A stretch of 64,000 nt of DNA. It comes from a bacterium (GTDB lineage: Bacteria; Bacillota; Bacilli; Lactobacillales; Streptococcaceae). This document shows positions 1-64,000 of the stretch, piece by piece. Position 1 is the first letter of the stretch, and every line of letters starts with the position of its first letter. Both the position numbers and the translations under genes were made by a program. The stretch spans positions 62,001-126,000 of the forward strand of contig CAJNDF010000005.1 in assembly GCA_905221455.1 (NCBI GenBank). The letters run 5' to 3'. The notes below the pieces were generated by a model that was not told the origin of the DNA, searched no databases, and saw only the letters and a program-made list of their open reading frames with translations.

Positions 1-2
1 AC

Positions 3-599
3 CAGTTGACCCTACAGTTTGTTTTGGAACAGCTACTGCAAAGTCTCTATTTAGGACAGGCAGGTTTCATTAGTCTAGCGGTCTTATTTATAGGTCAAGA
101 ATTTACAGGTTCTAGCCTTCGTACCAGTTTTCTTACCTGTCCAAACCGTTTGAAATTTATAATATCTAAACTAGCTATTCTATTATGTATTGAAATTGTC
201 CTATTGGTCGCTGTAATATCATTATGTGTACTACTCGCCCAAGGATACTACAATATCAATCTTTTGAGCAATATTAAACATGTTCTAACAATTCTATTTC
301 CAGCTTGTATTTCTATTCTAACCTTCTCTCTTTTAAGTGGTATTTTTGTATTTATTTCCCAGTCTTTTATCTTAATTCTCGGAATCAGTTTATCCCTTTT
401 ATTGGGTTTGGGACAAATGTTACTACAATTCAGTTCTTTTTTTAGAAATTTACCATTACTAGCTAGTATGAATTGTTTTTATACCCATCACTTGTCGCTT
501 TATTATCCAGTGTGGCAAGGCTTAGGGATACAAATAGTTTGGTTATTAATTGTTTTTGTATTTGCTACACTGATACTTATAGGAAGAAATGTAGGCTAA
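3..599 (+). CDS. ABC-2 type transporter permease, 5' end outside the window
   Basis: About 199 residues are visible and the frame is open to the left edge, so the true start lies upstream; the TTG at position 6 is not needed. The product is almost entirely hydrophobic, with about five membrane segments. It carries an EFTGSS turn followed by basic residues (about residues 33-52), a pattern typical of ABC-2 permeases that serve bacteriocin or lantibiotic immunity and antibiotic efflux. A terminator follows directly, and a response regulator and histidine kinase lie just downstream, the usual company of such transporters. Family assignment rests on topology and this motif; the substrate cannot be told. 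Confidence 0.6.
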   Translation, partial: QLTLQFVLEQLLQSLYLGQAGFISLAVLFIGQEFTGSSLRTSFLTCPNRLKFIISKLAILLCIEIVLLVAVISLCVLLAQGYYNINLLSNIKHVLTILFPACISILTFSLLSGIFVFISQSFILILGISLSLLLGLGQMLLQFSSFFRNLPLLASMNCFYTHHLSLYYPVWQGLGIQIVWLLIVFVFATLILIGRNVG

Positions 600-623
600 A
601 GACAGGGGATATCCTGTCTTTTT
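599..623 (+). terminator. Intrinsic terminator after the ABC permease
   Basis: Hairpin with arms at 601-606 (GACAGG) and 613-618 (CCTGTC), followed by a run of T. It separates the permease transcript from the two-component genes. Confidence 0.8.
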
Positions 624-632
624 CTCGGTTAG

Positions 633-641
633 TGCTATAAT
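633..641 (+). promoter_or_regulatory. Extended -10 promoter of the response regulator gene
   Basis: TGCTATAAT is a perfect extended -10 box 19 bases before the ATG at 661, with an AGGAGGG ribosome binding site between them. Confidence 0.7.
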
Positions 642-660
642 ATAGTTAGGAGGGTGAGTT

Positions 661-1347
661 ATGGCTTATAAAATTTTGGTGGTAGATGATGATCTTGCTA
701 TTCTTCGCCTAATAAAAAAAGTACTAGAATATGAAAAATATGAAGTAGTCATACGAAATAAGATAGAAGAGATTGATCTTTGTGATTTTACAGGATTTGA
801 CTTGATTTTATTAGATATTATGATGCCTGTTAGTGGTTTAGAAATCTGTCAGATGATTCGCGAGCAGATAACTGTTCCTATCTGTTTTATAACTGCCAAG
901 GATATGGATGAAGATTTAGTAGCTGGAATCAATGCAGGTGCTGATGATTATATTATGAAGCCCTTTAGTATGCAAGAATTGTTAGCACGTGTTAAAATGC
1001 ACTTGCGTCGTGAAGAACGGACTAAAGGAAATGTTCATCAAATAAAGATTGGGAGGCTTATACTATATACGGATAGTAAGGAACTATTTGTAAACGATGA
1101 TAAGATTGCCTTGACAAGGAGGGAATTCGACATAGTGAATCTTTTGGCAAGCAACCCAAGTAAAATATATTCTATTGAGGAAATTTATAATTATCTATAT
1201 CCACAAAGTTCAGAAGCTCTTTTACGTTCGGTTTCAGAGTACATTTATCAAATTCGTCAAAAGCTGAAACCTTATCAATTAAATCCAATTAAAACCTTGT
1301 ACGGTGGAGGATATCAATGGGTAGAATCAAAAGTTTTAGACAATTAA
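661..1347 (+). CDS. OmpR-family response regulator
   Basis: 228 residues. The receiver domain occupies about residues 1-118, with acidic residues D9-D11, the phospho-acceptor Asp at about 52 (LLDIMMP) and the conserved Lys in DDYIMKPF near 101. A winged-helix trans_reg_C domain fills about 130-225. It is the DNA-binding partner of the kinase whose gene overlaps its 3' end by 31 bases. The closest functional class appears to be regulators of lantibiotic immunity and cell-envelope stress (SpaR/NsrR-like), inferred from the neighbouring ABC-2 permease and the short-loop kinase. The target genes, likely the upstream ABC transporter, are not proven by any operator I can see. Confidence 0.85.
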   Translation: MAYKILVVDDDLAILRLIKKVLEYEKYEVVIRNKIEEIDLCDFTGFDLILLDIMMPVSGLEICQMIREQITVPICFITAKDMDEDLVAGINAGADDYIMKPFSMQELLARVKMHLRREERTKGNVHQIKIGRLILYTDSKELFVNDDKIALTRREFDIVNLLASNPSKIYSIEEIYNYLYPQSSEALLRSVSEYIYQIRQKLKPYQLNPIKTLYGGGYQWVESKVLDN

Positions 1348-2405
1348 TTCGAGAAACCTGTTGGAGAATTATTTGGCAGTTTAGTCTTGGCTTACTAATG
1401 GCCTATATTATTCCCTTAGCTTCAGTATCTATACAAATAAATGAAGACGGGAAACCTCTAAAAAATAGTGGTGTTCTATCAATCTTTTTTAATGTGTCAT
1501 CATGGATATATATTTGTGTTTTATTGATTGTTCTAATAAGTTATCACATTGGAAAATTGTTGAAAAAACTGAGTTATGAAATGACTTTGATTTATGAAAA
1601 TAGTATGTGGTTGGAGATGGAATGTACAGAAAGTTTAACGGTTAAAGAATTTCGTGAGACAGGAAATCGGATTATTGTGATGCAAGATAGAATTCGACAA
1701 TTAATAGTTGATGAGAAACAGCAGAAAGAAGATTTGATGTTTCAGGTTTCAGCAGCTTCTCATGATTTAAAAACTCCCTTAACCATTATTAGGGGAAATG
1801 TGGAATTTTTGCAGGCGATAACTGAAAACGACCAATCTCAAGAATGCTTAGCAGATATAGAAAGAGCTAGTCGACAGTTACTAGATTATTTCAATCAATT
1901 GATTCACTATTCGAAAACCTATTATGATGATGAGACAGGTTGGACGGAGTATTCCTCTTCAGATTTTATCAATGAATTAGAGAAAGAAGTCTCTTTTTTG
2001 ATAAAAAATCAGATGAAGTTTTCTTTTGAACAAAATGTGAAAGGAACTGAAAACTATTATATAAATCCATCTCTTCTGATTCGTGCAATACAAAATATTT
2101 TAACAAATTCTTTGGAATACGCCGATAAACAGAATCCTAAAATTAAAATTAGAGTAGAGCAAGAGGGGAAGGAATTGAAAATAGGTATATGGAATAATGG
2201 CTCTGAATTTCCAGAGGAAGTTTTAAATAATTTTGGAAAGCTCTTTTATCGTATGGATAAAGCTAGATCGTATAAAGAGGAACATTATGGTATTGGACTT
2301 AGTTTTGTATGTAGAGTTGCAAAACTACACAAAGGCCGAGTTGAGCTTAGAAATAGAGACGAGGGAGCAGAAGTTTTAATAACTGTGAAGTGTATTAAAT
2401 CATAG
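1317..2405 (+). CDS. Sensor histidine kinase, short extracellular loop type
   Basis: 362 residues. Two membrane helices (about 17-38 and 55-77) flank a loop of only some 20 residues, so there is no sizeable sensor domain outside the cell. The HisKA box SHDLKTPLT places the phospho-acceptor at His149. The ATPase domain has an N box near NILTNSLEYA and a glycine box YGIGLSFV near 325. Short-loop kinases of this kind commonly sense through a partner ABC transporter, which fits the permease upstream. The ATG at 1317 sits behind GGTGGAGG inside the end of the regulator gene, indicating translational coupling. Confidence 0.85.
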   Translation: MGRIKSFRQLIRETCWRIIWQFSLGLLMAYIIPLASVSIQINEDGKPLKNSGVLSIFFNVSSWIYICVLLIVLISYHIGKLLKKLSYEMTLIYENSMWLEMECTESLTVKEFRETGNRIIVMQDRIRQLIVDEKQQKEDLMFQVSAASHDLKTPLTIIRGNVEFLQAITENDQSQECLADIERASRQLLDYFNQLIHYSKTYYDDETGWTEYSSSDFINELEKEVSFLIKNQMKFSFEQNVKGTENYYINPSLLIRAIQNILTNSLEYADKQNPKIKIRVEQEGKELKIGIWNNGSEFPEEVLNNFGKLFYRMDKARSYKEEHYGIGLSFVCRVAKLHKGRVELRNRDEGAEVLITVKCIKS

Positions 2406-2594
2406 TCATGCGTAGGCTGTTCATTTATGGGACCGTTTTTTAAACAATGTGAGTGTCATATCTTTCTAAGGGTTTTACTGACTACATAGATTTCATATGG
2501 GGATTCAAAGCAAGGCTTTGGCTAATTTTGTAAAGCTTCAGTAGTTACGTTTTGATTTTTATTGAAGTAGCATTCTGACTATTTTTGATATTAC
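2406..2594. other. Intergenic region between convergent genes
   Basis: Non-coding stretch after the kinase gene. The only structure I see on the plus strand is a weak hairpin at 2506-2520 (CAAAGC/GCTTTG) with a poor T tail, possibly a terminator for the kinase. Confidence 0.4.
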
Positions 2595-2626
2595 AAAAAG
2601 ACTTAGCCATCCAGCTAAGCCTTTTT
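2595..2626 (-). terminator. Terminator of the acyP-yidC unit
   Basis: A 13-bp stem (2595-2607 with 2614-2626). On the minus strand it is fully paired with one G-U and ends in T residues. On the plus strand the same position is an A-C mismatch, so it works mainly for yidC but may act both ways. Confidence 0.8.
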
Positions 2627-2630
2627 CTTC

Positions 2631-3557
2631 TTATCTCGAACGTTGTTTTCCAGCGTTGCGATTTTTGTGTTTTTTCTTGCTTGTGATAGCAGTTGGTTGT
2701 TCAGGGGTAACATCTTTTCGTCCACTTGGTGTAGAGAAAGCACGTGCTTTTGGTGGGTTCTTGGCTAGTTCTTCACGGACTTTTTTGCGAAGTTTTGGAC
2801 GAACGATATAGTTGACGATAAACTGTTGGAGAATCATCATGAAACCACCGACAACCCAGTAAAGTGTGACACTGGCTGGTGAAATGAGGGAGAAGACGAC
2901 AATCGTGACTGGGCTCACGTAAGCCATTTTCTTGATTTGTTCTCTTTGTGTTTCATCCTCTACTCCGTGAAGTGAAAGGAGCGATTGAAGATAGTAAAGG
3001 ACACCAGCGCAGGCAACCAAAATCATACTTGGAGAACCTAGAGGAATACCTAGGTAACTTGCTTGAGCAACCCCTTCAGTATGTTGGGCAGCAAAGTAAA
3101 TTGCAGAGAAGAAAGGCATTTGAAGGAGGATAGGGAAACATCCTACACCACCAAACATGCTGATGCCGTGCTCTTTTTGAGCGGCAAAGAGAGCTTGTTG
3201 GGCTTCAAGTTTTTCTTCTTGAGTAGTCGCTTCCTTGAGACGAGTTTGATGTGGCTCAAGGACGTGCTTAAGGGCGTTCATCTTTTCAGAGTGAAGCGTT
3301 GCCTTCCATGATTGGTAGATACCAAGTGGCAAGATAATCAAGCGCACGATAATGGTTACGATAATGATAGCGACACCGAAGCCTAGACCTTTATCAGTAG
3401 CGAAGTACTTGATAGCTTCAGCCATAGGCGCTCCGATCGTATTCCAAATAAATCCTATTGGCTTTCCTGTGGCTTTATCGACGCTAACACAGCCAGTCAA
3501 GACAAGCAACATAGCCACTCCCATAGCCGAGAGTGCAAAACGTTTAATAGATTTCAC
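2631..3557 (-). CDS. yidC: YidC/Oxa1-family membrane protein insertase (YidC2 type)
   Basis: 308 residues starting at GTG with an AAGGA site upstream. The N-terminus is a lipoprotein signal with lipobox LTGC (Cys at about 23). The core with five membrane helices (about 55-255) contains the family's conserved region that inserts membrane proteins alone or with SecYEG. The C-terminal tail of some 50 residues is strongly basic (ends KKKHKNRNAGKQRSR). Streptococci carry two YidC proteins; the long basic tail and the acyP neighbour point to the YidC2 copy rather than the one beside rnpA. The tail is thought to contact ribosomes. Confidence 0.92.
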   Translation of the reverse strand: MKSIKRFALSAMGVAMLLVLTGCVSVDKATGKPIGFIWNTIGAPMAEAIKYFATDKGLGFGVAIIIVTIIVRLIILPLGIYQSWKATLHSEKMNALKHVLEPHQTRLKEATTQEEKLEAQQALFAAQKEHGISMFGGVGCFPILLQMPFFSAIYFAAQHTEGVAQASYLGIPLGSPSMILVACAGVLYYLQSLLSLHGVEDETQREQIKKMAYVSPVTIVVFSLISPASVTLYWVVGGFMMILQQFIVNYIVRPKLRKKVREELAKNPPKARAFSTPSGRKDVTPEQPTAITSKKKHKNRNAGKQRSR

Positions 3558-3634
3558 TGTTTTTGTTCCTTCTTTAAAAATTATACCTTTCTATTCTACT
3601 GTTTTTTTACAAAATATACAATAGTTCTAGAGAC

Positions 3635-3913
3635 CTAATTTGCAATTTTGAAGTCAGAGTAAGGAGGAAAGTTGCTCAGTTGGACATCTAAGTAGCTGAC
3701 TTTTGAAAAAGGTGTGGGTCCTTTTCGTATTTCTTGGATAAATTTCGCCATGATGGCAGATGAGTCTGCTTGAGCTAAGATTTCGACTGTGCCATCGTCG
3801 TTATTCCATACTCGGCCTGTGATGCCACCAATTTCAAGCGCCAGGCTGTAAACACCCCAACGAAAGCCGACTCCCTGTACCCTACCTTGGGCAATCATTC
3901 TAACCTTTTGCAT
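3635..3913 (-). CDS. acyP: Acylphosphatase
   Basis: 92 residues, full length for the family. The phosphate-binding loop GRVQGVGFR (about 11-19) with catalytic Arg19 and the catalytic Asn in VWNNDDG (about 38) are both present. The enzyme hydrolyses acyl phosphates such as carbamoyl or acetyl phosphate in the cytoplasm. It lies 77 bases upstream of yidC on the same strand and probably shares its transcript. Its promoter overlaps that of the divergent methyltransferase gene: the AT-rich box at 3934-3944 can be read as a -10 on both strands. Confidence 0.93.
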   Translation of the reverse strand: MQKVRMIAQGRVQGVGFRWGVYSLALEIGGITGRVWNNDDGTVEILAQADSSAIMAKFIQEIRKGPTPFSKVSYLDVQLSNFPPYSDFKIAN

Positions 3914-3931
3914 ACCAAACCCCTTTGATTG

Positions 3932-3940
3932 TGTTATAAT
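3932..3940 (+). promoter_or_regulatory. Extended -10 giving a probable leaderless transcript
   Basis: TGTTATAAT ends at 3940 and the ATG of the methyltransferase begins at 3947. With the usual 6-7 base gap, transcription would start on the A of the start codon. There is no Shine-Dalgarno between them. Confidence 0.7.
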
Positions 3941-3946
3941 ATTTCT

Positions 3947-4687
3947 ATGACTATTATAACCTCAAAAGCCAATTCTGTGGTAAAAAATGCCAAGAAATTA
4001 CACCAAAAAAAATACCGCAAGTCTGCCTATTTGATTGAAGGATGTCACTTGTTTGAAGAAGCTGTTCAAGCTGGGGTGACGATTGAGAAGATCTTTGCCC
4101 TAGAAACTTACCGAGATCAGTTAGCTACTTTTCCGCAAACTGTCTGGGTGTCAGAGGATATTTTGCTAGATTTGGCGGATTCTCAGACTCCACAGGGAAT
4201 TGTTGCGGTGGTTCAAAAAGAAGAAGTAGGGCAAGCTGACTTTAGTCAGGGCAAGTTCTTATTTTTGGAAGATGTGCAAGATCCTGGTAATGTGGGAACG
4301 ATCATTCGAACTGCGGATGCAGCAGGTTTTACTGGAGTGATTGTTTCAGATAAATCGGCAGATATCTACAGTCTCAAGACCCTACGTTCTATGCAAGGCA
4401 GTCATTTCCATCTGCCCATTTATCGGATGTCGAGCCAAGCGCTTCTCGAGGAAGCTAAAAAGGCTGGTATCCCTGTGCTAGCAACCACTCTTTCTAAGGA
4501 TTCTAAAGATTATCGTGACTTGCCTCATTTAGATCAGTTTGTCTTGGTTATGGGAAATGAGGGTCAAGGAATTAGTCCCCTCATGGCTGAAAGTGCAGAC
4601 CAGTTGGTTCACATTAGCATGAAGGGTCAGGCAGAGAGTCTGAACGTTGCAGTTGCAGCAGGTATTTTGATTTTCCATTTAAGCTAA
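3947..4687 (+). CDS. TrmH/SpoU-family RNA 2'-O-ribose methyltransferase
   Basis: 246 residues from the ATG at 3947; a further upstream in-frame ATG falls inside the -10 box and is unlikely. An N-terminal substrate-binding part (about 1-95) precedes the knotted SpoU domain (about 105-246), with family motifs around NVGTIIRTADAAG, VMGNEGQGIS and LNVAVAAGI that form the SAM-binding trefoil knot. It probably methylates a ribose in rRNA or tRNA; the exact nucleotide cannot be assigned from sequence. It is divergent from acyP and apparently translated from a leaderless mRNA. Confidence 0.88.
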   Translation: MTIITSKANSVVKNAKKLHQKKYRKSAYLIEGCHLFEEAVQAGVTIEKIFALETYRDQLATFPQTVWVSEDILLDLADSQTPQGIVAVVQKEEVGQADFSQGKFLFLEDVQDPGNVGTIIRTADAAGFTGVIVSDKSADIYSLKTLRSMQGSHFHLPIYRMSSQALLEEAKKAGIPVLATTLSKDSKDYRDLPHLDQFVLVMGNEGQGISPLMAESADQLVHISMKGQAESLNVAVAAGILIFHLS

Positions 4688-4741
4688 TTTTAACTTTCTT
4701 TGTTATAATCAAGGAAAGATATTCATAGAAAAGGAGAAAAG

Positions 4742-5425
4742 ATGAATTATACTATTATACAAGACCGTACTGGTCTCAATCAATTTTACGCTAAGGTCTA
4801 TGCCTTTGTTGGGCTAGGAATCGGGCTATCCGCTTTGGTATCTGGCCTCATGTTGACAGTCTTTCAGTCTCAGTTGGTTTACTTTTTGATGCAGGGGCGT
4901 CTCTGGTTGACCATTGCTACTTTTGCGGAGTTGGCCTTGGTTTTCGTTGCCAGCAGTATGGCTTCAAAGAATAGTCCAGCTGCTCTTCCAGTATTTTTAC
5001 TTTACTCAGTATTAAACGGCTTTACCCTTAGTTTTGTGGTAGCCTTCTATACTCCAGGTACAGTTTTATCTGCCTTTGTATCGAGCGCTCTTCTTTTCTT
5101 TGTCATGGCAGCAGTTGGCATGTTCACTAAGAAAGATTTGAGTGGTCTTGGTCGAGCGATGATGGCGGCTCTTATCGGTTTGATTATTGCCATGGTAGTC
5201 AATATTTTCTCGGCTAGTGGTTTCTTTGATTATATGATTAGCCTAGCCATGGTCTTGGTCTTCTCTGGGCTGATTGCTTGGGATAACCAAAGGATTCGCC
5301 TTGCCTATGAACAATCACAAGGTCGTGTAGCGACAGGCTGGGTTGTGTCAATGGCTCTCAGTCTCTATCTTGATTTTATCAATCTTTTCCTAAGTATTTT
5401 ACGTATCTTTGGTCGCAATGACTAG
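4742..5425 (+). CDS. Bax inhibitor-1 family membrane protein
   Basis: 227 residues with seven predicted membrane helices, as usual for the BI-1/YccA/YetJ family. The C-terminal half carries the conserved acidic positions in the last helices (WDNQRIR near 182 and LDFINLFLSILRIFG at the end). Bacterial relatives such as YetJ are pH-sensitive calcium leak channels; whether this one conducts calcium is inference. It has its own RBS (AAAAGGAG) and is followed by a strong terminator, so it is a single-gene unit. Confidence 0.85.
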   Translation: MNYTIIQDRTGLNQFYAKVYAFVGLGIGLSALVSGLMLTVFQSQLVYFLMQGRLWLTIATFAELALVFVASSMASKNSPAALPVFLLYSVLNGFTLSFVVAFYTPGTVLSAFVSSALLFFVMAAVGMFTKKDLSGLGRAMMAALIGLIIAMVVNIFSASGFFDYMISLAMVLVFSGLIAWDNQRIRLAYEQSQGRVATGWVVSMALSLYLDFINLFLSILRIFGRND

Positions 5426-5437
5426 AGGGTTCATGAC

Positions 5438-5468
5438 ATCAGTGTTCCAAGGAGCACTGATTTTTTTA
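5438..5468 (+). terminator. Intrinsic terminator after the BI-1 gene
   Basis: ATCAGTGTTC (5438-5447) pairs with GAGCACTGAT (5452-5461), followed by six more T. Confidence 0.88.
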
Positions 5469-5500
5469 AATTTTCTCTTTTCTTTTCTTGGAAATAGGTG

Positions 5501-5506
5501 TATAAT
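5501..5506 (+). promoter_or_regulatory. -10 box of asnA
   Basis: Perfect TATAAT 30 bases before the asnA start; no convincing -35 is visible. A GAGGAG site precedes the ATG. Confidence 0.55.
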
Positions 5507-5536
5507 GCTTTTAATTAAATTTTTGAGGAGTAGCCT

Positions 5537-6529
5537 ATGAAGAAAAGTTTTATCCATCAACAAGAAGAAATTTCTTTTGTCAAAAACACTTTTACCCAGT
5601 ATTTGAAAGACAAGCTAGAAGTTGTCGAAGTTCAAGGCCCTATCTTGAGCAAGGTCGGTGACGGGATGCAGGATAACCTGTCCGGTGTGGAAAATCCAGT
5701 ATCTGTTAAGGTTTTGCAGATTCCTGATGAAACCTATGAAGTGGTGCACTCACTTGCCAAATGGAAACGCCATACTTTGGCTCGTTTTGGTTTCGGTGAG
5801 GGTGAAGGTCTTTTCGTCCACATGAAGGCCCTTCGTCCAGACGAAGATTCGCTGGATGCAACCCACTCTGTCTTTGTGGATCAGTGGGACTGGGAGAAGG
5901 TCATTCCAAATGGTCAACGAAACATTGCTTACCTAAAAGAAACTGTTGAGAAGATTTATAAGGCCATTCGTTTGACAGAACTAGCTGTTGAAGCCCGCTA
6001 TGACATCGAGTCTATCTTGCCAAAACAAATCACTTTTATCCACACAGAAGAGTTGGTAGAACGCTACCCAGACTTGACTCCAAAAGAACGTGAAAATGCT
6101 ATCTGTAAAGAATTTGGAGCAGTTTTCTTGATTGGTATCGGTGGTGAATTGCCAGACGGTAAACCGCACGATGGACGTGCACCAGACTACGATGACTGGA
6201 CAAGTGAGTCTGAAAATGGCTACAAAGGTCTTAACGGCGATATTCTTGTTTGGAATGAAGCTCTAGGTGGAGCCTTTGAGTTGTCTTCTATGGGGATCCG
6301 TGTAGATGAAGAAACCCTTCGCCGTCAGGTAGAAATCACAGGTGATGAAGACCGTTTGGAATTGGAATGGCACAAGGCTTTGTTGAATGGCCTATTCCCA
6401 TTGACAATCGGTGGAGGAATTGGACAATCTCGTATGGCCATGTTCTTACTTCGCAAGAAACATATCGGAGAAGTGCAAACAAGTGTTTGGCCTCAAGAAG
6501 TCCGCGATACTTACGAAAATATTTTGTAG
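5537..6529 (+). CDS. asnA: Aspartate-ammonia ligase (asparagine synthetase A)
   Basis: 330 residues, the normal AsnA length. It makes asparagine from aspartate and ammonia with ATP through an aspartyl-AMP intermediate, using a class II tRNA-synthetase-like fold. Recognisable blocks include [15 protein letters not shown] near 37, [12 protein letters not shown] near 116 and the C-terminal [11 protein letters not shown] (about 292-302), which is the class II motif 3. It is transcribed alone between two terminators. I see no T-box or other leader in the short 5' region. Confidence 0.96.
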
Positions 6530-6534
6530 AGAAT

Positions 6535-6560
6535 CGAACCGCAAGGTTCGGTTTTCTTTC
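6535..6560 (+). terminator. Terminator after asnA
   Basis: CGAACC-GCAA-GGTTCG hairpin (6535-6550) followed by a pyrimidine-rich, T-dominated tail. Confidence 0.7.
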
Positions 6561-6577
6561 TCTTTTCGCCTATAATT

Positions 6578-6586
6578 TGGTATAAT
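6578..6586 (+). promoter_or_regulatory. Extended -10 giving a probable leaderless rsmD transcript
   Basis: TGGTATAAT ends at 6586 and the rsmD ATG is at 6594, seven bases later. No ribosome binding site fits in between. Confidence 0.7.
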
Positions 6587-6593
6587 AAACGGT

Positions 6594-7133
6594 ATGAAAA
6601 TCGTATCAGGAATCTATGGGGGACGGCCCCTCAAAACGCTAGAAGGTAAGACGACAAGGCCCACTTCGGATAAGGTTAGGGGAGCTATTTTTAACATGAT
6701 TGGTCCCTACTTTGAAGGGGGGCGGGTCTTGGACCTTTATGCAGGTAGTGGTGGCTTATCTATCGAGGCAGTCTCACGTGGCATGGCTAGCGCTGTTTTG
6801 GTGGAGCGAGACCGTAAGGCTCAGGCTATCGTGGCTGAAAATATTCAGATGACCAAGGAAGTTGGAAAATTTCAACTCCTCAAGATGGATGCGGAACGAG
6901 CCTTGGAGCAGGTATCTGGGGAATTCGACCTCATTTTCCTAGACCCTCCCTATGCCAAGGAACAAATCGTAGCAGATATTGAAAAAATGGCTGAAAGAGC
7001 GCTTTTTTCTGAAGATGTCATGGTCGTGTGTGAGACAGATAAAGCTGTTGAACTTCCAGAAGAAATTGCCTGCCTGGGCATCTGGAAGGAAAAAATTTAT
7101 GGAATTAGTAAGGTGACAGTCTATGTCAGATAA
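6594..7133 (+). CDS. rsmD: 16S rRNA (guanine966-N2)-methyltransferase
   Basis: 179 residues, typical for RsmD. The SAM-binding motif [15 protein letters not shown] lies near 43-57 and the catalytic LDPPY motif near 116-120, which identifies an amino-methylating N6/N2 enzyme. It modifies G966 of 16S rRNA during 30S assembly. The start directly follows an extended -10 box. The 3' end overlaps coaD by 11 bases, so rsmD, coaD and the next protease gene form a coupled operon, an arrangement seen across Firmicutes. Confidence 0.95.
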
Positions 7134-7611
7134 GATTGGCTTATTCACAGGCTCATTTGATCCGATGACAAATGGGCATCTGGATATGATTGAACGGGCT
7201 AGCAAACTCTTTGATAAGCTCTATGTGGGTATTTTTTTTAATCCCCACAAACAAGGATTTCTCCCTATCGAAAATCGTAAACGGGGGCTGGAAAAGGCAG
7301 TGGGACATTTGGAAAATGTTGCAGTCGTGTCTTCTCATGATGAATTGGTAGTCGATGTCGCAAAAAGACTGGGGGCTACTTGCCTAGTGCGGGGTTTGAG
7401 AAATGCGGCGGATTTGCAATATGAAGCCAGTTTCGACTACTACAACCATCAGCTGTCTCCTGATATAGAGACCATTTATTTACATAGCCGACCGGAGCAT
7501 CTCTATATTAGTTCATCCGGTGTTCGAGAGCTGTTGAAATTTGGTCAGGATATTGCCTGCTATGTTCCTGAGAGTATTTTGGAGGAAATAAGAAATGAAA
7601 AAAAAGATTAG
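7123..7611 (+). CDS. coaD: Phosphopantetheine adenylyltransferase
   Basis: 162 residues. The nucleotidyltransferase signature [12 protein letters not shown] (about 9-20, the T/HxGH motif) and the C-terminal [10 protein letters not shown] near 129-138 (equivalent to ISST) are intact. It transfers AMP from ATP to 4'-phosphopantetheine, the penultimate step of coenzyme A synthesis. The start lies inside the end of rsmD and the end overlaps the next gene by 17 bases, so translation is coupled. Confidence 0.96.
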
Positions 7612-8632
7612 ATGGCCCTTATATGTCATTGCGGCCTTAATTGTGACTTTCTTGGCATTTGTAGTGCCCTTGCCCTACTATATAGAGGTTCCAGGTGGTT
7701 CGGAAGATATTCGCCAAGTCCTTAAAGTCAATGATACAGAAGATAAGGAAGCTGGTGCCTATCACTTCGTTACGGTTGGTGTTCAGCATGCTACTTTAGC
7801 TCATATGATTTATGCTTGGTTGACGCCTTTTACAGATATTCGTAGTGCTCAGGAGACTACAGGTGGTTCTTCAGATGTTGAATTTATGCGAATCAATCAA
7901 TTCTACATGCAAACATCGCAAAATATGGCCAAGTATCAAGGTCTAAAAACAGCTGGTAAGGATATTGAACTCAAATATCTTGGGGTTTATGTCTTGACTG
8001 TGACGGATAATTCGACCTTTAAAGGGATTCTCAACATCTCTGATACAGTCACAGCAGTCAATGATCAGACTTTTGACAGTTCCAAAGATTTGATTGATTA
8101 CGTCAATTCTCAAAAACTAGGGGACTCCGTCAAGGTGACCTATGAAGAGGATGGGCAAACCAAGTCTGCAGAAGGTAAGATTATCACCTTGGAAAATGGC
8201 AAAAATGGGATTGGAATCGGTTTGATTGACCGTACAGAAGTAACCAGTGATGTCCCAATTCGCTTTTCAACAGCTGGTATCGGTGGTCCAAGTGCTGGTC
8301 TCATGTTTAGTTTGGCTATCTATACTCAAATAGCTGATCCGGGTCTTCGTAACGGCCGTATCGTTGCTGGTACAGGGACCATTGACCGCGATGGTAATGT
8401 GGGGGACATTGGAGGTATTGATAAGAAAGTTGTAGCTTCGGCTAGAGAAGGTGCCGCGATTTTCTTTGCACCTGATAACCCTGTTAGCGAAGAAGAACAA
8501 AAAGCGCATCCGGATGCGAAAAACAACTACCAAACAGCTTTGGAAGCAGCTAAAACAATTAAGACGGATATGAAAATCGTGCCAGTTAAAACCCTACAGG
8601 ATGCAATTGATTACTTGAAAAACAATCCCTAG
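7595..8632 (+). CDS. Membrane-anchored PDZ/Lon-type serine protease (SepM/YlbL family)
   Basis: 345 residues. One N-terminal helix (about 8-28) anchors it, a PDZ domain spans about 115-190, and a Lon-type proteolytic domain fills about 215-340, with catalytic Ser in GGPSAGLMF (about 232) and Lys in [10 protein letters not shown] (about 275). The S. mutans member SepM trims the competence peptide CSP outside the cell and B. subtilis YlbL is a related protease. The substrate here is not evident; processing of a secreted peptide is an inference from the family. The gene overlaps coaD by 17 bases. Confidence 0.87.
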
Positions 8633-8674
8633 CTTTTAAGTGAAGTTTCCAAACTAGCGCACAAACAGAGAAGA

Positions 8675-8683
8675 TGGTATAAT
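8675..8683 (+). promoter_or_regulatory. Extended -10 giving a probable leaderless transcript
   Basis: TGGTATAAT ends at 8683; the ATG of the next gene is at 8690, leaving six bases and no ribosome binding site. Confidence 0.7.
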
Positions 8684-8689
8684 AGTCAA

Positions 8690-8920
8690 ATGGTTCAATT
8701 ATTATTCACTCTAAGCAGTCACATGCTCTTTATTTATGTGAGTTTTTACCTTTTAAAGGATCTTGTTAGATGGGAAAAGGTTTTAAAAGTAACAGCTGAA
8801 AATACAAGAAAAGTTCGTTTATTAGTAGCCTTTTTCAGCATTGTAATGGGCTACATCATGAGTTCTTTCTTTATCAGCCTATATCAGTTGTGGCAAGAAG
8901 CGCTTAGAGGATTATTATAA
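8690..8920 (+). CDS. DUF1146 family small membrane protein (YwzB-like)
   Basis: 76 residues with two membrane helices (about 5-22 and 42-65). The family is found next to murA in many Firmicutes, as here, but has no established function. It starts six bases after an extended -10 box and so appears to be expressed from a leaderless mRNA that continues into murA 23 bases downstream. Confidence 0.75.
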
Positions 8921-8943
8921 AATCAAATGTAAAGGAAATAAGT

Positions 8944-10213
8944 ATGGAAAAAATTGTGGTTCAAGGTGGCGATAATCGTCTGGTAGGAAGAGTTACGATC
9001 GAAGGAGCAAAAAATGCAGTCTTGCCCTTGTTGGCAGCGACTATTCTAGCAAGTGAAGGAAAGACCGTCTTGCAGAACGTTCCTATCTTGTCAGATGTTT
9101 TCACTATGAATCAGGTGGTTCGTGGTTTGCATGCCAAGGTAGATTTTGATGAGGAGGCTCATCTTGTCGAGGTGGACGCGACCGGCGATATCACTGAGGA
9201 AGCTCCCTACAAGTATGTCAGCAAGATGCGTGCATCTATCGTTGTCTTGGGACCAATTCTTGCCCGTGTAGGTCATGCTAAGGTATCCATGCCAGGTGGT
9301 TGTACGATTGGTAGCCGTCCTATTGATCTTCATTTGAAAGGTCTGGAAGCCATGGGGGCTAAGATTAGCCAGACAGCTGGTTACATCGAAGCCAAGGCTG
9401 ATCGCTTACATGGAGCTCATATCTACATGGACTTCCCAAGTGTTGGTGCTACTCAGAACTTGATGATGGCAGCGACGCTGGCTGATGGGGTTACAGTGAT
9501 TGAAAATGCTGCGCGTGAGCCTGAGATTGTGGACCTAGCCATTCTCTTAAATGAAATGGGAGCTAAAGTCAAAGGTGCTGGTACAGAGACCATTACCATT
9601 ACCGGTGTGGAGAAACTTCACGGTACGACTCACAATGTGGTCCAAGACCGTATCGAAGCTGGAACCTTTATGGTGGCTGCTGCCATGACTGGTGGTGATG
9701 TCTTGATTAAAGACGCTGTCTGGGAGCACAATCGTCCCTTGATTGCCAAATTGCTTGAAATGGGAGTGGAAGTAACGGAGGAGACTGAGGGAATTCGCGT
9801 TCGCTCTCAACTAGAAAATCTAAAAGCTGTCCATGTGAAAACCTTGCCCCACCCAGGATTTCCAACAGATATGCAGGCTCAATTTACAGCCTTGATGACC
9901 GTCGCAAAAGGCGAATCAACTATGGTGGAGACAGTTTTTGAAAATCGTTTCCAACATCTAGAAGAAATGCGCCGCATGGGCTTGCACTCTGAGATTATCC
10001 GTGACACAGCCCGTATTGTTGGTGGACAGTCTTTGCAGGGAGCAGAAGTTCTTTCAACTGACCTTCGTGCCAGTGCAGCCTTGATTTTGACAGGTTTGGT
10101 AGCACAAGGAGAAACTGTGGTTGGTAAATTGGTTCACTTGGATAGAGGTTACTACTGTTTTCATGAGAAGTTGGCGCGGCTAGGTGCTAAGATTCAGCGG
10201 ATTGAGGCAAGTG

Positions 10214-10227
<14 letters not shown>
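8944..10227 (+). CDS. murA: UDP-N-acetylglucosamine 1-carboxyvinyltransferase
   Basis: 427 residues, full length. It transfers enolpyruvate from PEP to UDP-GlcNAc, the first committed step of peptidoglycan synthesis. The catalytic Cys120 sits in the mobile loop [10 protein letters not shown], so the fosfomycin target residue is retained, and the conserved Lys in GAKNAVLP (about 23) is present. Streptococci have two paralogues; the epuA-endA neighbourhood marks this as the copy called murA1 or murZ in pneumococcus. Its 3' end overlaps epuA by 14 bases. Confidence 0.95.
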
Positions 10228-11271
<1,044 letters not shown>

Positions 11272-11282
11272 AAGCTAAGATA

Positions 11283-11320
11283 AACTCCTATGTCACTAGT
11301 GGATGTAGGGGTTCTTTTTT
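11283..11320 (+). terminator. Terminator after endA
   Basis: AACTCCTA (11283-11290) pairs with TAGGGGTT (11306-11313), then CTTTTTT. Confidence 0.8.
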
Positions 11321-11384
11321 GGGCAATTTAAGTAGGACTACAATAGAAACTGAGAAAAAATAATATGTACTGGATTAAATTTTG

Positions 11385-11393
11385 TGATATAAT
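11385..11393 (+). promoter_or_regulatory. Extended -10 promoter of the CNNM/CorC gene
   Basis: TGATATAAT 32 bases before the ATG at 11426, with TAGGAGAAG as binding site. Confidence 0.65.
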
Positions 11394-11425
11394 AAAGGAT
11401 AAGATACTATTTTAGGAGAAGAACT

Positions 11426-12757
11426 ATGGAAGACCCAAGTAGTCAGAATTTGTTGCTACAATTTGTTTTATTGTTTATCTTGACGGTATTAAATGCCTTT
11501 TTCTCAGCCACAGAAATGGCCATGGTGTCACTAAATCGTGCGCGTGTTGAACAAAAGGCAGAAGAAGGTGATAGACGCTATATCCGTCTGCTGAAGGTGC
11601 TAGAAAATCCTAACCACTTTTTATCAACCATTCAAGTAGGGATTACCCTGATTACGATTTTGTCAGGGGCGAGTTTGGCAGAAACTCTGGGACGAGAAAT
11701 TGCATCTTGGCTTGGAAATAGCGAAACAGCTTATGCTATTGCAAGTTTTCTATCCTTGGCATTTTTGACTTATATTTCCATCGTTTTTGGGGAATTGTAT
11801 CCTAAGAGAATCGCTCTTAATCTAAAAGATGCCTTGGCAATTCGTACAGCGCCAGTTATCATTGGCCTGGGGAAACTAGTTAGTCCCTTTGTCTGGCTCT
11901 TATCTGCGTCTACCAATCTTTTGAGTCGCTTGACTCCTATGACCTTTGATGATGCTGACGAAAAAATGACCCGTGATGAAATTGAGTACATGTTGACAAA
12001 TAGTGAAGAAACACTCGATGCTGACGAAATTGAGATGTTACAGGGGATTTTTTCACTGGACGAATTGATGGCCAGAGAAGTCATGGTTCCTCGAACGGAT
12101 GCCTTCATGGTCGATATTCAGGATGACAATCAAGCTATTATTGAAAGTATTTTAAAGCAAAATTATTCTCGTATCCCTGTCTATGATGGAGACAAGGATA
12201 ATGTAATCGGTTTGATTCATACCAAGCGCCTGCTCAATGCAGCCTTTGTGGATGGCTTTGATAATATTGTTTGGAGACGTATTTTACAAACACCGCTTTT
12301 TGTACCAGAGACGATTTTTGTGGATGATCTTTTAAAAGCTCTTCGCAATACGCAAAATCAAATGGCAATCTTGCTAGATGAATACGGTGGGATGGCTGGT
12401 TTGGTAACTCTGGAAGACCTCTTAGAGGAAATCGTAGGGGAAATTGATGATGAAACAGATAAGGCTGAAATCGAAGTTCATCAAATTGGAGAAGACACCT
12501 ATATCGTTCAAGGTACCATGAATCTCAATGACTTCAATGACTACTTTGATGTTGAACTGGAAAGTGATGACGTTGATACCATCGCTGGTTATTATTTGAC
12601 AGGAGTTGGGACCATTCCAACGACTGAGAAACTCAGCTATGAATTGGTCAGTCAAAACAAACAGCTTGTCCTAACCAATGATAAAGTGAAAAATGGACGT
12701 GTTACCAAGGTAAAAGTTCAAGTCACAGAGCTCGAAATAGAAGAAGAGACAGAGTAA
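11426..12757 (+). CDS. CNNM/CBS/CorC-HlyC transporter-like protein (TlyC family)
   Basis: 443 residues. An N-terminal CNNM (DUF21) domain with three or four membrane helices covers about 5-185, followed by a CBS pair (about 205-335) and a CorC_HlyC domain (about 350-430). The family is often labelled haemolysin, but characterised members handle magnesium or cobalt export, with CBS domains binding nucleotides. A metal transport role is therefore more likely than haemolysis. It is transcribed alone from an extended -10 promoter and ends in an intrinsic terminator. Confidence 0.88.
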   Translation: MEDPSSQNLLLQFVLLFILTVLNAFFSATEMAMVSLNRARVEQKAEEGDRRYIRLLKVLENPNHFLSTIQVGITLITILSGASLAETLGREIASWLGNSETAYAIASFLSLAFLTYISIVFGELYPKRIALNLKDALAIRTAPVIIGLGKLVSPFVWLLSASTNLLSRLTPMTFDDADEKMTRDEIEYMLTNSEETLDADEIEMLQGIFSLDELMAREVMVPRTDAFMVDIQDDNQAIIESILKQNYSRIPVYDGDKDNVIGLIHTKRLLNAAFVDGFDNIVWRRILQTPLFVPETIFVDDLLKALRNTQNQMAILLDEYGGMAGLVTLEDLLEEIVGEIDDETDKAEIEVHQIGEDTYIVQGTMNLNDFNDYFDVELESDDVDTIAGYYLTGVGTIPTTEKLSYELVSQNKQLVLTNDKVKNGRVTKVKVQVTELEIEEETE

Positions 12758-12764
12758 ACTAGAG

Positions 12765-12796
12765 GCTTTTGTTACCATGCGTGACAAAGCTTTTTT
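12765..12796 (+). terminator. Terminator after the CNNM/CorC gene
   Basis: GCTTTTGTTAC (12765-12775) pairs with GTGACAAAGC (12781-12790) with one bulged T, then six T. Confidence 0.82.
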
Positions 12797-12894
12797 CAGT
12801 TGATTTTAAAAGGGAATAGTATCCTCGAAAAACTCAGTCCCCAAATCCGCCCCAAAACTTTTCTAAATCTATCCTTATTTATCCAAAGAAAAAG

Positions 12895-12919
12895 AAAAAA
12901 GCCCTTCAAATTGGGCTTT
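12895..12919 (-). terminator. Terminator of tRNA-Cys
   Basis: On the minus strand AAAGCCC pairs with GGGCTTT and six T residues follow, about 35 bases past the tRNA 3' end. The stretch from 12797 to 12894 shows nothing further. Confidence 0.8.
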
Positions 12920-12954
12920 CTGTTCATGTGAAACCTGATAAATCAAGTTATAGA

Positions 12955-13025
12955 AGGCGGTAGACGGATTTGAACCGACGATCAAGCTTTTGCAGAGCCG
13001 TGCCTTACCACTTGGCTATACCGCC
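12955..13025 (-). tRNA. tRNA-Cys (GCA)
   Basis: 71 bases. The acceptor arm GGCGGTA/TACCGCC pairs perfectly, the anticodon loop CTGCAAA gives GCA for Cys, the D arm is GCC/GGC and the T loop is TTCAAAT. The discriminator base is T and CCA is not encoded. The T stem has one T-T mismatch and the anticodon stem has weak outer pairs. It is read opposite to its neighbours as a solitary tRNA gene. Confidence 0.93.
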
Positions 13026-13117
13026 TTAACGTTTATTATTATACCTTGAAAATCATTCTCAGTCAATAGTTTTTTCAGATTTTTTGTATGAATAAGCCTA
13101 AATATTCTGAAAATTCG

Positions 13118-13146
13118 TTTACTTTTCTTGAAATCTATGATATAAT
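13118..13146 (+). promoter_or_regulatory. ami operon promoter
   Basis: -35-like TTTACT (13118-13123), 17-base spacer, perfect TATAAT (13141-13146) with an upstream TGA that makes an extended -10. The ATG at 13184 follows a GAGGAG site. Confidence 0.75.
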
Positions 13147-13183
13147 TGATAACAATCTATACTTTATTACGAGGAGTGAAGAA

Positions 13184-15172
13184 ATGAAAAAAAGTCAAGT
13201 GCTTGCTGTAGCAGGAGCTACCTTATTAGCGTCAGGAGTTCTAGCTGCGTGTTCAAACACTAGTTCAAATAATGCTAAACTAGCAAAAGATTACCAATAT
13301 GTTTATCAAACAGATCCAGAAACCTTGGATTATATCGTTAGCAATATCGATTCAACATCTTTCATCACAACAAATGCTGTAGATGGTTTGTTGGCTAATG
13401 ATAAATATGGTAATTTGGTTCCTTCTATTGCTGAATCATGGACAGTTTCAAAAGATGGTTTGACTTATACCTATAAAATCCGTAAGGATGCTAAATGGGT
13501 GACAGCAGAGGGTGAAGAATATGCTCCTGTCACTGCTAAAGACTTCGTTACTGGTTTGAAACATGCGGTAGATGGAAAATCAAAAGGACTTTCAATCGTT
13601 AGCTCTTCTATTAAAGGATTAGAAGCATACATCAAGGGTGAAACAAGTGATTTTTCAACCGTTGGAGTAAAAGCAGTTGATGATCAAACACTAGAATATA
13701 CCTTGAACCAGCCAGAAACTTTCTGGAATGATAAGACAACTAGTGGTGTTTTGATGCCAGTTAATGAAGAATTCTTAGCTTCAAAAGGGGAAGGTTTTGG
13801 TGCCCCAACAGATGCTAACTCTATTCTTTATAACGGTCCATTTGTCTTGAAAGCTGTAACTCCTAAATCATCTATCGAGATGGCTAAAAATGACGCTTAC
13901 TGGGATAAAGAAAATGTAAAAATTGAGAACGTTAAGTTCACTTTCTGGGACGGTAAGGATCAAGATGTAATTGCCAAAGGTTTTTCTGATGGTCAATATA
14001 GCAAAGCTCGTATCTTCCCTACAAGTTCTACATATGAAAAATATGCAGCTGACTTCAAAGATAACATTTACTTTAACGAACCAGGTGCGGGTGTTGCGAC
14101 TGTCAGCTTGAACTATGGCCGTACGACTTATAACCACACTGCTAAGACAAGTGATGCCCAAAAGACATCTACTAAGAAAGCCTTGTTGAATAAGGAATTC
14201 CGTCAAGCCTTGAACTTTGCGGTAGATCGCAGTTCTTATTCAGCTCAAACAAATGGTACTGATGGAGCTGCAGTAGCCATCCGTAATACATTCGCACCAT
14301 ATAATCTTCAGGTTGGTAAGAAAACATTTGGTGAATTGGTACAGGATAGCTTGGCTAAGACAAATTCTTCTACTTGGTCAAACGTATCTCTAGCAGATTC
14401 TCAAAATGGCCTATACAACGAAGAAAAAGCGAAAGAAGTCTTTGCTAAAGCTAAATCAAGTCTACAGGCTGAAGGTGTTGAATTCCCAATTCACTTGGAT
14501 GCCTTGGTTATCCAAGAATCAACAGCGGTTGTAAACCGTGTTCAATCATTGAAGCAATCAATTGAAAAAGTATTGGGTTCAGATAATGTTGTTGTAGACT
14601 TGCAACAAATGACTCAAGCAGAAGCTTTACCAATTTCATTTAGTGCTCCAACAGCTAAAGAGCAAGACTGGGATATCCATACCTTGCTAGGATGGAACCC
14701 TGACTATCAAGATCCTTCTACTTTCTTGGATCAGTTCGTTCTTAAGGGAGGAAGTACTCGTCTTTACCTTGGTATTGACCAAAATACTGATGCATCAGTA
14801 TTAAGCAAACTTGGTTTAGCTGACTATGGAAAATTACTTGATGACGCAAACAGCGAAAACCAAGATGTTCAAAAACGTTATGAAAAATACGCAGTAGCCC
14901 AAGCTTGGTTGACTGACAATGCTTTGACAATTCCAGTAATGGCTTCTCCTAAAGAAACAGCCGTTTCATATGTTTCAAAAGTTCTACCATTTAGCTCTTC
15001 ATATTCTGTAGCTGGTCTTAAAGGTGAAAATGCAGGATACTTGAAGTATACTGAAGTTGGTGAAAAAGCAATCACCAAAGAAGAGTATGAAAAAGCTCGT
15101 GAAAAATGGTTGAAAGAAAAGACTGAGTCAAACGAAAAAGCTCAAAAAGAATTGGCAAGTCATGTGAAGTAA
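13184..15172 (+). CDS. amiA: Oligopeptide-binding lipoprotein AmiA
   Basis: 662 residues from the ATG at 13184, which lies behind GAGGAGTG and starts a proper signal; the frame is open upstream but only through the promoter. The lipobox LAAC puts the lipidated Cys at 23. The rest is an SBP_bac_5 fold of the OppA/DppE type. AmiA captures oligopeptides outside the cell for the AmiCDEF permease, which feeds nutrition and delivers signalling peptides. A hairpin after the gene sets it apart from amiC, as expected for a binding protein needed in excess. Confidence 0.95.
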   Translation: MKKSQVLAVAGATLLASGVLAACSNTSSNNAKLAKDYQYVYQTDPETLDYIVSNIDSTSFITTNAVDGLLANDKYGNLVPSIAESWTVSKDGLTYTYKIRKDAKWVTAEGEEYAPVTAKDFVTGLKHAVDGKSKGLSIVSSSIKGLEAYIKGETSDFSTVGVKAVDDQTLEYTLNQPETFWNDKTTSGVLMPVNEEFLASKGEGFGAPTDANSILYNGPFVLKAVTPKSSIEMAKNDAYWDKENVKIENVKFTFWDGKDQDVIAKGFSDGQYSKARIFPTSSTYEKYAADFKDNIYFNEPGAGVATVSLNYGRTTYNHTAKTSDAQKTSTKKALLNKEFRQALNFAVDRSSYSAQTNGTDGAAVAIRNTFAPYNLQVGKKTFGELVQDSLAKTNSSTWSNVSLADSQNGLYNEEKAKEVFAKAKSSLQAEGVEFPIHLDALVIQESTAVVNRVQSLKQSIEKVLGSDNVVVDLQQMTQAEALPISFSAPTAKEQDWDIHTLLGWNPDYQDPSTFLDQFVLKGGSTRLYLGIDQNTDASVLSKLGLADYGKLLDDANSENQDVQKRYEKYAVAQAWLTDNALTIPVMASPKETAVSYVSKVLPFSSSYSVAGLKGENAGYLKYTEVGEKAITKEEYEKAREKWLKEKTESNEKAQKELASHVK

Positions 15173-15184
15173 ATAATTTTCAAT

Positions 15185-15217
15185 AGAACTTTCTCTCCAT
15201 GAGGAGAAGGTTCTTTT
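15185..15217 (+). terminator. Partial terminator/attenuating hairpin between amiA and amiC
   Basis: AGAACTTTCTCT (15185-15196) pairs with GGAGAAGGTTCT (15203-15214) using two G-U pairs; the T tail is interrupted (TTTGGGATTTTT). It would allow partial read-through and so more amiA than permease mRNA. Confidence 0.7.
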
Positions 15218-15238
15218 GGGATTTTTAAAGGAAATGAT

Positions 15239-16735
15239 ATGAAAAAATATATTTTTATGCGTGTTTTGCGGTCATTGGTTTCTATCTTCTTAGTAACAAC
15301 CTTGACTTACACGATTATCTATACAATGGTTCCTCGAAAATTGATTTTCAAACAGGATACCAACTATAACAAGATTGCGACAACAGCTGATAAACGTGAT
15401 AACTATGAAAATACCGTTTATGAGCGTATGGGCTATATCGAGTATTACGATACCAAAGAGTTGCAAGAAAAAGCTAGCCAGATGGATGCCTCTGTAACAG
15501 TTGAAGCTAATGACACCAACAAGGCTATCTATGAAAAATACATCAAACAAATCGGTCATGGTTGGACCTTGGGAGAATTTACTGAAAGTGGCCAATTCTA
15601 CGCTACTCGTGAAATTCCGATTTTTGAACGTGTTTTTAAATTCTATGCTAACTTGATTGACATTGACCATACAAATAAAATTCAAGACCCTGAAAATCCA
15701 GACTTGAAACGTTACCTTCGTTTTGAAAACGATCCAGCTATCGGATGGTCATTGGTCGGTTCAGGAACTAGACACAAATATCTCTTGTACTTCAACAGTC
15801 AGTTCCCATTTGTGCATCAAAACTTTGTGAACATCAATTTAGGTGATTCTTATCCAACCTATGCTAATAGCCCTGTTTTACAGGTTATTACTCAAGGGCA
15901 AGGGCAAACAAAAACGGCTCAAGTTCAGTTCCCAACAGGTAAGAAAACTTCTTCTGTAAATATTTACTCAAGAACCTACAAATCACCTAGTCAGGCTGAT
16001 TCTCGTGAAGTAGCCAACTACGGAAAAGATGATCCTTATACAGCTACTGAAAGTAACTACCAATATCCTTCTATGATTGCCAGCTCTGCTGTCGTGGGAT
16101 TGATTGGTTTGGTGATTTCTTATGCGATTGCCGTGCCACTTGGTTCAGCTATGGCTCGCTTCAAGAATACTTGGATTGATAGCTTCTCAACAGGGGCTTT
16201 GACCTTCTTGATGGCTCTTCCAACAATTGCCTTGGTTTATATCGTTCGTTTGGCTGGTTCTTCAATTGGCTTGCCAGATTCATTCCCTATCTTGGGTGCT
16301 GGTGATTGGCGTTCCTACGTTTTACCAGCGGTTATCCTTGGTTTGTTGGGGGCTCCTGGTACAGCTATTTGGATTCGTCGTTATATGATTGACTTGCAAT
16401 CACAAGATTTTGTGCGTTTTGCTCGTGCCAAAGGTTTGTCTGAAAAAGAAATTTCAAACAAACACATCTTTAAAAATGCCATGGTTCCACTGGTTTCAGG
16501 AATTCCTGGTGCCGTTATCGGGGTTATCGCTGGTGCAACCCTTACTGAAACAGTCTTCGCCTTCCCAGGTATGGGTAAAATGTTGATTGACTCTGTAAAA
16601 GCATCTAATAACTCTATGGTCGTTGGTCTTGTCTTCATCTTTACATGTATTTCTATCTTCTCACTTCTTTTAGGAGATATTTGGATGACCATTATTGACC
16701 CACGTATTAAATTGACTGAGAAAGGAGGCAAATAA
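15239..16735 (+). CDS. amiC: Oligopeptide ABC transporter permease AmiC
   Basis: 498 residues, longer than most OppB permeases because of an external insert of about 240 residues between the first membrane helix (about 10-30) and the remaining five (from about 280). This insert is characteristic of streptococcal AmiC. The permease EAA region lies near [15 protein letters not shown] (about 390), where AmiE or AmiF docks. It forms the pore with AmiD. Its stop codon shares one base with the amiD start. Confidence 0.95.
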
Positions 16736-17661
16736 TGTCTACAATCGATAAAGAAAAATTTCAGTTCGTAAAACGAGACGATTTTGCCTCTGAAGCCATT
16801 GATGCGCCAGCATATTCTTACTGGGGATCAGTGTTTAGACAATTTATGAAGAAAAAATCAACTGTAGTCATGTTGGGAATCTTGGTAGCCATCATTTTGA
16901 TGAGTTTCATCTACCCAATGTTTTCTAAGTTTGATTTCAATGATGTCAGCAAGGTAAACGACTTTAGTGCTCGTTATATCAAGCCAAATGCAGAGCATTG
17001 GTTCGGTACTGACAGTAACGGTAAATCTCTCTTTGACGGTGTCTGGTTCGGAGCTCGTAACTCTATCCTCATTTCTGTGATTGCGACAGTGATTAACTTG
17101 GTTATCGGTGTTTTTGTCGGTGGTATTTGGGGAATTTCAAAATCCGTTGACCGTGTCATGATGGAAGTTTACAACGTCATCTCAAACATCCCATCTCTTT
17201 TGATTGTCATTGTCTTGACTTACTCAATCGGAGCTGGATTCTGGAATTTGATTTTTGCCATGAGTGTGACAACCTGGATCGGAATTGCCTTCATGATCCG
17301 TGTGCAAATCTTGCGTTATCGTGATTTGGAATACAACTTGGCGTCACGTACTTTGGGAACACCGACCTTGAAGATTGTTGCCAAAAACATCATGCCACAG
17401 TTGGTATCTGTTATTGTGACAACGATGACTCAGATGCTTCCAAGCTTCATCTCATACGAAGCTTTCTTGTCTTTCTTCGGTCTTGGTTTACCGATTACCG
17501 TGCCAAGTTTGGGTCGTTTGATTTCGGATTATTCACAAAACGTAACAACCAATGCTTACTTGTTCTGGATTCCATTGACAACTCTTGTCTTGGTATCCTT
17601 GTCCCTTTTCGTAGTTGGTCAAAACTTAGCGGATGCTAGTGATCCACGTACACATAGATAG
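16735..17661 (+). CDS. amiD: Oligopeptide ABC transporter permease AmiD
   Basis: 308 residues with six membrane helices and the N-terminal OppC_N segment. The EAA loop near [14 protein letters not shown] (about 200) contacts the ATPases. It pairs with AmiC in the inner membrane. The TAATG overlap with amiC (one shared base) and eight bases to amiE show tight coupling. Confidence 0.95.
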
Positions 17662-17669
17662 GAGTAGAA

Positions 17670-18737
17670 ATGACAAAAGAAAAAAATGTAATTTTGACTG
17701 CTCGCGATATTGTCGTGGAATTTGACGTTCGTGACAAAGTATTGACAGCTATTCGCGGCGTGTCCCTTGAACTAGTTGAAGGAGAAGTGTTGGCCTTGGT
17801 AGGTGAGTCAGGATCAGGGAAATCTGTTTTGACAAAAACCTTCACAGGTATGCTCGAAGAAAATGGTCGTATTGCTCAAGGTAGCATTGACTACCGTGGT
17901 CAGGATTTGACAGCCTTGTCTTCTCACAAGGATTGGGAACAAATTCGTGGTGCTAAGATTGCGACTATCTTCCAGGATCCAATGACTAGTTTGGACCCAA
18001 TTAAAACAATTGGTAGTCAGATTACAGAAGTTATTGTAAAACACCAGGGAAAAACAGCCAAGGAAGCAAAAGAATTGGCTATTGACTACATGAATAAGGT
18101 TGGGATTCCAGACGCAGATAGACGTTTTGATGAATACCCATTCCAATATTCTGGAGGAATGCGTCAACGTATCGTTATTGCGATTGCCCTTGCCTGCCGA
18201 CCTGATGTCTTGATCTGTGATGAGCCAACAACTGCCTTGGATGTGACTATCCAGGCTCAGATTATTGATTTGCTCAAATCATTGCAAAACGAGTACCATT
18301 TCACAACAATCTTTATCACCCACGACCTTGGTGTGGTAGCAAGTATTGCAGACAAAGTAGCGGTTATGTATGCAGGAGAAATCGTTGAATATGGAACTGT
18401 TGAGGAAGTCTTCTATGATCCTCGCCATCCATATACATGGAGTCTCTTGTCTAGCTTGCCTCAGCTTGCTGATGATAAAGGGGATCTTTACTCAATCCCA
18501 GGAACACCTCCGTCACTTTATACTGACCTGAAAGGGGATGCCTTTGCCTTGCGTTCAGACTATGCAATGCAAATTGACTTCGAACAAAAAGCTCCTCAAT
18601 TCTCAGTATCAGAGACACATTGGGCTAAAACTTGGCTTCTTCATGAGGATGCTCCAAAAGTAGAAAAACCAGCTGTGATTGCAAATCTCCACGATAAGAT
18701 CCGTGAAAAAATGGGATTTGCCCATCTGGCAGACTAG
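17670..18737 (+). CDS. amiE: Oligopeptide ABC transporter ATPase AmiE
   Basis: 355 residues. Walker A GESGSGKS (about 49), signature YSGGMRQR (about 166) and Walker [13 protein letters not shown] (about 186) are intact, and the C-terminal oligo_HPY region follows from about 250. It powers AmiCD together with AmiF as a heterodimer. An AGGAG site sits just after the amiD stop. Confidence 0.95.
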
Positions 18738-18747
18738 GAGGAAGGAA

Positions 18748-19674
18748 ATGTCTGAAAAATTAGTAGAAATCAAAGATTTAGAAATTTCCTTCGGTGAAGG
18801 AAGTAAGAAGTTTGTCGCGGTTAAAAATGCCAACTTCTTTATCAATAAGGGAGAAACTTTCTCGCTTGTTGGTGAGTCAGGTAGTGGGAAAACAACTATT
18901 GGTCGTGCCATCATTGGTCTAAATGACACAAGTAATGGTGATATCATTTTTGATGGTCAAAAGATTAATGGTAAGAAATCGCGTGAACAAGCTGCGGAAT
19001 TGATTCGTCGTATCCAAATGATTTTCCAAGACCCTGCAGCAAGTTTGAATGAACGTGCGACTGTTGATTATATTATTTCTGAAGGTCTTTACAATCACCG
19101 TCTATTTAAGGATGAAGAGGAACGTAAAGAGAAAGTTAAAAATATTATCCGTGAAGTGGGTCTTCTTGCTGAGCACTTGACTCGTTATCCTCATGAGTTT
19201 TCAGGTGGTCAACGTCAACGTATCGGTATTGCCCGTGCCTTGGTCATGCAACCAGACTTTGTTATTGCGGATGAGCCCATTTCAGCCTTGGACGTTTCTG
19301 TGCGTGCCCAAGTCTTGAACTTGCTCAAAAAATTCCAAAAAGAGCTCGGTTTGACCTATCTCTTTATCGCCCATGACTTGTCGGTCGTTCGTTTTATTTC
19401 AGATCGTATCGCCGTTATTTACAAGGGTGTTATTGTAGAGGTTGCAGAAACAGAAGAATTGTTTAACAATCCAATTCACCCATATACTCAAGCCTTGCTT
19501 TCAGCGGTACCAATTCCAGATCCAATCTTGGAACGTAAGAAGGTCTTGAAGGTTTACGACCCAAGTCAACACGATTATGAGACAGATAAGCCATCCATGG
19601 TTGAAATCCGTCCAGGTCACTATGTTTGGGCTAACCAAGCAGAGTTGGCACGTTATCAACAAGGATTAAACTAA
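18748..19674 (+). CDS. amiF: Oligopeptide ABC transporter ATPase AmiF
   Basis: 308 residues from the ATG at 18748, preceded by AGGAGGAAGG; the open frame upstream lies within amiE. Walker [10 protein letters not shown] (about 43), signature [10 protein letters not shown] (about 152) and Walker [13 protein letters not shown] (about 172) are complete. It is the second ATPase of the Ami importer and the last gene of the operon, which ends in a strong terminator. Confidence 0.95.
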
Positions 19675-19678
19675 TAAT

Positions 19679-19728
19679 GGTTTTATAATTTCCATGTCAA
19701 TTTTTATGGGAATTATAAACCTTTTTTT
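19679..19728 (+). terminator. Terminator of the ami operon
   Basis: GGTTTTATAATTTCC (19679-19693) pairs with GGGAATTATAAACC (19708-19721) and seven T follow. Confidence 0.88.
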
Positions 19729-19805
19729 GTTGGACTGATTTGAAAAAATCTTTGAAAGCATCCTGAAAGAATTTTCGAAAAATTTTAAAAAATTCTGAAA
19801 TATTC

Positions 19806-19834
19806 TTGACAGGTGATGAAAAAGATGGTAAGAT
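19806..19834 (+). promoter_or_regulatory. Promoter of the aromatic amino acid transporter leader
   Basis: Perfect TTGACA (19806-19811), exactly 17 bases, then TAAGAT (19829-19834) with an upstream TGG extended -10 element. Transcription should start near 19841, almost 290 bases before the first transporter gene. Confidence 0.85.
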
Positions 19835-19866
19835 AGGAAACATCAAAAAAGAAAGCAGAAAAAGAA

Positions 19867-19926
19867 ATGAATAAAAGACAAGCTGTAACAATGAATCAAA
19901 ACTTTTACTTTAGCTACTTTAGATAG
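19867..19926 (+). CDS. Putative 19-residue leader peptide rich in Phe and Tyr
   Basis: A 19-codon ORF reading MNKRQAVTMNQNFYFSYFR then TAG. Codons 13-18 are Phe, Tyr, Phe, Ser, Tyr, Phe, so five of six are aromatic; there is no Trp. It begins about 26 bases after the predicted transcription start, with a weak purine-rich binding site (AGAAAAAGAA). The base after its stop codon opens the first pairing segment of the downstream attenuator. Both composition and position match leader peptides such as pheL, where ribosome stalling on scarce aminoacyl-tRNA controls termination. Confidence 0.65.
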   Translation: MNKRQAVTMNQNFYFSYFR

Positions 19927-20098
19927 TGTTTGTAGACATGTCACCATGGATGCAAACAGTTCAAGCAATTTGTTTGTATCTATGTGGCTAAGATTTTTGA
20001 TTGTGGTCCATATAGATGAATATCTAAATGGACTAGCAAAGTTATAACTTGTTAGATTATTTCAAGCATCCGTTTAGATAGTATCTAGGCGGTTTTTT
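19927..20098 (+). promoter_or_regulatory. Multi-hairpin transcription attenuator
   Basis: Seven segments pair in a chain. 0 (19927-19940) with 1 (19945-19958): 12 bp with a 2x2 internal loop. 1 with 2 (19971-19984): 14 bp. 2' (19978-19987) with 3 (20008-20017): 10 bp. 3 (20006-20017) with 4 (20022-20033): 11 bp with one mismatch. 4 (20021-20032) with 5 (20069-20080): 12 bp. 5 (20070-20079) with 6 (20083-20092): 10 bp, then six T, the terminator. OFF is 1:2, 3:4, 5:6 and ON is 0:1, 2:3, 4:5. All pairings were checked base by base. Confidence 0.75.
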
Positions 20099-20128
20099 GT
20101 TTTATCTTTTCTGAGAAGGAATTTCATT

Positions 20129-21106
20129 ATGAAAGTTGTTCGAAAATTACTAGCACCCCTCTTGGTAGTGGGGATCCTTTTGACCTCTCTGATCAGTTTG
20201 CATCAGTTGAAGGCAGATAAGAAAAAAGATGTTTTTCGTATCGGTATTTCGCAGTTTATTACCCACCAGTCCTTAGACGCTACTAGAGAAGGATTTGTGG
20301 ATGAGCTGGCCAAGCAAGGCTATGTTGAGGGGAAAAATATTGAGATTGATTTGCAAAATGCACAGGGAGAACAAAGAAATCTAAAAACGATTTCCCAGCA
20401 ACTAGCAGAATCTAGTGATGTCGTTCTAGCCATCGCAACGCCTTCTGCTCAGAGTTTGGCCAATACAACACAAACGACACCGGTTATCTTTTCAGCTGTA
20501 ACAGACCCTGTTAGTGCTAAATTGGTTGAGTCAAGAGAACACCCTGGGGGCAATGTGACGGGAACAAGCGACCAGTCATCGGATGCCATTTCAACCCAAA
20601 TCAATTTGATAAAGAAAGTGTTGCCAAAGGCTAAAACGATTGGAATCCTCTATACTCAGAGCGAGCCAAACTCAGTTGTCCAAAAGGATGAAGCTAAGCG
20701 CCTTCTGGAAGAAAAAGGCTTTACCGTTGTTGAAAAAACAATCTTGGACAGTAACAATGTCAAGGCGGCAGCAGAGAGCTTGATGGCAGAGGTGGATATG
20801 GTTTTTGTACCAACGGACAATATCATTTCGTCAACCATGGAAACAGTCAAGCAGGTTTCTATTAAACACAAGGTTCCAGTATTTGGTGGTTCAACAGAAA
20901 TGATTGCTGTTGGTGGCTTGTATAACTACGGTACCAATTATGAAGAATTGGGACGGCAGACAGCCCGCATGTTGATTCGTGTTTTAAAAGGTGAGAAGCC
21001 AGAAAATATAGCAGTTGAGTTGCCTGAAAAATTGGAATTGCATACCAATAAAGAAATGGCAGATGCACTAGGAATTGATATCAGTAAGTTAGAGGGCAAG
21101 GAATAG
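20129..21106 (+). CDS. trpX: TrpX-type ABC transporter substrate-binding protein (aromatic amino acids)
   Basis: 325 residues of the ABC_sub_bind family (PF04392), two Rossmann-like lobes with landmarks IGISQFITHQSLDATREGF near the start and PTDNIISSTMETVKQ near 230. The pneumococcal homologue has been crystallised with L-Trp, so tryptophan or tyrosine is the likely ligand. The N-terminal hydrophobic helix (about 7-24) has no lipobox Cys, unusual for a Gram-positive binding protein. It heads a three-gene operon behind the attenuator and has a GAGAAGGA site. Confidence 0.85.
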   Translation: MKVVRKLLAPLLVVGILLTSLISLHQLKADKKKDVFRIGISQFITHQSLDATREGFVDELAKQGYVEGKNIEIDLQNAQGEQRNLKTISQQLAESSDVVLAIATPSAQSLANTTQTTPVIFSAVTDPVSAKLVESREHPGGNVTGTSDQSSDAISTQINLIKKVLPKAKTIGILYTQSEPNSVVQKDEAKRLLEEKGFTVVEKTILDSNNVKAAAESLMAEVDMVFVPTDNIISSTMETVKQVSIKHKVPVFGGSTEMIAVGGLYNYGTNYEELGRQTARMLIRVLKGEKPENIAVELPEKLELHTNKEMADALGIDISKLEGKE

Positions 21107-21116
21107 GAGGTTTAAG

Positions 21117-22010
21117 ATGAGTTTTGTATTATCTAGTTTATCAGAAGGTTTGTTGTGGTCGATTATGGCTATTGGGGTCTACTTGACTTTCCGTATTTTG
21201 GATATTGCGGATATGACTGCTGAAGGAGCCTTTCCTCTGGGTGCAGCTGTTGTTGTATCACAGATACAGGCAGGGACAAATCCTTGGATTGCGACCTTAC
21301 TTGCTTTGTTGGCAGGTATGGTAGCAGGTCTTGTATCAGGAATTCTCCACACCAAGATGAAAATCCCAGCTCTCTTGACAGGGATTGTGACCTTGACAGG
21401 GCTCTATTCAATCAATATTAAAATCATGGGCAGTGTGCCCAATCTTTCTTTGGGAGATTCTTCAACTGTCTTTAAGCAATTAGCGAGCTTGGGGCTGACA
21501 AATGAAGAAGCTGTTTTCTCATTCAGTTTGGCCTGTCTCTTACTTGTTTGTTTGGTCTTGACTCTTTTGATGAAGACGGAGATTGGATTGGTCTTGCGTT
21601 CGACTGGGGACAATATTCCGATGAGTGAGGCCAATGGGGTCAATGTAGACACCATGAAGATTGTTGGTTATATGATTTCAAATGGTCTGATTGCTCTGTG
21701 TGGTTCCTTATTTGCTCAAAATGATGGATTTTCAGATGTAACCTCTGGGACAGGGACCATTGTTGTTGGTTTGAGTGCAGTCATTATTGCAGAAGTCTTG
21801 ATTCACGATTTGACCATTGGAGGACGTTTGTTATCCATCGGAATCGGTGCCATTGTTTACCGTTTGATTATTTTAAATATCTATGAAATTCCAAATCTAG
21901 ATCAAAATCTGGTTCGTCTCTTTAATGCAATCTTGCTAGCCTTGGTTTTATTTGCACCAGAGTTGCAAAAGAGATTAAAGATTCGTGGTTTGAAACTGAG
22001 AAATGAATAG
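21117..22010 (+). CDS. ABC transporter permease partner of TrpX
   Basis: 297 residues with eight or nine membrane helices, of the BPD_transp_2 (LivH/RbsC-like) type normally paired with PF04392 binding proteins. A conserved ATPase contact is visible near LRSTGDNIPMSEANGV (about 158-173). It forms the membrane channel, presumably as a homodimer because no second permease gene is present. It is ten bases from trpX with AGGAGG upstream. Confidence 0.88.
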   Translation: MSFVLSSLSEGLLWSIMAIGVYLTFRILDIADMTAEGAFPLGAAVVVSQIQAGTNPWIATLLALLAGMVAGLVSGILHTKMKIPALLTGIVTLTGLYSINIKIMGSVPNLSLGDSSTVFKQLASLGLTNEEAVFSFSLACLLLVCLVLTLLMKTEIGLVLRSTGDNIPMSEANGVNVDTMKIVGYMISNGLIALCGSLFAQNDGFSDVTSGTGTIVVGLSAVIIAEVLIHDLTIGGRLLSIGIGAIVYRLIILNIYEIPNLDQNLVRLFNAILLALVLFAPELQKRLKIRGLKLRNE

Positions 22011-22022
22011 GAGGAGAAAGTT

Positions 22023-22826
22023 ATGGCAAGTTTGTTAACACTTGAAAATATTCACAAAACATTTGAAGCAGGGACGGTCAATGAAAACCATGTCCTCAAA
22101 GGATTAGATTTAGAGGTTGAAGAGGGAGATTTTATCTCTGTGATTGGTGGAAATGGCGCAGGGAAATCCACTTTGATGAATATCTTGGCTGGAAATCTAT
22201 CTGTGGACGAAGGAGACCTTTTGTTGGAAGGAAAATCCATTAAAAATCTGAGTGTACGAAAGAGAGCCAAGGATATTGCCCGTGTTTTTCAAGATCCTAA
22301 GATGGGGACAGCTTCTCGTTTGACGATTGAGGAGAATATGGCCATTGCCTTGAGGCGTGGACAAAAAAGAGGGCTTGGCTGGGGCGTGAAGGAAAAGGAC
22401 AGAATCCAGTTCCAAGAGGCCTTGAAAGAGTTGAATATCGGCCTTGAAAATCGCTTGAAAGTGGATACTCAATACCTTTCAGGAGGACAAAGACAGGCCT
22501 TGACCCTAGTCATGGCAGCCTTGGTGAAACCTAAGCTCTTGTTGTTGGATGAACACACTGCGGCACTTGACCCGAAAACGAGTCAAATGGTGATGGATTT
22601 GACGCAAAAGATTGTGGAGCACCATCAGCTGACTACTCTGATGATTACCCACGATATGAACCATGCGATTGAATACGGCAATCGTCTCATTATGCTTTAT
22701 CAAGGCAAGATAGTGGTGGATGTCAAGGGGGAGGAGAAAAAGCATTTGACAGTTGAAGACCTCATGCATCTCTTCCAGAAAAATAGTGGCCAAAGTCTAG
22801 TCAGTGATGAATTGGTTTTGGGATAA
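22023..22826 (+). CDS. ABC transporter ATPase partner of TrpX
   Basis: 267 residues. Walker A GGNGAGKST (about 43), signature YLSGGQRQALTL (about 152) and Walker B LLLLDEHTAALDP (about 176) are present; the residue after the catalytic Glu is His instead of the usual Pro, a variant common in this subfamily. It energises the TrpX-type importer and ends the operon at a terminator shared with convergent treR. Confidence 0.88.
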   Translation: MASLLTLENIHKTFEAGTVNENHVLKGLDLEVEEGDFISVIGGNGAGKSTLMNILAGNLSVDEGDLLLEGKSIKNLSVRKRAKDIARVFQDPKMGTASRLTIEENMAIALRRGQKRGLGWGVKEKDRIQFQEALKELNIGLENRLKVDTQYLSGGQRQALTLVMAALVKPKLLLLDEHTAALDPKTSQMVMDLTQKIVEHHQLTTLMITHDMNHAIEYGNRLIMLYQGKIVVDVKGEEKKHLTVEDLMHLFQKNSGQSLVSDELVLG

Positions 22827-22831
22827 AGAAA

Positions 22832-22863
22832 AAGGCTGAAATCTAGTGTTTCAGTCTTTTATT
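22832..22863 (+). terminator. Terminator between the transporter operon and convergent treR
   Basis: AAGGCTGAAA (22832-22841) pairs with TTTCAGTCTT (22849-22858), followed by TT and an A/T-rich tail. The A-rich flank upstream lets it serve treR as well. Confidence 0.8.
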
Positions 22864-23569
22864 TCTTACGTTTTGCGAAATCGACAAATCTGAATTTTTC
22901 GAGTTTGTGACGGCTTTCGGTGAATTGAAATTGGCGCCCGTCTTGGAGATAGACTTTTGACTTGATTGAAACGACATAAGGGTCTTTTCCTATGTCCATG
23001 AGAATCTTATCTCGATCACTCGTGTGGTCAATAGTAATTTCCTTCTGAGCATAATCAATAAGGAGTTTGAGGTCGTCCTCTATATAAGAATAGATAGAAT
23101 GCTCAGCAATTTCTCGACTGAGTCCAGGAATCAGTTCCATATCTAGGTAGTCAATATCCAGTACAGAGACTTGATCATCGACCACACGCTGACGGACCAC
23201 CTTCCAAACCATGCGAAATTCTGGGAAACCGGTTAACAGTGAGGATTTTTTATCGATAATAATTTTGTCTAGACTGACGACATTGGTTTTAGAGCGCAGT
23301 CCAAGTTCTTTGACTATTTCTTGGTAGCTAGTGAGGATGGAAACAGGGAAATTGACCGTTTCTTCTTTGACGACTTGAGAACCTTGCCCCCTTATCTTTT
23401 TGATTAATCCCTCGTCTTGGAGGAGAGACAGAGCTTTTCGGACGGTATCACGACTTACTTGATACTGGTTCATGAGTTCGTGCTCGCTGGGAAGAAAATC
23501 TCCGACAGCGTAAGTCTCGTTTTGAATGGTTTCTTGGATTTTCTTAAATAATTGTTGGTATTTCTTCAT
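22859..23569 (-). CDS. treR: Trehalose operon repressor TreR, GntR family
   Basis: 236 residues. The N-terminal winged helix (about 1-68) includes the recognition region YQVSRDTVRKALSLLQDEGLI-like HTH near 35-53, and a UTRA ligand domain follows (about 90-232). In relatives the repressor responds to trehalose-6-phosphate, the product of PTS uptake. It is divergent from treP, with inverted repeats between them that resemble its operators. Confidence 0.92.
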   Translation of the reverse strand: MKKYQQLFKKIQETIQNETYAVGDFLPSEHELMNQYQVSRDTVRKALSLLQDEGLIKKIRGQGSQVVKEETVNFPVSILTSYQEIVKELGLRSKTNVVSLDKIIIDKKSSLLTGFPEFRMVWKVVRQRVVDDQVSVLDIDYLDMELIPGLSREIAEHSIYSYIEDDLKLLIDYAQKEITIDHTSDRDKILMDIGKDPYVVSIKSKVYLQDGRQFQFTESRHKLEKFRFVDFAKRKK

Positions 23570-23608
23570 GATACTTCCTTAAATGGGTTTTAAGTCATAT
23601 TCTATATA

Positions 23609-23739
23609 CACTTGTATCTATTTTAGCATACAAGTGCTGAAAAAATTATAAAAACATCCTCTTTTTACACAAAACAAGTTGCATACAAGTTTGATATCGT
23701 TTACAATAACCTTATCAAATCAAACTTGCTTTGACAAGT
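23609..23739. promoter_or_regulatory. TreR operators, cre-like site and treP promoter
   Basis: A perfect 9-bp inverted repeat CACTTGTAT/ATACAAGTG with 10-base spacing lies at 23609-23636. GCATACAAGT recurs at 23681-23690, and ACTTG/CAAGT with 6-base spacing at 23724-23739. The treP promoter is TTGCAT (23679-23684), 17 bases, TACAAT (23702-23707). A CcpA cre-like sequence TGATATCGTTTACA (23692-23705, one mismatch to consensus) overlaps the -10 box. Repression by TreR and by CcpA is thus expected. Confidence 0.7.
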
Positions 23740-23753
23740 ATAAGGAGAATCAA

Positions 23754-25721
23754 ATGGGAAAATTTGAACAAGAAGCCAAAGATCTGCTTCAGGCAATCGG
23801 AGGCAAGGAAAATGTGACTGCCGTTACCCACTGTGCGACACGGATGCGTTTTGTTTTAGGGGATGATAAGAAGGCTAATGTTAAGGCTATCGAGTCAATT
23901 CCAGCAGTCAAAGGTACTTTTACAAATGCAGGTCAATTTCAGGTAATCATTGGTAATGACGTGCCTATCTTTTATAATGATTTTACAGCTGTTTCAGGCA
24001 TTGAGGGTGTTTCTAAAGAAGCAGCCAAGTCTGCAGCTAAGAGCAATCAAAACGTGGTCCAACGTGTCATGACCACTCTGGCGGAAATCTTTACTCCGAT
24101 TATTCCAGCCTTGATTGTTGGTGGTTTGATCCTCGGTTTCCGTAATGTCTTGGAAGGTGTGCATTGGTCGATGTTGGATGGCAAGACCATCACAGAATCC
24201 TCTCAGTTTTGGGCAGGGGTTAATCACTTCCTCTGGTTGCCAGGTGAAGCGATCTTCCAGTTCTTACCAGTAGGAATTACCTGGTCTGTCTCTCGTAAGA
24301 TGGGAACCAGCCAAATCTTGGGAATTGTGCTCGGAATCTGTTTGGTTTCACCTCAGTTGCTCAATGCCTATGCGGTTGCTTCGACACCTGCATCAGAAAT
24401 TGCAGCAAACTGGGTTTGGAATTTTGGTTACTTTACTGTTAATCGTATCGGTTACCAAGCCCAAGTTATTCCAGCCTTGCTTGCAGGTTTGAGCCTGTCT
24501 TATCTTGAAATTTTCTGGCGCAAGCATATTCCAGAAGTCATTTCCATGATTTTTGTACCTTTCTTGTCATTGATTCCAGCCTTGATTTTGGCTCATACTG
24601 TCTTGGGGCCAATCGGTTGGACAATCGGGCAAGGACTTTCATCAGTTGTATTGGCAGGTTTGACGGGTCCAGTTAAATGGCTCTTCGGTGCGATTTTTGG
24701 TGCCCTCTATGCTCCATTTGTCATCACTGGTCTGCATCATATGACCAATGCCATTGACACACAATTGATTGCGGATGCTGGTGGAACGGCTCTCTGGCCA
24801 ATGATTGCTCTTTCAAATATTGCCCAAGGTTCGGCCGTGTTTGCCTATTATTTCATGCACCGCCATGATGAGCGTGAGGCTCAGGTTTCACTTCCGGCAA
24901 CCATTTCAGCTTATCTCGGTGTTACAGAACCAGCCCTCTTTGGGGTCAATGTCAAATACATCTATCCATTTGTAGCTGGGATGATGGGTTCAGCCCTTGC
25001 AGGCATGTTGTCTGTTACTTTCAATGTAACTGCGGCTTCTATTGGTATCGGAGGTTTGCCAGGTATCCTCTCTATCCAACCTCAATACATGTTGCCATTT
25101 GCAGGAACTATGCTAGTTGCTATTCTTGTTCCAATGATTTTGACGTTCTTCTTCCGTAAGGCAGGTTTCTTTACAAAAATAGAGGATGATACAGCTTTGC
25201 AGGCAGAATTTGCTGCCCAAGAAGAGGCGGAATTTGTGACTCATGAACCGGTAACCCTTGCTTCAGTAGAAATTGTCAGCCCTCTGACTGGTCAAGTGAA
25301 AGAATTGAGTCAAGCGATGGACCCTGTTTTTGCATCAGGTGTCATGGGGCAAGGTCTAGTCATTGAACCAAGCCAAGGTGAGTTGACTTCTCCAGTCAAT
25401 GGGACAGTGACGGTGCTTTTCCCTACCAAGCATGCCATCGGTATTGTCTCGGATGAGGGGGTAGAATTGCTCATCCACATCGGTATGGATACAGTAGGTC
25501 TTGATGGTAAAGGTTTTGAAAGTTTTGTAGCCCAAGGAGAACACGTCACAGTTGGTCAGAAATTGATTCGTTTTGATATGGATGTCATTAAGGCTGCAGG
25601 TCTGGTAACAGAAACTCCTATTATTATCACCAACCAAGATGCTTATACAGCAACTATTACTGGAACTTATCCAACAACGATCCAAGCTGGGGAAGATCTC
25701 ATGGTTGCTACACGAATCTAA
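23754..25721 (+). CDS. treP: Trehalose-specific PTS transporter EIIBCA
   Basis: 655 residues from the ATG at 23754 (TAAGGAG upstream); the frame is open further up but covers the promoter. Domains in order: EIIB (about 1-90, phospho-Cys27 in THCATRMRF), EIIC (about 105-465, some ten membrane helices), EIIA of the glucose type (about 500-655, phospho-His575 in LLIHIGMD). It imports trehalose as trehalose-6-phosphate. The fused EIIA means that no separate Crr protein is needed. Confidence 0.95.
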   Translation: MGKFEQEAKDLLQAIGGKENVTAVTHCATRMRFVLGDDKKANVKAIESIPAVKGTFTNAGQFQVIIGNDVPIFYNDFTAVSGIEGVSKEAAKSAAKSNQNVVQRVMTTLAEIFTPIIPALIVGGLILGFRNVLEGVHWSMLDGKTITESSQFWAGVNHFLWLPGEAIFQFLPVGITWSVSRKMGTSQILGIVLGICLVSPQLLNAYAVASTPASEIAANWVWNFGYFTVNRIGYQAQVIPALLAGLSLSYLEIFWRKHIPEVISMIFVPFLSLIPALILAHTVLGPIGWTIGQGLSSVVLAGLTGPVKWLFGAIFGALYAPFVITGLHHMTNAIDTQLIADAGGTALWPMIALSNIAQGSAVFAYYFMHRHDEREAQVSLPATISAYLGVTEPALFGVNVKYIYPFVAGMMGSALAGMLSVTFNVTAASIGIGGLPGILSIQPQYMLPFAGTMLVAILVPMILTFFFRKAGFFTKIEDDTALQAEFAAQEEAEFVTHEPVTLASVEIVSPLTGQVKELSQAMDPVFASGVMGQGLVIEPSQGELTSPVNGTVTVLFPTKHAIGIVSDEGVELLIHIGMDTVGLDGKGFESFVAQGEHVTVGQKLIRFDMDVIKAAGLVTETPIIITNQDAYTATITGTYPTTIQAGEDLMVATRI

Positions 25722-25784
25722 TGAAAATAGCACAAATAGGGACGGAACAGAGTTTCCTCCCTTTTATCAGAAAAGGAGAAACAG

Positions 25785-27410
25785 ATGACACTTGATAAAA
25801 GAAAAGTAGTCTATCAAATCTATCCAAAATCATACAAAGACACCACTGGAAATGGTATTGGGGATTTCCGTGGGATTATCGAAAAAATCCCCTATCTAGC
25901 CAAACTGGGTGTGGATATGGTCTGGCTCAATCCATTCTATCCAAGCCCCCAGCGTGATAATGGTTACGATATTTCAGATTATATGGCAGTAGATCCTCTT
26001 TTTGGTGATATGGCTGATTTTGAGGAAATGGTACGTGTTGGTAAAGAACACAGGATTGACTTTATGTTAGACATGGTGCTCAATCATTGTTCGACAGAGC
26101 ATGAATGGTTTCAGAAAGCTCTAGCTGGCGACCAGTACTACCAAGACTTTTTCTTCATCCAAGACCGACCGACAGACTGGCAGTCTAAGTTTGGTGGCTC
26201 TGCCTGGGCGCCTTTCGGGGATACAGGGAAATATTACCTCCACCTCTTTGATGAGACCCAGGCTGACCTTAATTGGCGCAATCCCAATGTTCGTAAAGAG
26301 CTTTTCAAGGTCGTTAATTTCTGGCGCGACAAGGGGGTCAAAGGTTTCCGATTTGATGTGATCAATTTGATTGGTAAGGACGAGGTTTTAGTGGATTGTC
26401 CTGAAAATGAAGGAAAGCCAGCTTACACAGACAAGCCCATCGTTCATGACTATTTGCGCATGATGAACCAAGCCACTTTTGGATTAGATGATAGTTTTAT
26501 GACAGTTGGGGAAATGTCCTCTACCACCATGGAGAACTGCGTCCTCTATTCGGCTCCTGACCGTCAGGAATTATCCATGACCTTTAATTTCCATCATCTC
26601 AAGGTGGACTACAAGGATGGGCAAAAGTGGACCTTGGCTCCCTTTGATTTCCAAGAGTTGAAAAGTCTTTATCATAGCTGGGGAAAGGAGATGAGTGACA
26701 AAAACGGTTGGAGTGCCCTTTTCTGGAACAATCACGACCAACCACGCGCTCTGAATCGTTTTGTGGATATTCAAAACTTCCGCAAGGAAGGGGCAACCAT
26801 GCTGGCAGCCAGCATTCACCTGTCACGTGGGACACCTTATATCTATATGGGTGAGGAAATTGGGATGATTGACCCAGACTATGGTTCCATGGATGATTAT
26901 GTGGATGTTGAATCGCTCAATGCTTATCAGATGCTCTTGAAAGAAGGGAAAAGCCAGCAAGAAGCTTTCCAGATTATTCAGGCCAAGTCACGTGATAATT
27001 CACGAATTCCCATGCAGTGGGATTCTTCGGAAAATGCAGGATTCACAGTGGGCACACCTTGGCTCAAGGCAGGAAAATCCTACCCTCACATCAACGTTGA
27101 AAATGACATCCAAGGTTCAATTTTCACCTTCTATCAAGACTTGATTCGACTTCGTAAGGAAATGCCAATCATCTCAGAAGGAAGTTACCAACCAGCCTTT
27201 GAAGATAGCAAACAAGTCTATGCTTTTGAACGCCAGTATGAGGACCAAAAATTACTGGTGCTCAATAACTTTTATGCCACAGAAGTGGAAATCGACTTGC
27301 CAGTAACCTACCAAAATGGACAGATTTTGATTTCAAACTATGAAGATGTAGAAGTGTCAGAAAAAATTCTGCTAAAACCTTATCAAACACTGGCTATCTA
27401 TGTAAATTAA
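25785..27410 (+). CDS. treC: Alpha,alpha-phosphotrehalase (trehalose-6-phosphate hydrolase)
   Basis: 541 residues, GH13 family. Conserved blocks are DMVLNHCSTEH (about 98-108), the nucleophile Asp in FRFDVINLI (about 196), the acid Glu in VGEMSS (about 246) and WNNHDQPR (about 310). It splits trehalose-6-phosphate to glucose and glucose-6-phosphate in the cytoplasm. It lies 63 bases after treP and is co-transcribed; a terminator follows. Confidence 0.95.
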   Translation: MTLDKRKVVYQIYPKSYKDTTGNGIGDFRGIIEKIPYLAKLGVDMVWLNPFYPSPQRDNGYDISDYMAVDPLFGDMADFEEMVRVGKEHRIDFMLDMVLNHCSTEHEWFQKALAGDQYYQDFFFIQDRPTDWQSKFGGSAWAPFGDTGKYYLHLFDETQADLNWRNPNVRKELFKVVNFWRDKGVKGFRFDVINLIGKDEVLVDCPENEGKPAYTDKPIVHDYLRMMNQATFGLDDSFMTVGEMSSTTMENCVLYSAPDRQELSMTFNFHHLKVDYKDGQKWTLAPFDFQELKSLYHSWGKEMSDKNGWSALFWNNHDQPRALNRFVDIQNFRKEGATMLAASIHLSRGTPYIYMGEEIGMIDPDYGSMDDYVDVESLNAYQMLLKEGKSQQEAFQIIQAKSRDNSRIPMQWDSSENAGFTVGTPWLKAGKSYPHINVENDIQGSIFTFYQDLIRLRKEMPIISEGSYQPAFEDSKQVYAFERQYEDQKLLVLNNFYATEVEIDLPVTYQNGQILISNYEDVEVSEKILLKPYQTLAIYVN

Positions 27411-27415
27411 ACTTA

Positions 27416-27456
27416 GCAAGGAGCCCTCTTTTTCAGAAAAGCAGGGTTCTTTTTGC
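27416..27456 (+). terminator. Terminator of the tre operon
   Basis: GAGCCCT (27421-27427) pairs with AGGGTTC (27443-27449), then TTTTT. Confidence 0.8.
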
Positions 27457-27551
27457 TGTCTATTCCATCCCTGAAAGTGTAGAACAAACTGGTCAGGGTG
27501 GCTAGTTTATGGTATAATGAAAGAGACTCAAAAAGAAACAGGAGAAAAATG

Positions 27552-27800
27552 ATGGATTTACTATTAGCAATTGTATTGATTGTGTTAGCTTTTCTAGGAG
27601 GAGCTCTTGGAGGAATGTACTTGGTTCGTAAGCAAATTGAAAAAGAATTCGCTGACAACCCACGTTTGAATGCTGAAGCGGTTCGTACTCTTTTGAGTGC
27701 AAATGGTCAAAAACCAAGCGAAGCCAAGGTACAACAAGTTTACCACCAAATCATTCGTCAACAAAAAGCAGCCCTTGCTAACAATAAAAAGAAAAAATAA
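27552..27800 (+). CDS. UPF0154 (YneF-like) membrane-anchored protein
   Basis: 82 residues. One N-terminal membrane helix (about 2-22, rich in Leu, Ile and Gly) is followed by a charged helical domain with the family sequence [22 protein letters not shown] and a lysine-rich end. Function is unknown. An ATG three bases upstream is only four bases from the GGAG site, so the start at 27552 is preferred. A -10 TATAAT near 27514 provides its own promoter. Confidence 0.85.
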
Positions 27801-27999
27801 ATAAGGAAAAGTCTGGGATGAAAGTTCCAGACTTCTCACTATGTTGGCTATGGTTTAGGGATGAGACTTTTTCCTTGCATTCTATTGATATTTGATTATG
27901 ATTAAGAGAGATGGTTGTTGATGAGGCTGTCCTTCAGTTCATAAAGACAAGTAATCATAATGAACTATCAATCAGAAAAAAGACTAGAAAGAAGACTGT
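27801..27999. other. Intergenic region before murI
   Basis: Contains an 8-bp inverted repeat AAGTCTGG/CCAGACTT at 27808-27834, probably a weak terminator without a clear T run. Nothing else is evident in the remaining 160 bases except the murI binding site. Confidence 0.5.
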
Positions 28000-28794
28000 A
28001 TGGATAATCGACCAATTGGTTTTTTGGATTCGGGTGTCGGGGGTTTGACCGTTGTGCGGGAGCTCATGCGCCAGCTTCCCCATGAAGAAATCGTCTATAT
28101 TGGAGATTCGGCGCGGGCGCCCTATGGTCCCCGTCCTGCTGAGCAAATTCGTGAATATACTTGGCAGCTGGTCAACTTTCTCTTGACCAAGGATGTCAAG
28201 ATGATTGTCATTGCTTGTAACACTGCGACTGCGGTCGTCTGGGAAGAAATCAAGGTTCAACTAGACATTCCTGTTCTGGGTGTGATTTTGCCAGGAGCTT
28301 CGGCAGCCATCAAGTCCAGTCAAGGTGGGAAAATCGGGGTCATTGGAACGCCTATGACGGTCCAATCAGACATTTACCGTCAGAAAATACATGATTTGGA
28401 TCCAGACTTACAGGTGGAGAGTTTGGCCTGTCCCAAATTTGCCCCCTTGGTGGAGTCTGGTGCCCTGTCAACCAGTGTCACCAAGAAAGTGGTTTATGAA
28501 ACCCTGCGTCCCTTGGTTGGAAAAGTGGATAGCCTGATTTTGGGCTGTACTCATTATCCACTCCTAAGACCCATTATTCAAAATGTCATGGGGCCAAAGG
28601 TTCATCTCATCGATAGTGGGGCAGAGTGCGTACGGGATATCTCAGTCTTACTCAATTATTTTGAAATCAATCGTGGTCGCGATGCTGGACCACTCCAACA
28701 CCGTTTTTACACAACAGCTAGCAGCCAAAGTTTTGCCCAAATAGGTGAAGAATGGCTGGAAAAAGAAATTCATGTGGAGCATGTAGAATTATGA
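28000..28794 (+). CDS. murI: Glutamate racemase
   Basis: 264 residues. The two catalytic cysteines are in VIACNTATA (about 74) and LGCTHYPLL (about 185), and the N-terminal DSGVGGLTV motif is intact. It makes D-glutamate for peptidoglycan. It heads a long chain of overlapping or closely spaced genes that runs to yidD; its end overlaps rdgB by four bases (ATGA). Confidence 0.95.
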
Positions 28795-29762
28795 CAAATA
28801 AAATTTATGAATACAAGGATGACCAGGACTGGTATGTTGGGTCCTATAGTATTTTTGGTGACATCCGAACATTGACTGATGAAGACTTGGATTTCCCTCT
28901 GGTTGAATTGGCCAAGATTTTTCGAGACGAGGAACGAGGTTTTCCTATTTCGGTTGCTGTTTTACGCTATGGTTCTCGCTACCGTTTATTGTCCTTTGTG
29001 GTAGATATCCTTAACCAAGAAATGGGACGAAATGTGGAAGTCATCCAACGCCAGGGGGCTTTGCTCTTGGTTGAAAATGGGCAACTCCTGCATGTGGAAT
29101 TGCCTAAAGAAGGGGTCAATGTTCACGATTTCTTTGAGACAAACAAGGTCAGAGAAACCTTGTTGATTGCGACTCGTAACGAAGGCAAGACCAAGGAATT
29201 CCGAGCTATCTTTGATAAGTTAGGCTACGATGTGGAAAATCTTAATGACTATCCTGACTTGCCTGAAGTAGCTGAAACAGGCATGACCTTTGAAGAAAAT
29301 GCCCGCCTCAAGGCAGAAACTATTTCTCAATTAACGGGCAAGATGGTTCTTGCGGATGACTCTGGACTTAAAGTAGATGTTTTGGGCGGTTTGCCAGGTG
29401 TCTGGTCAGCTCGTTTCGCAGGAGTGGGAGCTACTGACCGTGAAAACAATGCTAAACTCTTGCACGAATTGGCCATGGTCTTTGAACTCAAGGACCGCTC
29501 GGCTCAATTCCATACAACCCTAGTCGTAGCCAGTCCAAACAAGGAAAGCTTGGTTGTCGAAGCAGACTGGCCAGGCTACATTAACTTTGAACCCAAGGGT
29601 GAAAATGGCTTTGGTTACGATCCTCTCTTCCTTGTAGGAGAGACAGGCAAGTCCTCAGCTGAATTAACCCTTGAAGAAAAAAATAGTCAATCTCACCGTG
29701 CCTTAGCCGTTAAGAAACTTTTGGAGGTATTTCCATCATGGCAAAGCAAACCATCATTGTAA
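28791..29762 (+). CDS. rdgB: Nucleoside triphosphate pyrophosphatase (RdgB/HAM1) with streptococcal N-terminal extension
   Basis: 323 residues from the ATG at 28791, which overlaps the murI stop. The HAM1 domain begins at about residue 126 ([14 protein letters not shown]) and contains the conserved ADDSGL and GFGYDPLF motifs. It hydrolyses dITP, XTP and similar non-canonical nucleotides. About 125 extra N-terminal residues, absent from most homologues, are typical of streptococci and have no known role. The gene overlaps the next by 25 bases. Confidence 0.93.
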
Positions 29763-30259
29763 TGAGCGATTCTCATGGCGATAGCTTGATTGTGGAAGAA
29801 ATCCGTGATCGCTATGTGGGTAAAGTTGACGCCGTTTTTCATAACGGAGATTCTGAACTGCGTCCTGATTCTCCACTTTGGGAGGGAATCCGTGTTGTTA
29901 AAGGGAATATGGACTTCTATGCAGGCTACCCAGAACGTTTGGTGACTGAGCTTGGTTCGACCAAGATTATCCAAACCCATGGTCACTTGTTTGACATTAA
30001 TTTCAATTTTCAAAAGTTGGACTACTGGGCTCAGGAAGAAGAGGCCGATATCTGCCTTTATGGTCACTTGCATGTGCCAAGCGCTTGGATGGAAGGCAAG
30101 ACCCTCTTTTTAAATCCAGGTTCTATCAGTCAACCACGTGGGACCATCAGAGAATGTCTCTATGCTCGTGTGGAGATTGATGATAGTTACTTCAAAGTGG
30201 ACTTTTTGACACGAGACCATGAGGTGTATCCAGGCCTGTCTAAGGAGTTTAGCCGATGA
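29738..30259 (+). CDS. YfcE/MJ0936-type metallophosphoesterase
   Basis: 173 residues. The calcineurin-like metal ligands are all visible: DSHGD (about 9), FHNGDSE (about 34), VKGNMDF (about 56), QTHGH (about 80) and YGHLHVP (about 107). Family members are cytoplasmic phosphodiesterases with manganese; the natural substrate is unknown. It overlaps rdgB by 25 bases and the CBS protein gene by four. Confidence 0.9.
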
Positions 30260-30717
30260 TTGCCAAGGAGTTTGAGACTTTCTTGTTGGGCCAAGAGGAA
30301 ACTTTTTTGACGCCTGCTGAAAATCTAGCTGTGTTGATTGATACCCACAATGCGGATCATGCGACCCTCTTGCTCAGTCAGATGACCTATACCCGTGTTC
30401 CCGTTGTGACAGATGAGAAACAATTTGTTGGGACGATTGGGCTCAGAGATATTATGGCTTATCAGATGGAGCATGACTTGAACCCAGAAATCATGGCGGA
30501 TACGGATATTGTCCACATGACGAAAAGGGACGTAGCGGTTGTTTCGCCTGATTTTACTATTACGGAGGTCTTGCACAAGCTGGTAGATGAGTCTTTCTTA
30601 CCGGTTGTGGACGCAGAGGGTATTTTCCAAGGGATTATCACGCGCAAATCTATCCTCAAGGCAGTCAATGCTCTCTTGCATGACTTTAGTAAGGAATATG
30701 AGATTCGATGCAAATGA
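30256..30717 (+). CDS. Two-CBS-domain protein (YkuL/CbpB-like)
   Basis: 153 residues made almost only of two CBS motifs (about 20-75 and 85-145), with the second ending in GIITRKSILKAVNALL. Homologues such as Listeria CbpB bind cyclic di-AMP and, when free of it, stimulate the stringent-response enzyme Rel. That role is an inference by family. It overlaps both neighbours, so it belongs to the murI-yidD chain. Confidence 0.85.
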   Translation: MIAKEFETFLLGQEETFLTPAENLAVLIDTHNADHATLLLSQMTYTRVPVVTDEKQFVGTIGLRDIMAYQMEHDLNPEIMADTDIVHMTKRDVAVVSPDFTITEVLHKLVDESFLPVVDAEGIFQGIITRKSILKAVNALLHDFSKEYEIRCK

Positions 30718-31448
30718 GAGATAGGATTTCAGCCTTTTTAGAGGGAAAGCAAGGCTTGTCTGCCAATTCCAAGCAATCTTATAAGTATGATTTGGAGCAA
30801 TTTTTAGACATTGTGGGTGAGCGGATTTCTGAGACCAGTCTCAAAATCTACCAAGCCCAGCTAGCCAATCTAAAAATCAGTGCCCAGAAACGAAAGATTT
30901 CGGCCTGTAACCAATTTCTCTACTTCCTCTATCAAAAAGGAGAAGTGGATAGCTTTTACCGTTTGGAATTAGCCAAACAAGCTGAAAAGAAGACAGAGAA
31001 GCCAGAACTGTTAGACCTAGACTCTTTTTGGCAGGAAAGCGACTATCCAGAGGGACGCTTGCTGGCGCTTCTTATCTTGGAAATAGGGCTCTTGCCGAGT
31101 GAGATTTTAGCCCTCAAGGTTGCAGATATCAATCTGGATTTTCAAGTGTTGAGAATCAGCAAGGCTTCCCAACAGAGGATTGTCACCATTCCCACAATCT
31201 TGCTTTCAGAATTGGAACCCTTGATGGGGCAGACCTATCTTTTTGAAAGGGCAGGGAAAGCTTATTCTCGTCAGTGGGCCTTCCGTCAGCTGGAGTCCTT
31301 TGTTAAGGAGAAAGGTTTCCCAACCTTATCAGCCCAAGCCTTGCGGGAACAGTTCGTTCTCAGACAAATAGAAAAGAAGGTCGATTTGTACGAGATTGCA
31401 AAAACATTAGGATTAAAAACAGTCTTGACCTTAGAAAAATATAGATAA
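30708..31448 (+). CDS. XerD-like tyrosine recombinase homologue with degenerate active site
   Basis: 246 residues with a SAM-like N-terminal domain (about 1-75) and a phage_integrase fold. The motif normally holding the first catalytic Arg reads GLLPSEI (Leu129 in its place). HxLRH reads QALRE, so only Arg213 remains, and the LGH His is Leu. Tyr245 is retained. Streptococcal chromosome dimer resolution uses XerS, so this protein probably has a non-catalytic role. It sits directly upstream of scpA and shares one base with it. Confidence 0.88.
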
Positions 31449-32176
31449 TGGATATTAAATTAAAAGATTTTGAAGGGCCCCTGGACTTGCTTTTGCACTT
31501 GGTTTCTAAGTACCAGATGGATATCTACGATGTGCCCATTACGGAAGTCATTGAACAGTATCTAGCCTATGTCTCAACCCTGCAGGCTATGCGTCTGGAA
31601 GTGACGGGCGAGTACATGGTCATGGCCAGTCAGTTGATGCTGATCAAGAGCCGCAAGCTTTTGCCAAAGGTGGCAGAAGTGACAGACTTGGAGGATGACC
31701 TAGAGCAGGACCTTCTTTCTCAAATCGAAGAATACCGTAAGTTCAAGCTCTTGGGGGAGCACTTGGAAGCCAAGCACCAAGAACGGGCCCAGTACTATTC
31801 CAAAGCGCCGACAGAGTTGATTTACGAAGATGCGGAGCTTGTACATGATAAGACGACCATTGACCTCTTTTTGGCTTTTTCAAATATCCTAGCCAAGAAA
31901 AAAGAGGAGTTCGCTCAGAATCACACAACTATCTTGCGGGATGAGTATAAGATTGAGGACATGATGGTCATCGTGAAAGAGTCCTTGACTGGACGAGATC
32001 AGTTGCGCTTGCAGGATTTGTTCAAGGAAGCCCAGAATGTTCAAGAGGTCATTACCCTCTTTTTGGCAACCCTAGAGTTAATCAAAACCCAGGAGCTGAT
32101 TCTCGTTCAAGAGGAGAGTTTCGGAGATATCTATCTCATGGAAAAGAAGGAAGAAAGTCAAGTGGCCCAAAGCTAA
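31448..32176 (+). CDS. scpA: Segregation and condensation protein A
   Basis: 242 residues, kleisin family. The N-terminal signature [20 protein letters not shown] is clear, and the C-terminal helix region binds the Smc head. With ScpB it bridges the Smc dimer and helps separate replicated chromosomes. TAATG overlap with the xerD-like gene and 18 bases to scpB mark one operon. Confidence 0.95.
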
Positions 32177-32194
32177 ACTTGATAGAGAGGAAAG

Positions 32195-32764
32195 ATGAGT
32201 ACTTTAGCAAAAATAGAAGCGCTCTTGTTTGTAGCGGGTGAAGATGGGATTCGGGTCCGTCAGTTAGCTGAACTCCTCTCTCTACCACCGACAGGTATCC
32301 AACAGAGTTTAGAAAAATTAGCCCAGAAGTATGAAAAGGACCCAGATTCCAGTTTGGCTCTGATTGAGACAGGGACGGCCTACAGATTGGTGACCAAGCC
32401 TCAGTTTTCAGAGATTTTGAAGGAATACTCCAAGGCACCTATCAACCAGAGCTTGTCTCGGGCTGCCCTTGAGACCTTGTCCATCGTTGCCTACAAGCAA
32501 CCCATCACGCGGATAGAGATTGATGCCATCCGTGGGGTCAACTCGAGTGGAGCCTTGGCAAAGTTGCAGGCTTTTGACTTGATTAAAGAAGACGGGAAAA
32601 AAGAAGTGTTGGGGCGCCCCAACCTCTATGTGACTACGGATTATTTCCTAGATTATATGGGAATTAACCATTTGGAAGAATTACCAGTGATTGATGAGCT
32701 TGAGATTCAAGCCCAAGAAAGCCAATTATTTGGTGAAAGGATAGAAGAAGATGAGAATCAATAA
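32195..32764 (+). CDS. scpB: Segregation and condensation protein B
   Basis: 189 residues with two winged-helix domains (about 1-80 and 85-165), including the conserved [20 protein letters not shown] block. It dimerises and binds the middle of ScpA. Its 3' end overlaps rluB by 14 bases. Confidence 0.95.
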
Positions 32765-33473
32765 GTATATTGCCCACGCAGGTGTGGCCAGTAGGAGAAA
32801 AGCAGAAGAGTTGATCAAGCAAGGCTTGGTGACGGTCAATGGCCAAGTGGTACGTGAACTAGCAACCACTATCAAGTCAGGCGACAAGGTCGAAGTTGAA
32901 GGTCAACCTATCTACAACGAAGAAAAGGTCTATTATCTGCTTAACAAACCACGTGGTGTGATTTCCAGCGTGACAGATGACAAGGGCCGCAAGACTGTTG
33001 TCGACCTCTTGCCCAATGTGAAGGAGCGCATCTACCCTGTAGGTCGTTTGGACTGGGATACATCAGGGGTTTTGATTTTGACCAATGATGGGGACTTTAC
33101 AGACGAGATGATTCACCCCCGCAATGAGATTGACAAGGTCTATGTCGCGCGTGTTAAAGGTGTGGCCAATAAGGACAATCTCCGCCCCTTGACCCGTGGT
33201 CTTGAAATTGATGGCAAGAAAACCAAGCCAGCTGTTTATGAAATTCTCAAAGTGGATCCAGTCAAAAATCGCTCAGTAGTGCAGTTGACTATCCATGAAG
33301 GGCGTAACCATCAGGTTAAAAAGATGTTTGAAGCTGTCGGTCTCCAAGTAGACAAGTTGTCACGGACCCGTTTTGGACATCTAGACTTGACAGACCTTCG
33401 TCCAGGCGAATCCCGTCGTCTGAATAAAAAAGAAATCAGCCAACTACACACTATGGCTGTAACCAAGAAATAA
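32751..33473 (+). CDS. rluB: 23S rRNA pseudouridine synthase, RluB type
   Basis: 240 residues. An S4 RNA-binding domain (about 1-60) precedes the RsuA-family catalytic domain, with catalytic Asp in [17 protein letters not shown] (about 102). Family members modify U2605 of 23S rRNA. The scpAB-rluB order is widespread in Firmicutes. One base is shared with yidD. Confidence 0.93.
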
Positions 33474-33709
33474 TGAAACGAATTTTAATAGCGTCTGTGC
33501 GCTTTTACCAATGTTTTATATCGCCAGCCTTTCCACCTTCTTGTCGCTTTGAGCCGACTTGTTCCAACTATATGATTCAGGCTATTGAAAAACATGGCTT
33601 TAAGGGTGTCTTGATGGGCTTGTCTCGGATTTTACGTTGCCATCCCTGGTCGAAAACAGGTAAGGACCCCGTCCCAGACCATTTTTCTTTAAAGAGAAAT
33701 TCAAAATAA
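33473..33709 (+). CDS. yidD: Membrane protein insertion efficiency factor YidD
   Basis: 78 residues. The signature [20 protein letters not shown] (about 14-33) and the downstream ILRCHPW are complete. The protein aids YidC-dependent membrane insertion. It is the last gene of the chain; its stop codon borders a BOX element. Confidence 0.93.
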
Positions 33710-33860
33710 TACTCAATGAAAATCAAAGAGCAAACTAGGAAACTAGCCGCAGGCTGCTCAAAACAGTGTTTTGAAGTTGTGGATAGAACTGACGAAGTCA
33801 GTAACCATACCTACGGTAAGGCGACGTTGACGTGGTTTGAAGAGATTTTTGAAGAGTATA
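33710..33860 (-). repeat. BOX element, boxA-boxB-boxC, minus orientation
   Basis: Reads as boxC, boxB, boxA on the plus strand. boxC covers about 33710-33754 (includes AAATCAAAGAGCAAACTAGG), boxB about 33755-33808 with GACGAAGTC at its core, and boxA about 33809-33860 (GGCGACGTTGACGTGG). Sequences match my memory of the pneumococcal BOX consensus. Such elements are mobile, RNA-forming and unique to the mitis group. Confidence 0.9.
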
Positions 33861-33878
33861 AATTGGATTCTAATGTAT

Positions 33879-33933
33879 AAAACACAGATAGATGATACTT
33901 GGTATTTATCAAGTGCTATCTATCTGTGTTTTT
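33879..33933. terminator. Bidirectional terminator between yidD and galE
   Basis: A perfect 15-bp stem (33879-33893 with 33918-33932) and an inner ACTTG/CAAGT pair, A-rich on one side and T-rich on the other, between convergent genes. Confidence 0.9.
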
Positions 33934-33957
33934 ATTTATGATTGATGTTTCTGCTAT

Positions 33958-34956
33958 TTATTCCAAAATATTTTTCCCCTCTTTTACACGCCAACGATAG
34001 TCTGATAAAATAATATCTTCGAGGGAGTAGCTAGCCTGCCAATCAAGATATTTTTTAGCTTTTGATGCGTCTGCTAGGACGCTAGCTGGATCACCTGCAC
34101 GACGTGCAACAATCTCGTGTGGAATTTTTTGATCCAGCAATTCTTCAGCAGTTTTAAAGATTTCTTTGACAGTATAGCCTTTTTCAGTTCCTAAGTTAAA
34201 GATTTGAGAAGAACTGTCTTCTTGAAAGAGGTAATTCATCCCTTTAACATGAGCCTGTGCAAGGTCCAAGACATGAATGTAATCCCGAATACATGAACCG
34301 TCACGTGTATCGTAGTCATCTCCAAATATTTTTAGGCTCTCATTTTGTCCCAATGCGGTCTTGTTGATGTTGGGAATGATGTGGGTTGGATTTTTCACAC
34401 GCAGACCGTTTGAGGCATCCATTTCAGCCCCAGCAACATTAAAGTAACGGAAAATGACATATTTCCAGTCGTAGCGATTGGCCATCCAGTAAATCATTCG
34501 TTCACCCATCAGTTTTGTCTCTGCATAAGGGTTGACAGGGTCGAGCAGGGTATCTTCAGTTGCTGGCTTATCAATACAGTTATTACCATAGAGAGAAGCA
34601 GTTGAAGAGAACATGATTTTTTGAATGCCAACTTCAGATAGGACTTTGAGAACTTGGTTCATACCAGCGACATTGGCAGTGAAGTATTTGCTTGGATTTT
34701 CAATGCTTTCGCTCACAACAATTTCACCTGCACAATGAAGAACAGCATCAATTTGATTTTCTTCTAAGTAAGCTTTTAGGGCACTAGCATCATAAACATC
34801 CAGTTGTTTAAAGCTAGCACGACTATCCACAGCCGAACGATTTCCTGTAGAGAGATTATCGAGGACATGCACCTGATAGCCAGCATTTAAAAGAGCTTTA
34901 ACGGTATGGGAGCCAATATAGCCAGCTCCACCTGTAACAAGAATTGTTTTGGTCAT
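33958..34956 (-). CDS. galE: UDP-glucose 4-epimerase
   Basis: 332 residues. The NAD-binding GGAGYIGSHT (about 8-17), catalytic YAETK (Tyr about 146, Lys 150) and family blocks RYFNVAGA and DYIHVLDLA are present. It interconverts UDP-glucose and UDP-galactose for galactose use and for surface polysaccharide. It stands alone on the minus strand without galK or galT. Streptococci often have two galE copies; this is one of them. Confidence 0.95.
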   Translation of the reverse strand: MTKTILVTGGAGYIGSHTVKALLNAGYQVHVLDNLSTGNRSAVDSRASFKQLDVYDASALKAYLEENQIDAVLHCAGEIVVSESIENPSKYFTANVAGMNQVLKVLSEVGIQKIMFSSTASLYGNNCIDKPATEDTLLDPVNPYAETKLMGERMIYWMANRYDWKYVIFRYFNVAGAEMDASNGLRVKNPTHIIPNINKTALGQNESLKIFGDDYDTRDGSCIRDYIHVLDLAQAHVKGMNYLFQEDSSSQIFNLGTEKGYTVKEIFKTAEELLDQKIPHEIVARRAGDPASVLADASKAKKYLDWQASYSLEDIILSDYRWRVKEGKNILE

Positions 34957-35214
34957 GATTTTTTCCTTTTCCTAGTTTTGTACTATTTTAAAGAAAGAGG
35001 AAGGGAAAGTCAACTATTTTCTGTAAATTTCATGAAAAATTGAACAAATATAGCATTGGATTGTTTTTTGTTTGGAAATTAATGGTTTGGTTGGTCTTGG
35101 AATAGTTCTTAGATTTCACCTCACATGCAGAGAATACGATTTTTTCTAAGACACAGCAAGACTAAGATACTAATTTAGAAATCCACCTTCCCGCTATCCT
35201 TCTCCTATAAAAAG

Positions 35215-35223
35215 TGGTAAAAT
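35215..35223 (+). promoter_or_regulatory. Extended -10 promoter of pepA
   Basis: TGGTAAAAT 25 bases before the ATG at 35248, with GAAGGAA as ribosome binding site. The rest of the 290-base gap to galE shows nothing else. Confidence 0.6.
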
Positions 35224-35247
35224 GGATGAAAGAAAGAAGGAACTGAA

Positions 35248-36312
35248 ATGACAACATTATTTTCAAAAATCAAAGAAGTAACAGAACTTGCTGCGATCTC
35301 AGGTCATGAAGCGCCTGTCCGTGCTTATCTTCGTGAAAAGTTGACACCGCATGTGGATGAAGTCGTAACAGATGGCTTGGGTGGTATTTTTGGTATCAAA
35401 CATTCAGAAGCTGCGGATGCACCACGTGTCTTGGTCGCTTCTCACATGGATGAAGTTGGTTTTATGGTTAGCGAGATCAAGCCAGACGGCACTTTCCGTG
35501 TCGTTGAAATCGGTGGCTGGAATCCTATGGTAGTCAGCAGCCAACGTTTTAAACTCTTGACTCGTGATGGTCGTGAAATCCCAGTGATTTCAGGTTCTGT
35601 TCCTCCTCATTTGACTCGTGGAAAGGGTGGACCAACCATGCCAGCAATTGCCGATATTGTCTTTGATGGTGGTTTTACGGACAAGGCTGAGGCAGAAAGC
35701 TTTGGCATCCGTCCTGGTGATACCATTGTCCCAGATAGTTCTGCTATCTTGACAGCCAATGAAAAAAATATCATCTCAAAAGCTTGGGATAATCGCTACG
35801 GTGTTCTCATGGTAAGCGAGCTGGCAGAAGCTCTTTCAGGTCAAAAACTCGGAAATGAACTCTATCTTGGCTCTAACGTCCAAGAAGAGGTTGGTCTGCG
35901 TGGTGCCCATACATCTACAACCAAGTTTGACCCAGAAGTCTTCCTCGCAGTTGATTGCTCACCAGCAGGTGATGTCTATGGTGGTCAAGGCAAGATTGGA
36001 GATGGAACCTTGATTCGTTTCTATGATCCAGGACACTTGCTTCTCCCAGGAATGAAGGATTTCCTTTTGACAACAGCTGAGGAAGCTGGTATCAAGTACC
36101 AATACTACTGTGGTAAAGGCGGAACAGACGCTGGCGCAGCCCATTTGAAAAATGGTGGTGTCCCATCTACAACAATCGGTGTTTGCGCTCGTTATATCCA
36201 TTCTCACCAAACCCTCTACGCTATGGATGACTTCCTAGAAGCGCAAGCTTTCTTACAAGCCTTGGTGAAAAAATTGGATCGTTCAACGGTTGATTTGATT
36301 AAAAATTATTAA
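35248..36312 (+). CDS. pepA: Glutamyl aminopeptidase, M42 family
   Basis: 354 residues. The metal ligands fit M42: His in ASHMDEVGF (about 66), Asp in AWDNRYG (about 182), Glu pair in QEEVGLRG (about 214), Asp in VDCSP (about 236) and His near RYIHSHQ (about 318). It trims N-terminal Glu or Asp from peptides, complementing peptide import by Ami. The downstream small gene follows after 20 bases. Confidence 0.94.
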   Translation: MTTLFSKIKEVTELAAISGHEAPVRAYLREKLTPHVDEVVTDGLGGIFGIKHSEAADAPRVLVASHMDEVGFMVSEIKPDGTFRVVEIGGWNPMVVSSQRFKLLTRDGREIPVISGSVPPHLTRGKGGPTMPAIADIVFDGGFTDKAEAESFGIRPGDTIVPDSSAILTANEKNIISKAWDNRYGVLMVSELAEALSGQKLGNELYLGSNVQEEVGLRGAHTSTTKFDPEVFLAVDCSPAGDVYGGQGKIGDGTLIRFYDPGHLLLPGMKDFLLTTAEEAGIKYQYYCGKGGTDAGAAHLKNGGVPSTTIGVCARYIHSHQTLYAMDDFLEAQAFLQALVKKLDRSTVDLIKNY

Positions 36313-36332
36313 ACATAAGGAAGGTGGTAGGG

Positions 36333-36629
36333 ATGGTAGAACCAAACCTAGAAAGCCTTATAAAAGATCTTTACAATCATGCTCGTCATGATTTGAGTGA
36401 AGATTTAGTTGCTGCTCTCCTAGAGACTGCTAAAAAACTACCTGCTACAAATGAGCAATTGCTGGCAGTCCGTCTCTCAGGCCTGGTTAATCGTGAATTG
36501 CTCCTAAATCCCAAACACCCAGCACCTGAGTTGCTCAACTTGGCTCGTTTTATCAAAAGAGAAGAAGCCAAGTACAGAGGAACTGCAGCTTCTGCGCTTA
36601 TGTACGGAGAGTTCTTTAAAATGCTTTGA
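36333..36629 (+). CDS. Putative bacteriocin immunity protein, enterocin A immunity-like
   Basis: 98 residues from the ATG at 36333, whose site is AAGGTGG. It is predicted all-helical with no membrane segment, fits the four-helix EntA_Immun family in length, and has the pattern AVRLSGLVNRELLLNPKHPAPELLNLARFI split by a Pro. Such proteins guard against pediocin-like bacteriocins at the sugar PTS. No bacteriocin gene is adjacent; it seems co-transcribed with pepA. The stop codon lies inside the terminator stem. Confidence 0.6.
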   Translation: MVEPNLESLIKDLYNHARHDLSEDLVAALLETAKKLPATNEQLLAVRLSGLVNRELLLNPKHPAPELLNLARFIKREEAKYRGTAASALMYGEFFKML

Positions 36630-36655
36630 TTCCATTGTGAATCAAAGCATTTTTC
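36618..36655 (+). terminator. Terminator of the pepA unit
   Basis: A 14-bp stem, 36618-36631 with 36640-36653, overlapping the last codons of the immunity-like gene. Confidence 0.85.
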
Positions 36656-36706
36656 TATATGGTGGAAAAGCAATTTTTGATTAGGAGAAGAAAAAGCCAT
36701 CCCATT

Positions 36707-36811
36707 TATACTCTTTGAAAATCTCTTCAAACCACGTCAACGTCGCCTTGCCGTACTCAAGTACAGTCTGTGGCTAGTTTCCTAGTTTGCTCTTTGATTT
36801 TCATTGAGTAT
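36707..36811 (+). repeat. BOX element, boxA-boxC without boxB, plus orientation
   Basis: boxA (36707-36757, contains CACGTCAACGTCGCC) is joined directly to boxC (about 36766-36811, contains TAGTTTGCTCTTTGATTTTC) with no boxB. It is an inverted partner of the copy at 33710-33860. Confidence 0.88.
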
Positions 36812-36830
36812 TAGGATAGCTTCTTGGTTC

Positions 36831-38462
36831 TTAGATTTGTTCAGCAATGACCTTTTCAGCTAAATTCATAGCATGGTCTGATACACGAGTGTAGTGGGAA
36901 ACAATATCGATAAAGTTGACCCCAGCTTGTGTTGAACACTCACCCTTGTTAAGGCGTTTGATGTGGGTCTTTCTGAGAACACGTTCCATATTGTTGATTT
37001 CTTTATGGCGTTCAATCAGACTTTGAGCTTTTTCGATATCATTGTTTTCCACGCTATCAAGGGCATCCTTGATAAAGCCAGTGGTTTTTTGATAGATATC
37101 AGCTAATTCCTGCAAAGCAGCTTCAGAGAACTCAACGTTTTTACGTTGAAGGTAGTCGGTTAGATTGATTAGCGCTTCTGCGTGGTCCCCAATCCGTTCC
37201 AAATCGCGGGATGAATCAAGGATGTTAGTGAGCACTTCACTTTCTTTCTGGCTAAGGGCTTCACTTGAAAGAGTAATGAGGTAACGAGTCAATTTTTCAT
37301 CAATGGTATTGATGGCTTCTTCCGTCTTGTGGCCTTTTTCAGCAACTTTTTCATTGAGGTCAATGATGTAGTTGTATGAAAGGTCGAAGGCTTTAGAAGC
37401 GTAATTTCCTAAGTGAAGGAGTTCTTTTTTAGCATTTCCGAGAGCGATTGAAGGAGCTTGTTTAATCAAATGCTCATCAAGGTAAAGAGGTTCGTATTTG
37501 ACAACTTCGTCTTCACCTGGGATGAGCTTGGTTACAAAGTAAGCCAAGGCTCCGATGAATGGAAATTGTACAATGGTATTACTTACGTTAAAGGCACCGT
37601 GCGAGAAGGCGATGGTCATCTCAGGTGATAGGTGAAGGAGTGCTTGGAAGTACTCAATCATTGCAGTGAAGGGGCCTAATAAGATTAAGCAAAGAATAGT
37701 TCCTAATACGTTAAAGGTAACGTGGGTTGCAGCAACGCGTTTCGCAGAGACATTGGCTCCAGCTGCCGCGATGATAACGGTTAAGGTTGTCCCGATATTA
37801 TCCCCGAAGAGAACTGGTAGAGAACCTTTAAGGTCAAGGAAACCACCTGCATAGAGTCCTTGCAAAATCCCGATTGTCGCAGAAGATGCCTGGATGAGAA
37901 CGGTAATCACCGCACCGGCTACCACTCCTAAAATAGGATTTTGTCCCAAGGTTACCATGTATTCCTTGAATTGTGGTAAATCTTTAAGCGGACTCATACC
38001 GGCACTAATGAGGTTGAGGGCGTAGAAGATTCCCCCCACACCAAACAGGATGCGCCCGATATTGTTTGCTGTTCTGTTTTTTGTAAAGAAGAGGAACATG
38101 GTTCCAAGGAAAATCAGGGGTAAAGCATACTCGCCAAGCTTGAAACCGATAATAAAGGAAGTGACGGTAGTTCCGATGTTGGCTCCCATGATAATTCCGA
38201 TAGCCTGTCTAAGAGTTAGAAGACTAGCGCTGACCAGTCCAACCGTGATAACTGTAACCCCTGTACTTGACTGAATCAGGGCAGTCACGACAATCCCGAC
38301 TAGAACACCTAAAAAGGGATTGCTGGTGTACTTGTCAATGTAAAAACGAAGGCGATCTCCAGCAGCTTGTTGCAAACCGTCTCCCATGGTCTTGATACTA
38401 TATAAGAATAGTCCCAGACCACCTAAAAAGTGAAATAAAATTTCCTGCCAATTAATGGACAT
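36831..38462 (-). CDS. Na+/phosphate cotransporter family protein with PhoU-like domain
   Basis: 543 residues. Two Na_Pi_cotrans repeats with about eight or nine membrane helices occupy about 1-310, each with a Q-S-S-rich motif (LIQSSTGVTV near 63 and LIQASSATIG near 187). A cytoplasmic helical PhoU-like domain covers about 340-540. It probably takes up phosphate with sodium; regulation by the PhoU-like part is inferred. It is a single-gene unit read toward the BOX element. Confidence 0.87.
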   Translation of the reverse strand: MSINWQEILFHFLGGLGLFLYSIKTMGDGLQQAAGDRLRFYIDKYTSNPFLGVLVGIVVTALIQSSTGVTVITVGLVSASLLTLRQAIGIIMGANIGTTVTSFIIGFKLGEYALPLIFLGTMFLFFTKNRTANNIGRILFGVGGIFYALNLISAGMSPLKDLPQFKEYMVTLGQNPILGVVAGAVITVLIQASSATIGILQGLYAGGFLDLKGSLPVLFGDNIGTTLTVIIAAAGANVSAKRVAATHVTFNVLGTILCLILLGPFTAMIEYFQALLHLSPEMTIAFSHGAFNVSNTIVQFPFIGALAYFVTKLIPGEDEVVKYEPLYLDEHLIKQAPSIALGNAKKELLHLGNYASKAFDLSYNYIIDLNEKVAEKGHKTEEAINTIDEKLTRYLITLSSEALSQKESEVLTNILDSSRDLERIGDHAEALINLTDYLQRKNVEFSEAALQELADIYQKTTGFIKDALDSVENNDIEKAQSLIERHKEINNMERVLRKTHIKRLNKGECSTQAGVNFIDIVSHYTRVSDHAMNLAEKVIAEQI

Positions 38463-38656
38463 TTCTTTTTCCTCCGAAAAATAATAACGGAATTTCTCCT
38501 ATTCTATTTTAAAGGATAAAAGTAAATCTAACAAGTGTTAAGCTAAGATTTTAGAAAGAAAATTCGTCAGGAAAAGAAAAAATAATACACTCTAACATAA
38601 CATGAAGATTAAATATCGAAAAATCTTGTGAAATCTTTCCTTATATTTCCAAAGTG
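38463..38656. other. Divergent intergenic region upstream of pgk
   Basis: AT-rich, about 190 bases, holding the promoters of the Na/Pi gene (minus) and pgk (plus). I see no operator or further hairpin. Confidence 0.4.
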
Positions 38657-38665
38657 TGATATAAT
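38657..38665 (+). promoter_or_regulatory. Extended -10 promoter of pgk
   Basis: TGATATAAT about 36 bases before the pgk start, with AAAGGGG as ribosome binding site. Confidence 0.7.
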
Positions 38666-38701
38666 AGTTTCGAATAAAATAAATAAAGGGGTTTTTGTAA
38701 C

Positions 38702-39898
38702 ATGGCAAAACTTACTGTTAAAGACGTTGACTTGAAAGGTAAAAAAGTCCTCGTTCGTGTTGACTTCAACGTACCATTGAAAGATGGCGTAATCACTAAC
38801 GACAACCGTATCACAGCAGCTCTTCCAACTATTAAGTACATCATCGAACAAGGTGGACGTGCAATTCTTTTCTCTCACCTTGGACGTGTGAAAGAAGAAG
38901 CTGATAAAGCTGGTAAATCACTTGCTCCTGTAGCGGCAGACTTGGCAGCAAAACTTGGTCAAGATGTTGTTTTCCCAGGTGTAACTCGTGGTGCTGAATT
39001 GGAAGCAGCGATCAACGCTCTTGAAGATGGACAAGTTCTTTTGGTTGAAAACACTCGTTACGAAGATGTTGACGGCAAAAAAGAATCTAAAAACGATCCT
39101 GAACTTGGTAAATACTGGGCATCACTTGGAGATGGTATCTTCGTAAACGATGCATTCGGTACAGCTCACCGTGCACACGCATCTAACGTTGGTATCTCAG
39201 CAAACGTTGAAAAAGCAGTTGCTGGTTTCCTTCTTGAAAACGAAATTGCCTACATCCAAGAAGCGGTTGAAACTCCAGAACGTCCATTCGTAGCGATCCT
39301 TGGTGGTTCAAAAGTTTCAGACAAGATCGGTGTTATCGAAAACTTGCTTGAAAAAGCTGATAAAGTCCTTATCGGTGGTGGTATGACTTACACATTCTAC
39401 AAAGCACAAGGTATCGAAATCGGTAACTCACTTGTAGAAGAAGACAAATTGGATGTTGCGAAAGCTCTTCTTGAAAAAGCAAACGGTAAATTGATCTTGC
39501 CAGTTGACTCTAAAGAAGCTAACGCATTTGCTGGTTACACTGAAGTGCGTGACACTGAAGGTGAAGCAGTTTCTGAAGGCTTCCTTGGTCTTGACATCGG
39601 TCCAAAATCTATCGCTAAATTTGATGAAGCTTTGACTGGTGCCAAAACAGTTGTATGGAACGGACCTATGGGTGTATTTGAAAACCCAGACTTCCAAGCT
39701 GGTACAATTGGTGTGATGGACGCTATCGTGAAACAACCAGGCGTTAAATCAATCATCGGTGGTGGTGACTCAGCTGCCGCAGCCATCAACCTTGGTCGTG
39801 CAGACAAGTTCTCATGGATCTCTACTGGTGGTGGAGCATCAATGGAACTTCTTGAAGGTAAAGTTCTTCCAGGACTTGCAGCCTTGACAGAAAAATAA
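38702..39898 (+). CDS. pgk: Phosphoglycerate kinase
   Basis: 398 residues. N-terminal RVDFNVPL (about 19-26), the substrate region SHLGR (about 58) and the C-terminal nucleotide loop GGGDSAAA (about 354-361) are intact. It makes ATP from 1,3-bisphosphoglycerate in glycolysis. Codon usage is strongly biased toward highly expressed genes, more so than in the neighbours. It has its own promoter and terminator. Confidence 0.97.
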
Positions 39899-39915
39899 GA
39901 TTTACTCAATGAATC

Positions 39916-39950
39916 AAAGAAGAGAGGGATGAGAGTTCCTCTTTTCTTTT
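39916..39950 (+). terminator. Terminator of pgk
   Basis: A 12-bp stem, 39916-39927 with 39938-39949, ending in TTTT. Confidence 0.85.
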
Positions 39951-40033
39951 ACTGAAAATAAAAACGCTTCCTCTCAACTATTACTCATAAAATCACCTAA
40001 TTTATGATAAAATGGAAATAGAAAGTTGAGATT

Positions 40034-40561
40034 ATGAGTTATTTTAAAAAATATAAATTCGATAAATCCCAGTTCAAACTTGGCATGCGAACCTTTAAAA
40101 CAGGTATTGCTGTTTTTCTAGTTCTCTTGATTTTTGGCTTTTTTGGCTGGAAAGGCCTGCAAATCGGTGCTTTGACAGCCGTTTTTAGCCTGAGGGAGAG
40201 TTTTGATAAGAGTGTCCATTTTGGGACTTCGCGTATTCTAGGAAATAGTATCGGTGGCCTCTATGCCCTCCTCTTCTTCCTATTAAATACCTTTTTCCAC
40301 GAGGCTTTTTGGGTGACCTTGGTTGTTGTTCCAATCTGCACTATGTTAACCATTATGACAAACGTAGCCATGAATAACAAAGCGGGTGTCATTGGTGGTG
40401 TAGCGGCTATGTTAATCATTACCCTATCGATTCCGAGTGGAGAGACAATTTTGTACGTGTTTGCGCGTGTATCAGAAACTTTCATGGGAGTTTTTGTCGC
40501 AATTCTCGTAAATTACGATATTGACCGTATTCGTCTCTTTTTAAAGAAAAAAGAAAAATAA
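40034..40561 (+). CDS. Aromatic acid exporter family (ArAE/FUSC-like) membrane protein
   Basis: 175 residues with four to five membrane helices. It begins with a short cytoplasmic tail and has the FUSC-like segment GLQIGALTAVFSLRESFDKS (about 45-64) followed by the GTSRILGNSIGG turn. It is only the membrane half of the family and lacks a long cytoplasmic domain. It precedes glnR in pneumococcus too. Function in streptococci is unknown. Confidence 0.8.
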   Translation: MSYFKKYKFDKSQFKLGMRTFKTGIAVFLVLLIFGFFGWKGLQIGALTAVFSLRESFDKSVHFGTSRILGNSIGGLYALLFFLLNTFFHEAFWVTLVVVPICTMLTIMTNVAMNNKAGVIGGVAAMLIITLSIPSGETILYVFARVSETFMGVFVAILVNYDIDRIRLFLKKKEK

Positions 40562-40614
40562 TGTTACATTTTATAACATTATCAATTGACGTTTGTCTTT
40601 TTTTAGACTATAAT
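40562..40614 (+). promoter_or_regulatory. GlnR operator and glnRA promoter
   Basis: TGTTACATTTTATAACA (40562-40578) is an exact match to the GlnR box TGTNA-N7-TNACA. Directly downstream lie TTGACG (40586-40591), 17 bases and TATAAT (40609-40614). GlnR bound here would shut off its own operon when nitrogen is plentiful. Confidence 0.9.
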
Positions 40615-40637
40615 AGACAGAAAGAAGGAAATTGTAA

Positions 40638-40994
40638 ATGAAGGAAAAAGAATTTCGCCGAAATATGGCTGTTTTTCCTATCGGCAGTGTTATGAAGTTG
40701 ACCGATCTATCGGCGCGTCAGATTCGTTATTATGAAGATCAAGAGTTGATTAAACCTGATCGAAACGAAGGGAACCGTCGCATGTATTCCTTGAATGACA
40801 TGGATCGTTTGCTTGAAATCAAAGATTATATCTCTGAAGGTTATAATATCGCTGCCATTAAGAAAAAATATGCTGAACGTGAAGCGAAATCCAAGAAAGC
40901 GGTGAGTCAGACTGAGGTGCGCCGTGCACTTCACAATGAACTCCTCCAACAGGGTCGCTTTGCTTCAGTACGGTCACCTTTTGGTCGCGGTTAG
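40638..40994 (+). CDS. glnR: MerR-family nitrogen regulator GlnR
   Basis: 118 residues. The winged-helix MerR domain (about 12-82) has the signature SARQIRYYEDQELI, and a basic C-terminal tail follows, which in relatives senses feedback-inhibited glutamine synthetase. It represses glnRA and other nitrogen genes. The operator in its own promoter indicates autoregulation; glnA begins 36 bases downstream. Confidence 0.95.
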   Translation: MKEKEFRRNMAVFPIGSVMKLTDLSARQIRYYEDQELIKPDRNEGNRRMYSLNDMDRLLEIKDYISEGYNIAAIKKKYAEREAKSKKAVSQTEVRRALHNELLQQGRFASVRSPFGRG

Positions 40995-41030
40995 GCAACC
41001 GCAAGTAGTCATACATTAAGGAGAAAACTC

Positions 41031-42377
41031 ATGCCAATCACAGCTGCAGATATTCGTCGTGAAGTCAAGGAAAAAAATGTTACCTTTATTCGTCTTATGT
41101 TCTCAGATATTTTGGGAACCATGAAAAACGTCGAAATTCCTGCTACAGATGAACAGTTAGATAAAGTCTTGTCAAACAAGGCGATGTTTGATGGATCTTC
41201 TATTGAAGGTTTTGTACGTATCAATGAGTCGGATATGTACTTGTACCCAGACTTGGATACATGGACAGTCTTCCCTTGGGGAGATGAAAATGGAAGTGTT
41301 GCAGGTCTGATCTGTGATGTCTATACAACAGAAGGTGAACCATTTGCAGGTGACCCTCGTGGCAATTTGAAACGCGCTCTTCGTCACATGGAAGAAGTGG
41401 GATTCAAATCTTTCAACCTTGGTCCAGAACCAGAATTCTTCCTATTTAAGTTGGATGAAAATGGAGACCCAACACTTGAAGTAAATGACAAGGGTGGCTA
41501 CTTTGATTTGGCGCCTACTGACCTTGCGGACAATACGCGTCGTGAGATTGTCAATGTCTTGACCAAAATGGGATTTGAAGTAGAAGCGAGTCACCACGAG
41601 GTTGCGGTTGGACAACACGAAATTGACTTCAAGTACGATGAAGTTCTCCGTGCTTGTGATAAGATTCAAATCTTTAAACTCGTTGTTAAAACCATTGCTC
41701 GCAAACATGGCCTTTACGCAACCTTTATGGCCAAACCAAAATTTGGTATTGCTGGATCAGGTATGCACTGTAATATGTCCTTGTTTGATGCAGAAGGAAA
41801 CAATGCCTTCTTTGATCCAAATGATCCAAAAGGAATGCAGTTGTCAGAAACGGCCTACTATTTCCTTGGCGGTTTGATTAAGCATGCTTACAACTATACT
41901 GCCATCATGAACCCAACGGTTAACTCATATAAACGTTTGGTTCCAGGTTATGAAGCGCCTGTTTACATTGCTTGGGCTGGTCGTAACCGTTCACCACTTG
42001 TGCGCGTGCCTGCTTCACGTGGTATGGGAACTCGTCTTGAGTTGCGTTCAGTGGATCCAATGGCAAACCCATATATCGCTATGGCAGTTCTTTTGGAAGT
42101 TGGTTTGCATGGTATTGAAAATAAAATCGAAGCACCAGCTCCTATCGAAGAAAATATCTACATCATGACAGCAGAAGAGCGTAAGGAAGCTGGTATTACA
42201 GACCTTCCATCAACTCTTCACAATGCTTTGAAAGCTTTGACAGAAGATGAAGTTGTCAGAGCAGCTCTTGGAGAACATATCTATACTAGTTTCCTTGAAG
42301 CCAAACGAATCGAATGGGCAAGCTATGCAACCTTCGTTTCACAATGGGAAATTGATAACTATTTAGATCTTTACTAA
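41031..42377 (+). CDS. glnA: Glutamine synthetase type I
   Basis: 448 residues, GSI-alpha length. The beta-Grasp N domain carries [11 protein letters not shown] near 60, the metal ligands are in PEPEFFLF (about 135), and the ammonium and ATP motifs [17 protein letters not shown] (about 291) are complete. It makes glutamine from glutamate and ammonia and signals nitrogen status to GlnR. The 25-residue adenylylation insert of beta-type enzymes is absent. Confidence 0.97.
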
Positions 42378-42393
42378 TACTAGTATGGAAGAA

Positions 42394-42418
42394 AGATTGC
42401 CTGAGGGTGGTCTTTTTT
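42394..42418 (+). terminator. Terminator of glnRA
   Basis: AGATTGCC (42394-42401) pairs with GGTGGTCT (42406-42413) through three G-U pairs, then TTTTT. Confidence 0.65.
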
Positions 42419-42427
42419 CTTGTGTTT

Positions 42428-42473
42428 TATATCGAGGTGTGATATATTTTATATAACGAAGTGCGATATATCG
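42428..42473. promoter_or_regulatory. Probable PadR operators over its own promoter
   Basis: TATATC-N7-GATATA (42428-42446) and the perfect palindrome CGATATATCG (42464-42473) share the ATATC/GATAT half-site. They cover the AT-rich promoter region just upstream of the PadR gene, consistent with self-repression. Confidence 0.55.
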
Positions 42474-42496
42474 AACTGGATAGGAGGTGGCTATAA

Positions 42497-42817
42497 ATGG
42501 AATTAACGGATAAGATTCGTCGAGTTTATCTTCCGATGACGGAAACGGGTTTTTATATCTTGTTCTGTCTGCAAAAGGAAGGTCATGGTTATAGTGTTAC
42601 GCAAAAGGTCAAGGAGATGACGGATTCGCAAGTTTCGATTAGTCCTGGGACTATGTATGGTACCTTGTCAAAAATGGAAAAGGATGGCTTGATTGCCTTT
42701 GTTCGAGAAGAGGAGAAACGGAAAATCTATCATATCACAGACTTGGGACGAAAAGTCTTAGATATTGAATTGAAGCGTATTGAACGGCTCTATAGAAACA
42801 GTCGGGAGGAAGGATGA
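42497..42817 (+). CDS. PadR-family transcriptional regulator
   Basis: 106 residues, the short PadR subtype: winged helix (about 12-90) with SPGTMYGTLSKMEKDGLI as wing and recognition helix, then a short dimerisation helix. PadR members of this kind control adjacent membrane or efflux genes. Here the next two genes are DUF2812 membrane proteins. A strong AGGAGGTGG site and the palindromic sequences upstream support local autoregulation. The ligand is unknown. Confidence 0.88.
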   Translation: MELTDKIRRVYLPMTETGFYILFCLQKEGHGYSVTQKVKEMTDSQVSISPGTMYGTLSKMEKDGLIAFVREEEKRKIYHITDLGRKVLDIELKRIERLYRNSREEG

Positions 42818-43392
42818 TGGAAAAGAAAATTGTTTATCGAATTTTTACAATTGCGGATTATGAGAGGGAGCCTCTATACTTTAGAGAAATGCATGCTAAG
42901 GGCTGGAAACTTAGGAAAGTAAGCTACTCTATCTTATTGTTTGCAGTTAAGTATACCTTTGAAAAGTGTCAGCCTGAGCAAGTGTCTTATCAGTTGGATT
43001 TTTACCCAATGGAAAAATCAGAGAGATCCTCCTATTTACAACTATTTAAAGACTGTGGCTGGGAGCATATTACAGACTTTAATAGTTTTTCCTATTTTAG
43101 AAAAGCACATTCTGAAATTGAATCGGATGCAGAATTTGAAATCTATAATGACGCTGCTGGGAAGTTAGCTATGGTTAATCGCATTTTAAGACTGCGATTA
43201 GTACCTGTTTTACTTTTGCTAGCCATACATATACCATTCTTACTTAAATTGCTCAATAGGAGTAATGCGTATGGTCTATGGAGTTTTCTTGCGGTCGGGC
43301 TAGATGTTTTCTTGTCTTTAATCCTTTTGTTAATAGTTGCCTATATTAGCTGGAAGTTATGGCATAAAAAGAAGGAATTGTCAGATTTATGA
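42817..43392 (+). CDS. DUF2812 domain membrane protein, first copy
   Basis: 191 residues from the ATG at 42817, six bases behind GGAGGA; the ATG three bases earlier is too close. The N-terminal DUF2812 domain (about 1-110) has the pattern FTIADYEREPLYFREMHAKGW and two later W/F-rich strands. Two membrane helices follow (about 127-147 and 155-178). The PadR/DUF2812 pairing is common in Firmicutes but has no assigned function. Confidence 0.8.
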   Translation: MEKKIVYRIFTIADYEREPLYFREMHAKGWKLRKVSYSILLFAVKYTFEKCQPEQVSYQLDFYPMEKSERSSYLQLFKDCGWEHITDFNSFSYFRKAHSEIESDAEFEIYNDAAGKLAMVNRILRLRLVPVLLLLAIHIPFLLKLLNRSNAYGLWSFLAVGLDVFLSLILLLIVAYISWKLWHKKKELSDL

Positions 43393-43426
43393 TAGGGTAG
43401 GTATGCTCAAAATTGGAGGGAAAGTC

Positions 43427-43939
43427 ATGATAAATAAAAAGCAATTTCGGATTTTTACCATTGTTGATTTGGACAAGGAAGAAGAGTATTTGCACGAGAT
43501 GCACTTAAAAGGTTGGAGGTATAGAACGAGTCGTTTTGGTTTGTTCTATTTTGACCAATGTCAACCGGACGATGTCATCTACCGTATCTATGATTCTAGA
43601 TTTCTTAAAAAGTATCAGCATGAATTGCAAGATTTTAGAAATAGAGGTTGGGAATTGATAGAAACAGGATTTTGTTCAATTCTTCGTAAACCAGCTTCTG
43701 ATATACTTTCAGAGGATCAAGTTTATATGAGTAATAATCTCAGGTGGGAAGTTATGCGGTCTAGACTTCGTTCCTGTACAGCTACTTTCTCGGGTGGTCT
43801 TGTTGTTTGTATGAGTGTATTTAAAAAAGAGCTTTCTATGTCTTTCTTCATTATTTTTCTTTTATATGCTTTTATGATTTCTTATCTAATCCATGGTTTT
43901 TTCAGACTTAAAAGGAAATACAAAATGAATGGAAGGTAA
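43427..43939 (+). CDS. DUF2812 domain membrane protein, second copy
   Basis: 170 residues from the ATG at 43427 (TTGGAGGG upstream); the open frame before it overlaps the first copy. The N-terminal domain repeats the pattern of its neighbour (FTIVDLDKEEEYLHEMHLKGW), so the two are diverged duplicates. Two C-terminal membrane segments lie at about 120-158. The end is basic. Function unknown. Confidence 0.78.
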   Translation: MINKKQFRIFTIVDLDKEEEYLHEMHLKGWRYRTSRFGLFYFDQCQPDDVIYRIYDSRFLKKYQHELQDFRNRGWELIETGFCSILRKPASDILSEDQVYMSNNLRWEVMRSRLRSCTATFSGGLVVCMSVFKKELSMSFFIIFLLYAFMISYLIHGFFRLKRKYKMNGR

Positions 43940-43963
43940 GGTTCTAGGTCTTTAGACTGATTT

Positions 43964-43990
43964 TTAGCACTCTTGATAAAAGAGTGCTAA
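43964..43990 (+). promoter_or_regulatory. CIRCE operator 1
   Basis: TTAGCACTC-N9-GAGTGCTAA, a perfect CIRCE element upstream of the hrcA promoter; binding site of HrcA. Confidence 0.96.
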
Positions 43991-44007
43991 TTTTTTGAGT
44001 TTTTATC

Positions 44008-44035
44008 TTGACATTCTCTTCTAAGGGTGTATAAT
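44008..44035 (+). promoter_or_regulatory. hrcA operon promoter
   Basis: Perfect TTGACA (44008-44013), 16 bases, perfect TATAAT (44030-44035). It is sandwiched between two CIRCE elements. Confidence 0.9.
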
Positions 44036-44046
44036 AGAATCATGAG

Positions 44047-44073
44047 TTAGCACTTGAGTGTATCGAGTGCTAA
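44047..44073 (+). promoter_or_regulatory. CIRCE operator 2
   Basis: TTAGCACTT-N9-GAGTGCTAA with one mismatch in the left arm, located just after the expected transcription start, so also present in the mRNA leader. Confidence 0.93.
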
Positions 44074-44099
44074 TTGATCAGACAGAGAGGAGTGATGAG

Positions 44100-45134
44100 A
44101 TGGTTACAGAGCGTCAGCAGGATATTTTAAATCTGATTATTGACATCTTTACCAAAACGCACGAACCTGTCGGATCCAAAGCCTTGCAAGAGTCTATTAA
44201 CTCTAGCAGTGCAACTATTCGTAATGATATGGCGGCTTTAGAAAAGCAAGGTTTGCTTGAGAAGGCTCATACTTCAAGTGGTCGGATGCCAAGTGTTGCT
44301 GGTTTTCAGTACTATGTAAAACACTTACTGGATTTTGACCGACTGGCTGAAAATGAGGTATACGAGATTGTCAAAGCCTTTGATCAGGAATTCTTCAAGC
44401 TTGAGGATATTCTGCAAGAGGCTGCTAATTTACTAACGGATTTGAGTGGCTGTACGGTAGTAGCACTAGACGTTGAGCCCAGCAGACAACGGTTGACAGC
44501 CTTTGATATCGTTGTTTTAGGTCAACATACAGCCTTGGCAGTATTTACCTTAGACGAGTCTCGAACGGTTACCAGTCAGTTTCTGATTCCTAGGAACTTC
44601 TTGCAGGAAGATTTGCTGAAACTGAAGGCAATCATTCAAGAACGTTTCCTCGCTCACACCGTTCTAGATATTCACTACAAGATTCGGACGGAGATTCCGC
44701 AGATTATCCAGCGTTACTTTACAACAACGGATAATGTCATGGATCTCTTTGAACACATCTTTAAGGAAATGTTCAACGAAAATATCGTGGTGGCAGGCAA
44801 GGTCAATCTCTTGAATTTTGCCAATCTGGCAGCCTATCAGTTCTTTGATCAACCGCAAAAGGTGGCCTTGGAGATTCGTGAAGGGCTGCATGAAGATCAG
44901 ATGCAAAATGTTCGTGTTGCGGATAGTCAAGAGTCTTGTCTAGCTGACCTAGCGGTGATTAGTAGCAAGTTCCTCATTCCTTATCGGGGAGTTGGAATTT
45001 TAGCAATTATCGGTCCGGTCAATCTGGATTACCAACAGCTAATCAACCAAGTCAATGTAGTCAATCGTGTTTTGACCATGAAGTTGACAGATTTTTACCG
45101 CTACCTCAGTAGTAATCATTACGAAGTACATTAA
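44100..45134 (+). CDS. hrcA: Heat-inducible transcription repressor HrcA
   Basis: 344 residues from the ATG at 44100, placed behind AGAGAGGAGTG; this is the usual streptococcal length. The N-terminal winged helix (about 1-75) carries [24 protein letters not shown]-like domain and dimerisation part follow. It binds CIRCE and represses this operon until GroEL is occupied by misfolded protein. The two CIRCE sites flanking the promoter match this role. Confidence 0.96.
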
Positions 45135-45160
45135 GATTGAAATCATTAAAGGAGGCGAAA

Positions 45161-45685
45161 ATGGCCCAAGATATAAAAAATGAAGAAGTAGAAGAAGTTC
45201 AAGAAGAGGAAGTTGTGGAAACAACTGAAGAAACAACTCCTGAAAAATCTGAATTGGACTTGGCAAATGAACGTGCAGATGAGTTCGAAAACAAATACCT
45301 TCGCGCTCATGCAGAAATGCAAAATATCCAACGCCGTGCCAATGAAGAGCGTCAAAACTTGCAACGTTATCGTAGCCAGGACTTGGCAAAAGCAATTCTC
45401 CCTTCTTTGGATAACCTAGAGCGTGCACTCGCAGTTGAAGGTTTGACAGATGATGTGAAGAAGGGCTTGGAAATGGTGCAAGAAAGCTTGATTCACGCTT
45501 TGAAAGAAGAAGGAATCGAAGAAATCGCAGCTGACGGCGAATTTGACCATAACTACCATATGGCCATCCAAACTCTCCCAGCAGACGATGAACACCCAGC
45601 AGATACCATCGCCCAAGTCTTCCAAAAAGGCTACAAACTCCATGACCGCATCCTACGCCCAGCTATGGTAGTGGTCTATAACTAG
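45161..45685 (+). CDS. grpE: Nucleotide exchange factor GrpE
   Basis: 174 residues from the ATG at 45161, seven bases behind AGGAGG. An acidic disordered N-terminus (about 1-35, rich in Glu and Val) leads into the long coiled coil (about 40-95) and the beta-wing domain ending [12 protein letters not shown]. It releases ADP from DnaK. Separated from hrcA by 26 bases and from dnaK by a 252-base gap that holds an inverted-repeat element. Confidence 0.95.
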
Positions 45686-45789
45686 GCAATAGAGCTAAAA
45701 AAAACTTGTCCGAAACGACAATAAACTATGAAAGAAAGATAAAAAAGTAGTTCAGCTTTGCAATAGTGAGCGAAGCGAACCAAAGACGG

Positions 45790-45899
45790 TACTCTTCGCT
45801 GTGGCGCTATTTGCGCAAACTTTGAGACTTTAGGCTCAAAGTTTAGTCAAAGAGATTGACGAAGTCAAGCTCTGACGGCGCCGCCACCTAAGAAGAGTA
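45790..45899. repeat. 110-bp inverted-repeat element between grpE and dnaK
   Basis: Ends are TACTCTTC (45790-45797) and GAAGAGTA (45892-45899), followed inward by GTGGCG (45801-45806) and CGCCAC (45882-45887). Inside lie a 10-bp hairpin AAACTTTGAG/CTCAAAGTTT (about 45817-45844) and TTGAC/GTCAA (45856-45868). There is no T tail, so it is not a normal terminator. It could be a small mobile repeat related to BOX/RUP-type elements or a structured mRNA segment. Confidence 0.6.
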
Positions 45900-45925
45900 T
45901 CAAAAAGAAAGAATATAAAATTTAA

Positions 45926-47761
<1,836 letters not shown>

Positions 47762-47797
47762 GATGTTGAGGCGTTAAGAAAACGAAAGAAAAATAGG

Positions 47798-47842
47798 AAG
47801 CCATCGCCTTGTGCGATGCACAAAAGATGGCTTATCTTTTTT
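47798..47842 (+). terminator. Terminator after dnaK
   Basis: AAGCCATC (47798-47805) pairs with GATGGCTT (47826-47833), then ATCTTTTTT. Confidence 0.85.
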
Positions 47843-47939
47843 CCGAAGTTTTTAGCCGAAACTCAGTTAAGCCTAACTCGTTAAGAATGACTAATCACTA
47901 AGGTGCTTTGTCTAAATGTAATAATGATAAGAAGAAATC

Positions 47940-47968
47940 CAGAGGTTGCAACCCAGCCTCTGTTTTTC
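47940..47968 (+). terminator. Hairpin with T run before the DJ-1 gene
   Basis: CAGAGG pairs with CCTCTG and five T follow. It lies just 22 bases before the DJ-1 start, so it may act as a leader attenuator rather than a plain terminator. Confidence 0.5.
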
Positions 47969-47990
47969 GATAAAATAGAGGATGTTGCGT

Positions 47991-48623
47991 ATGAAAAAAG
48001 TACTTTGTATCATTTATCCTAATTTTTCTCTTTATGAGATAACCACTTTAACGAGTACTTTAGCTCTGTCTTTTGAAATCACGATTGATTATATCGCTTC
48101 TGAGAATTCGATGGTGGGCTCTGAGGATGGTTTGTCCTGTCAACCGACGAAAACATTGGATCAAGTACGTATAGAAGATTATTCTTGTGTGATTTTGCCA
48201 GGAATGGTAAATATAGGTCCTGCTCTACAAGATGAGAAATTGATCTCGTTTTTGAGAAGTCTTAATGAGCAGGATATCCTAATTGCAGCCATTTCTTCAG
48301 CGCCCCTTTTATTGGCGAAAGCAGGCTTGTTGAACGACACGAAATTTACAGGTGGAATTTGGCAAAACTTCTTTGACTATTTTGAATTTCTTCCACGTGA
48401 GAATTTCCAACCGAAAGTTCTTGTCCAAGATAAACAAATCATTACGGCTATCGGTTTTGCACATCAAGAGTTTGCAAGAAAAGTGATTTTCGGTTTAGGG
48501 TTGGCAGAGAATACGGACAACTATTTTAAAGAACAGAACGAGTATGCTGAAGAGGATTTGATATTTACTCTATCAGATGAAGAGTTTAATCAAGTGAGGC
48601 AGAGTATAGAAAACAGCCTCTAA
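47991..48623 (+). CDS. DJ-1/PfpI family protein
   Basis: 210 residues from the ATG at 47991; an ATG at 47982 is too close to the GAGG site. The DJ-1 fold is recognisable, but the nucleophile-elbow region reads IAAISSAPLLLAKAG, with Ser where the family normally has the reactive Cys (AICHGP). It therefore probably lacks classical DJ-1 or protease chemistry. It sits between dnaK and dnaJ, suggesting a stress link. Function is not established. Confidence 0.75.
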   Translation: MKKVLCIIYPNFSLYEITTLTSTLALSFEITIDYIASENSMVGSEDGLSCQPTKTLDQVRIEDYSCVILPGMVNIGPALQDEKLISFLRSLNEQDILIAAISSAPLLLAKAGLLNDTKFTGGIWQNFFDYFEFLPRENFQPKVLVQDKQIITAIGFAHQEFARKVIFGLGLAENTDNYFKEQNEYAEEDLIFTLSDEEFNQVRQSIENSL

Positions 48624-48662
48624 AGATTTACATGAAGATTATAGAAAGGAACAAAGGTGTTC

Positions 48663-48693
48663 AGGGAATTGAACACGGGTTCCCTAATTTTCT
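48663..48693 (+). terminator. Terminator after the DJ-1 gene
   Basis: AGGGAA (48663-48668) pairs with TTCCCT (48680-48685), followed by AATTTTCTT. Confidence 0.6.
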
Positions 48694-48747
48694 TACTCAA
48701 TATAACAGAAAGGAATTGAACCCGACCTAAATTCTCGGAAAAAAGAT

Positions 48748-48792
48748 AAATCTGTATAGGAGCATGGCTCCAGCGTCAGATTTCCTATTTTT
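48748..48792 (+). terminator. Terminator-like hairpin just upstream of dnaJ
   Basis: AAATCTG (48748-48754) pairs with CAGATTT (48777-48783), with an inner GGAGC/GCTCC stem, then CCTATTTTT. It ends only 31 bases before the dnaJ start. Confidence 0.7.
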
Positions 48793-48822
48793 CAGTCGAA
48801 TTTTACGGTCTTGGTATCTTGT

Positions 48823-49959
48823 ATGAACAATACTGAATTTTATGATCGTCTGGGGGTGTCAAAAAACGCTTCGGCAGACGAGATCAAAAAGGCTTATCGT
48901 AAGCTTTCCAAAAAATATCACCCAGATATCAACAAGGAGCCTGGTGCTGAGGAAAAGTACAAGGAAGTTCAAGAAGCCTATGAGACTTTGAGTGACGACC
49001 AAAAACGTGCAGCCTACGACCAATATGGTGCGGCTGGAGCCAATGCTGGCTTCGGCGGTGCTGGAGGAGGCTTTGGTGGTTTCAATGGTACAGGAAACTT
49101 TGGAGGATTTGAAGATATTTTCTCTAGTTTCTTTGGCGGTGGCGGATCACGCAATCCAAATGCTCCTCGTCAAGGGGATGACCTCCAGTATCGTGTGAAT
49201 TTGACCTTTGAAGAAGCTATTTTCGGAGCTGAAAAAGAAGTCAAATATAACCGTGAAGCAAGCTGTCGTACATGTAATGGCTCAGGTGCTAAGCCAGGAA
49301 CGAGTCCAGTCACTTGTGGACGCTGTCATGGTGCTGGTGTCATTAATGTCGATACGCAGACTCCGCTTGGCATGATGCGTCGCCAAGTAACCTGTGATGT
49401 CTGTCACGGTCGCGGAAAAGAAATCAAAGATCCATGTACAACTTGTCACGGTACAGGTCATGAAAAACAAGCTCATAGCGTACATGTGAAAATCCCTGCT
49501 GGTGTGGAAACCGGTCAACAAATTCGTCTAGCTGGTCAAGGTGAAGCAGGCTTTAACGGTGGGCCTTATGGTGACTTGTATGTAGTAGTTTCTGTGGAAG
49601 CTAGCGATAAGTTTGAACGTGAAGGAACGACTATCTTCTACAATCTCAACCTCAACTTTGTCCAAGCAGCCCTTGGTGATACCGTTGATATTCCAACTGT
49701 TCATGGTGATGTTGAATTGGTTATCCCAGAGGGCACTCAGACTGGTAAGAAATTCCGCCTACGTGGCAAAGGAGCGCCAAGTCTTCGTGGTGGTGCAGTT
49801 GGTGACCAATACGTTACTGTCAATGTTGTAACACCGACAGGCTTGAACGACCGCCAAAAAGCAGCCTTGAAAGAATTCGCAGCTGCAGGTGATTTAAAAG
49901 TCAATCCAAAGAAAAAAGGTTTCTTTGACCATATAAAAGATGCCTTTGATGGAGAATAA
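48823..49959 (+). CDS. dnaJ: Chaperone protein DnaJ (Hsp40)
   Basis: 378 residues from the ATG at 48823. The J domain (1-70) has the HPD motif in YHPDINKEP, a Gly/Phe-rich linker covers about 72-110, and four zinc motifs ([32 protein letters not shown]) lie at about 147-215, then the C-terminal client-binding domains. It delivers clients to DnaK. No Shine-Dalgarno precedes the start, and a terminator-like hairpin sits 31 bases upstream, so how it is expressed is unclear. Confidence 0.95.
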
Positions 49960-49961
49960 AC

Positions 49962-49985
49962 AAAAAGAGCTAATCAGCTCTTTTT
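49962..49985. terminator. Bidirectional terminator after dnaJ
   Basis: AAAAAGAGCT pairs with AGCTCTTTTT around a short loop, overlapping the stop codon of the convergent gene. Confidence 0.88.
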
Positions 49986-50271
49986 ACTTATCTTCAAGTT
50001 CCTGTGTTTCTTTGATGACAGCTAGTCTAGTCTGGATATCTTTTTCTAAGACCTTAAACTTGTAAGTCAGGTCTTCTTGGTATTCCTTGATGAGTTCTTT
50101 TTGCTGGTCGATGATTTGCAGGCTGTTTTGGATAATATCCACGTCATCCTTGATAGCTTGAACGCGGTCAGTAGTATTCAAAACTTCATCTGTGATGGCT
50201 TGGCGATTTTTTGTGACCAAATAACTTCCTGCTGCAGCTCCTACAAATAGCAGTAGATTAGATAATTTCAT
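49984..50271 (-). CDS. Small membrane-anchored coiled-coil protein (YtxH-like)
   Basis: 95 residues. A short N-terminal hydrophobic segment (about 3-19, LSNLLLFVGAAAGSYLV) is followed by an entirely helical, charged region with heptad character (about 25-92). The layout resembles YtxH-type proteins, but no catalytic motif is present and the function is unknown. It lies nine bases after the HIT gene on the same strand and is co-transcribed with it. Confidence 0.65.
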   Translation of the reverse strand: MKLSNLLLFVGAAAGSYLVTKNRQAITDEVLNTTDRVQAIKDDVDIIQNSLQIIDQQKELIKEYQEDLTYKFKVLEKDIQTRLAVIKETQELEDK

Positions 50272-50280
50272 GGCAACTCC

Positions 50281-50691
50281 TTAGGCGTTTTTGATGGTTT
50301 CAGCGACTTGAGCGAGTTTGTCAAAGTCTGGTTCGTGGGCAATAAAATCAATCTTGAGGTCATCGTCGGCACTGTAGCGAGGCACGAGGTGAACGTGGGT
50401 GTGAAAAACTGTTTGTCCTGCGATTTCTTCACAGTTGGCAATGATATTCATGCCAGCAGCCTTAGTAGCTTTCATGACTTTTTGAGCAATTTTTGGCACT
50501 TGGGCAAAGAGTTGGCTAGCGCTAGTAGCGTCCATTTCCAAAAGATTGCGATAGTGCTCTTTTGGTACGACCAAGGTGTGTCCTGGTGTTACTTGAGAGA
50601 TATCAAGAAAGGCAAGGACCTGCTCATCTTCATATACTTTTGAAGCAGGAATTTCCCCTGCGATGATTTTACAAAAAATGCAATCTGACAT
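50281..50691 (-). CDS. HIT family protein
   Basis: 136 residues. The histidine triad HTHVHLVPR (about 97-105) and the N-terminal metal-associated Cys pair CIFCKI (about 4-9) are present. Members hydrolyse adenosine 5'-monophosphoramidate-type nucleotides; the natural substrate here is not known. It is divergent from pptA. Confidence 0.93.
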   Translation of the reverse strand: MSDCIFCKIIAGEIPASKVYEDEQVLAFLDISQVTPGHTLVVPKEHYRNLLEMDATSASQLFAQVPKIAQKVMKATKAAGMNIIANCEEIAGQTVFHTHVHLVPRYSADDDLKIDFIAHEPDFDKLAQVAETIKNA

Positions 50692-50758
50692 AAAATCTAC
50701 CTCTACTGTATTGAATTTTGATATAATATAGCTACATTATACCAGATTTGGAGAAAAT

Positions 50759-51490
50759 ATGTTAGAAATTAAAAACCTGACTGGTGGCTATGTTCATGTC
50801 CCTGTCTTGAAAGATGTGTCCTTTACTGTTGAAAGTGGGCAGTTGGTCGGTTTGATTGGTCTCAATGGTGCTGGAAAATCGACGACCATCAATGAAATTA
50901 TCGGTCTGTTGACACCTTATAGCGGTTCTATCAATATCAACGGTTTGACTTTGCAAAAAGATGCGACTAACTACCGCAAGCAAATTGGCTACATTCCTGA
51001 GACGCCTAGCCTGTATGAGGAATTAACCCTCAGAGAGCATATCGAAACGGTTGCCATGGCTTATGGTATCGAGCAGAAAGTGGCTCTCGAACGAGTAGAA
51101 CCTTTGTTAAAAATGTTTCGTCTGGACCAGAAATTAGATTGGTTCCCAGTTCATTTTTCCAAAGGGATGAAGCAGAAGGTCATGATTATCTGTGCTTTTG
51201 TGGTGGACCCGAGTCTTTTCATCGTGGATGAACCTTTCCTTGGTCTCGATCCGCTGGCGATTTCTGACTTGATTCAGCTTTTGGATGTTGAAAAGAAAAA
51301 AGGTAAGTCTATTCTCATGAGTACCCACGTGTTGGATTCGGCGGAAAAGATGTGTGATGCCTTTGTTATTCTCCACAAGGGAGAGGTGCGTGCCAAGGGA
51401 AATCTGACTCAACTGCGCGAAGCCTTTAACATGCCTGAGGCTAGTTTAAATGACATTTACTTGGCTCTGACCAAAGAGGAGGAGCTATGA
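50759..51490 (+). CDS. pptA: ABC transporter ATPase, EcsA/PptA type
   Basis: 243 residues. Walker A GLNGAGKST (about 36), signature HFSKGMKQKV (about 133, with Lys in place of the second Gly, normal in this family) and Walker B LFIVDEPFLGLDP (about 152). In streptococci PptAB exports short hydrophobic pheromones of the Rgg/SHP class. Its place upstream of the blp locus is conserved in pneumococcus. It overlaps pptB by four bases. Confidence 0.88.
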   Translation: MLEIKNLTGGYVHVPVLKDVSFTVESGQLVGLIGLNGAGKSTTINEIIGLLTPYSGSININGLTLQKDATNYRKQIGYIPETPSLYEELTLREHIETVAMAYGIEQKVALERVEPLLKMFRLDQKLDWFPVHFSKGMKQKVMIICAFVVDPSLFIVDEPFLGLDPLAISDLIQLLDVEKKKGKSILMSTHVLDSAEKMCDAFVILHKGEVRAKGNLTQLREAFNMPEASLNDIYLALTKEEEL

Positions 51491-52536
51491 AAGACTTGTT
51501 TTTAAAGAGAAAGCAGGCTTTTCGTAAGGAGTGTCTTGGTTATCTGCGCTATGTTCTCAATGACCACTTTGTCTTGTTCCTGCTTGTCCTGCTGGGCTTT
51601 CTAGCCTACCAGTACAGTCAACTCTTACAACATTTTCCTGAAAATCATTGGCCTATCCTTTTGTTTGTAGGCATTACCTCTGTTTTGCTTTTGCTTTGGG
51701 GTGGAATTGCTACTTATATGGAGGCACCAGATAAGCTCTTTCTCTTGGTCGGAGAAGAGGAAATCAAACTCCATCTCAAGAGTCAAACTGGCATTTCCCT
51801 AGTCTTTTGGCTCTTTGTCCAGACCCTTTTCTTGCTGTTATTTGCGCCTTTATTTTTAGCAATGGGTTATGGCTTACCAGTTTTTCTGGTCTATGTGCTT
51901 TTATTGGGTGTAGGGAAATATCTGCTCTTTCGTCAAAAATCCAGCAAGTTTTTTACTGAAACTGGACTGGACTGGGACTATGTTATTTCCCAAGAAAGCA
52001 AGCGTAAGCAAGTCTTGCTTCGTTTCTTTGCTCTCTTTACGCAGGTCAAGGGGATTTCAAACAGTGTCAAACGTCGTGCCTATCTGGACTTTATCTTAAA
52101 GGCTGTTCAGAAGGTGCCTGAAAAGATTTGGCAAAATCTCTATCTGCGTTCTTATTTGCGAAATGGAGACCTCTTTGCCCTTAGTCTCCGTTTGCTATTG
52201 CTTTCCATACTGGCGCAGGTCTTTATCGAGCAATCTTGGATTGCAACAGCGGTAGTAGTGCTATTTAACTACCTCTTGCTCTTTCAGTTGTTGGCCCTCT
52301 ATCACGCCTTTGACTACCAGTATTTGACCCAACTCTTTCCACTGGACAAGGGGCAAAAGGAAAAAGGCTTGCAGGCGGTAGTCCGAGGATTGACCAGTTT
52401 GGTCTTAGTGGTGGAATTAGTTGTCGGACTTGTGACCTTCCAAGAAAAACTGGCCCTTTTAGCCTTGCTGGGAGCTGGTTTGGTTTTACAAGTCTTGTAT
52501 CTGCCTTATCAGGTGAAACGCCAGATGCAGGACTAA
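51487..52536 (+). CDS. pptB: ABC transporter permease, EcsB/PptB type
   Basis: 349 residues with about eight membrane helices in EcsB arrangement, two near the N-terminus, a pair at about 105-145 and four at the end. A basic loop between about 150 and 225 is cytoplasmic. It forms the channel with PptA for export of small peptides. ATGA overlap with pptA shows coupled translation; a terminator shared with blpT follows. Confidence 0.86.
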   Translation: MKDLFLKRKQAFRKECLGYLRYVLNDHFVLFLLVLLGFLAYQYSQLLQHFPENHWPILLFVGITSVLLLLWGGIATYMEAPDKLFLLVGEEEIKLHLKSQTGISLVFWLFVQTLFLLLFAPLFLAMGYGLPVFLVYVLLLGVGKYLLFRQKSSKFFTETGLDWDYVISQESKRKQVLLRFFALFTQVKGISNSVKRRAYLDFILKAVQKVPEKIWQNLYLRSYLRNGDLFALSLRLLLLSILAQVFIEQSWIATAVVVLFNYLLLFQLLALYHAFDYQYLTQLFPLDKGQKEKGLQAVVRGLTSLVLVVELVVGLVTFQEKLALLALLGAGLVLQVLYLPYQVKRQMQD

Positions 52537-52556
52537 CATTGCTTATATGAAACAAA

Positions 52557-52592
52557 AAAGAAGTTGAGTTTAATTTAGCTCAGCTTCTTTTA
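52557..52592. terminator. Bidirectional terminator between pptB and blpT
   Basis: GAAGTTGAG (52560-52568) pairs with CTCAGCTTC (52579-52587), flanked by A residues on one side and T on the other. Confidence 0.87.
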
Positions 52593-52596
52593 TTTT

Positions 52597-52926
52597 CTAC
52601 AGAATAATGGTTGGTCCGTAGAGACTCAACTTGGTCTTGACTTGGTCAAAGTGGAAACGGTCATAGGCCCGCCAAGCGTCGCGAGTTGAAGTGTCTGGAT
52701 TGAGAGCACTGAGTCCCATAAGAAGACTGGAAGTCTGGTAAAATTTTTCCAGTTCAATCAAGACTCGATTATCCACTGTCTCAGCCTTGGCTAGAAAGCC
52801 AAGAATAGAATTTAATTGCTCCTGAAAGCGGACGTCGTCAGCTGTTGCCTGTTTGCATGCTTGGTAGGCTTTGTTTAAGTTCGTAATCAAAGTCTGAGCT
52901 CTTTTGATGGGGTCTGTGTCTGTCAT
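52597..52926 (-). CDS. blpT: BlpT-like protein of the bacteriocin-like peptide locus
   Basis: 109 residues from the ATG at 52926, eight bases behind AAAGGAGG. It is predicted soluble and helical, with a conserved end SLYGPTIIL. It corresponds to pneumococcal blpT by sequence and by position between pptAB and blpR. Its function is unknown, although the gene belongs to the BlpR regulon. A direct-repeat operator and a -10-like TAAACT lie upstream on its strand. Confidence 0.75.
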   Translation of the reverse strand: MTDTDPIKRAQTLITNLNKAYQACKQATADDVRFQEQLNSILGFLAKAETVDNRVLIELEKFYQTSSLLMGLSALNPDTSTRDAWRAYDRFHFDQVKTKLSLYGPTIIL

Positions 52927-53019
52927 GAGAATTCCTCCTTTAATCTGGATGCCAGTCTTACTTCTAGCAACTGTGTTTTGATACTGCCAGTTTATCACTT
53001 TTATCTCCTTTTTCACCAT

Positions 53020-53056
53020 AAAATCTTTAATTGTTCTTGAAATTTCCTGAATGGTC
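53020..53056 (-). promoter_or_regulatory. BlpR-type operator upstream of blpT
   Basis: On the minus strand TTCAGGAAA and TTAAAGATT start exactly 21 bases apart. A TAAACT -10 (52989-52994) begins 36 bases after the second half-site, as at the other two sites. No -35 is present, as expected for activator-dependent promoters. Confidence 0.6.
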
Positions 53057-53118
53057 CTGTTAAAATTTTATGATAAAATAGTTGTAAGGTTATCATGCTT
53101 ATTTGAGCAACAAGATAC

Positions 53119-53184
53119 CTTTCAGGAGCTTTGAAGGCCTGTTTAAGATTTGGTGGGCTTGTGTCAGAGTATTTTTGCTATTCT
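53119..53184 (+). promoter_or_regulatory. BlpR-type operator and promoter upstream of blpR
   Basis: TTCAGGAGC (53121) and TTTAAGATT (53142) are 21 bases apart, and TATTCT (53179-53184) follows as a -10 about 37 bases after the second half-site. This suggests autoactivation of blpRH. Confidence 0.6.
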
Positions 53185-53221
53185 CTTTTTAGGAAGAAAT
53201 CGAAACAAGGAGAGTAAAAAG

Positions 53222-53959
53222 ATGAGAATATTTGTTTTAGAGGATGATTTTTCCCAACAGACTAGGATTGAAACGACGATTGAGAAGCTCTTGAAGGAAC
53301 ATCATATCACTCCCAGTTCTTTTGAAGTTTTTGGTAAGCCAGACCAGCTGCTGGCAGAGGTGCATGAGAAGGGAGCACATCAACTATTCTTTTTGGACAT
53401 TGAGATTCGAAATGAGGAGATGAAGGGTTTGGAGGTGGCTAGAAAGATTCGGGATCGGGATCCATATGCCCTGATTGTCTTTGTGACGACTCACTCGGAG
53501 TTTATGCCCTTGTCCTTTCGTTACCAAGTGTCTGCTTTGGATTACATTGATAAGGCCCTTTCGGCAGAGGAATTTGAATCTCGTATCGAGACAGCCCTCC
53601 TCTATGCCAATAGTCAAGATAGTAAAAGTCTGGCGGAAGATTGCTTTTACTTTAAATCAAAATTTGCCCAATTCCAGTATCCTTTTAAAGAGGTTTACTA
53701 TCTCGAAACATCGCCCAGAGCCCATCGTGTTATTCTCTATACCAAGACAGACAGGCTGGAATTTACAGCGAGTTTAGAGGAGGTTTTCAAGCAGGAACCC
53801 CGTCTCTTGCAGTGCCACCGCTCTTTTCTCATCAATCCTGCCAATGTGGTTCGTTTGGATAAGAAAGAAAAACTGCTTTACTTTCCCAATGGTGGAAGCT
53901 GTATGATAGCGCGTTATAAGGTAAGGGAAGTGTCTGAAGCTATCAATAACTTGCATTGA
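53222..53959 (+). CDS. blpR: LytTR-family response regulator BlpR
   Basis: 245 residues from the ATG at 53222 (AAGGAGAG upstream). The receiver domain (about 1-125) has phospho-Asp59 in FFLDIEI and acidic E7-D9. The LytTR DNA-binding domain (about 140-245) has the typical YLETSPRAHRVILYT and CHRSFLINPANV. BlpR activates bacteriocin-like peptide genes after BlpC pheromone sensing. It is followed by blpH after 13 bases. blpS, often found just upstream in pneumococcus, is absent. Confidence 0.92.
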   Translation: MRIFVLEDDFSQQTRIETTIEKLLKEHHITPSSFEVFGKPDQLLAEVHEKGAHQLFFLDIEIRNEEMKGLEVARKIRDRDPYALIVFVTTHSEFMPLSFRYQVSALDYIDKALSAEEFESRIETALLYANSQDSKSLAEDCFYFKSKFAQFQYPFKEVYYLETSPRAHRVILYTKTDRLEFTASLEEVFKQEPRLLQCHRSFLINPANVVRLDKKEKLLYFPNGGSCMIARYKVREVSEAINNLH

Positions 53960-53972
53960 GCTAGGAGAACTT

Positions 53973-55322
53973 ATGTATAATATTTGGATTATATTGTATA
54001 CACTTGTTACTCAGGGAATAGAAATTATCATGTTCTTTAAGGTAGATGGAATTAGTTTCACTATAGATAAAATTTTTAAGGGCTTTCTTCTAAAATTTCT
54101 TCTAGCAGCAATTGTTACAACTTTTAATTATTTAGTCTTGACTGACTATCTGTCATACTTTATAGAACCCTTGTTCGGCCTCAGCTTGTCTTTCTTATTG
54201 TTAAGAGGGCTTTCTAAAAGACTCCTTTTCTTTTATGGTCTCTTTCCAATTGTATTGATGGATATCTTTTACAGAAGTCTCTCCTATTTTGTGTTTCCGT
54301 TTTTGGGGCAAGGGATTGTAGATGGAGATGGAAATCCTCTCTTTTTGTTGATTATGCTATTCGTTTGCTTCATAGTATTAGTCTTTTTGAAATGGTTGAA
54401 CTATGATTTTACTAGTTTGAGAAAGGAGATTTTCGATAAAGCTTTTCAAAAGTCCCTTACTAAGATTAACTGGATAATGGGGGCCTACTTTCTAGTCATG
54501 GAAAATCTGTCTTACTTTGAATATGCATACGATATCCAATCAAAGACTGTTCGCCATCTAATTCTAGTGTTTTACTTGCTCTTTTTTATGGGGATTATTA
54601 AGAAATTGGATTCCTATTTGAAGGAAAAACTCCATGAGAGATTGGACCAAGAGCAGGCCTTGCGCTACAGAGATATGGAACGCTATAGTCGGCATATAGA
54701 GGAACTTTACAAGGAAGTACGGAGTTTTCGTCATGATTATACCAACCTCTTGACCAGCTTACGTCTGGGCATTGAAGAGGAGGATATGGAGCAGATAAAA
54801 GAGGTCTACGACTCAGTCTTAAAGGATTCTAGTGAGAAATTACAGGACAATAAATATGACCTGGGCAGATTGGTGAATATTCGAGACCGTGCCCTAAAAA
54901 GTCTTCTAGCAGGGAAATTTCTAAAAGCAAGAGATAAGAAGATTATCTTTAATGTCGAAGTTCCCGAGGAGATTCAGGTCGAGGGGATGAGGCTACTTGA
55001 TTTTCTAACCATTGTGTCTATCCTTTGTGATAATGCTATTGAAGCCAGTGCAGAAGCCAGTCAACCTCATGTTTCAATTGCCTTTTTAAAAAATGGAGAA
55101 CAGGAGACCTTTATCATTGAAAACTCTATCAAAGAAGAGGGCATCGATATTTCTGAAATCTTCTCCTTTGGAGCCAGTTCTAAAGGGGAGGAGAGAGGAG
55201 TTGGTCTCTATACCGTTATGAAAATTGTGGAAAGCCATCCCAATACTAGTCTAAATACCACCTGTCAAAATCAAGTCTTTCGTCAGGTTTTAACGGTTCA
55301 CTTGTTGCCGGTTGGTCATTAG
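53973..55322 (+). CDS. blpH: Peptide pheromone receptor histidine kinase BlpH
   Basis: 449 residues, HPK10 class. Six or seven membrane helices fill about 1-210 and form the pheromone receptor. The phospho-acceptor is His254 in SFRHDYTNLL. The ATPase part has the N box CDNAIEAS (about 352-359) and a glycine box GVGLYTVMKI (about 412). It would sense a BlpC-type peptide, but no blpC or blpAB follows here, so the signal must come from elsewhere. Confidence 0.92.
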   Translation: MYNIWIILYTLVTQGIEIIMFFKVDGISFTIDKIFKGFLLKFLLAAIVTTFNYLVLTDYLSYFIEPLFGLSLSFLLLRGLSKRLLFFYGLFPIVLMDIFYRSLSYFVFPFLGQGIVDGDGNPLFLLIMLFVCFIVLVFLKWLNYDFTSLRKEIFDKAFQKSLTKINWIMGAYFLVMENLSYFEYAYDIQSKTVRHLILVFYLLFFMGIIKKLDSYLKEKLHERLDQEQALRYRDMERYSRHIEELYKEVRSFRHDYTNLLTSLRLGIEEEDMEQIKEVYDSVLKDSSEKLQDNKYDLGRLVNIRDRALKSLLAGKFLKARDKKIIFNVEVPEEIQVEGMRLLDFLTIVSILCDNAIEASAEASQPHVSIAFLKNGEQETFIIENSIKEEGIDISEIFSFGASSKGEERGVGLYTVMKIVESHPNTSLNTTCQNQVFRQVLTVHLLPVGH

Positions 55323-55409
55323 AAAATTTGTGAAAAATTGGCAGAAGTTAACAGATAAAGTTTGTCTTTATCGAGCCAGACTTTTACTATAGTATATGAG
55401 GTATATTAA

Positions 55410-55766
55410 ATGAATAAGAAATCCTTTTTTATCATCTGTTCTACGTTGATCATAGCTTCGAATCTTCTCATGATTTCCGTGGTGAACAAGGGAGAAGAAA
55501 CAGGGAGTAACCTGTTTGTGATTGCTATAGCCTGTGTTTTACTACCAGCCTTTTTATATGCGGTTGAAAACCAACTGACTTCATTGATAAGAGTAGAATC
55601 AATACTCCTGATTCAGTTGACAGTTATATCCCTACTCCGTCTTGTCAACAGAATAGGGAGTACGCCTGAAATTCTCAACATTATCATTACCCTTATCGCT
55701 TTGGCAAGTGGGACAGCTGCTATCCTTGTTGCGATTATGAGAATATATGAGAACATACGGAAGTGA
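55410..55766 (+). CDS. Hypothetical four-helix membrane protein
   Basis: 118 residues with about four membrane helices (about 5-22, 32-50, 62-80 and 88-110) and few polar loops. I do not recognise a family. It lies between blpH and the operator-driven immunity cluster, in the place where pneumococci have blpC or blpAB. A TATAGT box about 20 bases upstream may be its -10; no BlpR-type repeat is visible. It might be another immunity protein, which is a guess from location only. Confidence 0.5.
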   Translation: MNKKSFFIICSTLIIASNLLMISVVNKGEETGSNLFVIAIACVLLPAFLYAVENQLTSLIRVESILLIQLTVISLLRLVNRIGSTPEILNIIITLIALASGTAAILVAIMRIYENIRK

Positions 55767-55816
55767 GGGTGAATAGCTTTCTATTTTGTATTTTCACATT
55801 GTCAAGTTCCCCCAGG

Positions 55817-55844
55817 GCAAGTATGTTTTCATGCTTGCTTTTTT
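55817..55844 (+). terminator. Terminator before the immunity cluster
   Basis: GCAAGTATG-TTTT-CATGCTTGC with one G-U pair, followed by six T. It isolates the next promoter from upstream transcription. Confidence 0.87.
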
Positions 55845-55854
55845 AAATTTTTTA

Positions 55855-55920
55855 CAATTCAAGATGTTTTGATGACCATTCGTGATTTGAGTGATCCAAG
55901 GTCAAAATGAGTGCTATACT
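55855..55920 (+). promoter_or_regulatory. BlpR-type operator and promoter of the immunity cluster
   Basis: ATTCAAGATG (55857) and ATTCGTGATT (55878) start 21 bases apart and TATACT (55915-55920) is the -10, 36 bases after the second TTC. It is the clearest of three such sites and drives the row of small genes starting at 55967. Confidence 0.75.
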
Positions 55921-55966
55921 AGCAGTGTAAAGGTTCTAGCTCAACAAAGATTCAGGAGGAAATCTT

Positions 55967-56119
55967 ATGAAGAAAAAAATACTTGTTATTTTCATCTTGT
56001 ATCTAATCATGTCTCCGCTTGGGGAGAGTAATTGGTATCATCTATTTTATACCATAGCCTATGTGATTGCAGTGATGATCTATTTTGCTTTAATGAAAAA
56101 GAAAGGAGAAAAGAAATGA
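55967..56119 (+). CDS. Small two-helix membrane peptide, first gene of the immunity cluster
   Basis: 50 residues beginning MKKKILVIFILYLIMSPLG, with a second hydrophobic stretch (about 25-43) and a lysine-rich end KKKGEKK. It follows AGGAGG by seven bases and overlaps the next gene by four (ATGA). It has no double-glycine leader, so it is not a typical class II bacteriocin. Because it comes first behind a BlpR-type promoter it may be an immunity peptide. Its short length makes the call cautious. Confidence 0.6.
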   Translation: MKKKILVIFILYLIMSPLGESNWYHLFYTIAYVIAVMIYFALMKKKGEKK

Positions 56120-56520
56120 AAACTTTTCTTGCTAAAAAACGGAATATCTTCCTTGCGAGATTGTTCCTAGGTCAGTTGCCCTTGATTGTCTCTACTTATC
56201 TATTTCTATCTCGTCAGTTTTTAAATTTTTCCTTGGTTTTCCAATTTCTTTTAGTGGTTATTAACTTGGCTTCCATTTTGGTCACTGTTTACCTCACTAG
56301 GGAGATGAGGATAAGAGAGTTTGAAGATGATGATTTGGTTAGTCCTAGAACCAATCAACTTATGTATATTGGCTTGACAGGTTTTATGTCTATTATATGT
56401 TTGTATAGAGGTATCACAGCAGGAGAATTCTATCAGCAACTAATCGCTTATATTGGTGCCATTCTCTGCTTGCTTATCATGCTTTTGCTCATTTGGGGCT
56501 TGAAGTATTATAAAAAGTAG
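56116..56520 (+). CDS. Blp-cluster membrane protein, four helices
   Basis: 134 residues from the ATG at 56116, overlapping the previous stop. Helices lie at about 12-28, 36-60, 82-98 and 105-130, with an acidic cytoplasmic loop REFEDDDL. I do not recognise the family by name. It resembles small immunity or modifier proteins of streptococcal blp loci in size and context. Translation is coupled to the 50-residue gene. Confidence 0.6.
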   Translation: MKTFLAKKRNIFLARLFLGQLPLIVSTYLFLSRQFLNFSLVFQFLLVVINLASILVTVYLTREMRIREFEDDDLVSPRTNQLMYIGLTGFMSIICLYRGITAGEFYQQLIAYIGAILCLLIMLLLIWGLKYYKK

Positions 56521-56602
56521 TTTGCCTTCCTCTTCTAACAGAATTTTTGATTAGAAGCTTCTATTAAATCGTTCGTGAAATAAATGAATGGAGGTATTTA
56601 AT

Positions 56603-56986
56603 ATGAAATACAGATTATTTCTTGTTATTTTCGTGAGTAGTATGTTGAATATTCTTTTAGGGACATTTTTACAAATCTCTAATGTCTCGATTGGGTGGCT
56701 TGTTCTCTACAGTGGCTTGTTTGAAGCAGGCGTTTTCCTTCTTGCTAATAAAGGGGTGGCGGTAAAAATCAAGGAAGTAGACATTCAAAACCGCTTTAAA
56801 TTTATTTTTGGAAAAACGGTATGGTTTCAAATTCTTTTGCTTATCTTTCTGATGGTCAAACTTTATCTTGGTTTGGATGTGAGGTTGATTTTATTCTATG
56901 GTCATATTTTCATTGTCTTTAATGCCTTAATGTATCTATTATCTAGTAGTGGGGTTAGCCTTAAAAAGAACAAACTGTCTTCTTAA
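56603..56986 (+). CDS. Blp-cluster membrane protein, four helices
   Basis: 127 residues from the ATG at 56603, eight bases after GGAGG; an ATG at 56588 overlaps that site. Helices are at about 3-20, 25-45, 68-88 and 92-112, and the end is basic (SLKKNKLSS). Similar proteins sit at the distal end of pneumococcal blp loci (blpX region), but I cannot assign the exact name. A bacteriocin immunity role is inferred from location. Confidence 0.6.
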   Translation: MKYRLFLVIFVSSMLNILLGTFLQISNVSIGWLVLYSGLFEAGVFLLANKGVAVKIKEVDIQNRFKFIFGKTVWFQILLLIFLMVKLYLGLDVRLILFYGHIFIVFNALMYLLSSSGVSLKKNKLSS

Positions 56987-57022
56987 TCTTACAGCAGTAG
57001 AGCCTGGCAAGAGGAGGTCATC

Positions 57023-57271
57023 ATGTATAAACACTTATTTTTCCTAGATTCAAAAACCCTAGATTGGTTGACGCCCTATATTCTAGACTTGGCTTCTGAC
57101 ACCATTGCCTTTAATGTTTTTGTGCTAACCTTTGTATCTGTGGTGGTCTTTTATTTCCTGAATCCCATGCTAGCTTTAATGGCTATCTTCTTAGGGGGTG
57201 GTTATGTTGTCGGATTTTGGTTACTCAAATGGTTTGTTTTGGAAAGGTTAGAGCGAAAGGATGACTTGTAG
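57023..57271 (+). CDS. blpZ: BlpZ-like immunity-type membrane protein
   Basis: 82 residues with two long membrane helices (about 27-50 and 52-70) and a charged end VLERLERKDDL. The N-terminal half YKHLFFLDSKTLDWLTPYI matches my recollection of pneumococcal BlpZ, and the following CPBP gene fits the order at the end of the locus. Its mechanism is unknown. GAGGAGG lies just upstream. Confidence 0.6.
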   Translation: MYKHLFFLDSKTLDWLTPYILDLASDTIAFNVFVLTFVSVVVFYFLNPMLALMAIFLGGGYVVGFWLLKWFVLERLERKDDL

Positions 57272-57301
57272 GGAAGTCTGTTTGTTGAGGAGGATAGTTT
57301 T

Positions 57302-57913
57302 ATGGCCATTTTCAATAAATGTCATGCCTTGTTTTTGGGATTTTTAGTATTTGCAATCGTTGGTGCAGCGGGTTATTCCGTCAATCAAGGCGATTATTTT
57401 CAACACCAGTACACATTTATTGCTGTAAAAAGTCTCTTGCTTTTCCTTAGTTTTGGTTATGCGAAATGGTTTGATATGATTTCTTTTTGGATTTTAAGTA
57501 AGAAACAACTCTTGCTGTTCATTGGAATCTTTCTTCTCATTGTGCTGGTAAATATAGGCTATCATGCCTTTTTCTCAGTTGTTTCTGGTGCTTCGGCTCA
57601 ACATCTTGAGGAAGCTAGTAAAGGACTTTCGCTTTCCTTTATTGTAAGTGCCACAGTTTTGGCACCTATCCAGGAGGAACTCCTATTTAGAGGACTTCTT
57701 CAAGGTGCGGTTTTTGACAATTCTTGGTTAGGACTTGTGTTGATTTCCTCTCTCTTTTCTTTCATGCATAATCCTTATGATATGCCTTCGTTTTTCTATT
57801 ATCTACTTTTGGGGATGTTGCTGGGCTTTGCATATAAAAAGAGTCAAAACCTATGGGTCTCTACTTTAGTCCATATGTTTTACAACAGTTTGCCACTTTT
57901 AACTTATTTCTAA
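57302..57913 (+). CDS. CPBP family membrane metalloprotease (PncP/BlpY-like)
   Basis: 203 residues with about six to seven membrane helices. The CAAX/Abi motifs are complete: EELLFRG (about 125, EExxxR), FSFMHNP (about 157, FxxxH) and HMFYNS (about 193, HxxxN-type). Such proteins in bacteriocin loci confer self-immunity and need these residues. It most likely corresponds to pncP at the end of the pneumococcal blp locus, though BlpY is of the same family. A strong terminator closes the cluster. Confidence 0.78.
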   Translation: MAIFNKCHALFLGFLVFAIVGAAGYSVNQGDYFQHQYTFIAVKSLLLFLSFGYAKWFDMISFWILSKKQLLLFIGIFLLIVLVNIGYHAFFSVVSGASAQHLEEASKGLSLSFIVSATVLAPIQEELLFRGLLQGAVFDNSWLGLVLISSLFSFMHNPYDMPSFFYYLLLGMLLGFAYKKSQNLWVSTLVHMFYNSLPLLTYF

Positions 57914-57921
57914 AAATCATG

Positions 57922-57954
57922 AAAAGGTAAGCAGAAGATGGTGCTTGCCTTTTC
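57922..57954 (+). terminator. Terminator of the blp cluster
   Basis: A 12-bp stem, 57922-57933 with 57942-57953, ending in TTTT. Confidence 0.87.
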
Positions 57955-58074
57955 TTTCTATAGGGATATCCCAAATCAATTCAGAGGCTTTTCTTTGAGA
58001 ATCGGGTGTGGAGCGGTTGACGAATAGCTCAAAAACTAGTAGAATAGTAAGGAAACTTTATACGGAGGAAAGAA

Positions 58075-58869
58075 ATGGATTTGGGTGATAATGAGCTAAC
58101 ACTGACTCCCATACCTGGGAAAAGTGGCAAGGCTTATATGGGTAGCTATCCTGACGGGAAGCGCATCTTTGTAAAAATGAACACCTCTCCAATCCTACCT
58201 GGTCTAGCTAGAGAACAAATTGCTCCGCAATTATTATGGAGTCGCCGTTTGGCAGATGGGCGTGATATGTGTGCTCAAGAATGGTTGACAGGCAAGATAT
58301 TGACCCCCTATGATATGAATCGTAAGCAAATTGTCAATATTTTAACCCGTCTACATCGCTCACGTCCTTTGATGACGCAGTTGAGTCGGTTGGGCTATGC
58401 CATGGAAACACCTGTAGATTTATTACAGTCTTGGCAAGAAACGGCTCCAGATGCTTTGCGTAAAAATCATTTTATCAGTGAAGTGATGGCTGATTTACGT
58501 CAGACTATTCCAGGATTTAGAGAGGACTATGCGACCATTGTCCATGGAGATGTACGACATAGTAATTGGATTGAGACAGACAGTGGCTTGATTTATTTGG
58601 TAGATTGGGATTCGGTTCGCTTGACCGACCGCATGTTTGACGTGGCTCACATGCTCTGCCATTATATTCCAGAACATCAGTGGAAGGAATGGTTGACCTA
58701 CTACGGTTACAAGTACAATCAAACGGTATTAAATAAATTGTATTGGTACGGTCAATTGTCTTACTTGAGCCAGATTTCCAAGTATTATATGAACCAAGAT
58801 TTAGAAAATGTCAATCGGGAGATTCATGGCTTGCGTCACTTCCGAGACAAGTATGGAAAGAGAAGATGA
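58075..58869 (+). CDS. ccrZ: Cell cycle regulator CcrZ, choline-kinase-like fold
   Basis: 264 residues. The phosphotransferase-like motifs [10 protein letters not shown] (His157, Asp159, Asn164) and LVDWDS (Asp177) are intact. In pneumococcus CcrZ sits at the division site through FtsZ and adjusts replication initiation through DnaA; Asp159 is among the residues tested there. It is the same gene that precedes trmB in pneumococcus. ATGA overlap couples the two. Confidence 0.9.
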
Positions 58870-59501
58870 GAGTTAGAAATCGTAAAGGGGCGACAGAATT
58901 ACTAGAGGCAAATCCCCAGTATGTGGTCCTCAATCCCTTGGAAGCCAAGGGAAAATGGCGGGACTTGTTTGGAAATGATAATCCCATTCATGTGGAAGTA
59001 GGGAGTGGAAAGGGTGCCTTTGTTTCAGGTATGGCCAAACAAAACCCTGATATTAACTATATCGGGATTGATATTCAAAAGTCTGTTTTGAGTTACGCTT
59101 TGGACAAGGTGCTTGAAGTTGGAGTGCCTAATATCAAGCTTTTGTGGGTAGATGGTTCTGATTTGACAGACTACTTTGAAGATGGTGAGATCGATCGTTT
59201 GTATCTGAACTTTTCAGATCCATGGCCTAAAAAACGCCATGAAAAGCGTCGCTTGACCTACAAGACCTTCTTGGATACCTTCAAGCGCATCTTACCTGAA
59301 AATGGAGAAATTCATTTCAAGACGGATAACCGTGGCTTATTTGAGTATAGCCTAGTGAGTTTTTCTCAGTATGGTATGAAGCTCAACGGTGTCTGGCTAG
59401 ACTTGCATGCTAGTGATTTTGAAGGCAATGTCATGACAGAATACGAGCAAAAATTCTCAAACAAGGGTCAAGTTATCTACCGAGTTGAGGCAGAATTTTA
59501 A
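58866..59501 (+). CDS. trmB: tRNA (guanine46-N7)-methyltransferase
   Basis: 211 residues from the ATG at 58866, overlapping the ccrZ stop. The SAM site is [10 protein letters not shown] (about 43-52), and the family motif [16 protein letters not shown] (about 115-130) identifies TrmB. It forms m7G46 in tRNA. The long upstream extension of the frame lies inside ccrZ and is not coding. Confidence 0.94.
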
Positions 59502-59558
59502 GAAATAGCCTGAAATCAGGCGGTATAAGTGCTTTTGCTTTACATAAGTTGGCAAACG

Positions 59559-59567
59559 TGCTATACT
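59559..59567 (+). promoter_or_regulatory. Extended -10 promoter of the rimP-nusA-infB operon
   Basis: TGCTATACT about 60 bases before the rimP start; a leader hairpin GAGGCG/CGCCTC follows at 59590-59613. Confidence 0.65.
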
Positions 59568-59627
59568 AAGAGTAAGAATATGAGAAAGTGAGGCGGGGAA
59601 ATATCTTCGCCTCTTGCTTATGAGGAG

Positions 59628-60107
59628 GTGGACGCAATCGCAACAATCGTAGAATTAGTCAGAGAAGTTGTAGAACCTGTCATCCAAGCACCTTTTGAAC
59701 TCGTGGATATCGAGTATGGAAAGATTGGCAGTGACATGATTCTCAGTATTTTTGTAGATAAACCTGAAGGAATTACCTTGAACGACACGGCAGACTTGAC
59801 AGAAATTATCAGTCCTGTCCTAGACACCATCAAGCCAGATCCCTTCCCAGAACAATATTTCCTAGAAATTACCAGTCCAGGCTTGGAACGTCCTTTGAAA
59901 ACCAAGGATGCCGTTGCTGGAGCGGTTGGGAAATACATCCATGTCGGGCTCTACCAAGCTATCGATAAGCAAAAGGTCTTTGAAGGAACCTTGTTGGCCT
60001 TCGAAGAGGATGAGTTGACCATGGAATATATGGACAAGACACGTAAGAAAACTGTCCAAATTCCATACAGTTTAGTATCAAAAGCACGTTTAGCAGTTAA
60101 ATTATAG
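59628..60107 (+). CDS. rimP: Ribosome maturation factor RimP
   Basis: 159 residues if GTG at 59628 is the start, the length commonly annotated. The two RimP domains (about 8-85 and 88-158) include [11 protein letters not shown] (about 81-91). It assists 30S assembly. The AGGAGG at 59623-59628 overlaps the GTG, leaving no spacing; the next in-frame codons give no ATG, only an ATC at 59637 with ideal 8-base spacing. It leads the rimP-nusA-ylxR-ylxQ-infB operon. Confidence 0.9.
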
Positions 60108-60150
60108 AAAAAGAAAGGATAGCTTTTGAGGATTCAAAAGTGAAGAAAAC

Positions 60151-61287
60151 ATGAGTAAAGAAATGCTAGAGGCCTTCCGCATTTTGGAAGAAGACAAGGG
60201 AATCAAAAAAGAAGATATCATCGACGCAGTAGTAGAGTCGCTTCGTTCCGCTTATCGCAGACGCTATGGTCAATCAGACAGCGTAGCTATTGACTTCAAC
60301 GAAAAAACAGGTGACTTTACAGTTTATACTGTCCGTGAAGTTGTTGATGAAGTATTTGATAGCCGTTTGGAAATCAGCTTGAAAGATGCTCTTGCCATTA
60401 ATTCAGCCTATGAGCTTGGTGACAAAATCAAGTTTGAAGAAGCACCTGCTGAGTTTGGTCGTGTAGCAGCCCAATCTGCCAAACAAACCATCATGGAAAA
60501 AATGCGCAAGCAAACCCGTGCCATCACTTATAATACTTATAAAGAACATGAGCAAGAAATCATGTCAGGTACTGTAGAACGCTTTGACAACCGCTTCATC
60601 TATGTCAACCTTGGTAGCATTGAAGCCCAATTGTCAAAACAAGACCAAATTCCTGGAGAAGTTTTTGCTTCTCACGACCGTATCGAAGTATATGTTTACA
60701 AGGTTGAAGACAATCCTCGTGGTGTGAATGTCTTTGTTAGCCGTAGCCACCCAGAAATGATCAAACGCTTGATGGAGCAAGAAATTCCAGAAGTTTATGA
60801 CGGAACGGTTGAAATCATGAGCGTGGCCCGTGAAGCTGGTGACCGTACGAAGGTTGCAGTTCGTAGCCACAATCCAAACGTGGATGCTATCGGTACAATC
60901 GTTGGACGTGGTGGTGCTAATATCAAGAAGATTACCAGCAAATTCCACCCAGCTCGCTACGATGCTAAGAATGACCGCATGGTACCAATCGAAGAAAATA
61001 TCGACGTTATCGAGTGGGTAGCAGATCCAGCCGAATTTATTTACAATGCCATCGCTCCTGCTGAAGTTGACCAAGTTATCTTTGACGAAAACGACAGCAA
61101 GCGTGCCTTGGTAGTTGTTCCAGATAACAAGCTTTCTCTTGCTATCGGTCGTCGTGGACAAAACGTTCGCTTGGCAGCTCACTTGACTGGTTACCGTATC
61201 GATATCAAGTCTGCTAGCGAATTTGAAGCCATGGAAGACGCTGCTTCAGTAGATTTGGAAGCAGAAAACGATACTGTAGAAGAATAA
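60151..61287 (+). CDS. nusA: Transcription termination/antitermination factor NusA
   Basis: 378 residues. Order: N-terminal RNA polymerase-binding domain (about 1-125), S1 domain (about 132-200), then two KH domains (about 205-345, with GRGGANIKK and IGRRGQNVRLA). The C-terminal acidic repeats of proteobacterial NusA are absent, as usual in Firmicutes; the protein ends in an acidic tail. It modulates pausing, termination and rRNA antitermination. Confidence 0.96.
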   Translation: MSKEMLEAFRILEEDKGIKKEDIIDAVVESLRSAYRRRYGQSDSVAIDFNEKTGDFTVYTVREVVDEVFDSRLEISLKDALAINSAYELGDKIKFEEAPAEFGRVAAQSAKQTIMEKMRKQTRAITYNTYKEHEQEIMSGTVERFDNRFIYVNLGSIEAQLSKQDQIPGEVFASHDRIEVYVYKVEDNPRGVNVFVSRSHPEMIKRLMEQEIPEVYDGTVEIMSVAREAGDRTKVAVRSHNPNVDAIGTIVGRGGANIKKITSKFHPARYDAKNDRMVPIEENIDVIEWVADPAEFIYNAIAPAEVDQVIFDENDSKRALVVVPDNKLSLAIGRRGQNVRLAAHLTGYRIDIKSASEFEAMEDAASVDLEAENDTVEE

Positions 61288-61308
61288 AAGCTGCTAGAGG
61301 AGGGAAAG

Positions 61309-61602
61309 ATGAAAACGAGAAAAATCCCTTTGCGCAAGTCTGTTGTCTCTAATGAAGTGATTGATAAGCGTGATTTGCTCCGTATTGTCAAGAACAAGGA
61401 AGGACAAGTCTTTATTGATCCTACGGGCAAGGCCAATGGCCGCGGCGCTTATATCAAATTAGACAATGCAGAAGCCCTAGAGGCGAAAAAGAAGAAGGTC
61501 TTTAACCGTAGCTTTAGCATGGAAGTGGAAGAAAGCTTTTATGACGAGTTGATCGCCTATGTGGATCACAAAGTGAAAAGAAGAGAGTTAGGACTTGAAT
61601 AA
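61309..61602 (+). CDS. ylxR: YlxR family nucleic-acid-binding protein (RnpM)
   Basis: 97 residues. The family core PLRKSVVSNE...KRDLLRIV...DPTGKANGRGAYI is complete and basic. In B. subtilis the protein binds and inhibits RNase P and was named RnpM. It overlaps ylxQ by eight bases and sits in the conserved nusA-infB operon. Confidence 0.92.
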   Translation: MKTRKIPLRKSVVSNEVIDKRDLLRIVKNKEGQVFIDPTGKANGRGAYIKLDNAEALEAKKKKVFNRSFSMEVEESFYDELIAYVDHKVKRRELGLE

Positions 61603-61894
61603 GCAAAAGATAAGCAATCTCTTGGGACTCGCTCAGCGAGCAGGCCGAATCACATCGGGTGAAGAATTGGTAGTCAAGGCCATTCAAGACGGCAAGGCCA
61701 AGTTGGTCTTTCTAGCCCATGATGCTGGACCCAATCTGACCAAGAAGATTCAAGATAAAAGTCACTATTATCAAGTAGAAATTGTAACCGTGTTTTCAAC
61801 ACTGGAATTAAGCATAGCAGTCGGGAAATCAAGAAAGGTTTTGGCTGTGACAGATGCTGGATTTACAAAGAAAATGAGGTCTCTTATGGAATAG
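61595..61894 (+). CDS. ylxQ: L7Ae-family ribosomal protein YlxQ
   Basis: 99 residues, L7Ae/L30e/S12e fold, with [16 protein letters not shown] near the start and VLAVTDAGF near the end. Relatives bind kink-turn RNA; the target in the cell is not settled. It starts inside ylxR and is followed by infB after 16 bases. Confidence 0.92.
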
Positions 61895-61910
61895 AAGAGG
61901 AGGACATGAT

Positions 61911-64000
61911 TTGTCTAAGAAAAGATTGTACGAAATCGCAAAAGAACTTGGAAAAGAAAGTAAAGAAGTTGTAGCGCGTGCAAAAGAGTTGGGCTTGGAT
62001 GTGAAAAGCCACTCATCAAGTGTGGAAGAAGCTGTCGCTGCAAAAATCGCTGCTAGCTTTAAGTCTGCAGTTACTCCGAAATCAGAAGAAAAATCGGTAG
62101 CACCAAAAGCAAGTGCAGAAAAGAAAGCCGAAAAATCTGAGCCAGCTAAACCAGCTGTAGCCAAGGAAGAGGCAAAAGCGGCTGAGCCAGTCGTTCCTAA
62201 AACAGAAAAAGTAGCAGCTAAACCGCAAAGCCGTAATTTCAAGGCTGAGCGTGAAGCCCGTGCCAAAGAGCAGGCAGAGCGACGTAAGCAAAATAAGGGC
62301 AATGACCGTGACCAACAACAAAACGGCAACCGTCAGAAAAACGACGGCCGTAATGGTGGAAAACAAGGTCAAGGCAACCGCGACAACCGTCGCTTTAATG
62401 ATCAAGCTAAAAAACATCAAGGTCAGCAAAATCGTGGAAACGATCGCCGTCAGCAAGAGGACAAACGTCCAAATCAAGCGGCTCCACGCATTGACTTTAA
62501 AGCCCGTGCAGCGGCATTGAAAGCAGAGCAAAATGCAGAGTACGCTCGTTCAAGCGAGGAACGTTTCAAGCAGACTCAGGCTGCCAAAGAAGCCTTGGCT
62601 CAAGCTAACAAACGCAAGGAACCAGAGGAAATCTTTGAAGAGGTTGCTAAGTTAGCTGAACAAGCGCAACAAGCACAGCAAGTTCAAGCAGTGGTTGAAG
62701 TCGTCCCTGAGAAAAAAGAACCTGCAGTGGATACACGTCGTAAAAAACAAGCTCGACCAGACAAAAATCGTGACGATTATGATCACGAAGAAGATGGTCC
62801 TAGAAAACAACAAAAGAATCGAAGTAGTCAAAATCAAGTGAGAAATCAAAAGAATAGTAACTGGAATAACAACAAAAAGAATAAAAAAGGCAATAACAAG
62901 AACAACCGTAATCAGGCTCCAAAACCTGTTACAGAACGTAAATTCCATGAATTGCCAACAGAATTTGAATATACAGATGGTATGACCGTTGCGGAAATCG
63001 CAAAACGTATCAAACGTGAACCAGCTGAAATCGTTAAGAAACTCTTTATGATGGGTGTCATGGCCACACAAAACCAATCCTTGGATGGGGAAACCATTGA
63101 ACTCCTCATGGTGGATTATGGTATCGAAGCCAAACAAAAGGTTGAAGTGGATAATGCCGACATCGAACGTTTCTTTGTCGAAGATGGTTATCTCAATGAA
63201 GATGAATTGGTTGAGCGTCCACCAGTTGTAACTATCATGGGACACGTTGACCATGGTAAGACAACCCTCCTAGATACCCTTCGTAATTCTCGTGTTGCAA
63301 CAGGTGAAGCAGGTGGTATCACTCAGCATATCGGTGCTTACCAAATCGTGGAAAATGGCAAGAAGATTACCTTCCTTGATACACCAGGACACGCGGCCTT
63401 TACATCGATGCGTGCGCGTGGTGCATCTGTTACCGATATTACCATCTTGGTCGTTGCAGCCGACGACGGGGTTATGCCTCAGACTATTGAAGCCATCAAC
63501 CACTCAAAAGCGGCCAACGTTCCAATTATCGTAGCTATCAACAAGATTGATAAACCAGGTGCCAACCCAGAACGCGTTATCGGTGAATTGGCAGAGCATG
63601 GGGTTATGTCAACAGCTTGGGGTGGAGATTCTGAATTTGTTGAAATCTCAGCTAAATTCAACCAAAACATTGAAGAATTGTTGGAAACAGTCCTTCTTGT
63701 GGCTGAAATCCAAGAACTCAAGGCAGATCCAACAGTTCGTGCGATCGGTACAGTTATCGAAGCTCGCTTGGATAAAGGAAAAGGTGCGGTCGCAACCCTT
63801 CTTGTACAACAAGGTACCTTGAATGTCCAAGACCCAATCGTTGTCGGAAATACCTTCGGTCGTGTCCGTGCTATGACCAATGACCTTGGTCGTCGTGTTA
63901 AGGTTGCAGGTCCATCAACACCAGTTTCAATCACAGGTTTGAACGAAGCGCCAATGGCAGGTGACCACTTTGCCGTTTACGAAGATGAAAAATCTGCGCG
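61911..64000 (+). CDS. infB: Translation initiation factor IF-2, 3' end outside the window
   Basis: About 696 residues visible, cut by the window end. The start is TTG at 61911, seven bases behind AGGAGG; a nearby ATG is out of frame. An IF2_N domain (about 1-55) is followed by a long low-complexity, Lys/Asn/Gln/Arg-rich linker (about 60-345). Next come a second IF2_N domain (about 355-410) and the GTPase domain from about 440, with G1 GHVDHGKT, G3 DTPGHAAF and G4 NKID. It brings initiator tRNA to the 30S subunit. The long opposing open frames within it are composition artefacts. Confidence 0.95.

Follow-up and report, generated by a model that had tools for sequence, protein, structure and literature searches.

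The window, a stretch of 64,000 nucleotides, appears from its relatives to belong to a Streptococcus of the mitis group, and the binding protein that it encodes was 100% identical to S. mitis records in a protein search. The element described here lies between an oligopeptide-type ABC operon on its 5' side and a three-gene ABC operon on its 3' side (Table 1). The upstream OppF-like ORF ends at 19674 and is separated from the leader element by a promoter-like site. This site, TTGACA and TAAGAT with a 17-base spacer, had been proposed as a promoter in an earlier sequence-only reading and was recovered by a consensus scan; the scan gave 3 promoter-like sites against 3.3 expected, a number that is not above that of shuffled sequence. 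Transcription would start near 19841. When the window was searched against Rfam at gathering thresholds the sole match was a tRNA, and the family discussed below, RF02863, surfaced only in a permissive search. A T-box (RF00230) was considered for the leader and rejected, with no match on it at gathering thresholds or at E values up to 5.

The leader contains an ORF of 19 codons that ends in a TAG stop at 19924-19926. It reads MNKRQAVTMNQNFYFSYFR, as the sequence-only reading had stated, and five of the six codons from 13 to 18 are aromatic. The window copy has a weak Shine-Dalgarno sequence (GAAAGCAGAAAAAGAA-ATG), and a clear one is present in many copies outside the mitis group.

Seven segments pairing as a chain of six helices had been claimed for the leader. 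All six helices were found again when the pairing was re-derived, with 10 to 15 pairs each: 12 pairs for 0:1 (8 + 4, with an inner loop), 15 for 1:2, 11 for 2:3, 13 for 3:4 (8 + 5), 12 for 4:5 and 10 for 5:6, the last followed by TTTTTT. Segment 0 begins at 19927, the base after the stop codon, also as claimed. The seven segments exist, however an eighth strand had been missed, as segment -1 inside the ORF pairs with segment 2 and covaries with it. The structure of the leader is beyond chance. Its minimum free energy was -59.4 compared to -37.8 (sd 3.8) in 200 dinucleotide shuffles, giving a z of -5.74 with no shuffle as stable, and stems of 10 bp or more that include 3 or more G-C pairs numbered 4 compared to a shuffled mean of 0.21, with 0 of 500 shuffles having as many.

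Table 1. Positions of the leader features and the downstream genes in the window.
Feature	Position	Strand	Evidence
Promoter	19806..19834	+	-35 TTGACA 19806-19811; -10 TAAGAT 19829-19834; 17-base spacer; TG before -10; consensus scan
Leader ORF, MNKRQAVTMNQNFYFSYFR-stop	19867..19926	+	ATG-started ORF in same frame in 95/95 diverse copies vs 7 and 0 in other frames
Aromatic codon run F Y F S Y F, codons 13-18, proposed stalling codons	19903..19920	+	Codons -9 and -3 F/Y in 231/232 each
Segment -1, last ORF codons, pairs with 19977-19992	19909..19925	+	Helix derivation, RF02863 alignment, covariation
Segment 0	19927..19940	+	0:1 95.3% paired in 95 sequences, with covariation
Segment 1	19945..19959	+	Helix derivation and alignment
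Segment 2, partner of 1, 3 or -1	19970..19992	+	Helix derivation and covariation count
Segment 3	20004..20018	+	Helix derivation and alignment
Segment 4, partner of 3, or of 5 as antiterminator	20021..20035	+	Helix derivation, duplex swaps, alignment
Segment 5, 5' arm of terminator / 3' arm of antiterminator	20069..20080	+	Terminator scan, helix derivation, alignment
Segment 6 (20083-20092) and U tract (20093-20098), intrinsic terminator	20083..20098	+	Terminator scan, helix derivation, alignment
Substrate-binding protein, TrpX-like paralogue (ABC_sub_bind)	20129..21106	+	NF041285 332.5 bits, cut-off 390; Ser-255 and Tyr-271 at two ligand-selecting sites
Transporter permease (BPD_transp_2)	21117..22010	+	Domain match
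Transporter ATPase (ABC_tran)	22023..22826	+	Domain match

Distribution and conservation of the leader family

The window leader aligned end to end with positions 1-196 of the RF02863 model (sRNA_2410, 'Enterococcus sRNA 2410') at 57.6 bits and an E value of 5.2e-9, a score that falls under the gathering cut-off of 61. It also shares the consensus structure of the family, which starts with helix -1:2 around 0:1. Rfam files RF02863 as an sRNA gene; sRNA_2410 was described as a 195-nt RNA of E. faecium, seen in RNA-seq data and giving two transcripts on a Northern blot, and the words leader, attenuat and terminator are absent from the main text of that paper (PMC5593968).

Of 395 genomes of the order, 215 had a match to RF02863 at E 0.001 or better, representing 52 of 80 genera with up to 5 copies per genome, and a copy over the cut-off was present in 98 of the 395. 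A sample of the class gave matches in 27 of 299 genomes, five of these outside the order. The loci read in the order were the best 30 and 80 others chosen among the matches listed. A leader ORF of the same kind was present at 29 of the best 30, and the thirtieth, L168, was overlooked by the anchor pattern because Gly replaces the last Arg, giving FSYFG. At the DNA level, matches were obtained in 98 of the 197 Streptococcus genomes searched, many of the distant ones spanning from the aromatic-codon end to segment 3 or 4, and leaders were read for 90 of these 98. From 56 loci found by protein, 32 were used; L034, L038 and L042 match by their 3' end only, and 21 (L066-L086) have no leader match, 20 of them coming from other groups and one (L081) from a Streptococcus. 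The element is thus present in Streptococcus as first described, however it is more widely spread, in enterococci and relatives, and was already in Rfam under an sRNA label that misses the proposed attenuator function. The comparison suggests a single RNA family that streptococci share with enterococci and their relatives, and that probably turns on aromatic amino acid genes when these amino acids are in short supply.

Outside the order, RF02863-like leaders were seen before pheA with the peptide FFFSDFR (L306 and L307, pheA identified by HMM for L306) and before DAHP synthase with FYFSYF (L300-L302, by HMM for L300). Weak RF02863 matches with leaders of mixed aromatic codons precede transketolase and DAHP synthase at L304 (YYYFGWFS) and a sodium-dependent transporter at L305 (WYSYRR). 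At L097:743-974 the peptide reads FEFSFFR, and about 35 additional bases that could fold into a hairpin separate segment 2 from segment 4. In many strains a small repeat-like insert separates the terminator from the gene of the binding protein (L048:430-590 and further loci of the mitis group), the distance from the end of the match to the gene being 108-176 bases at the mitis-group loci with the insert.

Two collected sets of leaders were defined by an anchor pattern, TTY-Arg-stop or TTTAG[AG]TA. As the pattern fixes the last codons, their conservation follows in part from the way the sets were collected. Codons -9 and -3 lie outside the pattern, and at each of them 98 of the 99 diverse copies had F or Y. 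An ATG-started ORF runs into the conserved codons in 231 of the 232 collected copies, many of which are near-identical. A Shine-Dalgarno-like site accompanied the in-frame ORF in 89 of 95 diverse copies, compared to none of the ORFs in the two other frames. The peptide ends mostly in [F/Y][F/Y][F/Y][S/G][F/Y]FR-stop across the 90 Streptococcus genomes and 32 protein-found loci, with few exceptions, and Trp occurs in only 2 of the 232 peptides, those of L126 (after a lost stop) and L218. The conservation of the ORF and its aromatic codons, which the sequence-only reading had offered as a check, was therefore found in the relatives with few oddities. The L126 peptide is three codons longer through loss of the stop. 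A one-base frameshift is present at L138, where the end still reads ...YFYSYF, and L299 has a shorter peptide end, ...YYFSF.

The gene next to the leader in the 95 diverse copies was that of a TrpX-like binding protein in 62 (55 called by pattern and tree, 7 by HMM), aroE in 25, DAHP synthase in 4, pheA in 2 and aroC in 1, the last copy being L231. In 94 of 95 the leader is therefore followed, on the same strand, by a gene of aromatic synthesis or of a TrpX-like binding protein. Judged by gene type, and with a presumed import specificity, the products of these 94 synthesise or take up the amino acid that the leader codons specify. At L231:504-3501 the leader is followed by a long ORF whose domains are of the polar amino-acid binding (cystine/lysine) type. 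Among the Streptococcus leaders that were read, a TrpX-like binding protein is next in nearly all; the exceptions are L123, with a transposase-like ORF of 157 aa after the leader, and L010 (G040:C1:858995-859909), which retains the leader at 96% and has two in-frame stops in the binding-protein gene. An apparent binding protein-permease fusion ORF of 656-675 aa was seen at L141, L144, L297 and L298, with both domains confirmed in L141 and L144, and other genomes have two adjoining binding-protein genes.

Covariation of the helices

The alignment used for covariation contained 95 copies less than 80% identical by a simple measure, corresponding to the 99 diverse copies minus L122, L138, L242 and L256; at L138 the terminator had been wrongly located. 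Paired cells and two-sided changes were compared with the mean of 200 column permutations, and slid controls were added. Helix 5:6 was 86.4% paired, with 120 two-sided changes compared to 25.7 permuted, and 0:1 was 95.3% paired, with 48 compared to 12.0. Helix -1:2 was 93.8% paired (39 against 15.6), and when -1:2 and 0:1 were taken jointly 94.5% of the cells were paired with 87 two-sided cells, compared to 27.4 when shuffled (0 of 500) and to at most 44.7% and 37 cells in the slid controls. Helix 4:5 was 73.1% paired with 75 changes against 29.8; one slid control reached 74, but with 36% paired.

The remaining helices behaved differently. Helix 3:4 was 66.1% paired with 57 changes against 42.3, its pairing was inside the permuted range, and over the 95 copies it failed the slid controls, which gave 61 (+1) and 71 (+3) two-sided cells. 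In the 22 Streptococcus copies the same helix was 83.3% paired, with 25 changes compared to 11.2. Helix 1:2 was 86.0% paired (39 against 30.0) and 2:3 was 83.4% paired (10 against 6.8), the pairing of 2:3 being no better than permutation; over the 95 copies no covariation was found in 2:3 beyond permuted columns or slid controls. The 22 Streptococcus copies gave 3 and 2 changes for 1:2 and 2:3, compared to 2.4 and 2.0 permuted. As these counts are near the permuted values, 1:2 and 2:3 rest on conservation rather than covariation. The strands of both helices each have several simultaneous partners. Among the six helices first proposed, compensatory change was thus observed order-wide in 0:1, 4:5 and 5:6 and in Streptococcus only in 3:4, with little in 1:2 and none in 2:3.

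The changes in segment -1 involve the aromatic codons themselves. Replacement of TTT (Phe) by TAC or TAT (Tyr) is matched in segment 2 at two neighbouring pairs, by UA to AU in 13 of 95 copies and UA to CG in 9 of 95. In these changes the codon remains aromatic and its base pair is maintained, which is the mark of a double constraint.

The cognate 4:5 duplex was stronger than the mean of swapped duplexes in 201 of 230 copies, and in 65 of the 230 it was not past a z of -2 relative to shuffled sequence. The stricter terminator finder used in this comparison found no terminator in L140 and L244; it replaced a first finder, whose choice of the 4:5 hairpin as the terminator of L023 was rejected. 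Judged by the compensatory changes in 4:5 and 5:6, the terminator and antiterminator are mutually exclusive and are maintained as such.

The binding-protein paralogue and the tryptophan leaders

The downstream operon had been read as an aromatic amino acid ABC transporter. The ABC operon was confirmed, and the binding protein proved to be a paralogue of TrpX, scoring short of the equivalog cut-off of NF041285. TrpX itself scored over this cut-off in 58 of 59 Streptococcus genomes, and lower-scoring paralogues were also present in 28. A leader match was obtained by DNA search in 25 of these 28 genomes, and the leaders of G021, G056 and G059 were found by reading. In the 31 Streptococcus genomes without the paralogue the DNA search yielded just a 27-base piece in G005, which was rejected as a leader after a pattern search around it gave none.

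A quick tree separated 55 proteins with Phe/Tyr leaders from 42 TrpX proteins by a branch with 100% support. The 42 TrpX proteins comprised 24 with Trp leaders, 11 with T-boxes and 7 for which neither was found. The closest solved structures to the window protein were CD0873 of C. difficile (6hni, 231.9 bits), VC_1101 (3lkv, 205.2) and SP1069 (3lft, 203.8). These bind Tyr, Phe and Trp respectively, and two residues are said to set the choice (PMC6816091). At the first site Tyr-279 of CD0873 and Tyr-262 of VC_1101 correspond to Gln-284 in the Trp binder SP1069, and at the second Glu-263 of CD0873 corresponds to Ala in both VC_1101 and SP1069, as given in the same source (PMC6816091). Placed by alignment, the window protein has Tyr-271 at the first site and Ser-255 at the second, and so has no Trp-permitting Gln. 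Across the tree, all 55 Phe/Tyr-leader proteins had Tyr at the first site and all 42 TrpX proteins had Gln; the second was Ser in 50 and Ala in 5 of the former, compared to Val or Ala in the latter. Since the Tyr/Gln split follows the type of leader, the leader codons and the pocket change together. With the transporter being a TrpX paralogue, Phe/Tyr rather than Trp is the likely cargo of the window transporter.

A T-box was present at 11 of 20 TrpX loci and the trpB motif, RF04312, at 2 of 20, where it follows ORFs ending NWQNWRR and NWQNWRK. RF04312 matched in 87 of 148 genomes of the order and was over its cut-off in 35. This motif, also named SRC-39-1, has been presented as a strong riboswitch candidate, with a classic attenuator left possible (PMC11109978). 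At 30 loci among the best 32 matches (L314-L343) an ORF with Trp codons and a Shine-Dalgarno-like site was present in 30 of 30, its stop lying 12-24 bases upstream of the motif (at about base 1501 in these loci). The spacing W..W occurred at 27 of the 30 loci compared to 11 of 600 control positions, 47 of which had two or more Trp; the procedure for choosing the ORF favours Trp, therefore the 600-position control is the fair comparison. Three of the 30 loci lie before trpB by HMM and 22 before a TrpX-like protein of the tree. At L344 and L345, sub-cut-off RF04312 matches elsewhere in the phylum, no Trp leader was seen.

Many peptides of the RF02863 and RF04312 families have a QLN motif in common, and segments 3-6 of the window gave a weak match to RF04312 (28.4 bits, cut-off 59). 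As far as it is described in the source, RF04312 resembles the window leader in having two hairpins, the second a terminator, with an antiterminator in the right arm of the first, and a leader ORF lies ahead. It differs in that the codons are Trp, mostly as W..W-R, rather than Phe/Tyr, and in that it precedes TrpX or trpB. It is rather probable that RF02863 and RF04312 are sister ribosome-read attenuators of common origin, which split through a codon swap alongside the Tyr/Gln swap in the pocket. The RF02863 branch would carry Phe/Tyr codons before aromatic synthesis genes and the TrpX paralogue, and the RF04312 branch Trp codons before TrpX and trpB. The Phe/Tyr branch would be a relay of eight strands, one of them formed by the stalling codons, in which a ribosome more than 100 bases away decides termination and untranslated RNA terminates by default.

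Probable attenuation by phenylalanine and tyrosine supply

The ORF, its codons, the helices, the terminator, the covariation of most helices, the gene context and the ligand-site residue are all present in the sequences. The attenuator proposed in the sequence-only reading is supported by the comparative tests of the ORF, the aromatic codons and most of the helices, and ribosome-mediated transcription attenuation by Phe/Tyr supply via the leader peptide is highly probable. What follows on translation, ribosome stalling, the length of RNA masked, the response to amino acid supply and the cargo is inferred from these. When no ribosome is present, segment -1, which contains the aromatic codons, would pair with segment 2 around hairpin 0:1, so that 3:4 and terminator 5:6 form; helix -1:2 would in this way give termination by default in untranslated RNA. 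When charged tRNA-Phe and tRNA-Tyr are ample the ribosome would reach the stop and mask segments -1 and 0, leading to 1:2, 3:4 and 5:6 and to the end of transcription. When they are short the ribosome would pause at the first aromatic codons, masking -1 and leaving 0 open, and formation of 0:1, 2:3 and antiterminator 4:5 would allow transcription to continue into the operon, which in the window probably encodes an ABC importer of Phe/Tyr.

These states were modelled by equilibrium folding. Window RNA ended after segment 5 folded into -1:2, 0:1 and 3:4 with the whole ORF free, into 0:1, 2:3 and 4:5 when freed just upstream of segment 0 (the stalled state), and into 1:2 and 3:4 when freed from +21 (the ribosome at the stop). 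The folds first proposed for the stop and stalled states were thus obtained at this RNA end, however the stalled-state minimum was 1:2 and 3:4, on the terminator side, if the RNA ended after segment 4 or the U tract. RNA starting at the first aromatic codon held -1:2 up to segment 4 and switched to 4:5 at segment 5. For RNA from the first aromatic codon, standing for the ribosome-free case, the window gave a 4:5 probability of 0.90, with 1.00 in the stalled state and 0.72 at the stop, compared to family medians of 0.58, 0.80 and 0.67. This probability was higher stalled than at the stop in 46 of 95 copies and lower in 9. Segment 4 was less paired stalled than at the stop in 24 of 88 copies and more in 6, and less paired stalled than without a ribosome in 25 and more in 3. 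In the model the direction is right and the contrast modest, equilibrium folding being weakly informative across the family.

An arrest-peptide switch of the TnaC type, where the nascent ...FSYFR and free Phe or Tyr rather than tRNA shortage stall the ribosome near the stop, is unlikely. Such a switch would account for the nearly invariant C-terminal [FY][SG][FY]FR and for the stop directly after it in 221 of 232 copies, a conservation partly built into the anchor pattern. However, the nucleotides of the end codons also form one side of a helix that covaries, Phe and Tyr replace each other, 11 of 232 copies have the stop three codons further on, and the ends of L168 (FSYFG), L138 (frameshifted, ...YFYSYF) and L299 (...YYFSF) deviate. 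Termination would be favoured whether the ribosome were held at the stop or released, so that arrest at the stop alone would give no read-through state. Direct binding of an aromatic amino acid by a riboswitch, as speculated for the trpB motif (PMC11109978), is very improbable. It would fit a conserved RNA structure ahead of aromatic genes and the filing of the trpB motif as a strong candidate, yet a cognate-codon-rich ORF is kept in both families and the codon letters covary with their helix partner while staying aromatic. Less probable again is an action in trans as a small RNA, which the Rfam name 'Enterococcus sRNA 2410' implies, with the downstream gene incidental: the 195-nt RNA detected as two transcripts in E. 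faecium (PMC5593968) would agree with this, but in the 95 diverse copies the RNA is directly upstream of amino-acid genes on the same strand, and termination of the leader would produce an RNA of this kind. Attenuation may be accompanied by a further function in trans. That the element, which does end in a terminator, merely terminates the upstream OppF-type operon, with the promoter and ORF unrelated, is scarcely credible given the promoter-like site in between and the quite different genes that related RNAs with the ORF precede elsewhere. The element is most likely a Phe/Tyr leader-peptide attenuator, and the original observation is confirmed as real and broader than first described.

The trp, pheA and pheST attenuators of E. 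coli have a leader peptide with cognate codons, alternative hairpins, an intrinsic terminator and default termination in ribosome-free RNA. They use four segments, whereas the window leader has eight strands and one arm of a conserved helix is made up of its proposed stalling codons; helix -1:2 would be the counterpart of default termination in E. coli trp. Like the window leader, the Leu-rich leader peptide of the Staphylococcus aureus ilv attenuator (PMC5794164) and the His leader peptides of hisS/hisZ in Bacilli (PMC2965389) are amino-acid leader peptides with transcription attenuation in Firmicutes, and therefore the kind of mechanism is already known. Those systems concern other amino acids and genes, and no RNA structure of the window type was seen in the accessible parts of the two sources. 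The uORFC-13-1 motif of Acholeplasma (24 representatives) shares with the window family a Phe-codon uORF and a terminator before a DAHP synthase gene, aroF, but occurs in another bacterial group (PMC8632094). The T-box of Streptococcus suis trpXYZ also controls a transporter, paralogous to that of the window, through a terminator and amino acid supply, however it senses tRNA-Trp directly without a ribosome (PMC9382623). The accessible text of a ribosome-profiling paper on small ORFs of S. pneumoniae contains nothing on this leader ORF (PMC9426450). No Phe/Tyr leader-peptide attenuator of Lactobacillales was found among the titles and abstracts listed, a set that mostly excludes subscription journals. 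In this literature no account was found of the RF02863 family as an attenuator, of the codon swap or of the eight-strand relay.

Amino acid control of this sort in the Lactobacillales is mostly credited to T-boxes. If the present reading is true, streptococci, enterococci and their relatives would gain an RNA regulon for phenylalanine and tyrosine, and one listed sRNA (RF02863) and one riboswitch candidate (RF04312) would be re-assigned. The two families would represent a natural codon-swap experiment between paralogous transporters, with the ligand site changing in step, and the long relay would allow the distant effect of a stalled ribosome to be tested strand by strand.
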